Of a stretch of 64,000 nt of DNA, positions 1 through 64,000 are shown piece by piece (the stretch's first letter is position 1; each line of letters begins with the position of its first letter). The stretch is from Pisaster brevispinus (taxonomy: Eukaryota > Echinodermata > Asteroidea > Forcipulatida > Asteriidae): the NCBI GenBank assembly GCA_023634235.1, contig JAMKCF010000001.1, forward strand, positions 8,558,758 to 8,622,757, in the 5' to 3' direction. The notes under the pieces were generated by a model, which saw only the letters and a program-made list of their open reading frames with translations, was not told the DNA's origin and did not search any database. The position numbers were made by a program, and so were the translations under genes.

Positions 1-91
1 AGGTATTGTAACGTTAACTCTTAATGCAAATTATGTATTTTATTGTGAACCAAGTCCAAAGACATTTGAAATTTTCTTTGGTGAGATTTAA

Positions 92-2848
92 TTAAATTGA
101 AGTGAAGTGAGCTGAAAGGGTCATGACCTCTAAGTAGTTTGCCATGGTGTGAAAATCATCTATTACTGGAACGAGGCCATCCCATCTAGCTTTTGGTGAT
201 TTGCTGTCTTGTCTATCAAGCTTTACATTCATCTCTCTCTCACAGGTAAGTAGATCACCTCCACTGATGACTGGTAATGGATTGCCTTCACCATCGTCTG
301 GAACAAACTTGTTCATTTGTTCCATTATTTTCACAATACCCTCATTAGTGTTTTCATTTTCTGTGAAGACACCAAGATTCACCTATGGTTCAAACAACAA
401 ACATAACAATTTTAATAAGATATTAAATGACAAGCCAACTTGTATGCCCAATTTTGAGGGAATGTTTTATTAAAATAATAATAATGAAAGCAACTTCCAA
501 ATATTTTTTGTTGGGGGGTGTGGGTTTTGTGTTATTTAGAGAACCTTCACTTTTCAATATTAGAATAGCATGTTTTCTAGACAGTTAAACACAATTGTCA
601 TTTGTAATATTATTTGTCTGCCACTATTGACAGACAAAACTTAAACTTGATCTTCTTGGAGGAGATGGGGGTTAAAATCAACAGAGCCACATTATACCCT
701 AAAACACACTGATGCATATGTTTCATCAGCTGATGACAATTGTCAGCACTATCACAAGGTTGTTGAAAAAAACAAGCAGTTTGTTATGCTTACAACTTCA
801 CTCTTTTTGCTGGTCATGCTGGTGTATTTGTGCTGAATGTGCTCAGGTACAAAGGCTCCAAACCAATTCAAAGCAGGAAGATAAGCAGCAAGTACTCTGC
901 CTGTCAAAATGATCCACTCCTGTCGAAGTGATGCATTGTCTTCTACTGAAGGAAGGAGTGTAGACAAATGGGCTTTTTGGATATCCGAAAAGGATCTCTC
1001 ATTCGGTAGACTGTAGTCTGTGATTCTATTTTTCACTGCCATCAGTTGAAAATAATGTAGATCTTTATTACCTGTTGCCATTGTCATCTGCCTAGGTCTA
1101 ATGCATAAGTCTACATTGTCTCCATTTAACATGAACCCTGGATGCCGACACTGAGTGTGCTTTTTCAAAGAAACGGACAAAGGCACATCATGTGGATTTT
1201 CAAGCAGTGCCTTCTTTAACTCCTCTCCTTTCTTGTTTTCTTGTTCAACTGTACTTTTCCAAAGTAGGACAGGTTCATCAAAGTTTTTACCAAAGTCTAC
1301 TTGTCTCTGAAGCAGTGTACTGTAAGAAACACTCATCCATCTTGCTTTTAAGCGATTTATTGATTTAGATCCACCAGCACCTCTTCTTACTTGAGGGGCA
1401 GTTAATGTTTGGTGAGCATTCATATGGTCATTCCTACAGTAGAGCAATATACCAGCAGCACTCATGATTCCTGGCTTCACACTCAGATGAGTTTTCTTTG
1501 TATTCCTGTGTGCAATACTGGGATTGACAGCAGCTGCTGTCAAACAAGCTAGAAAAGTTGGTGCTTTTTGTTGTAGTTCACGCTCTTGCTCTTCATAAGA
1601 CCATTCCTACTAAATGTGAGGAATCAAGAACAAAAACAGAGAAGCGGTTATGATTTGAGAAGTGAATCGGGTGTTGACATTATGAACCGCCCCCAGTTTT
1701 CGCTAATTTTACTTTACCTGTAAGGCTTCTTTGCTGGTGTTGCGAAAAGAGGATACAACTTTGGTGCTACACAGAGAGGCACATTCACTTCTTATTTGTT
1801 CAAAGACAATCTCGCAGAAACGCCTATCCATGCCAGGTTTTTTCACAAGGTGGTCTACGGTCCTCGATATATCTCCTTTGCCCAGTGCATATGCAGCATC
1901 AGTAAGACTTGATGGAATCTGATATGTCTCTACAATACCAGAGCTGGTAGTTACTACAAGCTTCACCTAGATTATATAGTAAAAGAAATGGGATTTTTCC
2001 AAATTGTTTTTATCAACAGAATGTCCATGGCATATTCTCAACTGGCCAAAAAATGTGTGTCTGAATTGCTATGAATGTACCTAGATTGTTGTGGTTTTTT
2101 CTTCCCGCACATCAGATGTCTTAACCACTACTCACTAGCACTACAAATTGATTACGAGAGACAATGTGGATTCCCATATAACTTAGCTATTATTATTACT
2201 TTTAAAAATGAACAGTGTTTATCGCTATCGCAAAATTGTATTAATTGCTTAAAAATTACACATAATTACGGTGGTTAAAATAAACGTGTGACCTATAAAT
2301 TAAAATCCCAGTTTATGCAAAATATGCAGAAGATTAATATAATTTGTAATTATAGACCCATGATGTGGGCTTGTGACATGTTAATCATTATTTACCGAAG
2401 TTGCATTAGTGAATCGCAGCTGTTTTGGACTCGAAGATGGCCTGCCTTTCTTCACCAATCTTGCTTGTAGAGTTGTGGGGCTGTCAATGCCTTTACTCAT
2501 TCGTTTTACTCTCGCAGTTACAGGCGTGCTTGGAGGGGTAGTACTCTCACCAATTCCACACTCAACGAATGTTTGCTTGAGGAAAAGACCTACGCCCTTC
2601 CATTTGTTCACACTTTCAACTTTGCTTTTGCAAGGCCCACATACTTTCATTTGTGACAAAGTCTTGTCATAATGAAGAGTGAATTCCGATGCCGAAGACA
2701 TTTTTTCCGCAAAAATTTCGGTCACATTGTAATAGTTCTTGAATTCCAACAACTGTCGGCAGCATATGAGGCAAACCCTAAACTTTGTTTTCTGTATACT
2801 TGACGGCACATTTGCACATTTTACCGGGGTTCTCTCTTGTTTTTCCAT
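92..2848 (-). CDS. DUF6589-like protein, spliced, partial at left edge
   Basis: Four exons join in phase 0 at GT-AG sites on the minus strand: 2848-2396, 1966-1718, 1606-794, and one beginning at 382. The start is the ATG at 2848. Exon 1 (151 codons) has a Cys-rich N-terminus with paired CxxC motifs (CLICC near residue 28, CGPC near residue 73), probably a zinc finger, then a Ser/Pro/Lys-rich linker. Exon 3 and the last exon hold a block I recognise as DUF6589, with PNERSFSDIQ, LPSVEDN, HKYTSMTSKKSEV, then NENTNEG, ISGGDLLTCER and DDFHTMA. The domain normally continues well past this point, so the 3' part lies in an intron-separated exon or outside the window. Every listed exon is open, unlike most genes nearby. 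DUF6589 genes are multicopy in several invertebrates and are probably mobile-element derived; the function is unknown. The start codon is only about 95 bp from the left end of the giant transposon. Confidence 0.72.
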
Positions 2849-2947
2849 GGTCTAATTGGGGATTTTTGAAGTACTTTCTCCACACAGATAAACTACCTAG
2901 ATAGTACTGCATGCGTGCTGTTAATGTTTACGTTTGTATCAGTGTTA
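2849..2947 (-). promoter_or_regulatory. Short upstream region of the DUF6589-like gene
   Basis: Only 99 bp separate the start codon of the minus-strand gene from the transposon end at 2948. The segment ends with the 6-bp target duplication GTGTTA at 2942-2947. No TATA box is obvious. Any original promoter was therefore either very short or was split by the insertion, with its remainder now beyond 16823. This is inferred from position only. Confidence 0.35.
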
Positions 2948-2975
2948 TACGAAAGCCCATTAGTGCCATCGCAAG
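2948..2975 (+). repeat. Left terminal inverted repeat (28 bp, perfect)
   Basis: These 28 bases begin TACGAAAG and end CATCGCAAG. They are the exact reverse complement of 16790-16817. The next base differs (A here, T on the other side), after which the 31-bp repeat array follows. The adjacent outside hexamer GTGTTA is duplicated at the far end. Confidence 0.9.
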
Positions 2976-2979
2976 AACA

Positions 2980-4345
2980 TATTCAGCCAATCTTGTTTTT
3001 TGGAAGTACATATTCAGCCAATCTTGTTTTTTGGAAGTACATATTCAGCCAATCTTGTTTTTTGGAAGTACATATTCAGCCAATCTTGTTTTTTGAAACT
3101 ACATATTCAGCCAATCTTGTTTTTTGGAAGTACAAATTCAGCCAATCTTGTTTTTTGAAACTACATATTCAGCCAATCTTGTTTTTTGAAAGTACATATA
3201 CAGCAAATCTTGTTTTTTGAAAGTACATATTTAGCAAGTCTTGTTTTTTGGAAGTACATATTCAGCCAATCTTGTTTTTTGAAAGTACATATTCAGCGAA
3301 TCTTGTTTTTTGAAAGTACATATTCAGCGAATCTTGTTTTTTGAAAGTACATATACAGCGAATCTTGTTTTTTGAAAGTACATATTTAGCAAGTCTTGTT
3401 TTTTGGAAGTACATATTCAGCCAATCTTGTTTTTTGGAAGTACATATTCAGCCAATCTTGTTTTTTGAAAGTACATATTCAGCGAATCTTGTTTTTTGAA
3501 AGTACATATTCAGCGAATCTTGTTTTTTGAAAGTACATATACAGCGAATCTTGTTTTTTGAAAGTACATATTTAGCAAGTCTTGTTTTTTGGAAGTACAT
3601 ATTCAGCCAATCTTGTTTTTTTGAAGTACATATTCAGCCAATCTTGTTTTTTGGAAGTACATATTCAGCCAATCTTGTTTTTTGAAACTACATATTCAGC
3701 CAATCTTGTTTTTTGGAAGTACATATTCAGCGAATCTTGTTTTTTTAAAAGTACATATACAGCAAATCTTGTTTTTTGAAAGTACATATTTAGCAAGTCT
3801 TGTTTTTTGGAAGTACATATTCAGCCAATCTTGTTTTTTTAAAGTACATACTCAGCGAATCTTGTTTTTTGAAAGTACATATTCAGCGAATCTTGTTTTT
3901 TGAAAGTACATATACAGCAAATCTTGTTTTTTGGAAGTACATATTCAGCCAATCTTGTTTTTTGGAAGTACATATTCAGCCAATCTTGTTTTTTTGAAGT
4001 ACATATTCAGCCAATCTTGTTTTTTGGAAGTACATATTCAGCCAATCTTGTTTTTTGAAACTACATATTCAGCCAATCTTGTTTTTTGAAACTACATATT
4101 CAGCCAATCTTGTTTTTTGGAAGTACATATTCAGCAAATCTTGTTTTTTGAAAGTACATATTTAGCAAGTCTTGTTTTTTGGAAGTACATATTCAGCAAA
4201 TCTTGTTTTTTGAAAGTACATATTGAGCGAATCTTGTTTTTTGGAAGTACATATTCAGCCAATCTTGTTTTTTGGAAGTACATATTCAGCCAATCTTGTT
4301 TTTTGGAAGTACATATTTGGCGAGTCTTGTTTTTTGGATATTTTT
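2980..4345 (+). repeat. Left 31-bp tandem array (about 44 copies)
   Basis: The unit reads approximately TTCAGCCAATCTTGTTTTTT followed by GGAAGTACATA, 31 bp in total. Copies vary at a few positions (GCCAATC, GCGAATC, GCAAATC, TAGCAAGTC; GGAAG, GAAAG, GAAAC). The TTAGCAAGTC variant recurs at 3231, 3386, 3572 and 3790, spaced by about 5, 6 and 7 units, which shows a higher-order organisation. Because 31 is not a multiple of three and the unit has no stop in this direction, all three frames stay open with a 31-residue protein period. The resulting open frames are almost certainly not genes. The array ends near 4345 with TTTGGCGAGTC. Confidence 0.93.
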
Positions 4346-5240
4346 GTCCCCCATCCTGACATCGCGCGGCGTCGGGTGCACGACGTGTGAGGGCGCATTT
4401 GACATGATGGTCTCTTCGGATCAGGTTTGCGGCGGATTTTGTTATTTTTTCTTTACATCTTTTGCATGATTTAGTTTTTAGCCAAGTTATGGTTGATACG
4501 TACGCCATTGTTTTCAGCTTTGAGGCTGTACCCCTTCACTTTAGAGACGATAACAAGGTCAAACAAACTATATTTTAAGAATGTTAATGCACCGTATTTA
4601 GGCCTATGGTTTTACTTTTCTTACCTGTGTGCGTATTGTGTATGTACGGTGTGTGTGTCAGCAACAGTTTAACACGTTCTTACATTGGTTAGGCACAGCG
4701 TACTCTAAAGTTAGGATTGAGTTTGAAGTCTTAGGTCTAGGCCTAAGATTGGTCTATCAAAAGTACCGCTCAGGGAGCTCCTTTGATTTGTTGAATATAA
4801 TGACTCTTAATGAGCTAGTAGGCTCCCTATAATTGATAAGGTAGCCTTGAAATATCTACAAAGTACAATGATCAGCATCCTGTTTTATAAAAAATACATG
4901 ATCTGTCTTGCACCAAACAATCCCAACTTAAAGACATGTTATGGGGTGCCTGTTAGCAGGTTAGTACTAGTAGTAGTAGTAGTGCAAGTGACAAATATAA
5001 TTTTAAGATTAATGGAGTCTTGATTGGAGTCTGGGTACCATCTGTAGGCAGCCTACTGAAAACTGTGAAAACACCAGAAAGACGTTATCCACAGAATGCC
5101 TTTATTATTGATTAGCCTTTTAGCAATTTAGCCTTCTTACTGTTGTATAAAATACTGTTATTGTATATAGGTGAAAGCTACTGTTTCAAATTTTTTTGAA
5201 GTCAGTGTTCCTTTAAAGTTGTACTTTTTTTCTTTGATAG
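4346..5240. other. Internal left region of the transposon, no recognised exon
   Basis: A locally GC-rich stretch (about 4350-4440) follows the tandem array and then AT-rich sequence up to the first recognised HECT-gene exon. It is in the right place for the promoter and 5' UTR of that gene. A GATCAG/GTTTGC donor-like site lies near 4425, but I cannot support an exon. Confidence 0.3.
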
Positions 5241-5257
5241 GCTCATCATCAGCTATA

Positions 5258-6710
5258 ATGGATCTCTTCCAATTTATGAGGGACAGGGCCATCTCAGAAG
5301 TAACCATAGACAGAATGAAGAAAGAGAAGGTATACACACTCTTGATTTTACACTGAAATAGTGCCTTTGCATATTTTTCTTCATCAAATAATACTGCAAA
5401 CCTGTCTGTTTGATATTGCGAATTGTTTTAATCTAATTATGTTACTCTATGAGGGTAAGGTGGGCCTCCCAGTTTTGGACATTATAGTTTACAGTTAGTG
5501 ATAAACTTAAAACAATAATTATAATGAGGTTTACATTTTTTATTTTGCAAGGGGGCACTTTGCAGTTTAAAATTCCTATTCGAGCATGCATGTTATACAT
5601 TTTTTAACACATCAATTGTTGATGGAATATGAAGTGCATGGTACAAATGTATGCTTAATCATCAACATAGAAAAAGACCCCATCAAAGCAATATATGGCA
5701 TCATTCAGTAGTCATTTCATAGTGCATGTCACTCTTCAAAATAAGTACATTTTACAATTCCATGTTTTATTTAAATCTGAAGAAGTTTTGGTTGGTGTGT
5801 ACTTGAAAAAACAAAGCCCTTTCTTAAATCCACTAAAATTGGTGTGTCTATTAAAACAAAAAAATTGCAAACATTTAAAACCCCCAAGGGCCATAAAAAA
5901 TTATTGCACATTAACTAACCATGCACATTATTGGTGATGAATCTGAAACAATCCAAGGCTCAAAACTGACATTGAATATTCAGATGTTTGAGAAGGCTGC
6001 CAAATGAAATTTTCTGAGCATTTTTTTCAAAAAATATAACATTTTTTGTCTGCAGATTGATGAGAGAACACTACTTCTTATTGAGGACAAAGAACTTAAA
6101 GCATTCATTCCACACCTGGGTGACCGAGTGGCACTGAAAAGTTTCTGCAAGAAAAGGATGAAGCAATCGTCGTCCAGTGATAGTGAAGATACTGAGAAGG
6201 GGGAAACTCCTGCAGAAACTCAGAGTGAAACTGCAAAACAAAAGAGCTGGTGGTAAATCACAAGCTCCAAACTTGCACCTTGTTGGTAACAAACATGCCA
6301 AACGCACTACACGAAAAATAGACATTGGGTGGATGCATTACGATGAAGTCCAAAAGCAATACAAGCCGGTCAGGAAACAAAATGGGGGAGGGACAAGAAA
6401 ACTGTCAGTATGTAAGTCGTCAACAGCAGATACCCTACAAAAAATTGCAGAAGGCCTTTTTTTCAAACATGGCAAATCCTCCAAAGGATCGTTGGAATCG
6501 CATGAAACCCAACTTACTGACGTTGGGCACCAAGTGGTGGCGAGCAGTGCTACACTGGAAGAGCTGTATGAGGAAGCAAAGATGACAGTCCTACGATTGT
6601 ATCTGAAAACGAAACACCGTGATGTGGAGAGTGAAGAGGAAGAAGCTTTTGACTTGTGGGATACCCCAGAAGTAGAAGTGGAGACCTCAACGGAAGTTCC
6701 TAAGGATCAG
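5258..6710 (+). other. SAM-like region and GGGTR domain (HECT-gene exons 1-2)
   Basis: Exon 1 (24 codons, MDLFQFMRDRAISEV) and exon 2 (from IDERTLLLIEDKEL) join across GT-AG to give a short helical segment ending IPHLGDRVALKSF. This fits the last helices of a sterile alpha motif (DEDLKEL...GDR..L pattern), a likely protein-interaction module. A Ser/Asp/Glu-rich linker follows. The first frame stops at a TAA near 6254; the downstream frame, open from 6177, carries GWMHYDEVQKQYKPVR, GGGTRKLSV and a VRLYLKTK-like end, a block I associate with transposon-type HECT proteins. The switch is +1 between about 6177 and 6250, and no intron of plausible size explains it. Exon 2 ends at GATCAG/GTATTT (6710). 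Confidence 0.62.
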
Positions 6711-9374
6711 GTATTTTGGAGTTGATGGATGTTTTCCTCGTAGAAAGGACTAACAAAACCAATTAGCGGCCTACAGGCAAAGTTAGAAAATTATTTTATT
6801 TATCAATTGACCAAGTAAACAAGACAGTATAGCAAACATTTTCATCAGTTAGTGGAAGTAGAAACATCACCCTTAGTAAAGCTGTACACGTTCTTACATG
6901 CCTAAAACAAGTAAGTATAGGTCTACAGGAACTGACTGGTCAACCTCAATTCAAGTGTGGACAACAACTGATTCTAAACCATTTATTTTGTCTTCAGCAA
7001 AACTAGCTTTTTCAAAATACAGTGTTTTTTTATACTGACTAAGACTTAGGTGTCACGAATCTGATCAGTTGTAAATAATACAGTCATTAACTGGTACAGG
7101 TGAACACCATGTCTGCATGATTATATTATTTTTCTTATCTTGTGTAAAGTTTTGCTGCTGTTATTGTTATTGTTATTAGTACTATACTGTTACTTTTATT
7201 GTTCTTGTCACATAGCATTCAGACATGGAAGCCAGCAGTAGTTTTGAGAAAACTGATACACCAACCATTCTGTTTCGTAACCGACGTCAGGTAAGATTAG
7301 TATAGTTTAGCATTATGCGTTGAATGAGATAGCTTTGTCTGCATATCAACTCCCTCAGTTAAATAGATGTTAAATTTGCATCACTAAAGAACATTATTTG
7401 GTTTTACCCCTCCACCGATGTGTGTAAAGCACTGTATACTCAGTACTTTCCCTGAGTCCTGTGAAAAAAAACCACAGGCATATTATTCGGGTGGGATTCA
7501 AACCCACTCTCTCAGTGTTGGCAATATGCAAGAATGAAGAACTGCACTTTTCTCCTCCATGTTACCAGTATTTTTTAACATTTGACATTTGATATTTCGA
7601 AATAAATTATGGTCTTTCATGACACTTACATTTGATCATGAGTAAAAGGAAAGAGCTTAAAATTAAATGGTTCACATTGTTTGTTTTTTCTTACTAAGGA
7701 GTGTAATGTACCATGTACTGGCAGTACATACCAGTCCTACATGGAAATTCTTGACAGTGACAGTGATGATGAAGAAGCTTCACTAGCTGCTGCAATTGAA
7801 GCAAGTTTGAACGACGTCCAGCCACCACCAGAACAGAGGTAATGTTGATCTATATAATCCTTACCCATGAATTTTGTTCAGGGGATATATCGCACTGTTT
7901 TTAAATTTCAAAATTTAAATATACATTTATTTCATACACTCCTTGACAATGTAGTAATATTTTCACTGCAAAACAAATGGATTTCAAGAAGGACTCTCTT
8001 ACAGTAAAGGGAATGTAGTATGGTATTACATTTATGCAAATTAACAAAAGTGGGAGTATGAGGCTGTTCAGACAAGCCAAAACTTGTATGCTAGGTTCAC
8101 GAAGGACAAACAAAGCGGACTTGACAATCCTATATGAGAAAAAATATGCATGCCAGGACAAAGAAAGAAAAAAACACACACCAACAAACAAACAAACAAA
8201 CAAATCACAACCAAACGAATGAACAGACAAAACAAACAAAATAGACAGACAGACAGATAAGAGAACTCTTGTAAGAAGATTTCAATTGTACATATCTGTG
8301 GCATTTCTTAGGTCAGAATGTTTATAGTCCAACATAGTAATATGATAAAAATGTTGTGTTTAAAATTCAAATATTGTTGACATCAGTGATAAATTGACTT
8401 GTCTCGTTAATTGAAATGATACATGTATAACAGAATGGTGATGATGATGATGATGATTATTTTTGTCTTTATCCAAATTATAAGAATTATATGCTATGTG
8501 GCCTCTTCCCCTTGACATATTGGACAAACAAATTTTATTTGTTTTTTGTGGTGGTCAATAAATAGGAAGGAAATGTATGCAACAACCACATTTCTGACAT
8601 TCACAGTTGATTTTGTTCTTGACAGTCTGTGATTGTGAATGTACAAGTTCTTAACTTTATACTGTTACTTATGGATGCTATTATTTCAGTTTGTTGGTTT
8701 ACCCTCCATTATTTCTAACAGAACAGAGAAAACGCTGCATCAAATAATTTCACGAGTCGAGCAATCAGTCACAGGAGATCCCATAATGATCATTGCATAT
8801 AGAAAAAGGTTACTGAAGTCAGCTCTACATGCTACTCAAGCCCGGGGATTCAGTTTTGATAGACCACCTTGTGTGACATTTGCCGGTGAGGAGGCCGAGG
8901 ATGAGGGTGGCCCAAGTAGAGAATTTTTTAAGTAAGTGCACATGTTTTAACCAGAATTGTACGAGACAGTTTTTGCTATAATATTTGAATATTTCAGTTT
9001 GATTTTCTTGTGTTTCAATTGTCTTGTTTTGTTTCATCTCTTCACCTACAAATACTTCCTAAGTATCCAGCCCCCTCTTCCTCCCTCGATTATTCCCAAC
9101 ATGCTCACCTTCTCTTATCTTGCTTTACCTATCCTTTTTCCATACTCCCCAACAATACCACCTTTAGGTCAAAGAACTAGACTACTAGTTTCTTTTTATT
9201 ATTACCCAAATTTCATTATTTTGCTAAAAAAGTTGGAAAAATCTGACACAAACTGCTCCCATCTTAAGCACATAAAAAGGTCCAGACCAGTTGTACGGTT
9301 GGTATTTTTGCAGCTTCCAAGGAAAAGAAGGAAAGAACAATACATCAAACCAGTTTTGAAAAAGCAGTTTGTGT

Positions 9375-9405
<31 letters not shown>

Positions 9406-12400
9406 GGGAGGTGGTTAGGTATCCACATTCAAACTGTGACCTATAACAAAAGGGACAATAGGTCCACGGTTCGGGAAAGGTCAACGGTTGGAAATCGTGT
9501 ACAAAACCAATGGGAGCTGTTTAAAAAAGTATAAACAAAAGAGGGACAATAGGAGGTCCATGATTGCAGGCTGTTACACGCTTGTGTGAACACACCCACC
9601 AATCCAACAGAACAATGGACCCCACAAGGGAATTCTTTGTGGAACCTGGACCCCACAGGAGAATTCTTTAGAAAAGGGAATAATAGAACAACAATAGCAG
9701 GACCCCACAAGCCACCATCGGTAAGGGTGTGTGTGTGTGAGTTTGTTTTCACATTCAAACCGGGGACCTATAACAAAAGAGGACAATAGGGTCCCCGGTT
9801 GGGTAAAGGTCCCCAGTTAGAAATTGTGTACAAAACCAATGGGAGCTGTTGCCAAAAAGTTAGAGTCCAAACAAAAGAGGGACAATAGGAGGTCCCCGAT
9901 TGGAGGTGTTTACACACTTGGGTGTGTGTGTGTGTGTAAAGGGCTGCATTTTCCTTGATGAGAAATAATGAATAATAATGAAACAAATTAAAAAATCCTC
10001 ATCAAAATTTGATAATTGGCTGACGAGAAACTAGTCATCTACTTTCATTAGCCTTAATTTGACCTCTTTTTTATCTGCCCATTCCCCACTTAACAGGATT
10101 CCACAAGAAAGAATTAAGAAACATAAACACATTTGAAGATGTTTGTTTGTCTTGTGTTGGAATGTAAAAAAATTACAGCGCAATATAGGAAAGAGAATTT
10201 ATTGGTCATTCAGTGTTTTTTTTTCTTCATATAATTATTAGCACCCACTGTCTGGTATCACAAACCAACTATAATTTATTTTCATTTGACTTTTTTCTCT
10301 CAACGTACGCAGGTTGCTAATACAAGGCGTTGCATGCATGGACATCTTTGATAGTAATGGAGGCAGTCTTCAATTTAGGTATGATGTGGAACACCTGAGA
10401 AAGGGGACGTACAAGACAGCTGGTCAACTGATACGCTGGAGCTTGAGCAATGGTGGCCCTGGGCTGAATGGCCTTAACTCATCCGTGTTTGAGGCCATGG
10501 TTGGGAAACCAGATGTTAGTCTGAGTGAGGTGGACAACATCTCTGATACAGCATTTCGTGCGAATGTTAAAAAGGTACTTATTTAAAAGGTGATTACATC
10601 ATTAGCAGACATGAAAGTACTTCCAAGTTAATCAAAAAAACTTACTGACCAAAAGTTCAGATTATTCTGAAGTGACATTACACTTTGCTTTGGCACCTTG
10701 TCCAAACCATTCTGGGAGAACTTGCAGGGAAATTTCTCAGCAGTTGGTTTTCAATTCAAAGTATCAGTAAGCAGGCGCTAGACAATTTGTTTCCAATAAT
10801 AAAATACACCCACAACATTTTCTGCAATGATATGCCCTTTATGGAAAAACAGTTCCACAAGTTGTACAGGAATGGTTCTGACAAGATCAATCAGCAGTTA
10901 AAATTAAAACACACCTTTAAATCAATCTTATATCTGTGAAATTGAGCTATGGCCCTTTTTTCTTCAAAACTAGCACACAGATGACTAATCTTAGTTATCT
11001 CATCAATTATACCATTACTTCAGCATATGTCACTTGCTTCAAGTGTGTTACATGCACAAACAAACACCAGAGGGTCCTGATATAAGCTCTTGCATACTCT
11101 TAGCACATGTGCACATTTTGTAATACTATATATCCCCTCTTATGTAGCTATACAGTAGAGTTGTTACAAAATTCTTGATCAGAGGGCTTTAAAGCCATGT
11201 TTTTCTTGACTTTTGGTGTCAGGGCCATTGTTGGATATTGATGGCATTGATCATTGTACTGTTCTGATGATAACATATCTATATATGGATATACTCAACT
11301 GCTTAATTTCATTATTGAAGCGTAAGTCATCTCAGAGCAATGCAGGGTTGTTAAGTGCCAAGGATATCCAATTCTTATAAGACCCACAGGCTTAAAAAGG
11401 GAGTGGGTGCTGTAGAAATGGTTAATGTGGGGTGTGGATACTCAAGTAACAGTTTCAAAAGAACAATTTACCACCATGGGGTGACCAATAAAGAACAACA
11501 ATTTGCTTAAAAACAAATAGGCCTGCATTAGATGGTGCCATTAAGCAGTTTCTGATAATACAAAATTAACAGAGTCTATAAAATATCTAAAATAGGACTT
11601 AAATTAATATTACACTTATGATGGAAGGATATTTGCAAAAGCCATATTTTTTATAGGATACTCAATTATTGAGTCTTTATGTTTGTGTTTTTTACTTTTT
11701 TCTTGTTTTTCTTCATGCAGCTTCAGGATTGCTCTGCTTCACACATGGCAGCAACCGTTGAAGAGCTTACTGACTGGTTGATAGACCAAGGAGTAACAAA
11801 AGTCACTGGGGTTGAGAAAGAAGACATTGTACAAAGCCTGTTAAATCACTACATGGTTTATAGGTGAGATTATCTGGTGAATGCACAATGCAAATCTCTT
11901 TAGATGTATTTCAAGATTAGTACAATTGATGATAATTGTTTTGACATTGATACTTTTATTGTACCCTACCATTCTAGAGTTGTTTGCTTCAGTGTATCAA
12001 ATAGCAAATATGTAACTATCAATGCATCATGCGACCAAGCAAGGATTAGATTATTCACTTTTTTCTTTTTTGATATTTATAACATTGGTGCGCTCTTCTT
12101 TTCAAATGATCTTAGTCTCAATTTTTACAAACGATTGAAGATTTCATTGCTATTCAATCAGGGTTCAACCAGCCATGACTCATTTTACCAATGGTTTAGG
12201 AGAAGATCTATGGTGCGACATTCAACAAAATCCGCACACAACTAGCTGTCTGCTGGTCAAAAATGACATATCGTTGACACCCAAGAACATGAAGGAGCTG
12301 TATCAGGTTGAGTACTCTCCAGAGGGGTCAAACAAGAAGGCTGCTGAAGATGACACCATCTATTGCTTTGAAGTTTTCCTTGAAAATTGCTCAAGTAAGT

Positions 12401-12871
12401 ACAGTTTAAAGACTGTGACGTTGATTTTGATTTAATGTGCAGATTTATTACAATGTTGACATTTACAATAATGCATTTCAATAATCAGTCATCACTGTGA
12501 CAGTCACTAAATTAAAAACAATATGTGAATTAACAACTGGAAACCCAATCAAAACATCTTGTGTATAATAAACAAACAATTGTTGTTTTGGGGTGTTTTT
12601 TGTTTTGTTTCATGGCAACAAGCTACAGGGCATGTTACATTGACTCAGCTGCTTGATTTCTGGACAGGAGCAGACTGCATTCCTCCATGTGGGTTCAAGA
12701 AACGTCTTATGGTTGGATTTTAACACTGCTGTAACAGGCATCAGGCGATTGCCATCTGCACACACATGCGGCCCCACATTGTGGCTTCCAAGAGCAGTCG
12801 ATGATCCTGATGAGTTCCACCGCATGATGGAAGATGCTATCCTCAACTGTCAGTGTTTTGGGAAAATATAA
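5258..12871 (+). CDS. SAM-UIM-HECT ubiquitin ligase (G2E3-like), transposon-borne, two frameshifts
   Basis: Nine exons follow from splice sites and protein similarity: 5258-5329, 6056-6710, 7216-7290, 7699-7838, 8722-8931, 10313-10574, 11721-11863, 12162-12394 and 12623-12871, about 680 codons. Junction phases agree. Order: SAM-like segment (residues 1 to about 60), acidic linker, a conserved GWMHYDE...GGGTR domain (exon 2), a ubiquitin-interacting motif (exon 4) and a C-terminal HECT domain (exons 5-9). HECT E3 ligases take ubiquitin from an E2 onto a Cys and pass it to substrate. The HECT start (GGPSREFF) and the catalytic Cys in LPSAHTCGPTLWLP (codon 12767-12769) are both present. The architecture resembles the G2E3-like genes expanded in fish and invertebrates. 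Two +1 frame changes (about 6180-6250 and 12710-12725) break the frame as given, the second just before the catalytic Cys. It is a recent pseudogene or the assembly has indels. The start ATG at 5258 follows an acceptor at 5240, so an upstream exon may exist. Confidence 0.78.
7420..7560 (-). repeat. Possible tRNA-derived SINE in a HECT-gene intron
   Basis: On the minus strand, GGGTTTGAATCCCACCC (around 7487-7503) resembles the B box and T-arm of a tRNA. It is followed by a hairpin and AGTACTGAGTATACAGTGCT. This layout is typical of tRNA-related SINEs of invertebrates. An A box is not clear, and only one copy is visible in the window. Confidence 0.4.
7699..7838 (+). other. Ubiquitin-interacting motif exon of the HECT gene
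   Basis: This exon encodes an acidic run followed by LAAAIEASLND. It fits the UIM consensus: four acidic residues, then hydrophobic-x-x-Ala-x-x-x-Ser-x-x-acidic. A UIM binds ubiquitin weakly, as expected in a ligase that builds or recognises chains. Acceptor (ACTAAG/GAG) and donor (CAGAG/GTAATG) are canonical. The 2-nt overhang joins exactly to the acceptor at 8721, restoring Arg-Thr-Glu. Confidence 0.7.
9365..9955 (+). repeat. (GT)n/(G)n microsatellite and duplicated GGGACAATAGG repeat in a HECT-gene intron
   Basis: A GT run passes into a run of about 20 G (9370-9410). Two related blocks then follow (about 9425-9590 and 9750-9930), each containing CCTATAACAAAAG, GGACAATAGG, GTACAAAACCAATGGGAGCT and ending in a GT-rich stretch. 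The block between them (about 9595-9745) has a repeated ACCCCACAAGG / GAATTCTTT motif. The same motifs recur at 23590-23940, so this is a dispersed minisatellite-like family. No coding evidence. Confidence 0.7.
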
Positions 12872-14583
12872 CTGTCTGTTCTAATAGAAACCTGTAGTTT
12901 CTTTTTCAGTCTCACACCCTGTTTAATTACAATTACAACCCATCACTGTCTGATCATTCAATATTTACTCTACCATATTCCTAACCAAATATTCGACCCA
13001 AGTATTAACGATCTAAAATATTTAGATGAAGTGATTTTAGAGATGGTAAAGATGCACTGAAGTTGAATTGTGCTAAAGTGAGTGTATGAAAAAATTGAAG
13101 AGAAAAATTTACATGAGCTTATTTAGATGTTGCTACACCCCTGGGTTTTTATCATCATATATCCACCACCACCACCTATATTTTATACTTTCAACACAAA
13201 GCATTTTTCACTGGCATTTTCAAGGTATTTGGGGAAAATAGTTAATGTAAACAAACTAAACTTAGAGAATCTGCAACAAAATGGTTGATACAAATTTAAG
13301 TTGGATACTGCAACATTTACATACACAGTAGCCCCTAAAATGTAACAGCTTCAGTTTTGCTAATCAAGATGATGTCATAGGAAAATAACCACTGTTAAAT
13401 CATGTTGATCATTTTTACTCACACAAACAAATAATAATTAGATCTTAGGAAATATCAGTTGTGAAAATATCACAGGACCCATTAGCAAAATTGTGGTGTT
13501 TGAAATTACAAAAATTTGATGTGATGACTTCATCGTTGGTGATTGGTTAAAGGTGATTCATTTGTTGGGCTCGTTCTTGCCAAGTTAATTTTATGTTTAT
13601 GTAATTGTATTAAACTTGTTACTAACACTAGTTTTGAAGATAAAAGTCAGACGTGTATTGTTTGTTTATGAAAAAAAAAAGTACAAAGCTTTATAATGTA
13701 TGAAAGGTGAGACTCTGTAGAAAGCCTTTTGTGAAAGCAGTTAAATCATGTGTATAATCATATACTGTAAACAGATTTACCAACACCACAACATTGGCGA
13801 TGTTAACATTATTACGTACTTTGTTTAAAATCAGAAACACTGGATGTGATGACCTCAACGTTGGTGATTGGTAAAAGGGCACTTGTTTGTTTGGCTTGTT
13901 TTTTGCCAAGATACTTTTATTTTTAAGTAATGTATTAAACTTGTTACTAGTTTTGAAGATAAAGTCAGCTGTGTATTGTCTCTTTATGAATATCCCTTCT
14001 TTTCGGAAGGGATAAAATTGTGGAGCCTACTTTTAACTTGGAAAAGTGCTCGGGTGGGGGTAGGCGTAAAAAAAATGAAACCAGTGATCAGGCAAATTTC
14101 AATTACGGAATTGTGTAGATATTTAATTTATGATCAACATTACTTTGAAAGACACCTTCAAAAAAACTGCACAGGCAGGTAGTATCAAATTTAATGGCTT
14201 TCAAAATGGAAATTGACAAATAAAGCAAGACAAAATATCAATGCATACAATTTAAAACAAAAATGGTTTTAACATGAATGTCTACTCTAACCAAGGATTG
14301 TCATTTCCATTAACAATCCCCACACCCTGTGTTGTTAGGTCCAAGCAAAGACCAAAACTCTGAATGAGTACATATCCAGATTGGCTTTATTCTGTCTGTC
14401 TGGTATAACACAACAATGAATTTAAAATAAAATTAACAGAGTAAATCGATGCCATGCCACACTATTTTAAAGTATTAATATTTCAATCTTGATAGTTCTG
14501 TCCCTTGTCTTCATAACAGTACAGATTATGGGCTATTTTAACAAACCGAAGTCTTCAAATGTCATTTGCCTGCATGATTAATG
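12872..14583. other. Intergenic interior of the transposon between the convergent genes
   Basis: AT-rich sequence between the HECT stop at 12869-12871 and the transposase stop at 14584 (convergent genes), so it should hold both 3' UTRs. Apart from the duplicated block at 13500-13990, no coding or RNA feature was recognised. Confidence 0.5.
13500..13990 (+). repeat. Imperfect direct duplication (about 150 bp, spaced about 330 bp)
   Basis: The block from about 13517 (TGTGATGACTTCATCGTTGG to GTGTATTGTTTG, about 13665) is repeated from about 13846 to 13985 with roughly 85-90% similarity by eye. Shared segments include GTATTAAACTTGTTACTA and AGTTTTGAAGATAAA. A remnant of tandem duplication inside the transposon. 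Confidence 0.7.
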
Positions 14584-15827
14584 TTATATTTGTTGCAGTA
14601 GAGTTCTTCTAAGGAAGTGATATAGATGAAGTCCTTGCTGAGCATTACTTGGCTTATCAATGCCTGCTTCATTCATCAGAAGAGTGCACAGTTTAAACAC
14701 ATCCTTGTCACATGGAAATCGACTTTTAAACTGACACTCGGTTTCACATACTTCTACTTCATCATGCTGTACAGGAACAGTATAATCTTGCGTTCCATAC
14801 AGTTGGGGCACAGTGTACATCACCATAGGTCGACCGAAGGGACCATGCCGATTTCTTGAGGAAGCTATTCTGTGAGAGTTCCACTCCTTCACGGTAGTGT
14901 CAATATCATCCTGTATTAGAAATGGAGATGAGTTGTTCAGGTAGTTAAATTATTTGTTGTTCACAAAGTCAGAAAGTGAAACGTCTTCCAATGATGTCAC
15001 ATACAAATTTTTACAAATTACTGAGGCTTTGTCAAACTAGGAATGCCTAATCATTATAGTACCTGGATTAGATTCACGAAGCACAACTGTATTAAAGATG
15101 TATCCTGGAAATCGCCACTGAAATGACCATCATCTTTAAGTTCTTCAAATAAGTTCATCCAATACTGAGTGCAGTGTTTCCGAAATACACTCCACCAACA
15201 TTCGATGCGCTGATTGCTTTGACTGGTACCTTGAAGAAAACTCCTGTCTCCTGCAAACGCATCTTGGCAATTAGTTCTCATGAAGTGTTGCATTTGTCGA
15301 ACTGTACCATTTTCAGTTCCAAAGTCTGACCGAATTACTCTCGGACATCCCATTTTTGCCCTTACCGTTTTCATATAAGAACCAGCAATGACACTGGGAT
15401 CACTATTTGTTACGTAAGCTTCTACCCAAAGCACGTTTCTGGAAAAACCATCAATGCAGCCGTTTATACAAATTCCATACGGTTTCAGTTTATCATACGA
15501 GTCCAAGTGCCATAAGAAGTTTGGACCGCTTACGTGATATCTGCGTCTCTGAAGCCGTCTCCTTGCCCTCTGTTGAACGCCTTCTGGATCTAGTATTCCC
15601 AGCAGAAGGCGCACTGTTTCTCTATCAATACTGATACCATTCCGGTTAAGATGCCGTTTGCTTATGATTATGTTATTGTTTGCAAGAAGCGATGCAATTA
15701 TTTCATCGTAATTAAGCCCTAAATTAAAGTAATGACGAATTAATTCGTTATTCTCTGCTATCGGCATGGCTGCATTTACAGACCAAAACATATGGCTAAC
15801 AGCGCCCTCATGAACATCGCCAAACAT
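14584..15827 (-). CDS. Integrase-like DDE transposase, two exons
   Basis: Exon 1 runs from about 15827 to 15063 and exon 2 from 14910 to 14584. The intron 15062-14911 has GT (GTACTA) and AG (ATACAG) ends and joins in phase 0 as LIQ/DDIDTT. The N-terminus has a helix-turn-helix-like segment (FNLGLNYDEIIASLL). The catalytic core is rve/IS3-like: first Asp in WHLDSYDKLKPYG, second Asp in IRSDFGTENG, and the Glu in NQRIECWW about 40 residues later. Exon 2 adds the conserved SSRNRHGPFGRP and LYGTQDY blocks. The core is fully open. The start is uncertain: ATGs at 15827, 15791 and 15767 are in frame, and the reading frame continues upstream into the 31-bp array, so transcription probably begins within the terminal repeat. 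From memory, relatives have roughly 45 more residues between the N-terminal helices and ETVRLLLGILDPEG, so a small internal deletion is possible. It should catalyse excision and integration of the surrounding element. Confidence 0.8.
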
Positions 15828-16789
15828 ATACTTCCAAAAAACAAGATTGGCTGAATATGTACTTCCAAAAAACAATAATTGCTAATGTACTTCCAAAAAA
15901 CAAGATTTGCTGAATATGTACTTCCAAAAAACAAGATTTGCTGAATATGTACTTCCAAAAAACAAGATTCGCTGAATATGTACTTTCAAAAAAACAAGAT
16001 TGGCTGAATATGTACTTCCAAAAAACAAGATTCGCTGAATATGTACTTCCAAAAAACAAGATTTGCTGAATATGTACTTCCAAAAAACAAGATTTGCTGA
16101 ATATGTACTTCCAAAAAACAAGATTGGCTGAATATGTACTTCCAAAAAACAAGATTGGCTGAATATGTACTTCCAAAAAACAAGATTGGCTGAATATGTA
16201 CTTCCAAAAAACAAGACTTGCTAAATATGTACTTTCAAAAAACAAGATTGGCTGAATATGTACTTCCAAAAAACAAGATTGGCTGAATATGTACTTCCAA
16301 AAAACAAGATTGGCTGAATATTTACTCTTAAAAAACAAGATTGGCTGAATATGTACTTTTAAAAAACAAGATTGGCTGAATATGTACTTCCAAAAAACAA
16401 GATTGGCTGAATATGTACTTCCAAAAAACAAGATTGGCTGAATATGTACTTCCAAAAAACAAGATTGGCTGAATATGTACTCTTAAAAAACAAGATTGGC
16501 TGAATATGTACTTCTAAAAAACAAGATTGGCTGAATATGTACTTCCAAAAAACAAGATTGGCTGAATATGTACTTCCAAAAAACAAGATTGGCTGAATAT
16601 GTACTTCCAAAAAACAAGATTGGCTGAATATGTACTCTTAAAAAACAAGATTGGCTGAATATGTACTTCTAAAAAACAAGATTGGCTGAATATGTACTTC
16701 CAAAAAACAAGATTGGCTGAATATGTACTTCCAAAAAACAAGATTGGCTGAATATGTACTTCCAAAAAACAAGATTGGCTGAATATGTA
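15822..16789 (-). repeat. Right 31-bp tandem array (about 31 copies), inverted relative to the left
   Basis: The same 31-bp unit as on the left, in opposite orientation, forming the long inverted repeat. This side is more homogeneous. Copies with TACTCTTAAAAAACAAG recur every 155 bp (five units) around 16325-16640, which shows recent local amplification. The array directly abuts the 5' end of the transposase gene. Confidence 0.93.
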
Positions 16790-16817
16790 CTTGCGATGGC
16801 ACTAATGGGCTTTCGTA
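16790..16817 (-). repeat. Right terminal inverted repeat (28 bp, perfect)
   Basis: The 28 bases ending GGGCTTTCGTA are the exact reverse complement of 2948-2975. The target duplication GTGTTA follows at 16818-16823. Confidence 0.9.
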
Positions 16818-16823
16818 GTGTTA

Positions 16824-18960
16824 TAACTTTGTGAAGTTTTCTTTTAGACCAACTCACTTTTGTGTGACGGTGTGCTACGAAGTATACATGCATTCTCATT
16901 TACATGTTTTAGTTGATGACGTGTTAAGTAAAAGTTCTAAAAATGCAAATACAATTTAGTTTTGTCAAATTATCCTTATTTATGTTACCGACTGTCAAAC
17001 TAAAATAAATATTTGCCAGACAGAATTACCCATCTATATAATAGAGGAGTCCAACATCTAGTTGCCGGTGATTGGGTACAAGAAATTGCATATATAAATA
17101 TTTCATGATCATGAATAATTGATTAGCTGAACGAGTTGGTAAAGGCGCTTCGCGGCTTCGCCGCTCGCGCTAGTCTTTTTTCGTGTGAGATACCTGGGCT
17201 GGGGTGCCGCGGTGCGCCTTGACTAAAGGCTACGTGATATCTGGAGGTGCCGCCGCCGCCGCGTGCAACTTGATTAAAAGCTACTGGCAATGTATATCTT
17301 GGTCCAAGACGTCACTATCTCATACTCGTAACGTAACGTGATAACCCTACAGAGGGCGCGCTTTTCTTCTTGAATTAATTTCGGTTGACGACTGTCTGTA
17401 GTAACGTCTTGGATATCTTGTTTAAGAAGGCGTGGCCAAGTTATTTCCACGAAGCATCAAGTCATGTTTTATTTATATTAGTGACTAAAATGACAAGCTT
17501 GCAAGAAAAGCAAGATAAGAAAGGTCACGAGGTCGTCGACACGTTCGAGCATGATTGTATGCAGTATGCACGCGCACTCACGTTTTGACTGACCATGACT
17601 TCTTCATCGCTATCAACGCACTAAGCAAGTGATTCTGAAATTACTCAACCTAAATTATATGATTGCAGTTGGTTAGGTTTATCGGTTGGTCATTGTTTAA
17701 TGGACGTTTGAATCTTGTACATTGCCGATGTCAGCCATGTAATTTTAGAAAAGGTTATCTTTGCATCTGAATTACGTACGGTACTTATCATTCTACCATT
17801 CGACATGCCCTGAAAATAAACTATTGGCAATAACAATTCTACTTTGTTTACTGGTCCTTGCTCTATGCTTTTACCTTTCTTTGCAACTACACGAATGTAA
17901 TGAGGACTTTTGTAATTTACTTATTTATCTTTTATAATATGTAGGCCTAATTCACAAAGAAAGAGGGGTGAACTCTAGACTGTTTTGATCATGGGGGGGG
18001 GGGGGGGGGGTTCGTATGTGATGGCCATCACTCCAACATGCTACTTTCAACAGTATTTTATAAGTTGCTGCATATCAGGAGCGTTTCAAATTCCGGGCAC
18101 CAGCGTCGTTGTCTCAGTGTGTGTGTGTGTTGCTCTTTGCGGTTTTGACTGGCTTTTCAAATACCGCGCGCCCTGTGCATAGATATGATGCAGTTTCCTT
18201 TGCAAGGTCAAAGTGCATAAATAAATGTAATACATTTTTAGCCAGCCTATTTTTTACCGTAAATGTACATGTACATGTACATGTGTGTGGAAATCTATGT
18301 TCATGCGTTATCGTTTACCATTCCTTCATTCCTTCACTGTTCCTGTAAACCTTCAACAAACAAAGACTAAGTTAGCACTAGACACGTTTGGTAATTGTCA
18401 AAGACCAGTATTCTCACTTGGCGTGTCTCAACATATGCATAAAATAACAAATCTGTGAAAATTTGGGCTCATCGAAGTTGCTAGAAAATAATAAAGAAAC
18501 ATGAAACACCCTTTAAAGATTTGTTTTCATTGACTCTCAAATTAGAGCAGATGTAACATTTTCAAGATTCCGCGTACATTTTTCTGTTTGTGTTTGCATG
18601 TACTTGGAAAGAAAGAAACAATGAAGCTCATTTCCCTGCAAACGAATATTTCGGAGTTCTGTGAACTTATTTATACATTTTTAAAGCAAATATTTCTATG
18701 ATTAAACTAGTGCCTAATTTTTGTTTGACTTTTTCAAACGTAATCCTATGATATGGTAAATAATAAAAAATTATACCCTTAGAATTGCAAAGTAACGATA
18801 AAACCTTATTTACGTGCAAACTATTTGAAGATAATTCACACGAAAACAACAAGTTTGTTTTTGTTGCTTCAAATTTTCTTTTTTAAGTTTGCTGAAAAGA
18901 TAAATAATAGAGCATCAATTTATTGAATAACAAGCAAATGTGAAATTTTGCCATTAAATG
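16824..18960. other. Flanking non-coding DNA right of the giant transposon
   Basis: No supported gene. It contains a small GC-rich zone with CCGCCGCCGCC (about 17140-17280) with two imperfect copies of a CTTGA(C/T)TAAA(A/G)GCTAC motif, a run of about 20 G (17992-18010), a GT run (18115) and a TACATG run (18262-18285). Pre-insertion sequence would have continued from 2941 into this region. Confidence 0.5.
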
Positions 18961-21020
18961 TGAAGGTGTTTTGGTAGGTTGTTAGATATTGGCAAGTTCT
19001 TGTAAAATTTAAAATAACGTCATGATGACGTCATCACATGATTTTTAAAGATTTTTTCACTTTTTGCACGTTTTAGTCATAAATTGCTTACAGAACGAGG
19101 TATAAACCAAATTCTTTTTTGAACAAGCTAAATACGTCATATCTGCTTTAAAACACAAATCTTTCGTATTCAGTTGAATAATTTGAAAAAGTTATGGCGA
19201 AACAGCTTGGCATTTGTGCACAAATGCAATATGTCTAGTTATTATTTTTTTTATTTGTATGTTTCAGCCAAAAACATTTGTATGCGTTATTTTGCAATGT
19301 TGCCAATGAGCGATTGCAATGAAACTTTCAGTGATGAAAGGTATCGGTGCAATAATGATCCTAAAACAGTGATGTCATGATGACGTAAGCACCTGTCACG
19401 TGACGTCATCTTAAAGTTTCCTTTTTTTAAATATTTGAAAATCTATATCAAATCAACAACAAAAGACCGTAGGTTTCTGTTTGCGGGATTGGGTGGGGAT
19501 AAACTAGGTCTTCATTTTATTCAGTGTGCGTGACCTCACATGACCTCTACTTCCGGTCGAAACAGGAAGTGCCTTGTACTTCAACAGTGGAAATTTTTAT
19601 GAAGTTGCTTTCAACGCTGTTATTGTTTGGCAAGGGTGGGCAATTACAAAAAAAATACCGATGACGTCACAACACACAATAGCGCCCTCTAGCGGCAGGT
19701 TGAAAACTGATCAAAATGGACTTTTTGAAGATGTGTGTGGTGAAGTTTGGTGTAATCACTTCAAAGTTTACACACATGTTGACCGTCAGGCAGTTGTCAT
19801 ATGTGTGAAGTTTTAGATCGATGACGTCATCGGGGGTCACGTGACGTGGCATTAAAGGTGCTTTTTTGAAGTCGTATATCTCCCGAAATATTAGTGCGAT
19901 CATGTTGAAACTTGGTAGGTTGTTAGATATTAGCAAGTTCTTGTAAATTGTGAAATGATGTAATGATGACGTCATCACATGATTTTTTATGATTTTTTGA
20001 AAAAGTTATGGCGAAACAGCTCGGCATTTGTGCACAAATGCAATATGTCTAGTTTTTTTTTTATTTGTCTGTTTCAGTAAAAAAGGCTATTGACATAACG
20101 CACGTTTGGTCAAAGCGGCTATTTGCATAGTTCCTAAAGAGCAATTGCAATGAAACTTTCAGTGATGAAAGGCATTGGTGCAATAATGATCTCAAAACAA
20201 TGAGGTCATGATGACGTCATCACCTGTCACGTGACGTCATCTTAAAGGTTTCTATTTTAAATATTTGAAAATCAGTAACAAATCAGCCACAAGAGACCGT
20301 AGGTTTCTGTTTGCGGGATTGTATAGGGATAAATTAGGTCTTCATTTTATTCAGTGTGCGTGACCTCACATGACCTCTACTTCCGGTCGAAACCGGAAGT
20401 GCCTCGTTATTCAAAAGTGGAAATAGTTATGAAGTTGCTTTCAACTATGTTATTGTCGGGCAAGGGTGGGTAATTAAAAAAAAATACCGATGACGTCACA
20501 ACACACAAGAGCGCCCTCTAGCGGCAGGTTGAAAACTGATCAAAATGGACTTTTTGAAGATGTGTGTGGTGAAGTTTTGTGTAATCACTTCAAAATTTAC
20601 ACACATGTTGATCGTCGAGCAGCCATCATGTGTGAAATTTCAGATCGATGACGTCATCGGGGGTCACGTGACGCGGCATTAAGGGTGCCTTTTTAAAAGT
20701 CGTATATCTCCTTAAGTGTTAGTGCGATCATGTTGAAACTTGGTATATTGTTGGATATTGGCAAGTTCTTGTAAATTCTAAAATGACGTCATGATGACGT
20801 CATCACATGATTTTTTATGATTTTTTCTGTTTTTTTGCACCTTTTAGTCATAAATTGCTTACAAAACGTGGTATAATCCAAATTCTTTTTTAAACAGGCT
20901 TGAACGTCATAACTACTTTGAATACAAAAAAAACTTTCAAATTCAGTTGAGTAATTTGAAAAAGTTATGACGAAACAGCTCGGCATTTGTGCACAAATGC
21001 AACATGTCTAGTTTTTTTTT
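18955..21020 (+). repeat. Palindrome-rich tandem repeat, about 0.8-0.95 kb period, CRE-like sites
   Basis: Three partial or full copies follow one another. Anchors are the segment CAAGTTCTTGTAAA (about 18994, 19936, 20764) and the perfect 18-bp palindrome GCATTTGTGCACAAATGC (19210-19227, 20024-20041, 20983-21000). Each copy holds several TGACGTCA octamers (CRE/ATF-type palindromes), often as GATGACGTCATC, and nearby TCACGTGA. I count about ten TGACGTCA in 1.8 kb. No long open frame is conserved between copies, so this is a non-coding repeat, perhaps a non-autonomous element. Confidence 0.82.
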
Positions 21021-21029
21021 TACTCTCAT

Positions 21030-23335
21030 AAACATTGATGCACACCCTTCTTACGAAACCTGCAAACGTTGACCCCCAAGTATTGTACTATGCCACCGTG
21101 GACATGTATAGTTTGGGCTTGTATGCCAACATGTCATCGTGGACATCTTGATAAAAAGGAATTCTTCAGTTACAAAACCTACCAAATTGGATCCATTTTT
21201 TTTTTAAACTTACAAACGTGGACTTCTATGTATTGTACTATGCCACCGTGGACATGTATAATTTGGGCTTGTAAGCCAACATGTCATCGTGGACATCTTT
21301 AAAAAAAAAACTGTTCATGAACATCTTGTACACACCCCTTTAAAAACCTACAAACGTGGACTTCTATGTATTGTACTATGCCACCGTGGACATGTATAAT
21401 TTGGGCTTGTATGCCAACACGTAATCATGGACATCTTGATAAAAAGGAATTCTTCCGTTACAATACCTACCAAAATGGATCCATTTTGTTTTCTTTTTGT
21501 TAATACTTTTCATGAACATCTTGTACACACTCGGTACTTTTCTTTAAAAAACTGCAAACGTGGACTTCTATGTATAGTACTATGCCACCGTGGACATGTA
21601 TAATTTAAGGCTTGTATGCCAACATGTATAATCGTGGACATCTTGATAAAAAGGAATTCTTCCGTTACAATACCTACCAAAATGGATCCATTTTTTAAAT
21701 AAAAAAAAACAAAACTTTTCATGAACATCTTGTACACACCATTTAAAAAACCTACAAACGTGGACTTCTATGTATTGTACTTTGCCACCGTGGACATGTA
21801 TAATTTGGGCTTGTATGCCAACATGTAATCGTGGACATCTTGATAAAAAGTAATTCTTCCGTTGCAAAACCTACCAAACTGGATCCATTTTTTTCTCTTT
21901 TTTTTTAAATACTTTTCATGAACATCTTGTACACACCCGGTACCCTTCTTTAAAAACCTGCAAACGTGGACTTCTATGTATTGTACTATGCCACCGTGGA
22001 CATGTATAATTTGGGCTTGTATGCCAACACGTAATCATGGACATCTTGATAAAAAGGAATTCTTCCGTTACAATACCTACCAAAATGGATCCATTTTGTT
22101 TTGTTTGTGTTAATACTTTTCATGAACATCTTGTACACACTCGGTACTTTTCTTTAAAAACCTGCAAACGTGGACTTCTATGTATAGTACTATGCCACCG
22201 TGGACATGTATAATTTAAGGCTTGTATGCCAACATGTATAATCGTGGACATCTTGATAAAAAGGAATTCTTCCGTTACAATACCTACCAAAATGGATCCA
22301 TTTTTTAAATTAAAAAAACCAAAACTTTTCATGAACATCTTGTACACACCATTTAAAAAACCTACAAACGTGGACTTCTATGTATTGTACTTTGCCACCG
22401 TGGACATGTATAATTTGGGCTTGTATGCCAACATGTAATCGTGGACATCTTGATAAAAAGTAATTCTTCCGTTGCAAAACCTACCAAACTGGATCCATTT
22501 TTTTCTCTTTTTTTTAAATACTTTTCATGAACATCTTGTACACACCCGGTACCCTTCTTTAAAAACCTGCAAACGTGGACTTCTATGTATTGTACTATGC
22601 CACCGTGGACATGTATAATTTGGGCTTGTATGCCAACATGTAATCGTGGACATCTTGATAAAAAGGAATTCTTCCGTTACAATACCTACCAAAATGGATC
22701 CATTTTGTTTTCTTTGTGTTAATACTTTTCATGAACATCTTTTACACACTCGGTACTTTTCTTTAAAAACCTGCAAACGTGGACTTCTATGTATAGTACT
22801 ATGCCACCGTGGATATGTATAATTTAAGGCTTGTATGCCAACATGTATAATCGTGGACATCTTGATAAAAAGGAATTCTTCCGTTACAATACCTACCAAA
22901 ATGAATCCATTTTTTAAATAAAAAAAACCAAAACTTTTCATGAACATCTTGTACACACCATTTAAAAAACCTACAAACGTGGACTTCTATGTATTGTACT
23001 TTGCCACCGTGGACATGTATAATTTGGGCTTGTATGCCAACATGTAATCGTGGACATCTTGATAAAAAGTAATTCTTCCGTTGCAAAACCTACCAAACTG
23101 GATCCATTTTTTTCTCTTTTTTTTAAATACTTTTCATGAACATCTTGTACACACCCGGTACCCTTCTTTAAAAACCTGCAAACGTGGACTTCTATGTATT
23201 GTACTATGCCACCGTGGACATGTATAATTTGGGCTTGTATGCCAACATGTAATCGTGGACATCTTGATAAAAAGGAATTCTTCCGTTACAATACCTACCA
23301 AAATGGATCCATTTTTTTTTATGATTTCAAAGATG
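21030..23335 (+). repeat. Satellite of about 203-bp monomers in a 609-bp higher-order unit
   Basis: Recurring landmarks are CAAACGTGGACTTCTATGTA, GCCACCGTGGACATGTATAA, GCTTGTATGCCAAC, CGTGGACATCTTGATAAAAA, ATGGATCCATTTT and CATGAACATCTTGTACACAC. Three slightly different monomers alternate, and the set repeats at 609-610 bp (for example from 21510, 22120 and 22729) with near identity. The first copies (21060-21500) are more diverged. GGATCCATTTT and the repeated GTGGACAT with its complement give hairpin potential. Open frames across the array follow the repeat and are not genes. Confidence 0.9.
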
Positions 23336-23339
23336 TCCA

Positions 23340-24060
23340 CGCAGGTATAGTTAAATACCTGGGTCCACATTTTGCAGGTACTAGATGAGGGGGTGTGTAT
23401 ACGTAGACGTCCACAGTTCAGAAGTGGAAAACAGGTCTATCCAGAAGACCTGCACAAGTTCCTCCCGTATGTTTTTGCAATGCCCCATGCAGTTGTAATG
23501 ATTATCTCGCAAATGGCCTGCGTAGGCCGTCAAATAAAGACGTCCACAGTTGGGGGGTTAAAAATACATGTCCACGATTGAAGGTCAATACCAGTGTGTG
23601 AGCGTGTCTATCCATTCAAACCGAGGACTTTAACAAAAGGGATCCGGGTGTTTGACAGAGCGAGGACGTCCTCGCTTCGTTTTCGTGTACAAACCCAATG
23701 GGGACGTCGCTATGTCAAAACAATGGGAGAACAAAGAGAAGTCCTCGGTAAGCGGGATTTACAAACGTGTGTGTGTGCCTTTACACACGCCAACTTACAG
23801 GGTATTTTTAACAATAGAACAATGCTACCCCACAAGGTTTTCTTTGTTCAAGTGGTACCCCACAGATGATTTCTTTAGAAAAAGGAATAATAGAACAATG
23901 GAAGTACCCCGTAACTGCCATATGTAAGGGTGTGTGTGTGTATGTGAGTGTGAGTTTGAGTGTGATTGATTGTGATTGTTTTGCATTGTTATTGTTATTG
24001 TGATTGTGATTGTGATTGTTTTGCATTGTTATTGTTATTGTAACAATCTTGTTGATATTC
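23340..24060 (+). repeat. Second copy of the GGTCC/CCCCACA minisatellite family and (GT/GATT)n microsatellite
   Basis: The block 23590-23930 shares ATTCAAACCGAGGAC, AACAAAAGGG, GTGTACAAACCCAATGGG, ACCCCACA...TTCTTTAGAAAAGGAATAATAGAACAA and a terminal GTGTGTGTG with 9425-9950. A TGTGATTG / ATTGTTATTG simple repeat follows (23935-24050). Positions 23345-23590 carry GTCCAC motifs that resemble the neighbouring satellite. Confidence 0.65.
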
Positions 24061-25100
24061 TTTAAGATGCATGGCCCGATCTCTGACCCCAAATATATGA
24101 GTTTAATGGTCAGGAACCATACAAACAACTAAAAAGTTTCCTTAAAAGCACAGAGTGAATCGGTCACGTGATTGTCGAGATCTGACAAAAACACAAATTT
24201 TGCATTTTAGTTCTCATTTCAGGTCAAAATGGCCGAAGGTCGGGTCAAGCAACGTCAAACTTACCCTTACTGGTTTGAAACCGTGAATATTCGCTTCTGA
24301 AACATTTACTAATGGCTATTTTATTTTTATTATTTATTTATTTCATATACATCTGTTTCTTTACCGGGTAACCCATTATAGTCCTTAAAGATACACAAAA
24401 AATTAGATAACTAAAAGTAAAATGTAAACATAAAAGATGTAAAGCCATTCCTATTCCTGATGAAAAAAAACATGCGAGACTAATAAATACTCTGATTTTG
24501 TCTCCCCTTCATGGCTTTATTTAGTACTGATGAACTTTATTTCTTAATTTAATCTTTTGAGTATTTTTAATGTTTCATGTTATTTGTGTGTGTATTTCTT
24601 TTTAATCACTCAATTCAACATTTTTGTTGCAACGTGATTTTTAATGAACCTTTATTGAATTGAATTGAATTGAAGACTTAGAAACATTGAAAGCAGCTTT
24701 GAACATCAACTCAGCAGTGTCTTTGTACCATTATTTTTACAGAGTCATTATTATTCATGTTCATCTTAGTGTAATAATCCCTGTTAACCCGCGTCCTCAT
24801 GCAACAAATAGATATAAAGGAAGTTAGCGGTGATTTCAAACTGAAGAATTGGTGGCCTGTTTGAATTGAAATACTTGGCGGCCATCTTGGAAACAAAATA
24901 ATAATAAAAAATAAATAGGCCCTCATCCTCCTCTTTTTGGAAAAATTAGAATGATCAACTGGTATTTTTTTTTATTTGGCCTAATCTATGCCTGACTGGA
25001 TGATACTGGACTTTTTGTGGTCATGATTAAACTATGTAATTTTAATAAAATGATTTTGACTTCTTTATTTATTAGTTCCTATATAAAGCACTCTCCTATC
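24061..25100. other. AT-rich non-coding stretch
   Basis: No supported coding, RNA or repeat structure apart from short AT-rich and TTGAATTGAA runs (about 24655). It lies between the satellite region and the 3' end of the CR1-like LINE. Confidence 0.45.
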
Positions 25101-25418
25101 TCCCTCTATTTATTTATTTATTTATTTCCTTTATTTACCCAGGGTGAACCAAATCAGTAAAAATAACTGGTTTCCATTTGGGCCCTGCATAATTACATTG
25201 TTAAGAACAAACAAATTAACATATTAAAAAGTAAACAGACATAATCACATGATAAAACTAACGATATAAAAATTATAAACTAAGCGTAAATATGTAAGGA
25301 TATGTAAACGGACAATTAAAATCAATATAAACAAAAAAGAAGAGTAAAAATAATTACTTGAGTAAAATCAACGGAAACTGTCACAATAAAAGGAAGGTTT
25401 TTAAAAACAGACCAGCTT

Positions 25419-26009
25419 TCAAAACAATAGAGACCGGTCCCTACATACGCATTCCCGAATATAAATAAAAATGTGATTTGGATGATTGTACAATAAATGT
25501 ATAAAAGGTGGGAAAACTGCCAAGAAGTACAAATAAAAAAACTCACAATATGTACAGAGTATAAATAAAGCGATTAGGAATTGAAAAAGCTCAGTTTTAA
25601 AAACAGACAAAGACTCAAGTTTTCTCAGACTAACTGGCAGGTCGTTCCACATTTTGGCCCCAGAAAAAGCAAAGCTTGAGCACAAGCTTTCTTTCTTGAC
25701 CATAGGAGGTCTCAGAGTAAGGTTGTCATTTTGTCAAGTGGAACAGCTGTTTGTGAAGTGAATGAATAGTTTTGCCATGTACTCTGGGCATAGATGATGT
25801 ATGCATTTATACACTAGAATAAATTTTTTCAAACAAATTCTCTCGGCAAAAGATAAGCAGTTCAATTCATTAAACATATCAGTTGAGGAAGTTCGGTAGG
25901 GGCAACCAAGGATTAATCTGGCATTCTTTTCAACAGTCTGTTCAGCAGGTTACTATGTGCGTTGTATCGGCCTCCCCAAACCGTACAATAATAATCCAAA
26001 CTCGGTAAT
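25419..26009 (-). pseudogene. LINE RT C-terminal region (distal piece)
   Basis: The minus-strand translation gives LPSLDYYCTVWGG (25.98 kb), then, across frameshifts, a thumb-like region and GAKMWNDLPVSLRKL (about 25640). The latter is the widely conserved WN.LP motif at the end of CR1/L2-type ORF2 proteins. It continues the RT interrupted at 28413. About 40-50 codons expected between LGV.ISH and LPSLDYY are missing at the insertion point. Confidence 0.68.
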
Positions 26010-28413
26010 GGGTCATTCCATGGCAGACCAACGCACTTTTGTACCTGATGTCTTCCGATTTTGATATAAATTGCTGTGCTTATAGGTCCTGATGAGCAAT
26101 GAATGCACACCAATTTTTAGCCTGATCCAACCTACCATGTGGTCAGGGCAGACACCACAAAAAATTGACATTTTTAGAGTAAAATATCACCCTTTTGGTA
26201 CAAATGTCAAAACCATGTCAATTTTCATCGAGTATATGCAAATTTGGTATTAAAATAATGAGAATTGCATGCTCAAATCAATTCTTTTGTGAAAAGTAGG
26301 TCACCGTGACCTTTAATATGTTATCGCGACCTTTAGCCCACTTTTTTAAATAATGTATCATCCTGAAAATCGACGAAATGAAAATTACTTGATAGAGCAT
26401 GTCTTCTTCTATCAGAATCCACTTAGATCAAATTGTGATCTTTAAAATTTGCAACTTTATGACTATTTTTGTACAGTTGGTGTGGTGTTCTTGTTTAATT
26501 CGAAAAGGGTCTAATTCTATAAAGACAAACTGGAGAGTTGTATGTACCAAACTGAGTAACTGTACTTTATTCCATATCCATCACTTTCCATGTGCTTATT
26601 TCCCATCATGCACTTGTGCTCCATGGTGTGGCACATAGCATTGCACTACATGCTGTATCTGAATGGTGATGCAAATAGTATTGGACACTACATATGGTAG
26701 GTTACAAATTAGTCAATTTATCTACTTTACATTATAAATCTACCAACACAACTCAATCTTCTGTTTCTACAGTTACTAAAATTAAATTAGGTTTGTAAAT
26801 GTATCAAGTACGAAGCCAGAAGAAGCAACATTCTACCTTTTGCTTTTGTGCAACTTAGATGAGGCATACAGGGCATTTAAGGACAAGTATCCAGAACTGA
26901 AGGTTGGTTTTTCAAAATTTGCCGAATTAAGGCCCAAGTATTGCGTTGTAGCTGGAAGTACTGGTACACATTCCGTGTGTGCTTGTACCAATCATCAAAA
27001 TGAAAAGCTGATGATCCATGCCGTTGACATTCCTCATTTTCGTGGATCCTACAAAAACCTGCTTGCTGAAATCACATGTAACCCTGGCACAACAGACTGT
27101 TTCCTGGGAAAATGTTCTATGTGTCCCCAGGTTGCTGAACTGAAGCAGCAAATCATGGAGGAGATAGAAGAGGAGGCCATTGATGAAATATGTTACAAGC
27201 AGTGGATATCAACAGGCCGTTAATTCATTCAGAGGTTAAATTCATTCTGTGAAACGGCATGAATTCATAGCCGACCAGCACGCAAAGTTTCTGAATCACC
27301 TGAAGTCAGAGTTGCAGCATGGTGAAATAATTGTTCTTTGGGATTTCTCAGAAAATTATGCATTTGTTGTTCAAGATTCATCACAGGGGTTTCACTGGAC
27401 AAATGACCAAGCAACACTGCATCCATTTGTAATCTACTTGAAAAGACAGCCATCTTGTCCATCTCAACTTTGTTGTAATCTCAAACAGCCTCACCCATGA
27501 CACTATCGCAGTTTACTGTTTCCAACGAAGGCTCAACAACTACCTTGTGCAGACCATGCAGGTACATAAAGTATTCTACTTCACAGATGGATCTTCTGCA
27601 CAATATAAGAACAGAAAGATTTTTGCAAACTTGACCTGTCACAAGGACGACTTTCATCGGATGCTGAGTGGCATTTCTTCGCCACATCACATGGGAAGGA
27701 CCGTGTGATGGATTGGGTGGAACTGTAAAGCGTTTTGCCGTTAAAGTCAGTCTTCCGAGGCCGTATGAAGACCAAATCTTGAATGCTCAGCAGCTGTATT
27801 CGTGGGCTAAGGTGAATATTCCAGGAATACAGTTGATTTTGTGGACAAGAGTGAAGTGCAACAGTGCGGAAAATTCCTTGAGAGTGGATTTTCAGCAGCA
27901 GTGACTGTCCAGGGTACGCAACAGTTCCATGCTTTCTACCCGCACCCAGTTCACATCCAGGTGAAATTCATTTCAAAGGAACAAAATGCCAAGTCTGTAC
28001 AAAAATAGTCATAAAGTTGCAAATTTTGAAGATCCCAATTTGTTCTAAGTGGATTCTGATAGAGGAAGACATGCTTTATCAAGTCATTTTCATTGTGTCG
28101 ATTTCGTCACATTGACCTATTTTTCACAAAAATGATTTTTGACAAAATAATTGATTTGAGCATGCAATTCTCACTATTTTAATACCAAACTTGCATATTC
28201 AATGAAAATTAACATGATTATGACATATTTGTACCAAAAGGGTGGTATTTTACTCAAAAAATGTCAGATTTTTGTGGTGTCTGCCCTGACCACATGGTAG
28301 GTCAGATCGGGCAAAAAATTTGTGTGCTCATTAGGACCTACAAGCACAGCAATTGTTATCAAAATCGGAAGACATAAGGTAAAAAAGTGCGTTGGTCTGA
28401 CATGGAATGACCC
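26010..28413 (+). mobile_element. 2.4-kb DNA transposon with TIRs of more than 400 bp
   Basis: The left end GGGTCATTCCATG (26010 onward) pairs with CATGGAATGACCC (ending 28413). Inverted similarity continues inward to about 26476 and 27995, with a short extra segment in the left arm (near 26300-26360). No exact target duplication is visible (the flanks read GTAAT and TTAAC; a degraded TTAA is possible). The insertion sits inside the CR1-like LINE. The interior carries a broken transposase. Confidence 0.85.
26840..27904 (+). pseudogene. Broken transposase of the long-TIR DNA transposon
   Basis: Homologous pieces lie in order in different frames: 26840-27223 (FSKFAELRPKYCVVAG, THSVCACTNHQNEKLM, CFLGKCSMCP), 27249-27460 (WDFSENYAFVVQD, FHWTNDQATLHPFVIY), about 27500-27670 (YFTDGSSAQYKNRK) and 27668-27904 (WEGPCDGLGGTVKRFA). 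The Asp motifs DFSENY and TDGSSAQYKN look like an RNase H-fold DDE catalytic core. I recognise the family as a recurrent animal transposase but cannot name its superfamily. At least three frameshifts make it non-functional. Confidence 0.68.
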
Positions 28414-28419
28414 TTAACA

Positions 28420-29414
28420 TGGCTAATTTAGACACCTAAACGCTTGAAAGAAGTAATCTGTTCAACTGGATCGTTATTAATGACAATGTTAAGGTCAGTT
28501 GAAGCTACCTTGTGTTTAGAGCCGATGATCATTGACTTAGTTTTGGCAGCATTGATTGTCAACCTATTTTTTGGCGGCCCAATCGTAAATATTTACCATG
28601 GCTGTATTGAGGCTACGTTCGATTTCCTCTCGGTTGGAGGAGCTACATATTATTGTTGAGTCGTCTGCGTACATGTGCAACTGGCAGTTTTTGGGAGGTC
28701 CCAGAATAGATCCCTGAGGAACACCAATTCTAAGAGGGAGAGTCTCAGAGCAGCATTTTTTTATGCAAACTGACTGTTTACGATCAGTTAAACAGGACGT
28801 AAACCAAGTGATAACTGAGGCAGACAAAATTTATCGAATGTAGCTTCTCCAATAAAATATTGTGATCTACTGAGTCAAAGGCCTTGCTCAAATCAATAAA
28901 AACAGTACCAGTGATTTGCCCATGCTCTAATGCATGAAGACAATTATTAATCAATCCATGGAGTGTGGTCTGTGTTGAATGCTGAGGTCTGAAACCTGAT
29001 TGGCAAGGGGGGATCATATTGTTTTCATCAAGGTAGGAATACATATCATTGAGCACTGCCCTCTCCATAATCTTGGAGACAATCGGAAGAATGGAAATCG
29101 GCCGATAGTTACCAACGCAACCTTTATCTCCACCTTTATGTATTGGAATTACTGAAGCATGTTTCCAAGCATCAGGGTATTGACCACTTGTTATAGATAA
29201 ATTAATAATGTACGTTAACGTACTGACTACATAATATGGACAAGCAAGTTTCAAGAGCTTTACACTTAAGCCGTCTAGGCCTGTAGCTTTTCTGACTGGC
29301 ATTGAGTCAATCTGTTTTTTAACAAAAGCTTCAGTGGCTTCAGACAATAGAAACTTGTGTTCGTGACGATAGTCAGTAGCTGGAGTGTAGAAATCGCTCC
29401 CGTCAGACGTGGCA
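28420..29414 (-). pseudogene. LINE reverse transcriptase (middle piece of the CR1-like LINE)
   Basis: The translation has VRKATGLDGLSVKLLK, VIPIHKGGD, NYRPISILPIVSKIMER, GFRPQHSTQT, FIDLSKAFDSVDHNILLEKL, GVPQGSILGP and the catalytic MYADDSTII, in order. A frameshift near 28830 separates fingers from palm. A deletion removes the residues normally between GSILGP and the YADD strand. The 5' edge meets the CTATT duplication at 29415-29419 and the 3' edge meets the DNA transposon. Confidence 0.75.
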
Positions 29415-29419
29415 CTATT

Positions 29420-32400
29420 TACTATAACTATTTTGGGCAGAACTACTGCTACTAGCCATACGCTCTGCAACAACGAAGGTGCCCTTCAAGGCTGCACTTG
29501 GTGTTTTTTTTACTCTCTCTGTTCTACGTCCGTTTTTACTTCCGTGATTGTGTTATTATTGGCCCAGAAATGTCAAAGTGGCATCCAAGATGACTGTTAG
29601 TACTTGTAGAACCTCTTGGCTACATTTATTTGTGTTTTAACTGCTGGAATTGATGTCACGAATGTGACATTTTGATGCTCTCAACTGCACTCAGCATTGT
29701 GAAAATCCTATCAGTCTGGTACCTTGCATCCCACACCAACATACTGTACTGTGGCCAACAAACTTTTTGGAAACTGGATTGTTATGCTTTACTAACCGGT
29801 GCTTAGCAGAAAACTTCAAACATAAGGTTGAGCCTTCAGTGTGGAGATCATTAAAGGCATTGAACATTGCCATAACAAAACGAGGCTGCAGAGCTGGTAG
29901 AAATAAGCAGAGAACTATACAAACTCGTTTATCACAACGCCCGGTTCTGGATGACTATGTACCCATGCGAGGTATATGCATGGCTAACTTGGCAAATATA
30001 CCGAAGGAAGTCTATAAGAACCAGACTCATGTCTTACCAAGCGTCTACATGTGCAACCCACGATCTTCGGTAAACAAATTTGATGAATTCCGGACATCAG
30101 TGCATGAAATGAATGTCGACATTGCAGGTATATCAGAGTCGGGGTTTACACCAGAAAATCCAAGTGACCATTTTGAAATTTCAAACTATACACTAGTCTC
30201 CAAACATCGTGTGCATCGATGTGGAGGTGGTGTCGCCCTATACGTCCGGGAAAGCTTGGGCTTTCAGGTCACTGATTTAAGTGTCCCTAATCATCTTGAG
30301 GTGGCTTGGGTTAAAGTTCGACCCCACCGACTGCCACGTGACGTATCAGTCCTGTATTTTGCCATCATATATTCACCGCCCTACAACCAGTTTGAGAATG
30401 AACTCATTGATCACCTTGTAGACAGTTTTGATTTCATTCGTACTAAACATCCACAGGCGGGAGTCACCTTTCTGGGTGATTTAAATCAACTTGACACTAG
30501 CCAACTGTGTTTAGGAAATGGCCTCCAACAGGTGGTTACTCAACCTACTAGAGAAGGTGCTATACTTGACAAGATAATAACCAATCTTGCAGATTACTAC
30601 CAGCAGCCAAATATCTGCTCTCCCATTGGAACAAGTGATCACTGCACAGTTTTGTTTGTACCAAAGCTCAAATTAACCAGCAAGGAAGACACTCCATATA
30701 CACGAGTAGTACGACCAATGAAGGACTCCTCAATACGACATTTTGGCATGTGGATCACCCATCATGACTGGCAGGAAGTCTACTCTAAATCTAATGCTAC
30801 TGACAAATGTACTGCCTTCCATGATACTCTGAATAAGTCCATAAATACCCACTTCCCAACTAAAACAACCAAGCTACATGTTGAAGACAAGCCATGGATG
30901 AATAGCCTTATAAAGAATCTTATTCTCAAGAGACAACAATGTTTCAACAAGTAGCACCGTTCACACCAGTGGAAACATCTTCGAAACAAGGTTAAACAAG
31001 CTATTGGCAAAGCAAAGAAGAACTACTATTGTACTCGAGTACAGCGTCACAAGGGGCTAGCTAATCCAGCTGAATGGTTTAAGCAAATCAAACTTATGAC
31101 TAACACGAACAAAAAACAATCATCAATTACCCCACCAGTCAGAATCAACCAAGATTGCTTTCAAGATGTTGCTAACAGCATTAATAATCACTTTGTTAGT
31201 ATCTCCGAAAATCTTGAAGTACTTGACATTTCGGATCTTCCTGCATACAGGCCGGATCCCAAACCCTGCCCTACAGTACAGAACTACGAAGTTTATGCAA
31301 TGCTCAACAAAACAAAGACTAAGAAAGCTGAGGGACCTGATGGCATACCTGCCCGAATTATTAGAGATTTTGCTTGTGAGCTCAGTGACCCTTTGAGTGA
31401 CATACTTAACCAGTCGTTTTATGAAAGAATCCTACCAGCTCAATGGAAAAGAGCAATAGTGGTCCCTGTCCCTAAAACCAAGCCAGCAATGTGAGACAAA
31501 CTCAGACCAATATCACTGACAGATCACCTTGCAAAGGTCGCTGAAGGATTTGTAGCAAAATGGCTTCTCAAAGATATTGAGGACACAATTGACACAAACC
31601 AGTATGGCAATCGAAAAGGTGCCTCTACAACGCACTACCTGGTAAAACTCTTAGACACACTACACAAGCATGCTGACAAACCAGGCTGCTCTAGTACAAT
31701 GGTGATAACGGACTTTCAGTAAGGCATTCGACATGGTGGATCACAACATCCTGATAAAAAAGTTAATCTCTATGGGAACACGCCCTTCACTTATTACCTG
31801 GATAGCCAGCTTTCTGAGTGGCCGAGAACAATGCGTTCGGTATCGTGGGGAACTTAGTGAGTGGAAAACACTTAATAGGGGAGTACCTCAAGGCACCCGA
31901 ATTGGACCGCTTGGGTTTTTAGCACTCATCAATGATGCTGTAACTAACTGTAGTGGAGACCAATAGCCGCAAATCACCCTGCAGCATACACAAACCCAGC
32001 TTTACCAATTCGAGGAGTGGGCTGAACTGAATCATATAAAATTAAACAATGACAAATGCTCAACAATGAACGTGTCATTTCTGAGACAACCAATTCTTAG
32101 TCCACCTCTCACAGTTTGTAATATACCATCAAACACCGTTCAAAACCCGTTAAAATACCATTAAAAACCCTTGTGGAACGAAGGAAGCAGCTGTGCCTGA
32201 GCTTCTTCAAGTCCCTGCTTTCTTCTGAGCATTTCTGCAACTGGGTTCCACCATGTAGAAAAAATTTTCACCACAGGAACTTGAGACACTCAGATGAAAT
32301 CTCATTACCAATTTGCAAAACCAAACGGTATCAAAATAGTCCGATTATATATATGGCCAATTTATGGAACAAAACCCAATTTTAAAGCAATAATAGTTAT

Positions 32401-32782
32401 CTTTCTATATTTTTACCACCTATAGCCATGTTGCTCCATTTTTCATGTTGTAAATACAAATACACACAATGGTCTGCGTTTATTTAATTGTTGTTCAGAT
32501 TTGTATTGGCCTTTCGCTTGTTTTTCTTGATTATTGCGTTTTCCATTCTTGTCTGATGGTTTTTTTTTTATTACCACACCATATTTGAGTTAAATTAATT
32601 TTAATTTCAATGTGCAATGTTTTCAAATTTAGGGGAGTGGCTTAACTAGTTCACTTTTTTTATTACAATTTGCCTCCTAATTAATTTCAATTTGTCTTTT
32701 TTTGTAAATTAATGTAAAATTGTTGTAATTTAGCCTTTGTGCTGCGAGGACAGTTTTTTAATAAACCATTTTTTTAATCTAT
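29420..32782 (+). mobile_element. LINE inserted in opposite orientation inside the CR1-like LINE
   Basis: The element lies between direct copies of CTATT (29415-29419 and 32783-32787) and ends in an A/T-rich tail with AATAAA (32758-32780). Its ORF2 covers AP endonuclease, linker and RT, then a 3' UTR. Removing it joins the host LINE in frame (TIN/SATSDG). It is therefore younger than the host element, although it is itself decayed. Confidence 0.8.
29767..32385 (+). pseudogene. LINE ORF2 remnant: endonuclease and reverse transcriptase
   Basis: 29767-30954 is one open segment with AP-endonuclease motifs: GISESGFTP, GGGVALYVRE, IYSPPYNQ, FLGDLNQL and TSDHCTVLF. After a stop at 30952, the RT follows as 31096-31494 (KKAEGPDGIPARII, WKRAIVVPVPK), 31500-31720 (LRPISLTDHLAK) and 31733-31966 (DMVDHNILIKKL, RGVPQGTRIGP). 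The frame breaks at 30952, 31492 and 31722. The segment that should carry the YxDD catalytic motif is deleted near 31966, so no active RT can be made. The far C-terminal fragment ends near 32385 with ANLWN. Confidence 0.72.
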
Positions 32783-32789
32783 CTATTAA

Positions 32790-34262
32790 TGGTTGAGAAG
32801 TGTTCATTGAATGCGTTAGCAATGTCAATGGGACCTTCCAAATGCTCACCATCTATTACAATAGAGTTGGGAACTGGCTTTTTTTTGGGGGGGGGAAGGA
32901 TTCCCTTAATTGTTCTTTAAAAAGCAGAGGAATTGCCTTTGTTCGACTCAATTGCAGAAATATAATAGTTACTTTTCTCAGAACGGATTTTGGAAGTCAC
33001 CATGTTACGTAACTTGTAATTATCCCAGTCATCGGGTGAACCAGACCGTCTCGCCATTTTGTGGATGCGGTCATGTTCACGCATCAGATAAACAAATTCA
33101 GTGCTCAACCAAGGCAGTGAAGCATCACGAACACGTTTGGTTTTTTCAGGAGCATGTAAATTAACTTCATGTTCATGAATGTAGAGTGCCATAAAGACCA
33201 GGCATCGTCAACGTTTTTACAATTAAGAACATGATACCATGGGGCAGCAGAAAGATTATCACCAAATGTTTCGTGGTTAATGTTCTCAAATGAACTAAAC
33301 TTGATACAATCACCTTTCTGTTTGGGCTTATCCCACTTATGTATACCATAAATAAGATAATGATCACTTATAACAATAGGCAACACTCCACTTTCAGTTA
33401 TTAATTCTGGCTGAGAGGTGAAAAATAGATCAATTGCACTTTAAGTGGTGTGCGTAACCCGCGTGGGTTCTTGAATGAGTTGTGGTAGTTGATAAAGATT
33501 AAAACAAGTCAATAAGTTAAGAGAATTATTTACATTTAAAACATCAATATTAAAATCACCAGAAATAAGCACTTCTTTAAAATCACTGGATGCTTTGTCA
33601 AGCATATTTTTTAATTTGTCAATAAATACTGCCGGGGTCGATGGGGGTCTATATACAGAGCAGACAAGTAAGGGCTTTCTGTGCTTGTGCTTTATCTCAA
33701 CCCAATTGCATTCAATATCGTCTGTCTCCAAATCGGTATGCCGGGTATAAGATATATTGCTCCGAATATACATAGCCACCCCACCGCCATGGCGGTTTCT
33801 ATCGTTTCTGACTATTTCATAGCCTGGAAGGTTTATTTCTTGATCCGAAATTGAACAGTCACAAAAAGTTTCATTCAAACCAAGGATGTCAGACATGATA
33901 ATTTCTAGCTGGTCAAGTTTGTTCACTACGCTCCGTATATTCAAATGAGCAATTAAAAAGGCACTGGAAAGTTTGTTTGAAATTATACCGTTCGTGACAG
34001 TTACTTTGGTGTTTTGATTTCGGGGTTGAGCAGTTATTGAACTGTGGTCGGATACCGTTTCCATTCCAGTTGCTGCTGAGGGCTGTAGTGGCTTTTCAGC
34101 ACGGTTGCATCCAGTGGGTGAGTGTGGTGTATGAGGTGGGTGAGTGTGGTGTATGAGGTGGGCGTGTGTTTTGGGCGTGCTGACAAGTCGCTGATGAGTC
34201 TGTTTTATTCTTGTCCTGATGGTTGGGCCTTTTCGAAAATCCTGGTTGCTCTTTTGGGCCAT
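32790..34262 (-). pseudogene. CR1-like LINE ORF2 N-terminal part: AP endonuclease
   Basis: Starting near 34262, the translation shows AHLNIRSVVNKLDQL, ILGLNETFCD, GGGVAMYIRSN, SVYRPPS, LISGDFNIDVL and, after a stop at 33439, IVISDHYLIYG: the ordered motifs of an APE endonuclease that nicks target DNA. The linker before the RT ends at 32790 with ANAFNEHFSTIN, where the plus-strand LINE is inserted. At least two frame breaks. Confidence 0.72.
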
Positions 34263-34394
34263 GGGACTTGCCTTAGAAAGGACTTCGGCATAACGATTGT
34301 CAACGTGTTTGACTTTTGAGGACTCATCACAGCTACGGAGGTGGTGACTAATGTTTCTTGCGAAGCAAACAATACCATTTTGTTTAAAATATAC

Positions 34395-34937
34395 TCAATC
34401 AGGTGCAAGATGCGAAGTTGTTATGTTGTTATTGCAGATGAAGCCCCAACCAGATTGAGAAGCTAATTGTGCTAAGCCAATATTTGCTGAATCGACTTTT
34501 GTTTTTTGTTCGATGGTTTGCTTTCTCCGATGTATAATTGAGGAGATTGTCAATTTCGCCTTTGTGGTTTTCTCAATGTGTTGCCCTACACGACGTATTT
34601 TGGCGACCAACGGTGTCGAATCATCTGTGACATTGTTGGTTCCAACATGTAGTATGACGTCATTGGGGGTATACTTCTCAAGTAGGCCTTGTGATTTTCT
34701 TACGATGTCTTCCGCCTTTGCACCAGGGTAGTAACAGCACATGACTTTCTTTTTCCTGCTTAGAAGGTGGCCCTTGATTTTCTTTATCATTGAGTCACCG
34801 ATCAAAAGAACGTCGTGATCAGATTTTGATTTGTACTTTAGGTTGTGTTTTTCTCTGTATTGTTGAATTTGGTCCGCCGTGCTTGGTTCCTTGTTGGTTA
34901 TAACATTGAAACTTCCTCGGCTGTTGGTTCTTGACAA
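34395..34937 (-). pseudogene. CR1-like LINE ORF1, SGNH/GDSL esterase domain
   Basis: The segment contains LLIGDSMIKKIKG (catalytic Ser in GDS), CCYYPGAKAEDIV (the G block) and ILHVGTNNVTDDS (the N block), the first three blocks of SGNH hydrolases. CR1-type ORF1 proteins carry such esterase domains, of unclear role in retrotransposition. The final D-x-x-H block is not evident in this translation. It lies in a different frame from the upstream coiled-coil part. Confidence 0.65.
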
Positions 34938-35118
34938 TCAGATCCAGCTTCATCAGACAAAGCGGTAAAACGATTTGACGTTTCAACAATAGGATTTGAA
35001 GCTGGTGTCCGGTCTACACAAATAGCCCTTGAACGGCTTTTTGTGGTTGTCTATTGTTGTTTACTGGTGACCATGTCATTGAATGGTCGAAAGTCCTTGG
35101 TGATTGCGTTGCTAAGTG

Positions 35119-35790
35119 TCAAGGCTGTGTATGCTGCTTTTCGTTGGTAAGCACTTCAATGGCGGAATGCAGGCTTTCTTTATCACTTTCTAATGTTCGT
35201 ATCTGCAATTTTAGATCCAAATTTTCAACAAACTGTGCTTTCATTGACATGACTTCACTTCTTAAGTCCTCGATTAAGACCTTCAGTTCCATAAAGTCTG
35301 AGTGTGTATTTGACACCTGAGCGTCGTTTGACGTTGACCTGAAGTTAGGTGTAGGTTTTCTAATTGCATTGCCATCTTTAACAATACACTCCATGTTGGA
35401 CAGTTTCAATTTAGATGATAATAGGCATGCTCTTGGAAACTTGTTTCGATCATCAGTGAGGTATTGGTAAAGTTCTGTAATATCATCAACTGTAGCCTCG
35501 ATCGATCGTCTTGATTTTAGAATCAACTTATCAGTACCTGTACATGTAGTACCCATACGTTGTGTACACGGTTGCTCGTCGCCATGTTGGGTTTTCTTTG
35601 TGTACTTGGCTTCAGCGAACTGAAATAGAAATCTCCAGGCTTCTTGTAGCTCATCCAAGCTTATTTCACCTCTCATGTGTTGTTTCAATGAATCATGTTG
35701 AGATACTCCAATCTTTAGGAGTTGGCTTAGACTATCACCAATATTTTCAAGAAAAGTCGGAGCCGTGCCCGGAGCACTCACAACCGCCAT
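35119..35790 (-). pseudogene. CR1-like LINE ORF1, N-terminal coiled-coil part
   Basis: An open segment of 223 codons beginning MAVVSAPGTAPTF. Its last 80 residues are heptad-like (LKVLIEDLRSEVMSMKAQF, LQIRTLESDKESLHSAIEV), predicting a coiled coil as in LINE ORF1 trimers. It lies directly upstream of the esterase segment, and a frame break near 35120 separates the two. Likely the start of the element's coding sequence. Confidence 0.55.
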
Positions 35791-35859
35791 CAGATTGACA
35801 GATCTATAGCATTTCTCTATAATTTGTTCCCATCTATCCTATAGGATTAACATATAAAT

Positions 35860-36180
35860 TGCTTATAGCAAATTAAAAAGTCTTATAGCATTTCTAAAGG
35901 ACTGTTCTTATAGTTTCCTTTTGACTTATACAGGATTCGTATAGGAATTGTCTTTTACGAAATGAAAAAGTCTTACAGCAATTATCAATGAATGTTTTAA
36001 GGATCCTATAGTACTATTATAGGATTCGTGTAGGAATTGTCTTTTAGGATTTGAAAAAGTATTATAGCATTTTCCTATAAATGTTCTTATAGGATCCTGT
36101 AGAACTATTACAGGATTCATTGAGGAATTTTCTTATAGGAAGGGACGAAATATCTATAGGAAACTTGTAGACGTTCACTT
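35860..36180. repeat. About 90-bp tandem repeat rich in CTATAGGA
   Basis: Three and a half imperfect units contain ATAGGATTCGTATAGGAATT, GTCTTTTA, GAAAAAGT(A/C)TTA(C/T)AGCA and AATGTTCTTATAGGATCCTA. Anchors near 35930, 36020 and 36111 are about 90 bp apart. The units are rich in the palindromic core CCTATAGG. They lie just upstream of the CR1-like LINE 5' end. Confidence 0.7.
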
Positions 36181-36270
36181 ATCGGATCTTTAAGATTCAT
36201 CTCATGGGATTCCTATGGTTTTTTTTGTAAGGGTTGGTAGAGTACAAGATATGCAAGATGATACTAGTGG

Positions 36271-36445
36271 TGTATTTGCGTGGGGAAATACTTTAGTCAG
36301 AGTAGCCACAAGCACACAATAGCTGCCTTCTTGGAAAGTGGTTTATTTCGAGAACTCAGCATGACCTTTAACCTGCATACATGGACTCTATATTCATGAG
36401 CATTTAAGTAAGTAGTGCCACAGTGGTTTTTATCAATACATTACA
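36271..36445 (-). mobile_element. Solo LTR (about 175 bp) of a gypsy-like element
   Basis: On the minus strand the sequence runs TGTAATGTATTGAT...AAATACA, with TG...CA ends. It is highly similar to the LTR at 55707-55881, which is followed by a primer-binding-like site and gag. Here no internal sequence follows on either side, so this is a solo LTR. The flanks do not show an obvious target duplication. Confidence 0.68.
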
Positions 36446-38380
36446 CTTCCTCCTCACTAATTATGAAGTGATGAAAATTTTAAGCAGTTCACTTAATTAT
36501 TTATAGAGTTATGGAAAATAGTTTGTTGCGTTCCTTTTATCATGGAGGTAAAAATAGGAGATACAACAAGAGAACACAGCCAATTAAGCCTATTAGCGCC
36601 TCTGGCAACCCTGCAGTAAACCAATGGGGCCACCCGCTGAGATAAGGCTCTCTGTGCAGAGAGTCTAATGCCGCGATTCGGCCGTCCATGCGAACACAAT
36701 TTTTTACTGGAGTAAGGAACCCCCCGACGATCACACAGATCAGGAAAAGAAAACGCATGGGAAGTAGTATTTAACAAGGTATGAGCTTTTCTTCTTTTTT
36801 TATTGGCGAATTTGGACTATTCCTTCAAAGGTTAGTACTAAACTCATATTTTTATGAAACGTGAAAAATTGAAGATTAAGGTTGATACGTAATGGGTTAT
36901 TTAGAAGGCTCCTGTCGTCCCCTGTGATCGAAAATAGTCTTACGAAGCAGTATTTTTCGGTCCTACTACTTGCCGTCAACTCGCCGTCAACTCATTAAAT
37001 ATACATCAAAAATTTATAAATGGGGCATGGAAGTGTTAAGTCTGGGCTAAACTACATATTTCTTATGGTTTTCGGTACAATTTCATTTACAAAAACGATT
37101 TTGTGTTGATAAATAAATAGTATAAACGCAGCGTTAGCCGTTGGCCGCAATCTTTCCTTTTTACGGAGCTTGGACTGTACCATTCATGGTATGGGTGTGC
37201 AGAGAAATGCAAGTATCAAGCTATGGATGGACAACAGAGGGCGCTATATTGCAGATGGCTGCGGGTGGATGGTGCACTCTGGATATCAGAATATTGTGAA
37301 TGCGAGTTTTTCTCAAATAACTATTTTGCCTTTTTGGCAAGTATTCAGTTATAAATTACTTAGGCCTAGAGCTTGATTCTGGACAATGAGTTTTCTGATA
37401 GATCATACTGTAACTGATAGTGATACAGATCTTTACATGGACAAGGCTTGAATTGAAAGCAGGTCGGTGACTACAATACTGTTCCATGGATGTGTATTCT
37501 AATAATACTAGTAATAGTAATAAAATATGTGTCCAGATTTTATAAAATACTCAAATGAGATCTTTTGGTAAAAACTTGTGACAAGTGGTAGCAGGATTGA
37601 GGAATGGAAACTGATAACACAAAAGAAAATTTCACGTTTTTTTACAACTCCTTTCAGGTTTGTTGAAGAAGAAACAAAGAATTTATTGTTAATGTCACAT
37701 ATCTGTTTATTTAATTCCGATCCCACTTTATCTATCAACAGGACTAAACAAAACAGCCATACATGAAGCCATCTTTTCATTATTATACAGTGAGGTGGCT
37801 TGCCCTTTATTTCTTGAATTATTGTTCATGCATTATGTTGACTAAGCCTCATTGTATCGATGTTGCTAAGCATGCAATAATCAATTCATTTTATCGCATA
37901 AACGATAAAATACATTATTCGCCGCAGAAGACCCCCGCAGTGTACCAGGCCGTGCTGCAATACATGGTGCTGACAGTTTGGATATTGGCGTCCTCTGCTG
38001 CATGGTTGTTGGGCAATAATTTTGTTAGGCTTGCCTTGGTGACGTTCCTTGTGGTGGTTTGGACGTAAGCCATAAAGGTAACCCAACTTTCCCGGGGTAG
38101 CAAGGCTGACCTTTATGCAAAGTGTGTGTGGTCAAATTGACCTTTATTTTAGATTGCGTAACAAAAGCATGGTACTTCTGAGTAGCGGGAAAGCTAATCA
38201 CTTCGGCTCAGCTTTCTCTGAGAGTAACATTTACTTCGAAAACTTTAAAATTTTCAATCGTAAGGAATTGTTGAATTTTTCGCAATCATTTGCGGGCCAG
38301 TTTCGGTCATTGTTGGAGATTTTGGTCTAACAGAGGTTTTTCTGCGGCACATTCCGTCTTCATACAAGTTATCTACGGCA
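36446..38380. other. Non-coding stretch before the tyrosine-recombinase element
   Basis: No supported gene. Short open frames here show no recognisable motifs. The 5' repeats of the downstream retroelement may begin in its last few hundred bases (38.1-38.4 kb), but I cannot define the edge. Confidence 0.4.
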
Positions 38381-38424
38381 GAGCCTTGCGAACGTTTTAA
38401 CTCGCGAGTTTTTCTGGAGGAAGA

Positions 38425-39765
38425 ATGCCTCGTCCAGTACGGAAGAAGACGCGTCCGGGGAGAATGGACTCGCCGCTGCTGCCAATGCGGGGCCGTGGCC
38501 GTGGCCGGGGCCGGGGCCGGGGCCGTGGATCAAAGGGTCGGCCGCGGATGAACCAGCAGCCGCCCATAGACCAGCAGACGTCGGCGGAGGTTCCGGTGGA
38601 TGAGAGCACCACCTCGGCCATTGCTGCTGACGACAGCAGCTCTGGACAGCCATCTCTGGGCCAGAATATCATGGAGGGGACGGCCGCACCGTCGTCAGCG
38701 TCTTCAGCCGGACCGTTGCTGGCTGGACCATCGCCGATAGGACATCCGTCAGGAGGAGGACCAACAGTATCGGGACCATCGCCACTATATCCAGTTGGTC
38801 ATGCCGGTACGTTAAACGATTTGGGGTTTAATAACCAACAGGGTGCAGGGGTTTTACCTGCCTTATCTGGGATTGTCGTTCCTCCTTTTTCTAATTTACT
38901 AGAGGGGTATGGGAGACCCACCCCTATTCCATCTGTACAAGATAGTTGTGGGCTAGGATTACATGTCTCTCAAGCCATGAAGGAAAAAATTTGGAATTCC
39001 CAGTATGTTGACATGGCTTTGTTGTTCCGTGACAACGCAGTGTTATCGTTGGCCTCGGCCGACAGTGGCACTGGGTTGTCGATGATGGTGGATGAGCAAG
39101 GTCGGGTGGTCTTTCGCCCGGCCTCAGCGCCACCGCGGAAATTGCAGACCATCGATCACTGTTTTCTCTGTGCGCCATCCCATGCGTTTTGGTGAATTAT
39201 TAAAGTATGCGGAGACCATTCGCCTAGCTGCTGCGCAGTTCCCCGGGTTGGGCTGGCGTAGCAATGACGAGCAATTTCGCTTGCGTCAGGAAGCGCAGCC
39301 CTCCCGCTCTTGGGCAATGCTTGACACCGAGCTTTGGGTTACTGTTGCTGCTGCTACCGCTACTGGTTATATGCCAGTCGCTGCGGCTACTTACAGTAAC
39401 ACGGGCAAACAGTTTTCCTCGCCCATGTCAAAGGGTGGCCCCTTGGCCTGTGATGCGTTTAATGCAGGGGGTTGTAGGTGGAACCCTTGCAATATCCCCA
39501 TCGTTGCGCTAGTTGCTCCCGCTTTGGGCATGGGGCAGCTTCTTGTCGCATAGGTAAGGGCAGGCAGGGTGGCTTGCCAGCCGGTGGCTTTGGCGGCAGC
39601 AAGGGTTATAGAACAGCTCAGCAGAGTGTCCCAGCGGCCCGAAGACCGGGGGGTGCGCCTACTGTTCGCGCTAGCGCAACAACCGCATCTTCACCTGCGG
39701 TTCAACCTGTGTCCAACAAGGCCGTTAATTATGCACGTAATTTTCGTCCCTCCAACACCAATTAA
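38425..39765 (+). pseudogene. Gag-like protein of the tyrosine-recombinase retroelement
   Basis: Begins MPRPVRKKTRPGRMD with an Arg-Gly repeat and a Gly/Pro-rich region. It continues with SQAMKEKIWNSQYVDMALL, then in another frame FGELLKYAETIRLAAAQFPG and NDEQFRLRQE, then ACDAFNAGGCRWNPC, and in a third frame HRCASCSRFGHGAASC, together a Cys/His knuckle region. This layout matches gag of DIRS/Ngaro elements. Frame breaks near 39165 and 39480 inactivate it. Confidence 0.62.
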
Positions 39766-39876
39766 GATTAACACTTTAAGAAATTGGCTGTCCTTTTATC
39801 CGGACAGGCGTAATGCTAGTTTGTTAAGTGCAGGGTTTTCTGAGGGGTTTCAACTTGGCTATCGTGGCCCACGCTT

Positions 39877-41265
39877 GTGTCGGGACTTGGTAGCCTCTGT
39901 TCAGCCACTGAGCAGCCAGACGTAGTATTAACTAAGTTACACAAAGAGATTAAATTGGGTAGGGTTGCCGGCCCATTCAAGCATAGACCTTTCGCAAATT
40001 TACAGTGTTCGCCAATCGGACTGGTTCCCAAGCACGACCCAGGCGAGTTTCGCCTTATTCACAATCTGTCGTTCCCGTCTGGTGGCTCAATTAATGATTT
40101 TATTGATGAGGATATTTGTACAGTGCATTATAATTCGTTCGACACGGCAGTTGACTTAGTTGTTTCTTCAGGCCAACGCTCATGGGTAGCAAAATCTGAT
40201 ATTAAATCTGCATTTCGACTTCTTCCAGTGGTCCCCTCCGATTATGAGCTTCTTGGGTTCGTATTTCAGGGTGAATTTTACTATGATAAATGCTTACCAA
40301 TGGGTTGTTCTGTATTGTGTTCCTTATTTGAAGCATTCAGTACTTTCCTTGAGTTTCAAGTTAAACGTGTTTCCCAGTCTGTTAATGTTACCCATTATTT
40401 AGATGATTTTTTGTTTGTGGGCGAGTCTCAGTCGGATTGTCCTGCTTTGTTGCAGACTTTTCGGAGTGTTTGCAATCAGTTGAGTGTTCCAATTGCGGAA
40501 GAAAAGACCATGGGACCAAGCCAGGTTATAACTTATTTAGGGCTTGAAATAGACACTATCCAGCAGCTAGTAAGGGTGCCTGCGGTTAAAGTACTGGCAC
40601 TCCGCCAGCAAATCAATAGGTTTTTAGGAAAGAGTAAACTGTCACTGAGGGAAATCCAGTCCCTGGTCGGGTCCCTTAACTTTGTGTGCAGGGCGGTTGC
40701 CCCAGGTAGGGCTTTTACACGTCGTTTAATCGGCCTTACGCGGGGTTTGCGTAAACCACATCACAAAGTCCGCATCTCTGCTGGCGCAAAAATGGACCTA
40801 GTTATGTGGCTGGATGAGGGTATTGACTTGTTCACCGATGCAGCTGCCAGCATTGGTTTTGGGGGCTACTTTAATGGTAAATGGTTTCATGCTAAGTGGG
40901 CCCCAGAATTGTTAGCGCTGTCACCATCCATCGCTTTCTTAGAGTTTTATCCGTTAGTTGTTGCTGTGTATTGCTGGGGCGATTTACTCGTGAACCACAA
41001 GGTGCGATTTCGATGTGACAACAGTGCTGTTGTACACATCATTAATAAGCAGACTTCACGTTGTGATATGATAATGCATTTGGTTCGGTTATTTGTGTGT
41101 CGGTGTTTGCGGTGCAATATCGCGTTTAAGGCAATTCATGTACCTGGGGTGCGAAATGATATTGAGGATTCCCTTTCACGTTTCCAGGTCGACCGTTTTC
41201 GCATGGCAGCGCCGCGAGCAGAATTAACCATGACACCTCTTCCAAACCTGCCGCCAATGTGGTAG
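39877..41265 (+). CDS. Reverse transcriptase-RNase H of the tyrosine-recombinase retroelement
   Basis: A 462-codon open frame with RT motifs: KHDPGEFRLIHNLSFP, SDIKSAFRLLPV (first Asp), LPMGCSVLCSLFEAF, HYLDDFLFVGES (YLDD catalytic pair) and YLGLEID. A connection segment with SLREIQSLVGSLNFVCRAV follows, then an RNase H domain (FTDAAASIGFGGYF, FLEFYPLVVAV, FRCDNSAVV, VPGVRNDIEDSLSR). All catalytic Asp residues are visible and the frame has no stop, so this part may be intact. It copies the element RNA into DNA. Confidence 0.78.
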   Translation: MSGLGSLCSATEQPDVVLTKLHKEIKLGRVAGPFKHRPFANLQCSPIGLVPKHDPGEFRLIHNLSFPSGGSINDFIDEDICTVHYNSFDTAVDLVVSSGQRSWVAKSDIKSAFRLLPVVPSDYELLGFVFQGEFYYDKCLPMGCSVLCSLFEAFSTFLEFQVKRVSQSVNVTHYLDDFLFVGESQSDCPALLQTFRSVCNQLSVPIAEEKTMGPSQVITYLGLEIDTIQQLVRVPAVKVLALRQQINRFLGKSKLSLREIQSLVGSLNFVCRAVAPGRAFTRRLIGLTRGLRKPHHKVRISAGAKMDLVMWLDEGIDLFTDAAASIGFGGYFNGKWFHAKWAPELLALSPSIAFLEFYPLVVAVYCWGDLLVNHKVRFRCDNSAVVHIINKQTSRCDMIMHLVRLFVCRCLRCNIAFKAIHVPGVRNDIEDSLSRFQVDRFRMAAPRAELTMTPLPNLPPMW

Positions 41266-41880
41266 AAGGTGAGATTTCCCGCTTGTTAATTGCCGCTTTG
41301 GCGCCCAATACTCATAAGACATATCAGGTTGGCTGGCGTGCTTTTTGTCAATTTAAACAACTGAGCGGCACATACGAGTTTGTTTCCCCTGCGTTAGTAC
41401 ACGACGTTCGTGAGTTTGTGGCCTCGTTGTCATAACAGAATTTGGCACCCGCTACCATTGCCACGTATGTTTCTGGGGTGGGCTATGTTCACAAGTTGCG
41501 TGGTTGGCCGGATCCTACCAGAGATTTTTTGGTGTCTAAGTTACTGGATGGTTGTCGGAGGCTTTCTGGGGCGGCAGATCAACGTTTGCCAATAACGTTG
41601 CCTTTGTTGTCAATTTTATTACAGGCCGTCCCTCATAACTGCTCCTCATCTTTCGAGGCTTTACTTTTCAGGGCAGTAATGTTAAGTGCATGTTTTGGTT
41701 CCATAAGCTGTTGGACACTCAATTCTCGGTGGCCGTCTCCCCGGTTGATAATAGTGCATTTGGGCACCAATGATTTAGTTGCAACAGATTCTTTCTGCAT
41801 GCGGCATGCGGCCACCTCTGTTATCGACAATAAGTCTGGTAGGCTTTTATCTCATTATTTTAAAACACTGTTGTTTAATT
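41266..41880 (+). pseudogene. Truncated tyrosine recombinase and SGNH remnant
   Basis: After the RT frame, the translation shows SRLLIAALAPNTHKTYQVGW and FCQFKQLSG, a stop (TAA near 41432), then LAPATIATYVSGVGYVHKLRG and LLFRAVMLSACFG: the N-terminal SAM-like half of a tyrosine recombinase. The catalytic half with R..HxxR..Y is missing. At about 41700 the sequence jumps to LIIVHLGTNDLVAT, which looks like a block of an SGNH hydrolase. An internal deletion joined the two. Confidence 0.62.
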
Positions 41881-42030
41881 AGTGTTATATATAGAGGCTG
41901 GGCAAACTGCCCCCTCATTTTATCTATGGCAAGCTGCCAAGTACACTGCTGTTTAGTTAGTGTTATATATAGAGGCTGGGCAAGCTGCCCCCTCATTTTA
42001 TCTATGGCAAGCTGCCAAGTAATCCGGGCC
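41865..42030 (+). repeat. Tandem 80-bp direct repeats at the retroelement 3' end
   Basis: Two nearly identical copies of GTTATATATAGAGGCTGGGC and CCCCCTCATTTTATCTATGG lie at about 41883-41960 and 41961-42022. They are followed by further GGGCAAGCTGCC hairpin sequence at 42045-42070. Confidence 0.75.
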
Positions 42031-42399
42031 CGGTACATTTTGATGGGCAAGCTGCCCTTGGGCATTTGCCCTTCATTAAGTCATGATTATGTCATGAGTT
42101 TAATATGTATTGCATTTTGTTGTATTCTCGTACATGTTTACCAAGCTGGTAATTGACCAGATCTTGTTAGTAATAAAAGCAGTTGAAGCTGCGCCAAAAG
42201 TCAAGTAATGTTTTTGTTACTATATTATTTTGGGGTGTCGTCTGAGAATAAGATAGTCTAAAACTCTTCTTTTAAAAGAATAAACAAAGAAACAATTTTT
42301 TCAATTCGGCACAGATCCTCTTGTTTATTTGACTGTGATCTGACTTTGTAACCAATCATGACAAAGAAATATAAAACAGCTTTACAATTTAGTAATACT

Positions 42400-42820
42400 A
42401 CAACGTAAACCGGTTACAATTTAGTGGCAAAATGGCGGGCAAGTGTTCACTAGTTAAATATTTTTATTTGCCAAGAACAGCCCTCAGCTTCGTAAAAAAT
42501 TTATTTATTTTTTTTTTTTTTATAAGCAACAAAATGTAAATCAGTTAAATGGCGGACAATGTTCACTAGTTAAATATTTTAATTGCCAGGAACAACTCTC
42601 AGCTTTAATCTAAATCAACATTTTGTCATGCCCGTGAGGTCACAGTAACAAATAAAAATTTGTGTTTTTTCATAAAGCGACGAGATGTAAATCAGTTATA
42701 ATGGCGGCCAATGATCGCTAGTTAAATATTTTAATTGCCAAAAACAACTCTCAGCTTCATATAAAATACCAGTTATAATGGTGGAAATGTACACAAGTTT
42801 AATATTTTAAACGACATTTT
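42400..42820 (+). repeat. Three to four tandem copies of an ATGGCGG-containing repeat
   Basis: Units of about 115-175 bp share (A/T)ATGGCGG(C/G)(C/A)AA, TCACTAGTTAAATATTTT, AATTGCCAAGAACAACTCTC and TCAGCTT, starting near 42430, 42548, 42698 and, degraded, 42775. They lie between the retroelement and the Mutator-like element, where subterminal repeats of either could be. Confidence 0.68.
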
Positions 42821-43115
42821 GCAGAGAACTGTGGCTGGTAGTGATAGAAATTGGTATTGATGATAAACATAAATCAGGATACTGAGTGACATTCTTTGAC
42901 TAAATATATCAATCGCCAAGATTTTGAAAGTTTAAATAAAGTGTTGTCTGTACTTGTTAAAATCAGATAACAAAAACGAAGAGAGAACCGTCTCTTCTGT
43001 ATGAACTAATTATTTTGCATTATGTTATGAACTGATTGTGACGGTCTTTGCTGTTCGAATTCGTTTTCGCTGACCTGGTTTCTTGGCAGTGAGTGGGGTT
43101 TTGGGTATATTTAAT

Positions 43116-44701
43116 TTACCATCGGATGATGTTACAAATTTTGAGCTTTTTCTGTGCCAAGAAATAAACTTGTGAAGTTGTTTTTTTCTCCAGATCAGTT
43201 TTTGTTGCCCATACCTGAGGGTGGATTTTGAATTTTCCAGAAACCCATGGAGCTAGTTGGTAATGTCCTTGTCCATACATGGCACGTTGCATTTCAAGGT
43301 ACTGCAGCTTAATTATGTCATGTAAGTGGTTAATTAGATCAGGCAATCTCGAGGGTTTCCAGTTCGTATTAAGTTTCATTATATGGTTCATTGCCTCACA
43401 AGAATTGTTCTTCCAGTTCATGGGCACTGAGTTCTTACTTAAACGGGGAGCAACAACGTAATGACGTAACGATGGCACTAATCTGTTTCTGAAATAGGTC
43501 GAAAATAATGGTAAATTTAATTCATAATTTTCCCCAAGGTGTACTACTTCAGCTTCAAAATCCACAATGTCATTGACGCTCAGTGGCCCATCGGGTCCAA
43601 AGATGTCATTTAGTATCTTAGATTTTTGTTTATCATCAACACCAATCTTTTTCACTAAATACCTGTACACAAAACAAAAGTTGCATCATGGAAACAATGT
43701 TCTGCCGCCTTTGTCAAAGCCTTTTCTTCATCTGATCCTAGAATTAAATTACTACATCCTAAATGAGTTTCGCTTATACCTATGTCTAGTACACTCTGCA
43801 TATGTGAAAAGAATTGATGATATGTATTATAACTGCCGTCCCAGTGTAAGTAAACAGGCCCTAACATAATTGGTACAGTTTGAGTCTCTGACCTAACAAG
43901 ATTGGGATGTTGGAATACAAATGATGTAACAAAGCAGGATCCTAAATTGAATGTTCTGTCGATGCCTAATATTGTCTTTGATCTATCATCTTTACAAATA
44001 TTTACCATATCTTTTAGTTGTTCTTCATTGTATAGTATAATTGATGGTGGTTTGCCCTTTGTTTGGATTATCTCTTGAATTATTGAACTATCGTGCATCA
44101 TGTTTATTACTGCTTGAACATCATCAGCAGTGTTTGCTCTACTACTGTGATGTGGCCTTTCACCTGTGCTTACCTTATGTTTCATGTTTTGAACTTGTTT
44201 GAGATTCCTGGGGGCCGCTTCTGTGTCATTAATTACTAAAGATTGATATACATTTCTTGGATTTGAAGTAGTTACATCTTTTCTCATTTTATCAAGGATT
44301 GATTTTGACGTCCTAATGTAATTGTTATTACCATGTTTCTGATTTCCATGACTGTTATAAGAATGGGGAATATGTCCAATGTATTCTACAACTGCCGTGT
44401 TAAGTTTGCATTTATTATTTGGTAACTGGTCAAACCAGGTGATGCGCCTTTTAAAATTTGCGTCTCTCTTGAGGGTTGAAGAAAATCGCTTCATTGTAAA
44501 AATAGTGTCATCACCTGGCTGTGGTTTTAAAGGCTGAAGTTTTCGGCTACCTGTGCAATATTTTCCATACTTTTTAATATGCTTCAATCCACCATCACTA
44601 CATACAATGAAATCAGTTGTGGAAGATATTCTGCTATTCCAGATACCAGTCATCAGTGAAATCACTCTGCTTTCCCATTTTCCTATTTTTAATATTTTCA
44701 C
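43116..44701 (-). pseudogene. MULE-like transposase
   Basis: The first part (44701-43680) has RRITWFDQLPN, YNEEQLKDMVNIC, LGIDRTFNLGSCFVT (first catalytic Asp), PIMLGPVYLHWDGSY, LILGSDEEKALTKAAEHCF (second Asp) and FVLCTG. The second part (43670-43116) continues with RYLVKKIGVDD, a helical insertion and WKNNSCEAMNHIMK (likely catalytic Glu), then a C-terminal tail. This DDE order with a long helical insertion before the Glu is typical of Mutator-like transposases. A CTTTTGTTTTGT/GTACAGG boundary near 43668 looks like a splice junction. N-terminally the frame is shifted from the proline-rich part near 44650-44700. Confidence 0.66.
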
Positions 44702-44964
44702 TGTTGTTAATTACAAAGTACATATTATCTTTATAACCTGGTGGAATCTGAAAAATTTCGGGCGTTTCATCACAGACTATTTTATAAAATTCAGTAGGAT
44801 TTAGAAAAGTGTTAACAAGTCTTTTGCCAAAAGGCTGGACCTGGGGAATTTCCTCTGAAGAATTTTCATCAGACAAATCTAACCTTTTCCTTACTCGTCT
44901 AGAATTGTTGCATTTACCTTTTCTTTTCTCTGCTCTGGTACCATCAAGAGCAGATGTTCTAATG

Positions 44965-45740
44965 TCAAACTCGTCTTCTGATGCAGGAAAGTTCTGATCC
45001 CAAAGTGCCTTGCCCAGAGCAGATGTTGGAGAGGGAGCTGGAGACAGATCTGCGATCGGGACTTGGTGAGCTGGGGATAGAACTGACGAGGGAACAGGAG
45101 CTGGAGATGAAGGTAAACCAGCAGGGGTCGTAGCTAGTGACAGAAGAGGTGAAACTGGGGACTGAATGGAAACTGGAGATGGAGACGTCGGTGAAGATAG
45201 AGTTCTTGGTGAACGGACTGGAGATGGAGAGTCGATGAGAGAGATGCATGGGGGTGAGCCAGCAGGAGACGAAATAGTGGACTGAATGGAAACTGGAGAT
45301 GGAGACGTCGGTGAAGATAGAGTTCTTGGTGAACGGACTGGAGATGGAGAGTCGATGAGAGAGATGCATGGGGGTGAGCCAGCAGGAGACGAAATAGTGG
45401 ACTGAATGGAAACTGGAGATGGAGACGTCGGTGAAGATAGAGTTCTTGGTGAACGGACTGGAGATGGAGAGTCGATGAGAGAGATGCATGGGGGTGAGCC
45501 AGCAGGAGACGAAATAGTGGACTGAATGGAAACTGGAGATGGAGACATCGGTGAAGATAGAGTTCTTGGTGAACGGACTGGAGATGGAGAGTCGATGAGA
45601 GAGATGCATGGGGGTGAGCCAGCAGGAGACGAAATAGTGGACTGAATGGAAACTGGAGATGGAGACATCGGTGAAGATAGAGTTCTTGGTGGACGGACTG
45701 GAGATGGAGTCGATGAGAGAGGATGAGAGAGATGCATGGG
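44965..45740 (-). repeat. 120-bp coding minisatellite (about five units) in the Mutator-like gene
   Basis: Units start near 45740, 45640, 45520, 45400 and 45280 and are almost identical. Each encodes 40 residues rich in Ser and Pro, such as SPSPVRSPRTLSSP and TISSPAGSPPCISLIDS. The unit length is a multiple of three, so frame is kept. All three minus frames are open through it; only the Ser/Pro frame connects to flanking coding sequence. An indel in the first unit shifts the frame near 45710. SP-rich repeats look like a disordered, possibly phosphorylated linker. Confidence 0.88.
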
Positions 45741-45809
45741 GCTGAGCCAGCAGGAGACGAAACAGTGGATGGACGGAGGGGAGTGGAAGACACAACTTGA
45801 GCAAATCTT

Positions 45810-46650
45810 TCATGGGGCGGCGTGCATCAGAGGGACAGAGTGATTCGGAGTCCATGTCCCTGTACCAATTAAGTCCATCGTGGTCCACATGATGTACACT
45901 GGCGTTTGAGTGCGCTCAACAGTAGGGTGGAATGTGGTGTTGATTATGCGCACACATAAATCCGCTATTCCATTTACAGGTGGGTAAACTGAAATTATCA
46001 GAACTCCAATAACGGTTGCAGCTGCTTGGATTGTCCAAGCAGATGAATAACCTCCATCCTTAGCACAGCTCAGACAGGCCTCTTGATAAGATGGACTTAC
46101 CAGCCCAACTCCAGACTTCTGGTGCATCTCCATGTAAAACTCGGCATTGGGAACCATTTCCAAACATGTGCGAAATCGCAGCTCAGAAGAGAGCGCCTCG
46201 TCTCCTTTTATGGCTGTGGAGAGTGAGTTAAAAAGACAGTTACTGTTACCGGTTGCCTTGACTGGAGTCAGTTGCCCAGCCCCTCCTGATGACTTCAGTA
46301 GTTTGATAGATGTGGCATCTGGTGTCATGTTAGTGTCTGCTCTGACCTTAGATGTTTGTCCAGGTAGAACCGGGGTTTTACAAATGAGAATTTTCTCCCT
46401 TTCAACTGTCTGCTTCAGGCTCTTGAAGCTTGAAGAACTGCGCTTCAGTCTCTGCATTGAAAGATCGGGAAGGAACTCGAGTGAACTACTACATCTCCTA
46501 CAAACATAGTCAAAAGTCACATCACCCAAAGATGTCAACTCATGAAATGTAAGATGCTCACAGCGACGGTGAAACCAGGCAAGACAGTGACCACACTGAT
46601 TGTTGTTGGTTCGGCACTACTTCCCACAAGCACCACAAGGCCACTTGCAG
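45810..46650 (-). pseudogene. PHD finger and OTU-like cysteine protease domain
   Basis: The N-terminal part reads CGACGK, a stop (TAG at 46617-46619), then QCGHCLAWFHRRC and YVCRRC. The spacing CxxC...CxxC....HxxC...CxxC fits a PHD finger. After a linker, VKATGNSNCLFNSLSTAI holds the OTU Cys block, where the usual Asp-Gly-Asn-Cys is Gly-Asn-Ser-Asn-Cys. LRFRTCLEMVPNAEFYM and GGYSSAWTIQAAATVIGVLI follow, with a possible catalytic His in WTPNHSVPL. OTU proteases cleave ubiquitin or related conjugates. The Cys and His are kept, but the altered Cys-loop and the PHD stop make activity uncertain. It lies directly upstream of the transposase of the same element. Confidence 0.62.
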
Positions 46651-46669
46651 GTACGTCTCTTGCTTCAAT

Positions 46670-47440
46670 GGAATGAAATAGCAGCCATGCTTAGTATTGT
46701 AACAAAAATTAGTTTTGGTGATTTTTGCCCTCTTTGCTGTCCATCATATTTACACTCTGTTTTGGTGACTTGTATTTTTTTGGTGGGTTTGTTTTGCTAG
46801 AATTGGCTGCCCATAGCTGGCTAACCAGTTGACCTTTAGTCAGACCTTTTTTTATTGCAACATACAACATTGGTTAGTGTGCAAGAATGTAGTATGCCAC
46901 ACCCCAGAGGTGGTCATGCTTTGTTAAATCCTTTTTTGTTGTTGTAAGCTACTTTCATTCACCAGCTGAGCCTTTAGTGTTCTTTCTTTATATGTACATT
47001 GTGTTTATCTGGGTCTAAGACTAAAGTTTAAAGAGCCTCTTTTTACTTCCCATGCTTTGTGACTTAACTTAGTGCTTTTGCATCTACTGTAGTTTTGGTA
47101 TAAAATCATTGTGCTCAATTTTACATTGAGTTACATTGAGGACTTGTGACTGGGGCACCGGAGTGTGAGCATCATGTCTGAATTCTTATTCTTAATTTTT
47201 ATGGCTGGGTTTTCATGTGGTGACATATGCTTGCCTCTACTTGGTGAATGATGTGTTGTGTAGCCGCGCCTTGGTTCTGTATGTAAGTTTACATTTGTAT
47301 TTCTTTATACCCCAGGTCCGTTTCAGCCATTCCATTTCATTTGTAGTGCTTTTATGTCTATACTTTTATTTTTGTAGAGTTATAGGGCCCTTGGTTTCGA
47401 CAGCGTTTTCTGTGTGCATGCGGCAGGGTAACATTTTTGG
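46670..47440. other. Non-coding stretch between the Mutator-like and gypsy elements
   Basis: T-rich sequence without supported genes. It may include the 5' terminal region of the Mutator-like element and the start of the gypsy LTR. Confidence 0.4.
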
Positions 47441-47449
47441 GGGTTAATT

Positions 47450-47888
47450 TTGGGGAAAGTTGTTGTGTGTTACGGGCTTTATAGCCCTCCAAATTCAACG
47501 GCCAATTCGGCCTAGTTAACCCAAATTAATGCTTAAAACATTGCTGCATGTACGGGAGACACATTGGGCTGAATTTGGGGCTCCTTTATATCCTGTTTAT
47601 TCTGGTGAATTAAGTGTAAAGGTTCGATGGTTTGGTCAAAATAGCGGCATTCATTGATTTGAGTCCATACTGCCTCCCCATTTTTATGTGAAATGAGATT
47701 TGGAAGTAATTTGTTGTCAGTAGAATAAAAAGTCGCTAAGAAATTACAATGAAGACAACTGGAAACGTTTGAATTGTTTGCGAGTCCAACAATTATTAGC
47801 TTGTTCATTTTTCTTTTGGTAAATTATCTGGCCATTTCTTTAATAACTCCCACGACTGGCGGAAGTCCTAGGGGGGTTCCGTTACAGT
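47450..47888 (+). mobile_element. Putative 5' LTR and primer-binding site of a Ty3/gypsy element
   Basis: The sequence before gag ends CCGTTACA at about 47888. It is followed by TTTTTGGTGGCAGCGGTGGGA, which matches the leader typical of gypsy elements (TGGTGGCAGCGG at the primer-binding position). The LTR start is uncertain; TGTTGTGTGTTACGG at 47461 is a candidate. No 3' LTR partner is in the window. Confidence 0.5.
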
Positions 47889-47966
47889 TTTTGGTGGCAG
47901 CGGTGGGATTTATCGACAAAAAATATTAAACAACAAAAATAAATAAACAAATAATAAGTTTTTGCA

Positions 47967-49185
47967 ATGGCCTCGGGAGGATATAATGTCGCCGACCAGC
48001 TGAACCGTACATTACGAATGCTAAAAAAGAGAACTGGACCAAAAGTTATCTACACGGTTTGGCTGGAATGGGTTCCGCCCCTTCGACCGTGGGAGATAGT
48101 CCAATATACCCCAGTCACATGTCCTTCCCCACGGGTAGATTGGGTGGTGCCCGGGGTGGAAATGCAGATGTACCAGCAGAACATGTTAGTGTGGATATGC
48201 CTGAGGCTGACATCAACGCAAACATCTCGAATTAGTTTTTCTCTGCCACGCCAAGCCCAAAGTTTGAGTGAGCGTGAACAGATTCCTGTACAAACACCTA
48301 CTAATACTAAAATAAGTGATACTAACTTTGGGGATTTTAGTTGTGACACAAGTTCACCCAGTTTGGTTGAACAGAAAGTAACAAAACCTGTTGTGCAGCC
48401 CGACAATTATGATGGAAAGACACCATTTGAAGACTGGCTTAGTCATATGGAATTGTGTAGTGAGATTAATAGTTGGAACATTACACAGAAAACTAGATTT
48501 CTTGCTGTGAAGTTGAGGGGTCCAGCATTACAGGTTTATACAGATTTGCCTGAGGCAAAGAAACACAGTTACACTGAACTTGTACGTGCTCTCAAGGAAC
48601 AATTTTGTCCTCAGGGACAAGTAGGTCTTCTCCGAGCTCAACTTAGAGCTAGGGGTCGTAGAAAAGAGGAGTCTTTACAACAGCTTGCTAGTGGTATTCG
48701 AAGGTTGGTTTTGAAGGCCTATCCTGATGTCTCTGGTGAATTCCGGGAAGAGATGGCTAGGGATCAGTTCATAGAGGCCCTTGACTTACCTGATGTAAGA
48801 ATACAGGTTCGACGTGCAAAGCCCCAAAATTTAGGTGAAGCACTGACTTTGGCTCTAGAGGAGACATTCCTTCAACTGGAATGTAATAAAGACCGTCTCC
48901 CTAAACAGGTGTTGGCCACTACTAATCAGTACACAGCTAATTCATTAACACAACAGAGTACCCAAGTGAATGAAGAATTAGAGAAATAGAGCAGACGTTA
49001 AGCGAGCTAAAAAGGGCACTAACCGCAGCACTTCACGCACTTTTCCATTTCCTTGTTGGGAATGTAAGCAAGTAGGACACAGAAGAGCACAGTGTCCCTT
49101 ACTGGTGCAAGCCAGTCTCTTCGGATAAGGGAAACAGCAGTGGACCGAGCAAGGGGCCACTGCCCAGTCCACAGTAAATTTCAAG
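47967..49185 (+). pseudogene. Gypsy gag with zinc knuckle
   Basis: From the ATG at 47967, 340 codons are open, with the capsid-like block YDGKTPFEDWLSHMELC, FLAVKLRGPALQVYTDL, LVRALKEQFCPQGQ and EEMARDQFIEALDLPDVR. The frame stops at 48987, and in a shifted frame CWECKQVGHRRAQC (49054-49095) gives a C-x2-C-x4-H-x4-C knuckle. Gag forms the particle and binds the element RNA. Confidence 0.75.
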
Positions 49186-49189
49186 GCCC

Positions 49190-50960
49190 AGTCTCCAGTC
49201 TACTTTGTCCATGGTGATGTTCATGGTATTAATGTGAAGTTTTTACTTGATACAGGCTCGTCAGTAACCATTATAATATCCACAGATCTGGGAGCAGTTA
49301 CCTCTAGATGTCCGCCATAGCCTACGTCCCTGTTCAGAGTCTGTAGTTGCTGCAGAGGGCACTACTTTACAGGTAATCGTTTGTACAGAAATGGTGGTTC
49401 GGTTTGGTAAGCTTCACAGACGTCATCTAATACTGGTCGCCCGTATTATGCAAGCAGGTATTATAGGGATGGATTTTCTGGTATCACATGAAGGGGTCCT
49501 TGACATTCCAAGACATAAACTTAGGTTTGGTAGTCAAGAAATTCCTGTATTTTTTGAGAGCTCACCGTTCACATGTTGTAGAGTTTCAGTAGCCGAAACA
49601 GTAACACTTCCAGCGGGTCGAGAGACAGTTATACCTGGGGAGTTGCACTTGAGAAATGGTTGTACGTCTCGAGGGGTTCTCGAACCCACTGGTCGCTTTA
49701 CTTGTAAAGATAATGGTGTGCTATTAGGCCATACTTTTGTTAGTACTGAGCAGAATAGAGTCCCCCTGAGAATTTTTAATTTACAACCGGAGGCATCTGT
49801 TTTGTATAAGGACACACAAGTAGCAATATTACTGCCGGCTGAGGAAGTGGTATATGAAACGGTAGAAACTGATAATGACACTGGTTTAGGTCCTGCCTTG
49901 AACAAATTGTTTGAACGTAGTTCCCAAAACTTGAGAGATGTTCAAAAAGATAAATTGAAGGAAATACTCTGTCAGCACCGTAGTACTTTTTCTGAGTCTG
50001 GTGAATTGGGTCAGACTAATTTAGTTTTTCACAACAGACACCGGCGACGCCCGTCCACGCCGACAACCAGCACGACGTTTGCCCTACCACCAACGTCCAG
50101 AGGCCCAAGCTCAAGTGGAGGATATGTTACAAACTGGTGTTATTTATCCGTCTAGTGGTCCTTGGGCAAGCCCAATCGTACTTGTAAAGAAGGATGGTTC
50201 CACAAGGTTTTGTGTAGACTATAAGAAGTTGAATGATGTTACATTTAAGGATGCCTATCCCCTTCCTCGGATAGATGATAGTCTTGACGCGCTAGCGGGT
50301 TTGAAGTGGTTTTCTTCTTTAGATTTGGCCAGTGGCTACTGGCAGGTAGAGATGAGTCCCCGTGATAAAGAAAAAACAGCTTTTACCACTGGAAGTGGCT
50401 TGTATGAATTTAATGTGATGCCATTTGGCCTCTGTAATGCTCCAAGTACTTTTGAGAGATTAATGGAGTTGGTTTTGGCAGGTTTGCATTGGAAGACATG
50501 TTTGGTTTATTTAGATGACATTTTAATTTATGCACAAACATTTGAAGAGCACACAGCACGCCTTAGTGAAGTCTTTGCTAGATTAGCTGCAGCTGGGCTG
50601 AAACTAAAGCCCAAGAAGTGTTCCCTATTCCAACAAGAAGTTGCTTATTTAGGCCACGTGGTATCACAGAGTGGAGTGGCTACTGATCTAGAAAAGACAA
50701 GGAAAGTCAAAGATTGGCCCACCCCCTGTAACCTTAAGCATGTAAGAAGTTTCATTGGCTTGTGCTCATATTTCAGGCGTTTCATTAAAGATTTCTCACG
50801 TATAGCTGCACCACTGTATAAACTAACCCATAAAGGCGTTGGCTTTAAATGGACCAGTGAATGTGAACATTCTTTTCAGATGTTGAAAGAAAAACTCACC
50901 TCAACGCCAATATTGGCCTTTCCAGATTTTCCTTCCTTTCATGCTAGATACAGATGCTAG
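49190..50960 (+). pseudogene. Gypsy protease and reverse transcriptase
   Basis: The protease active-site block FLLDTGSSVTII is near 49225-49270 in one frame, and the flap region GIIGMDFL is at 49455 in another. The RT (50079-50960) has PSSGPWASPIVLVKKDG, RFCVDYKKLND, SSLDLASGYWQVEM, FNVMPFGLCNAPSTFERLM, VYLDDILIYAQT (catalytic Asp pair) and YLGHVVSQSGV. Protease and RT are linked through a +1 change around 50080-50150. The RT core itself is open. Confidence 0.78.
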
Positions 50961-52215
50961 CGGAGAGGGGATAGGTGGAGTCTTGTCACAAATCCAGGGT
51001 GGGCAGGAGAAAGTGATTGCATATGCAAGTCGGAAGTTGAGTAAGAGTGAGCAGAACTGCAGTGTCACAAAGCGAGAACTACTTGCAGCTGTTCACTTCA
51101 TGAAGTACTTCAAACATTACCTGTATGGTAAGAAATTCACACTTAGGACGGACCATGGCTCGTTAAGATGGTTGTATAATTTCAAGGATGTCCAAGGGCA
51201 GTTGGCCCGATGGATAGAAATTTTGAGTACATTTGATTTTGAAATCTCCCATCGGCCTGGTACACAACATAGAAGTGCAGATGCCCTTTCAAGAATAGCT
51301 GATAACATTGCAGTGGGCTCTAGGGAACCACTGTCACAACAGCCTTCCTTGGTGACTTGTTCTATCAGTCATGTATTTTCAGGTTTGAGTGAGAATGAGC
51401 TACGGGAGGTCCAGAGGAGTGACAAGACGTTGCTTCCGATCATCAACTGGAAAGAGATGGGGACCAACAAGCCATCCCCTAGCCTGGTGATGTCCAGTAG
51501 CCGAGAAACAAGGGTATTGGTACCTCTGGGACCACTTGAATTGAGAGATGGGATTCTGTACAGACGTTTTGAGGTAAATTCTTCTTCCATTTATCAAGTT
51601 GTACCATCGTCAATGAGGAGAGATGTTTTGATTCAGGCCCATAGTGCCAGAACTGCAGGTCATCTTGGTCAAACAAAAACTTTGAAGAAAATCCAACGGT
51701 CTTTTTATTGGCTTGGGTATCGCTCTGAGGTTCAACGATGGGTCAGACAGTGTGAAGATTGTGCACGCAGAAAGTCTCCTTCAAAGGCACGAGCTGCACT
51801 GAAGACCTCGTCTGGCGGGGCTCCCCTTGAGAGAATAGCCATCGATATATTTGGTCCCTTGCCTAGGTCCAGGCGAGGAAATCGTTATGTTTTAGTTGTC
51901 ATGGATTATTTCACTAAATGGGCAGAAGCGTATCGCCTCCGTAACCAAGAGGCAGAGACCGTTGCAACAGTTTTGGTTGAACAATTTATTTGTCGTTATG
52001 GAGTTCCGTTAAGTTTGCACTCTGATCAAGGTTCCAACTTTTAAAGTCATGTTTTCCAATCAATTTGTGGGTTATTGGGTATTAACAAAACAAGAACAAC
52101 AGCCTATCACCCTCAGTCTGATGGACTTATAGAAAGGTTTAATCGCACAATTCAGACCATGCTGAGTATGTATGTAAGAGAAGATCAAGCAGATTGGGAT
52201 GTTCACTTGCCGTAC
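50941..52215 (+). pseudogene. Gypsy RNase H and integrase, truncated
   Basis: RNase H begins DTDASGEGIGGVLSQ, with TKRELLAAVHFMKYF, LRTDHGSLRWL and HRSADALSR. The integrase has an HH-CC zinc finger (HSARTAGHLGQ, CEDCARRK) and the catalytic Asp residues in AIDIFGPLP and LHSDQGSNF. A TAA at 52042-52044 then interrupts, and HPQSDGLIERFNRT carries the catalytic Glu after it. Coding similarity ends near 52215, before the integrase C-terminus. Confidence 0.8.
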
Positions 52216-53150
52216 AGGGCTAGTGAACAAGACACAACAAAATATCTCAAAACGCTACCTCCAAGCATTCAGGAGCAACCGATTCAACATTGTATTTTTA
52301 CTTGGAGGTTGTGTTCATTTCCTACGGGACAAGATGATTTACTTTCTGGATAAGGTACAGGGCACTACCAACAGACTTTTAATGGCAGTGCGCGCTGACA
52401 TACAGCAACCAGTATTCCTTGCTGGATACAAGGTTCTCGAACTTTTCAACAAATTAGTTACTTCTCCATTGTGGAGAGTCACCGAAAGTGACGGCCATAT
52501 TCTCGACTTGTGTGACCAATACACAAAACTTCATGATTTCTTTAGTGAATGCTTGGAGACAGACGCAACATTGTTTCAACTTATGAAAGGAGAAGTCTCT
52601 CCATTTGACGACAACCTATTAACAAAGATGAAGTATACGAAAGCCTAATCAGAGAGACACAAAATGATGAAATTGCTAGGAGCATGTCTAGGTTTACGTT
52701 CACTGCTTTAAAGCAACTTTTAGGGAGTTGTCAAGGATTTTTTGCCTGGTGGCCAGTATAATGATTTGAAAATGAATAAGAGTTCCTGCAACAGACATTG
52801 GACTGAGTTACGCAATCATTTATACAGTTTTATTGATGCTGCGCTTTCTGTTGCTGAAGGACAGTCAGTTTCAAGAACTGTTCCAGATGAACCATCTGTT
52901 GCTATATACCCTTACTTGTTGGAAAGAGTGTAATTCATTACTTTCTTGAAACCGGTGAGAATGATCAAGAAATTAGAGTTCCATATCATGGTTAAGTAAT
53001 CAGTCAAGTCCCAGGTTTCCCTGAGTGGTTCAATATCGCATATGAAAATGATGATGCTGTGTATAGTTACCAACTAAATAAAGACTACCAAGAACAAAAT
53101 CTTGAAATTGTACCAGAATAGTTAAGTACAAAATATGTACAAAATGTAGG
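52216..53150 (+). pseudogene. Unidentified element-associated protein fragment
   Basis: Open or nearly open frames encode FLRDKMIYFLDKVQGTTNRL, MAVRADIQQPVFLAGY and LFNKLVTSPLWRVTES (to 52648). After breaks come a segment with FLPGGQYNDL (52740) and, near 52985-53120, VISQVPGFPEWFNI followed by AVYSYQLNKDYQEQ, which looks like a small Tudor/chromo-like fold. I have a sense of a recurrent transposon-linked family here but cannot name it. It starts exactly where the gypsy integrase stops, so either element could have inserted into or recombined with the other. Confidence 0.45.
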
Positions 53151-53183
53151 ATTACAGGTTTACAATGGAACTACAGGTCTATA

Positions 53184-53927
53184 CAGTCGACACTCATTAA
53201 TACGAGCTCGGAAGATACGAGACGCCGGTTAATACGAGGTATTTCACTGGTCCTGACCTGTCCCATGCGTGTTTCTATGTCTTAAAAAACGGAAGATACG
53301 AGCACGGCCGTAACGAGAACACATATAATACAAGGTATTTTTGCGGCCCCATGATGAAAAAATATTGTTTTTCATACTTTTGTAGCGAGATCTGAAAAAT
53401 ATTGTTGTGTAAAAGCTTGCCGTTCAGTTAAGGTTCGGAAATAACATTCTTGTTGCCAAACTATTTATCGGATCGGACCGGCTACACGGTTCTGTCCTAT
53501 CGGAAAACCAGAAACATTTCGCTGGTAACTTATGCTTGATATGCTACTTCGCTTACACACTGACGACTACCAGCGAAAACAACGTTCAGCATAGGCGCTA
53601 CGCAGTATCAAATCTGTCACATCATGGTCACATGAACGGCAAGTTTGACATGACTTTGCTATGACTTTATCTTGAGTTATACACAATATTAAAATTCTCT
53701 GATCATAGTCAACAAAAATCGTTTATAATTGATTTTTTTGTGTACAGGATGCTCATAAGAATTGTACTGGGAAGCAAATCGCTCCGTTCTAGCCTAGACA
53801 CGTGTGTATTGCATGCACTATGTTGACGTGTTTATACATGTACATAGTGCGCTGCGTTTAAGACGAGGTTCGGATAACAAGGAAAACGGACCAGTTCGGC
53901 GGACCTCGTATTAACGAGAGTCGACTG
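53184..53927. mobile_element. Pogo/Tigger-like MITE (744 bp)
   Basis: The ends CAGTCGACACTCATTAATAC and GTATTAACGAGAGTCGACTG are imperfect inverted repeats about 26 bp long. TA dinucleotides flank both ends (53182-53183 and 53928-53929). CAGT ends with a TA target and TTAATACGAG-type termini are characteristic of pogo/Tigger elements. No transposase is encoded, so it is non-autonomous. Further inverted GATACGAG/CTCGTATT motifs lie just inside. Confidence 0.85.
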
Positions 53928-53929
53928 TA

Positions 53930-54823
53930 CAGTGTCGTATGAATATGTCACTAGACTGTGTAAAATGTTAAGTTTTACAACAATCTTGCTGGGATTCCGG
54001 TGTTTTTGTGGAGTGTATTACAGTGAACATTCAAGTCAAAATAATGTCATTTATTATTCCTTGTTTTTGAGTAGTCGAGTAGATGGTGGTTCATGCTTTC
54101 ATGTTTTCTTCTGATCCTTGCTGATACTTGTGAACCTGGAACCAGATTGAAAGGAAAATCATTAAAAAGAAATAATGAAAATACTGAAAGTTTTGGGGTT
54201 AGTTATGTTCACTTAATAATCTCTGAACTAACTAATGATAAATCTTGTTATGAAAAGAAGGTAAAAAAGGAAGGCACCAGTTTCTTTGTACTATTGATTA
54301 CCTTTTTAATATGGTCAAATCATAACTTATTCAGTAAACAAGTAAACATTTTCTAATGAACCAATCATCTCAAACTCAGCAGATTTTGATAAAAATGATC
54401 CATACATAATACAGAATCACTTTGTATATGATGTATTCCGTGAAATTTTGGGTATTATTTTAGTCTGTGAGCTTTGGTTAATAACATTTTCAAATACAAG
54501 GTTTGTAGTGTGTATGGTTACGGAGATACAGCATTTTGAGTTTGTTCACTTAGTTGTTTACCTTTTAAGTTTTGCTCAAATTTAAGTAAACAAATTTAAC
54601 GTACATTTTCTCATGATTCGATCATCAAAAACTTGTTTTATGTTGTACATGCAACATAGAATAATTTTGAATGACTTGTATTAGGCAAATGTTTCCTCTT
54701 TTTTGTACGTAACTTCTCTCTACCTTGACCGATTTTAATAATCTTTGTGGCATTTTGTTTGGAATTGCATGCTCTTTACCATTAACCTATTGCAATAACA
54801 CAAGCAATTTAAATTTTTTGATG
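53930..54823. other. AT-rich non-coding stretch
   Basis: Only short open frames without recognisable motifs, for example at 54093-54356. Nothing was supported between the MITE and the gag remnant. Confidence 0.4.
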
Positions 54824-55440
54824 TCAGTCCCTACTGCAACAGCGGTAGTATGAAGTCGAAGATTGGGTGCGTGATTTCACATTAAATTTGTGAACAGTAG
54901 AATCAGGTTTTAATTGCTGACGAAGCTGGACTGCATCGTTAGCAGCTCTTTCCATTGCAGTGGCTATTTGCAAGGCCTTGCCTAGTGTTATTTTTGCCTC
55001 AGCGAGCAGTCCCTTCTGGATACTTCCTGCCCGTAACCCACACACAAAATGGTCATGGAGGGCATCATTCGAGTAGTCACCAAAAATGCAATGTTCCGCA
55101 AACCGTCCAAGTTGAGCGAGGTACGTACTGACGCTCTCATCCTCAAGTTGTTCTCGCTTGTGGAAACGAAAACGTTCAACGATGACAAGTGGCTTTGGTG
55201 ACAAGTGTTGTGATAAAATTCAACTAGCTCCGTGCATGTTTTTGTGGATGGCTTGTTTGGCAAAGTTAAATTTTTCCAAGAGCTCATTAGTCTTTGGTCC
55301 AATAAGGCTGATTAGTGCAGGCACTTTCTTGGCTGCTGGAATGAGTTCACATCAAAATATTGTTCAAGCCTTTCAATATATGTAGGCCAGTCTTCTTCTG
55401 TCCCATCAAGTGGATCAATTCTGCCAATCATTGATGAAGC
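54824..55440 (-). pseudogene. Gag remnant of a second gypsy-like element
   Basis: The minus-strand translation from about 55440 gives MASSMIGRIDPLDGTEEDW and YIERLEQYFDV, then across frame breaks FRFHKREQLEDESVSTYLAQL, CIFGDYSNDALHDHFVCGLR and LGKALQIATAMERAANDA. These are classic retrotransposon capsid motifs. It lies downstream of the LTR at 55707-55881 in the right orientation. No pol is found below it, so the element is truncated. Confidence 0.72.
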
Positions 55441-55659
55441 CATGGTCTAGAATGTTAGCTCAGTCACAGAATTACATGTAATAACAATAGGCAATGTGTA
55501 CGCCACATGAGTAGATATGAACTGTCAGATTCAGTCTATGTGCACATATCCCTTGCAGTGGTAAAATGGATCAAGATTCACTTCATATGTCCACATTTTA
55601 TGCAGCTACCCTGGCAAATTTGTACGCTAAACTTGTTCTTTTTAAATCACAATGCTTAG

Positions 55660-55881
55660 TTCTTTAACATAGCGGGATAATAATGGCCATCCTCGTCGCC
55701 AGTTGTGTATTTGCGTGGGGAAATGCTATAGTCAAAGTAGCCACAAGCACACAATAGCTGCCTTCTTGGAAAGTGGTTTACCCACAAGAACTCAGCTAGA
55801 CCTTTAACCTGCATACATGGACTGTGCACTATATAATTCATGAGCAAGTAGTGCCACAGTGGTTTAATCAATACATTACAA
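55660..55881 (-). mobile_element. LTR and primer-binding region of the second gypsy-like element
   Basis: On the minus strand the LTR runs TGTAATGTATTGATTAAACC to GCAAATACACA (about 55881-55707). It is followed by ACTGGCGACGAGGATGG, a leader and primer-binding motif common in gypsy elements, and then gag. The same LTR occurs alone at 36271-36445. The minus-strand orientation agrees with the gag remnant. Confidence 0.7.
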
Positions 55882-55884
55882 TAA

Positions 55885-56935
55885 TGATATCAATGATCAG
55901 GAAGAAGCTCTTGATAGAGTGTACATGATGAAGATAGGATACTGAATAAAGATGAAGCTGAAATCCAAATTGATGTGAATCACAAAGTTGCCTCTGTATT
56001 GCTTGGGCTAAGAGAAGAACATAAGACATCAAGTGCTTCATGCATTTATATGGCCAGGGGCGTTTCAGAAATATTATGTAATTATCGCGAGAATGTTTAA
56101 ACAATTTCTAGCCTCTTTGGAGAGGGGTGGTGCAGAGGTAGATGAACTAAACCATTTTGCGCTTTCAGATGCATTGAAAGAATCTCAATATGAAAAGGCA
56201 CTCGCAGAGTTCTCCTCAAAAAGTCACTTGAGGGATACATATCCCAACACTTTGACCTAGTTGAGCTAACTTAAAATGAACTTGGACAGGATGAATACGG
56301 TAAAGAGGAAACATTTCAGTATGTACCTGTTTTAGACACTATAAGAGCACTGTTAACAAAGGAGACTGTTTGCAGAGGTGTATGTCAATAATTTCTCAGA
56401 AAATTAAGTGTTGAAAGATTACTGCGACGAACTACATTTCAAGAGGAATACATTGTTTTCTGCACAGAAAATGTCACTGCAGGTTCAACTTAACTTTGAT
56501 GAGTTTAACGTTGCTAACCCTCTAGGTAACAAAGTCCAGAAAAAACAATTTGTGGTTTCTATCTCGTTTTGAGGAAGATCTCCCCCAAATATCGCTCAAA
56601 ACTACATGTTATGTCTGGCAAACCATTTGAAAATGTATGACATGAATACAATTCTAGCACCACTGTTACGTGAACTTCACAAGTTGGAAACATATGGTGT
56701 GTGTATACAGAAAGATGATATTATTCATACTTGTTATGGGACCATTTCATTTATTAGTGCTGAAAACCTTGGTACCCATTTCATAGGTGGGTTCCAAATG
56801 CATTTTAACACTGGGTGTATCTGCAGGGGATGCAGTCTTACTTCACAAATTCTGGTCGACCGTTTCAATTGCAGCAGCCTGCAGTTACGAACCAAGCAAG
56901 CATATGAACAGCAACTTCGGATTATTTTATAAACA
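55885..56935 (+). pseudogene. Decayed unidentified transposon protein
   Basis: Pieces in different frames include KVASVLLGLREEHKTSSAS (about 55985), an acidic segment, ETFQYVPVLDTIRALLTKE (about 56310) and, at 56606-56932, LLRELHKLETYGVCI, GTISFISAENLGTHFIGGF and FNTGCICRGC. The order (helical region, FQYVP, LHKLE.....G, DNLA.H..GGF, CR.C) is one I associate with a recurrent animal transposon protein, but I cannot assign a superfamily. Stops and frame changes are frequent. The LTR at 55881 abuts its 5' edge. Confidence 0.45.
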
Positions 56936-56939
56936 ATTT

Positions 56940-57740
56940 TTAAAAATGAGATATCGCCCAATGCACAAGGCCAGATGGCTACACTTAACTGATTTGGGCT
57001 GTTGACCCAGGTCAACTGTCACCAGGGGCACGTTACCACCTACTCCTGGGGCTGAAACATGGTTACCCCCTTCACAGTCCGTAAGGATGTAGGCAAGGGT
57101 TATCCACTAGGAGCCTAGTTGGTAGAGCTGAGTGCACCACCTTCCCAACTAATTCGTTCGGCCACGACACGCCACAATAATAAATCATGAAAATCCAGAT
57201 TTGTGGAAGTTGTATGGATTAAAATGTAATAAATTGTTCAATGAGTTAAGCTACTTCTATATCACACCTGTGGTTTGCCCATGATACTTTTTAGGGGGTA
57301 GTTCCTGAAGTGATTGAGGTAACAATTAAACACTGTTCAGAAAGGATATTTTTCCCTGAAATATTTCAATGAACTACTAGCTGGGGACATTAATCCCAAT
57401 CCCAGCCCGGAGCACAAACACACAGCTGTTATGCTTGTCACTGATCACACCTGTGAAAAGTCTACTATTTTGTACATAGTATACATATACTTCTACAGAA
57501 CTCATCAACATCAACTGCCGCTTTAGACACCTTATACGTCTGCCTAGCCTAGTTTGTGAGAACATAACTGCGCTGGGTTTGAACCACAAGCGATGGGCGC
57601 CCTAAAATGAGCATTAACCAATCCGAAACTACCCACAAAATTCCAGTTCTCATCAGTCAGCAAAATTTCAAAAAACCTACAGCTCAAGGAAACAAAAGTT
57701 GTGTTCATTTGGGAGTTTAAAGTCTATATCTCCTCGTGAT
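56940..57740. other. Non-coding stretch with a weak tRNA-like motif
   Basis: No supported gene. TAGTTGGTAGAGCTGAG near 57117 resembles a tRNA A box, but no convincing B box or cloverleaf follows, so only a weak SINE-like remnant can be suggested. Confidence 0.3.
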
Positions 57741-57744
57741 GAAT

Positions 57745-58870
57745 CTCTGTTGAACTTTTGTGTCCTAAACGCTCGATCCGTGGCAAATAAAGGGACGGTT
57801 TAATTCTTTTCGATTGACTAGAGCAGAGATTTGGATTTCACAACAGTGCCCTAAAAAGGCTTCAATCTTATTTCACCAATCCCAGTCAGTCAGTCATCAT
57901 TGGAGATCGGATATCATCAAACCAGTTCCCTGGACGGGGAGTCCCTCAAGGCTCAGTAATGGTTCCTTCTGTATTCACACTCTATTCCTCACCCATAGAA
58001 GATGTGATCAAGTCCCATGGAGTGTCTTACACCATGTACGCTGATGACACCCAGGTATATACCATCCTCAATTACAACAGTCAGTCAACAATCATCCCAG
58101 AACTTGAAGCTTGCTTAAATGACATCAACGTGTGGTCTTCAAGAAATGGCTTAAAGTTAAATCAACAAAAAACAGAGTTTCTCCATCTTTCATCCAAATT
58201 CAGAAGCAAGATTTCACTCCCACCTATCACCATATCAGATACATCTCTTGATTCAACTTCACACGCATGAGACCTGGGTGTCATCATCGATGATCGACTC
58301 ACTATGGAAAAGCATATCAGTAATATCTGCCGAGCATCATCTTTTGGTCTGCACAAAATTGGACAAATCAGACAATATCAGGATCAATCGACAACGGAAA
58401 AATTAATTCATGCTTTTGTGATAAGTCGCATTGACAATTATAACAGCCTCTTATACGAATTACCAGAATCACAACTTCAAAAACTCCAACGCGTACAAAA
58501 TTCAGCAGCCAGACTCATCACTAGAACCCGATCACTTGAACCCATCACTCCAATCCTTTGCAATCTCCACTGGCTACCTGTTAAATCACGGATAGTTTTC
58601 AAAGTCCTAACACTTGCCCACAAATGCAAACATGGATCAACACCAGATTATCTCCAGGAATTAATACAAGACTATCACCCTCCGCGAAAACTTCGTTCCA
58701 GTTCGAAAGGTTTTCTCACAGTGTATCCAGTCCACACAAAGTTCTACGGTCAACGTTCCTTCCGTTATGCTTCACCAAAACTATGGAACTCTCTTCCCAA
58801 CAATGTCAAAAACTGTACCACGCTAGAACAATTTAAACCTAAATTTAAAACCCATCTTTTTTAATTACAG
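57745..58870 (+). pseudogene. L2/CR1-type LINE reverse transcriptase remnant, internally deleted
   Basis: It starts with FCVLNARSVANK (endonuclease N-terminus, 57755) and jumps to RT sequence: GRGVPQGSV, YTMYADDTQVYT (catalytic YADD), NGLKLNQQKTEFL, a TGA at 58268, then LGVIIDDRLTM, LQRVQNSAARLIT, LHWLPVKSRIVFK, SPKLWNSLPNNVK and a final KFKTHLF stop. These are ordered motifs of an L2/CR1-like ORF2. The endonuclease and RT fingers are deleted. The 3' part (58304-58864) is one open frame. Confidence 0.75.
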
Positions 58871-58919
58871 AAGCGCATAGAGACTTTATTGTATTATGCG
58901 GTATACAAGAACTGCCTAT

Positions 58920-59540
58920 TATTATTATTATTGATCTTGTTCTAAGTAACAATTTAGACATTGTTGCCATAATAGTGAAACATGGCTAAAACAAACTGAT
59001 GACCTTTCAATTAGAGCAATCACGCCAAATGGTTACTCGTTTCGCCATTCTCCAAGATTAATAAGGGCTGGTGGAGGGGTTGGAATCCTTTTTCGCATGT
59101 GTCAGTAAAATGTGACATGACAGTGTACTCTTCATTTCAGTCTATTCATGTAGAGATCACATCCAATCCAAAAACAATCCGTCTCGTCAATGTGTACCAA
59201 GATTGAGTTTTACTCCTCTCAAATTTCAGAATATTCGGGACATCAGAAGAAGCCATTTAAAGTTGTTAATGGGGTATTGCATCAAACGAACAAAAAGCCT
59301 GTATTACCTTGTAGTGTTTTAGATGCGGTTTTGGCAGATAGTTTTTCTCAATATTTCAGCAACAAAATTGTTAAAACTCGTAGTGTTTACCTGTATAAAC
59401 CTTTTCTGCTATGTTGGCAACTAACCATTTTACCTGAGAGTGTACATGTTTCGAATAATTCTGAGTTTGAATCTACTACTGTGTCTGAAATTATAAGATT
59501 AATAAGTAGTTCTCCTTCTGCTTCTGCTTCTGCTTGATTA
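58920..59540 (+). pseudogene. LINE endonuclease-linker remnant
   Basis: The translation gives SNNLDIVAI (58950), ITPNGYSFRHSPR and GGGVGILFR (AP endonuclease motifs), then, after an internal deletion, FKVVNGVLHQTNKKPVLP and LADSFSQYFSNKIVK (the linker before the RT, 59245-59370). It ends with TTVSEIIRLISSSPSASA. It is probably another piece of the same L2-like family as at 57745, out of order. Confidence 0.6.
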
Positions 59541-59639
59541 CTGTGTAAACACCTGTAAGGGTTATAGTCACGCAGGTGTAGTGTTGGCAGCGTATAAAGA
59601 TAATTAGTTTGTGAATGGGTGGGCACGGGTTTGGATGTC

Positions 59640-60670
59640 CTTGATGTCTAGTTTAGCCAGGCTAGCTTTGAATTTGTCTAGGGTCGTGGCTTCCTTTTTT
59701 AATAGTTGATGCTGGTAAAAGGTTCCACTCCGGAATTGTGCGTGGTATGAGAGAGAATTTGTAGCAGTCCTTTTTGGTATGAAATGGAATAAAGGATGTG
59801 TTTTGAGAGCAGCTTCGTGTGGATCTAGTTGAGGGTTTGGGTAGTTTGTCGCTCTGGAAGGCGATAGTATTTCTTGTTGCTTTGTACAGGAACGTAAGTC
59901 TGTTGGAGGTCCTACGTTCTTCTAGGGTTGGCCAGTCTAGTTTTGTAAGTATATCGGTGATGCTTGCGTCCCTCTTGTATGACTTGGTCACAAAACGAGC
60001 TGCTTTCCGTTGTACTCTTTCTAGTGCTGTTTTCTCGGATTTGGTATTGGGATCCCAGATGCTAGAACAGTACTCCAGACGTGGACGAACAAGTGACTTG
60101 TATGCCGTGGCTTTCACTTTTTCGCTAGTCATAAAGGTGTCTCCGTAGAAGCCCCAGGATACGGGATGATTTGGATGTTATGTTTGTGATGTGTTGTTTC
60201 CATGACATTTTGCTAGATATTTCAACACCCAAGTAGGGATGGTGTTGAACATGCTCTAGAGAGGTGTTCCCATTTTGTACTGGTAGGTTTTTGGAGATCG
60301 TTTTTGTGAGATGTGCATGGTGAAGCACTTGCTAGTGTTGAAGCCCATCTGCCACACTTTTTCCCATTCGCAAAGACTGTTGAGGTCATCTTGAAGGATT
60401 TTGGAATCTCTGACCGACCTAATTTGGCGATAAAGAATACAGTCGTCTGCAAATAGGCGTACATGTGATTTAACAGATGAAGGCAAGTCGTTTATAAAAG
60501 CCAGGAAAAGCAATGGGCCAAGGACGGTTCCCTGTGGTACTCCGGATGTCACTGGGACACTGGATGAGAATGAGCCCTCAAGCACAACTTTGTTGTCGTT
60601 GAGTTAGATACCTCTGATACCCATGTAGTCAAGTTTGTGCAGTAGCCTCCTCACGGCTGTCCCAATCCAG
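59640..60670 (-). pseudogene. LINE reverse transcriptase C-terminal half
   Basis: On the minus strand: LLHKLDYMGIRG (60650), [20 protein letters not shown] (60565), [14 protein letters not shown] (catalytic FADD), [62 protein letters not shown] and RVQRKAARFVTKSY, ending near 59662. A type common in Jockey-superclade LINEs. It is 5'-truncated at about 60670. Two frame breaks (about 60255 and 60130). Confidence 0.74.
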
Positions 60671-62115
60671 AAAAAAGCGCACGCCCTCAACGTTGTGTCT
60701 GAATTATTCATTTTTACGCGAAAAGACTTAAACGAGTTTATGTTTTTCTCTGGCGTCTGCCGTAGTTATTTACGTTGTTCTCTGTTGTTGTTTTCTTATT
60801 TTAAAAAATCGGAAACAAAAAAATATTATCTTAAAAGGCTCTTTAAAGTTTGATTATGTGTTGATGTAGGTCTAGCTTTTTTCCTCGATTTGAATACGTC
60901 CAAATTAATGTTTTTACTAGCATTTTTATAGTTGACGGATTTTCTTTAAAAACGCAATTCAACGCCCGGCGAATAAATGTACCATGAAAATGAGTTATTT
61001 TGTGGAAATCCAAGTTTTCCTGTGACGATTGACCACAGCAGTATATAAATGAAGACCTCCCAGACGACATCTGCTGCTCTCATTATTCGGACAGCGGTGA
61101 GTATTTTTTAATTGTACAAATCATAGGGTATTTTGTCATCGTTCGATTCTGTGTGCACAGCGTGTGCAGCAAAAATCTAAGATAATCTCGAAGAAATCGA
61201 AAAGGATGTTAAAGACAAATTTCAGTGGCGCTAGTTGGAAGAAACTGATGAAAGCGGAGATTTCATGTCAACATACATTCGAAAGATTATTTCATCAGGT
61301 AAGAATAAAATGACTTAACGTTTGGCCTAAATTGAATTTTTCGTGAATTATATAGAAAGCAATTGCATGAACTGTTAAGTCAGAATATCAATAAAAAGTC
61401 AAATTAAAATTATTTTGAGCCTATAAAGTATAATATACAAGGAAGAGTTTAGTGTTGTCATAATTAATTTAAGTTTTCTCAATTACTGTAGGCGTAGCTG
61501 TGTCTCACCGCGCCCCAGCCGGCCCCATTCCGGGTTGCTAGGCACTGTTGGCGCTCTGGGCAACGGACAACGGCACATGATTTTAGACCAGGCGGCCTGG
61601 CATTATTTCGCTCAGCACCAGCAGATTTTTTAATTTGGATTATCGGATACAATTTATGTATACTGCAAAAATAAACCTGCTGGTCTGGTGTGAAACGCGG
61701 GAATTTGTAGAGTAGTGGTGGCTACAAATCTGAACACACAATTGGCCCAAATTCCGGACACACAATCGGCCCAAAATTTTGGCACACATTCGGGGTCCAA
61801 AATCCGGGTGCAATCCGGACACGTTTTTTACCCCAGTAAAAAAAATGTAGTTTTTGTTAGTTAATACTACTACTGGTGCAAACAGATAATTTGAAATGTA
61901 TGTTGTTTGGTAATTAATAGTTATAATTGGGCCAAATGAAAAATGGTGGGTCACTGGAATTTTTTTTTTTTATACTTTCGAGTGGGGGCTTAACTTATTC
62001 ATGCATTTTCGCAAGACCAGGGATCATGGTGAGTTAGAGGTGTACTTCAAATAGATTTTGACAGTGGCATCTTTTTTTTCAAATTGTATATTTTAAAACT
62101 TTTGTTTGGTTTCTT
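60671..62115. other. Sequence before the hAT-like gene, no supported exon
   Basis: An ATG at 61050 starts a short open segment that reaches a GT donor at 61097 (ACAGCG/GTGAGT), and a second donor-like site lies at 61299. They could be 5' exons of the downstream transposase gene, but there is no motif support. A GC-rich patch lies at 61500-61600. Confidence 0.3.
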
Positions 62116-62125
62116 GTATTCTTTG

Positions 62126-64000
62126 CAGGCACAGCTTACTGCATTTGGTGCCACGATAACCTCAAATATGGGAAAGGTGGCAAAATGGTATTGAAAAGCC
62201 ACGCCAAGACCAAAAAAGATGTGAAATAAAAAAACACTGAAAAATTCAGTCCCTTCCTGCAGTATTTCAGCGTGTTTCAGAAGGACTAGATGAAGGACAC
62301 CTTGGTGGCGCTACCACTAGTGACAAGGGTTGCACCTTACCATGCGGGTCTGCACCTAATACCCATGGTTCTTCATGTTCAACTAACCCAGTCCAAAAGA
62401 CTGTATCCCAAGTTGTCAGCTTATGGGATCGTAAGTCACACGCAGAAGCAAGAACTGTGTCGTTTATTGCTGAACATTCCTTACCGTTATCACTTGCACC
62501 ACATTTAATCAACTATGCAAAGGAGATGTCACAGGATCACAAAACCTTGGACAAAATATCCATGAGTAGAACCTGTGCATCATACAAATGGGAGAATGGA
62601 CTGTCAGCTCTTCTGCACAAACGATTAGTTAACACTCTGAAGCAAGTTCCATTCTCGATGAACCTTGATGAGTGCACTGCAAAAAACAATCAGAAAATTT
62701 AAGTATCCTTGTGTCATATTTTTCTGAGGAAGAGAAGTGCACTGTTGTGTATCCCCTGGCTTCTGTAACACTTAAAGTAGTAAGTGCAAAAGTTGTGTAT
62801 GAAGCAGTTTGTGAAGTTTTTGAAGAAGAAGAAATTCCATACACAAACCTTGTATCAGTCCTGTCAGACTCCGCTGCCTACATGAGGGGTAAAACATCTG
62901 GATTTGAAACTCTACTGCGTCAAAGAAAAGCCCCACACTTACTTGACATAGATGGCGTCTTGTGTCACCATATCCACAACTGTGTTAAGCAGTTTTGTTC
63001 ACATTTTAATCACACAGTTGAACAACTTTGTGATGATCTGCACAACGATATTAAGTGGTCTCCAGATTTGAAGGCATGGTTGCAAGAATTATGTGAAATC
63101 TTCGACTGCACATTTCATACCCCGAAAGAACGAATACCACATCGCTGGCTTTCTGTCCTTGATGTTTCTAGCGATTTACTTAACATGCTACCAGCTATTG
63201 TTTGCATGTATTTTGCATATGTACCCAAGGATAAGCAATGTGCGTACAAAGATTTCATCAATACATCTCAACTTCAAGAATCATGCAAGTCAAGAGTGAA
63301 TGAAATCAGAAGATTGTGCACTAAGAAGTTCCAAGCTTCAACACAGGCAGGAAAAGAAAGGAAGTCCAGGATCATAAAGAAACTGTTTTATGAACACAAT
63401 AAAACAATGGCTCTCCTCTACCTGTACAATGATGTGTTGCCGATGTTCAAGTCGTGTGTATTGATATTCCAGCAGTCCAGCCCCATGATACACAGGATTC
63501 ATGACGAAAGCACCAGTCTCGTCAGGACTTTTTTGTCAAGCTTCTGTCTGCATGAGAAAGTCAGAGATGCATCTATTAAGGAGTTGCAGACAATAAAGCT
63601 TACTGAATGTCTTCTTCCACAGTCCGAGTTGTATACTGGTCGTTAGAGCAAGGAAATGCATTACCCAACTTTCAAATTCTCTAGCAGAACAGTTTATGCT
63701 TAAACTGAAAACAGCATATGTAGCTACAGGTGAATATCTTGTGAAGAAAATGCCCATTGGTAATCGTCTTCTACGAAAACTTTCTGCAACAGATCCTAAA
63801 GCTATGGGATATTTTGTCACATACGCTGTGTTGAAGAAACTTCCTCTGCATTTCACTACTGCACTTTAGAATGATGATGAAAAAGATAAATATGAGCAAG
63901 AGGTATCTAAACTTCAGCTGGACAAAACCTTGCCACCAGCGGAAGTTGATGGACATGCAACTAAACTGGATAAATGGTGGGGTGAGGTACTAACAACAAA
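62126..64000 (+). pseudogene. hAT-like transposase with zinc finger, broken, runs off the right edge
   Basis: An exon-like segment at about 62126-62228 encodes YCIWCHDNLKYGKGG...HAKTKK, a C2HxH zinc finger (BED-like). A middle region (62400-62700: SHAEARTVSFIAEH, LDECTAKNNQK) changes frame at about 62700 into the catalytic domain (62672-63646): YTNLVSVLSDSAAYMRGKTSG, VLCHHIHNCVKQF, PKERIPHRWLSVLDV. The SDSAAYMRGK...C.CHHIHN...RWLS order matches hAT-type transposases and domesticated relatives. A further frame change at about 63640 leads to QLSNSLAEQFMLKLKTAY and a stop near 63869, after which homologous sequence goes on to the window end. Confidence 0.6.

Follow-up and report, generated by a model that had tools for sequence, protein, structure and literature searches.

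The window analysed here, a stretch of 64,000 nucleotides from the sea star Pisaster brevispinus, holds one DNA transposon unit at positions 2948-16817. The unit is bounded by perfect 28-bp terminal inverted repeats (TIRs) and flanked by a 6-bp duplication, GTGTTA, both as the earlier note on this DNA had claimed, and beyond the 28 bp the match between the left and right ends runs on as a 798-bp arm with 93% identity. It carries 31-bp tandem arrays in inverted orientation, a transposase gene on the minus strand adjoining the right array and, as in the other long copies, a second gene, predicted to encode a HECT ubiquitin ligase and convergent with the transposase gene:

2942..2947, no strand: target site duplication, left, GTGTTA
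2948..2975, plus strand: terminal inverted repeat, left, perfect 28 bp, TA terminus
2973..4336, plus strand: left (HECT-side) array, 44.0 copies, period 31, 92% matches, 0% indels (Tandem Repeats Finder)
4402..4425, plus strand: possible first HECT coding exon (MMDSS...), just inside the left array, splice phase ambiguous
5258..12871, plus strand: predicted HECT-type E3 ligase gene, nine exons, edges chosen by hand
5258-5329, 6056-6710, 7216-7290, 7699-7838, 8722-8931, plus strand: HECT exons 1-5 of the nine
10313-10574, 11721-11863, 12162-12394, 12623-12871, plus strand: HECT exons 6-9 of the nine
14584..14910, minus strand: transposase exon 2, including the stop codon
15063..15827, minus strand: transposase exon 1, DDE, rva_4 PF24764
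15829..16792, minus strand: right (transposase-side) array, inverted, 31.2 copies of 31 bp, 94% matches (Tandem Repeats Finder)
16790..16817, minus strand: terminal inverted repeat, right, perfect 28 bp
16818..16823, no strand: target site duplication, right, GTGTTA

We examined 21 places in the 549.7-Mb genome. Both element ends are present at 20 of them, with TA..TA termini reading TACGAAAGCCC... at both ends (at most two mismatches being allowed in the 28-bp motif). The other copies with 6-bp duplications of their own, which the earlier note had proposed to look for, are indeed there: the duplication is perfect at 19 of the 20 two-ended places, with 18 different sequences among them, while at the 20th, L026, it reads ATGTTG/ATGATG, with 5 of 6 bases equal. 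It is noted that a comparison of seven flanking bases (equal in 0 of 17) carries little weight, because equality at six bases already fixes the duplication length. The joined flanks of the window's element have two uninterrupted matches, at C13:8762756-8762909 (99% over all 154 bases) and C1:12652342-12652494 (96% over 152 bases), which, judged from the match lines, are empty sites; they are paralogous places within the same assembly and not, as the earlier note had envisaged, another haplotype. It could be argued that the whole is an artefact of assembly or annotation, with a collapsed or misjoined satellite and a chance TIR, since arrays are hard to assemble and the exact unit counts, taken from the assembly, could be wrong. 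However, the ends are secured by 19 places that show the same layout with a perfect duplication, and by the two empty sites, on which grounds chance or assembly artefact was rejected; we consider it hardly credible. Judged from these sequences, the element is real and recently mobile in the sea star genome, and the earlier description of a mobile unit with an internal DDE gene holds.

Near-identical copies lie elsewhere in the genome; the alignment of C16a with C12a, about 9.8 kb long, has 13 differing sites. The majority of the copies found are derivatives that have the transposase gene only, with one common internal deletion, and we prefer one deletion to the insertion of the HECT module into a shorter ancestor. 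Twelve short copies have a common stop codon in the transposase gene and presumably moved in trans. The window copy itself is defective: compared with 16 other copies aligned, an in-frame stretch of 45 codons (135 bp) is missing from its transposase exon 1 at about 15641, and its HECT gene has one-base frameshifts near 6199 and near 12722. That the 135-bp gap is a spliced-out intron was rejected, as GT..AG edges were not seen and the missing stretch includes residues that hardly vary in the family. Note also that copies C18 and C10, with a long-type transposase gene and a short-type inner edge, have by eye a recombinant look, and that in the tree of copies the branch of the C2 copy is unreliable.

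The first ATG of the transposase gene (about 15827) falls where the right array borders the interior, in a partial and degenerate unit. The gene is open through both exons in C16a, and exon 1 is open also in C12a, C18 and C10. The sole Pfam match of the protein up to E 0.5 is rva_4 (3e-32). The candidate catalytic triad is D154, D213 and E254 of 408 residues, the matching columns being invariant in 44 homologues, and by inspection by eye no HHCC pattern was seen upstream. IS3EU/GingerRoot elements have TA..TA termini, usually 6-bp duplications, and a DDE transposase without HHCC motif, with the first catalytic D 100-300 residues in (PMC10045372). All of these are found here, D154 falling within that range, and the long inverted termini of tandem repeats, variable in length, are those of the foldback class. 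The assignment to a foldback-type IS3EU/GingerRoot element is thus supported by the fit of termini, duplication length and transposase type. Of the IS3EU/Ginger placement suggested before, the IS3EU part stands, while Ginger1 and Ginger2 have 4-bp or 4-5-bp duplications (PMC10045372), against 6 bp at 19 of 20 two-ended places. Another superfamily (Ginger1/2, a Mutator foldback or a Polinton-like element) seems to us very improbable. Mutator holds most foldbacks (PMC4079207, partial text), the Pfam name rva_4 does not specify IS3EU, and duplication length alone cannot exclude MuDR/IS256 or Polinton, because their duplications (4-10-bp and 6-bp, respectively; PMC10045372) include 6 bp; but it is IS3EU/GingerRoot that the TA..TA ends together with the 6-bp duplications match, and rva_4 has no competing Pfam match.

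The second gene is, by prediction, that of a HECT-type E3 ligase: its product matches the HECT domain PF00632 at 1.9e-14, its best solved-structure relative is AREL1 (8.2e-11), and TCGP, with the predicted catalytic Cys near the C-terminus, is common to the four proteins aligned. The gene is open (678 aa) in C16a and C12a. It probably starts at the inner edge of the left array; the first five residues of the Patiria homologue P0121 are identical to the MMDSS of the possible first exon. In Patiria miniata, homologues of the transposase and HECT genes are probably neighbours. Related HECT exons occur in sister family B (L061, three matches), and family D (L062) has one weak match. The fungal TET-bearing IS3EU elements (PMC12730594) and Styx (PMC10853768, partial text), which belong to IS3EU or are related to it, likewise have 6-bp duplications and carry additional genes, but these are alpha-kinase, TET/JBP or other genes instead of HECT. 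In the TET-bearing elements the transposase gene and the alpha-kinase gene point in opposite directions. One Styx subfamily carries an insertion of 285 bp with a 32-bp tandem repeat flanking it, but the partial text of PMC10853768 mentions no end arrays. The main text of PMC10045372 on IS3EU/GingerRoot uses none of the terms HECT, tandem and subterminal, PMC12730594 uses neither HECT nor ubiquitin nor tandem repeat, and among the article texts searched we found none that pairs IS3EU with HECT.

Across 19 copies of the window family 1027 array units were counted, in arms of 5-75 units, and the spacing of neighbouring units is exactly 31 in 959 of 987 cases, with 16 of the 28 exceptions being 28 bp. 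The arrays had been described as kilobase-scale, inverted and satellite; the inverted 31-bp arrays at both ends are confirmed, but the right arm falls slightly short of 1 kb, and satellite is not quite the right label, as the listed array matches (among 465) all lie within the 21 examined places, in a search that was not exhaustive (it missed the C2 copy L036). On the basis of those listed matches a free satellite captured by the transposon was rejected. Unit totals are 75, 87 and 106 in three long copies versus 13-63 in 14 copies with a 2.07-kb core (exact p 0.0015). Including C5a (104 units with a 3.3-kb core) and C4b (68 units with a 0.6-kb core), two odd copies that run contrary, gives p 0.004. 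That longer copies carry more units is only suggestive, because ancestry is confounded. One explanation would be that the arrays are selfish by-products of slippage or unequal exchange near the ends, with function residing in the tips alone and the period reflecting array birth. This is consistent with the great divergence in array length and unit order between copies with nearly identical cores (C16a with 41/46 and C12a with 66/40 units per arm, as assembled) and with the Galileo TIR repeats, which likewise expand and contract (PMC3573991, partial text).

The sister families bear on this explanation. Their transposases are 42-72% identical, they have arrays of their own, and none of their units is like the window's; by match coordinates, inverted arrays are at both ends in families B (21 bp), D (31 bp) and E (21 bp). 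Of 31 additional transposase loci, 23 have arrays, with L083 (only 3.0 copies) and L075 (only 70% matches) among the weak calls; seven have no array within about 1.5-1.7 kb, and L065 gave an equivocal result, with 2.1 copies at period 53 or 3.1 at period 65. The periods of the 23, which are not independent within one family (eight belong to family G), are 21 at 16 loci (one reported as 20), 31 at six and 53 at one. Unit lengths across families hence cluster at 21 or 31 bp, with one of 53, equal to 2, 3 or 5 helical turns, a phasing noticed after the fact. Among the 21 loci chosen after the period pattern was noticed, 14 have an array (12 at 21, one at 31, one at 53), six have none and one is equivocal. 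More distant relatives may lack arrays, because of five loci picked from the PF24764 list four had none and one was degenerate. Among 45 pairs of units tested, likeness is clear for F/H, the two G units and C/K and weaker for seven other pairs (z 2.0-3.8), on account of which some units may share descent; the period may be inherited rather than re-selected. Phased A-tracts as a common feature were rejected by eye, several units being without any. In 77,153 bases of control DNA, no array of at least four units of 12-60 bp was found. The absence of such arrays from control DNA argues against by-products, as do the clustering at 21 and 31 bp of units without clear likeness, the both-end arrays of B, D and E, and the spacing kept while length turns over. 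We therefore regard a by-product origin as unlikely.

We propose, as the likely explanation, a foldback-type cut-and-paste IS3EU/GingerRoot transposon whose arrays are predicted to be same-face docking platforms for the transposase. In the model, the transposase would dock on many array units and would cut at the tips, which are conserved and of the TACG(R)AGCCC type. Since units of 21, 31 and 53 bp would each span whole helical turns, the sites would lie on the same side of the DNA, and the transposase could therefore line up along each arm and pair both ends. The unit sequence would change with each family's own transposase, with the turn-length spacing being kept. The arrays may double as promoter regions, because an array's inner edge is where the transposase gene begins, and probably also the HECT gene. 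These starts, together with TGAGGGCGC, which in the long copies is close to the start region of either gene, would also fit arrays that are mainly regulatory, acting as promoters or enhancers of both convergent genes or as shields against silencing by the host, with no direct role in end pairing. This is rather improbable in our view, as arrays persist on both arms in short copies that lack the HECT gene and, judged by coordinates, in family B copies of 0.3-2.3 kb. Extending the docking model, it is possible, though doubtful, that a whole animal IS3EU lineage has helically phased docking arrays, with unit length kept at whole turns (21, 31 or 53 bp) and the unit sequence swapped between families in step with the transposase, and that it has its own HECT protein, whose target would be the transposition complex or host silencing.

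The Drosophila FB elements have 31-bp tandem repeats in their inverted arms, like the 31-bp unit of the window's element. Galileo (P superfamily, Drosophila; PMC3688188 and PMC3573991, partial texts) has similar foldback-like long tandem-repeat TIRs of variable arm length, in which the THAP domain of its transposase binds sites (PMC3688188), a precedent for the proposed docking, but its transposase is another one, and one subfamily's repeat is about 210 bp in at most 3 copies, where arms in the window family have 5-75 units, each of 31 bp. Tm1, a Mutator foldback of root-knot nematodes (PMC3169594, partial text), also has TIRs that consist mainly of short tandem repeats whose number varies, but with a 13-15-bp unit, a 9-bp duplication and a place in Mutator. 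Because of that 13-15-bp repeat, helical phasing is no rule of foldbacks.

The purpose of kilobase-long repetitive transposon ends is an old question, and several described foldbacks, e.g., Tetris, have no known transposase (PMC4079207, partial text). What is new here is a predicted HECT gene within an IS3EU-type element and an array design that recurs with other unit sequence in sister families. One genome holds several such families, with open genes and near-identical copies, the units differing and the spacing being common, and therefore binding, phasing and co-evolution can be compared side by side. HECT would join the IS3EU accessory genes, of which alpha-kinase and TET/JBP are already known in fungi, and its addition suggests that such elements influence either the control exerted by the host or their own complex. 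The sister arrays, of differing sequence and similar step length, hint at a common docking platform for the transposase.

The earlier note had described a mobile element at 2948-16817 of the window (C1:8558758-8622757 in an assembly of 549.7 Mb and 512 contigs, C1 and the like being contigs), and this element is borne out: it is flanked by the 6-bp duplication GTGTTA, it ends in perfect 28-bp terminal inverted repeats with TA at the start, and it carries two arrays of a 31-bp unit that are inverted relative to each other, with 44 units at the left end and 31 at the right end. With the flanks joined as query, the match statistics give an uninterrupted match on C13 (99% over 154 bases) and a second one on C1 (96% over 152 bases), and thus the boundaries of the insertion are real. 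Three other features of the window are as follows.

21307-23321, a 404-bp tandem repeat in five copies (or 205-bp in ten copies)
45159-45769, five 120-bp tandem repeats within a long open frame that has many S and P residues
47958-52044, open frames resembling, by eye, retroelement gag and pol, with reverse transcriptase and integrase motifs

A genome search by the left end, where 40 of 66 candidates were scored and copy counts are lower bounds, was followed by retrieval of 20 further places, making 21 with the window. Both ends, with 0-2 mismatches per 28-bp motif, are present in 20 of the 21 places (window included), and 19 of these 20 have a perfect 6-bp duplication, with 18 distinct sequences (GTTTTC occurs twice). 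The exception, L026, is a remnant of 277 bp with ATGTTG on one side and ATGATG on the other, and another place, L024, is rearranged. A further copy of the window family, L036 on C2, has one end within the stretch examined. Three of the 19 copies (the window copy, C16a and C12a) are long, with 11.5 kb of core between the arrays. In 14 others the core measures about 2.07 kb and consists of the left inner edge fused to the transposase gene at a single common breakpoint; C5a combines this shorter core with an insert, and the core of C4b is 0.6 kb.

The transposase gene, which begins at the edge of an array, has two exons, and reading through both in C16a gives 408 aa with an rva_4 match (Pfam PF24764) at 3e-32; the Patiria miniata transposase LOC119740150 matches at 71% over 75% of the query. 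When exon 1 was aligned over 17 copies (C5a and C4b left out), it was open in C16a, C12a, C18 and C10, it carried a common stop codon in 12 short copies, one of which has a second stop, and it lacked 45 codons, in frame, in the window copy. The short copies with the common stop presumably moved in trans. It is noted that 40 of 78 rva_4 match rows fall on C1 (about 7-26 Mb), a contig that makes up about 6% of the assembly, with some rows being pieces of one locus and two being the window family. This may reflect low recombination or a graveyard character of C1, or else a preference of the search for early contigs.

On the opposite strand, converging on the transposase gene, the long copies carry a nine-exon gene (exon edges chosen by hand, introns GT..AG), open end to end in C16a and C12a and having two one-base frameshifts in the window copy. 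The 678-aa protein has a HECT domain (1.9e-14) with a putative catalytic TC motif. Its search gave only 5 matches among 8000 scored candidates, the best being a protein of the sea star Patiria miniata with 83% identity along the full length; to judge by the homologues, the genome is probably that of a sea star. A possible first exon at 4402, matching the start of the Patiria protein, would place the start of the HECT gene, too, at an array edge. Because the gene number of a second Patiria HECT protein, LOC119740149, is consecutive with that of the transposase LOC119740150 and the source contigs are equally long, the two are probably neighbours. Moreover, HECT exons lie inside a long copy of sister family B (three matches at 63, 52 and 44%) and, as a single weak match (42%, E 4e-5), inside a family D copy, so that the pairing of HECT and transposase predates the window family. 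The literature searched gave no paper joining IS3EU and HECT, and nothing related on HECT/E3 ubiquitin within DNA transposons.

In the 19 copies 1027 array units were read, with 5 to 75 units per arm. The spacing of neighbouring units is exactly 31 bp in 959 of 987 cases, two 26-bp interruptions being set aside, and otherwise 28 bp (16 cases), 30 bp (9) or 32 or 33 bp (3). At 27 of the 31 unit positions a single base accounts for more than 95% of units. Position 12 has C in 53%, A in 25%, G in 22% and T in 0.1% of units, and can be read as a barcode of array history. The order of units is strongly unlike between copies, even between C16a and C12a, whose cores have 13 differing sites over about 9.8 kb. 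Turnover of the arrays in the window family thus far outpaces point mutation.

Related families, defined by transposase search, have identities of 72, 67, 59, 52, 51, 49 and 42-44%. Tips, i.e., the outermost terminal sequences, were located in B, C, D, E, G and K and read TACGAAAGCCC, TACGGAAGCCC or TACGGAGCCC.

Unit length of the array in each sister family
Family B, 21 bp
Family C, 21 bp
Family D, 31 bp
Family E, 21 bp
Family F, 31 bp
Family G, 21 bp
Family H, 31 bp
Family I, 53 bp
Family K, 21 bp

By match coordinates, both ends bear inverted arrays in family B (e.g., C1:14261973-14274909 and C24:4802514-4804776), family D (C16:6751505-6762253 and C7:19382286-19393495) and the high-copy family E. 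The window unit shows no likeness to the units of other families (z of 2 or less). Clear likeness is seen for F/H, for the two G units and for C/K (z 5.5-6.9), and a weaker one for seven others among 45 pairs compared (z 2.0-3.8), so that the unit sequences would fall, with some uncertainty, into about eight groups. The 21-bp units of C, K, E and G and the 53-bp unit of I exceed their shuffled versions in self-complementarity (z 2.7-3.6), with the 21-bp unit of B as an exception, whereas the three 31-bp units tested (A, D and F) do not; the two kinds perhaps represent dimer and monomer sites, respectively.

Outside the window family, the transposase side was surveyed at 31 loci (L050-L060 without L057, and L064-L084), 23 of which have an array: 21 bp at 16 (counting L083, with reported period 20 and 3.0 copies, and the degenerate L075), 31 bp at six and 53 bp at one. 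L065 is equivocal, and no array was found on that side at L056, L064, L071-L074 and L081. The 21 loci L064-L084, chosen after the pattern had been noticed but on transposase matches alone, gave an array in 14 (12 of 21 bp, one of 31 bp, one of 53 bp), none in six and one equivocal case. Since no array is present at four of the five loci taken from the PF24764 list, which are farther removed according to this model, while eight of the last nine surveyed (six of family G, two of family K) have one, the arrays seem to belong to nearer relatives. Control DNA totalling 77,153 bases contained no array of at least 4 units of 12-60 bp. Only 6 of the 46 integers in 15-60 are at most half a base away from a multiple of 10.5, and 21, 31 and 53 are among them. 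This strongly suggests that array periods are held to whole helical turns; it is a suggestion and not proof, because the test is post hoc and the families are partly dependent.

The element thus inserts with a 6-bp duplication, has spread as near-identical copies, and has foldback ends and a convergent gene pair. Its termini, duplication length and transposase type agree with those given for IS3EU/GingerRoot in PMC10045372. As far as the text of the literature searched extends, ends made of tandem-repeat arrays are not described for IS3EU, and Repbase may already hold similar families. In Galileo, according to PMC3688188, the THAP domain binds sites within the TIR repeats, and multimerisation of the transposase on these repeats has been suggested. 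By analogy, the transposase of the present element would dock on array units that face one side of the helix and would multimerise along each arm. The target of the HECT ligase may be the transposition complex or host silencing. We consider it quite likely that this is a foldback-type IS3EU/GingerRoot transposon whose arrays would serve as same-face docking platforms for its transposase.
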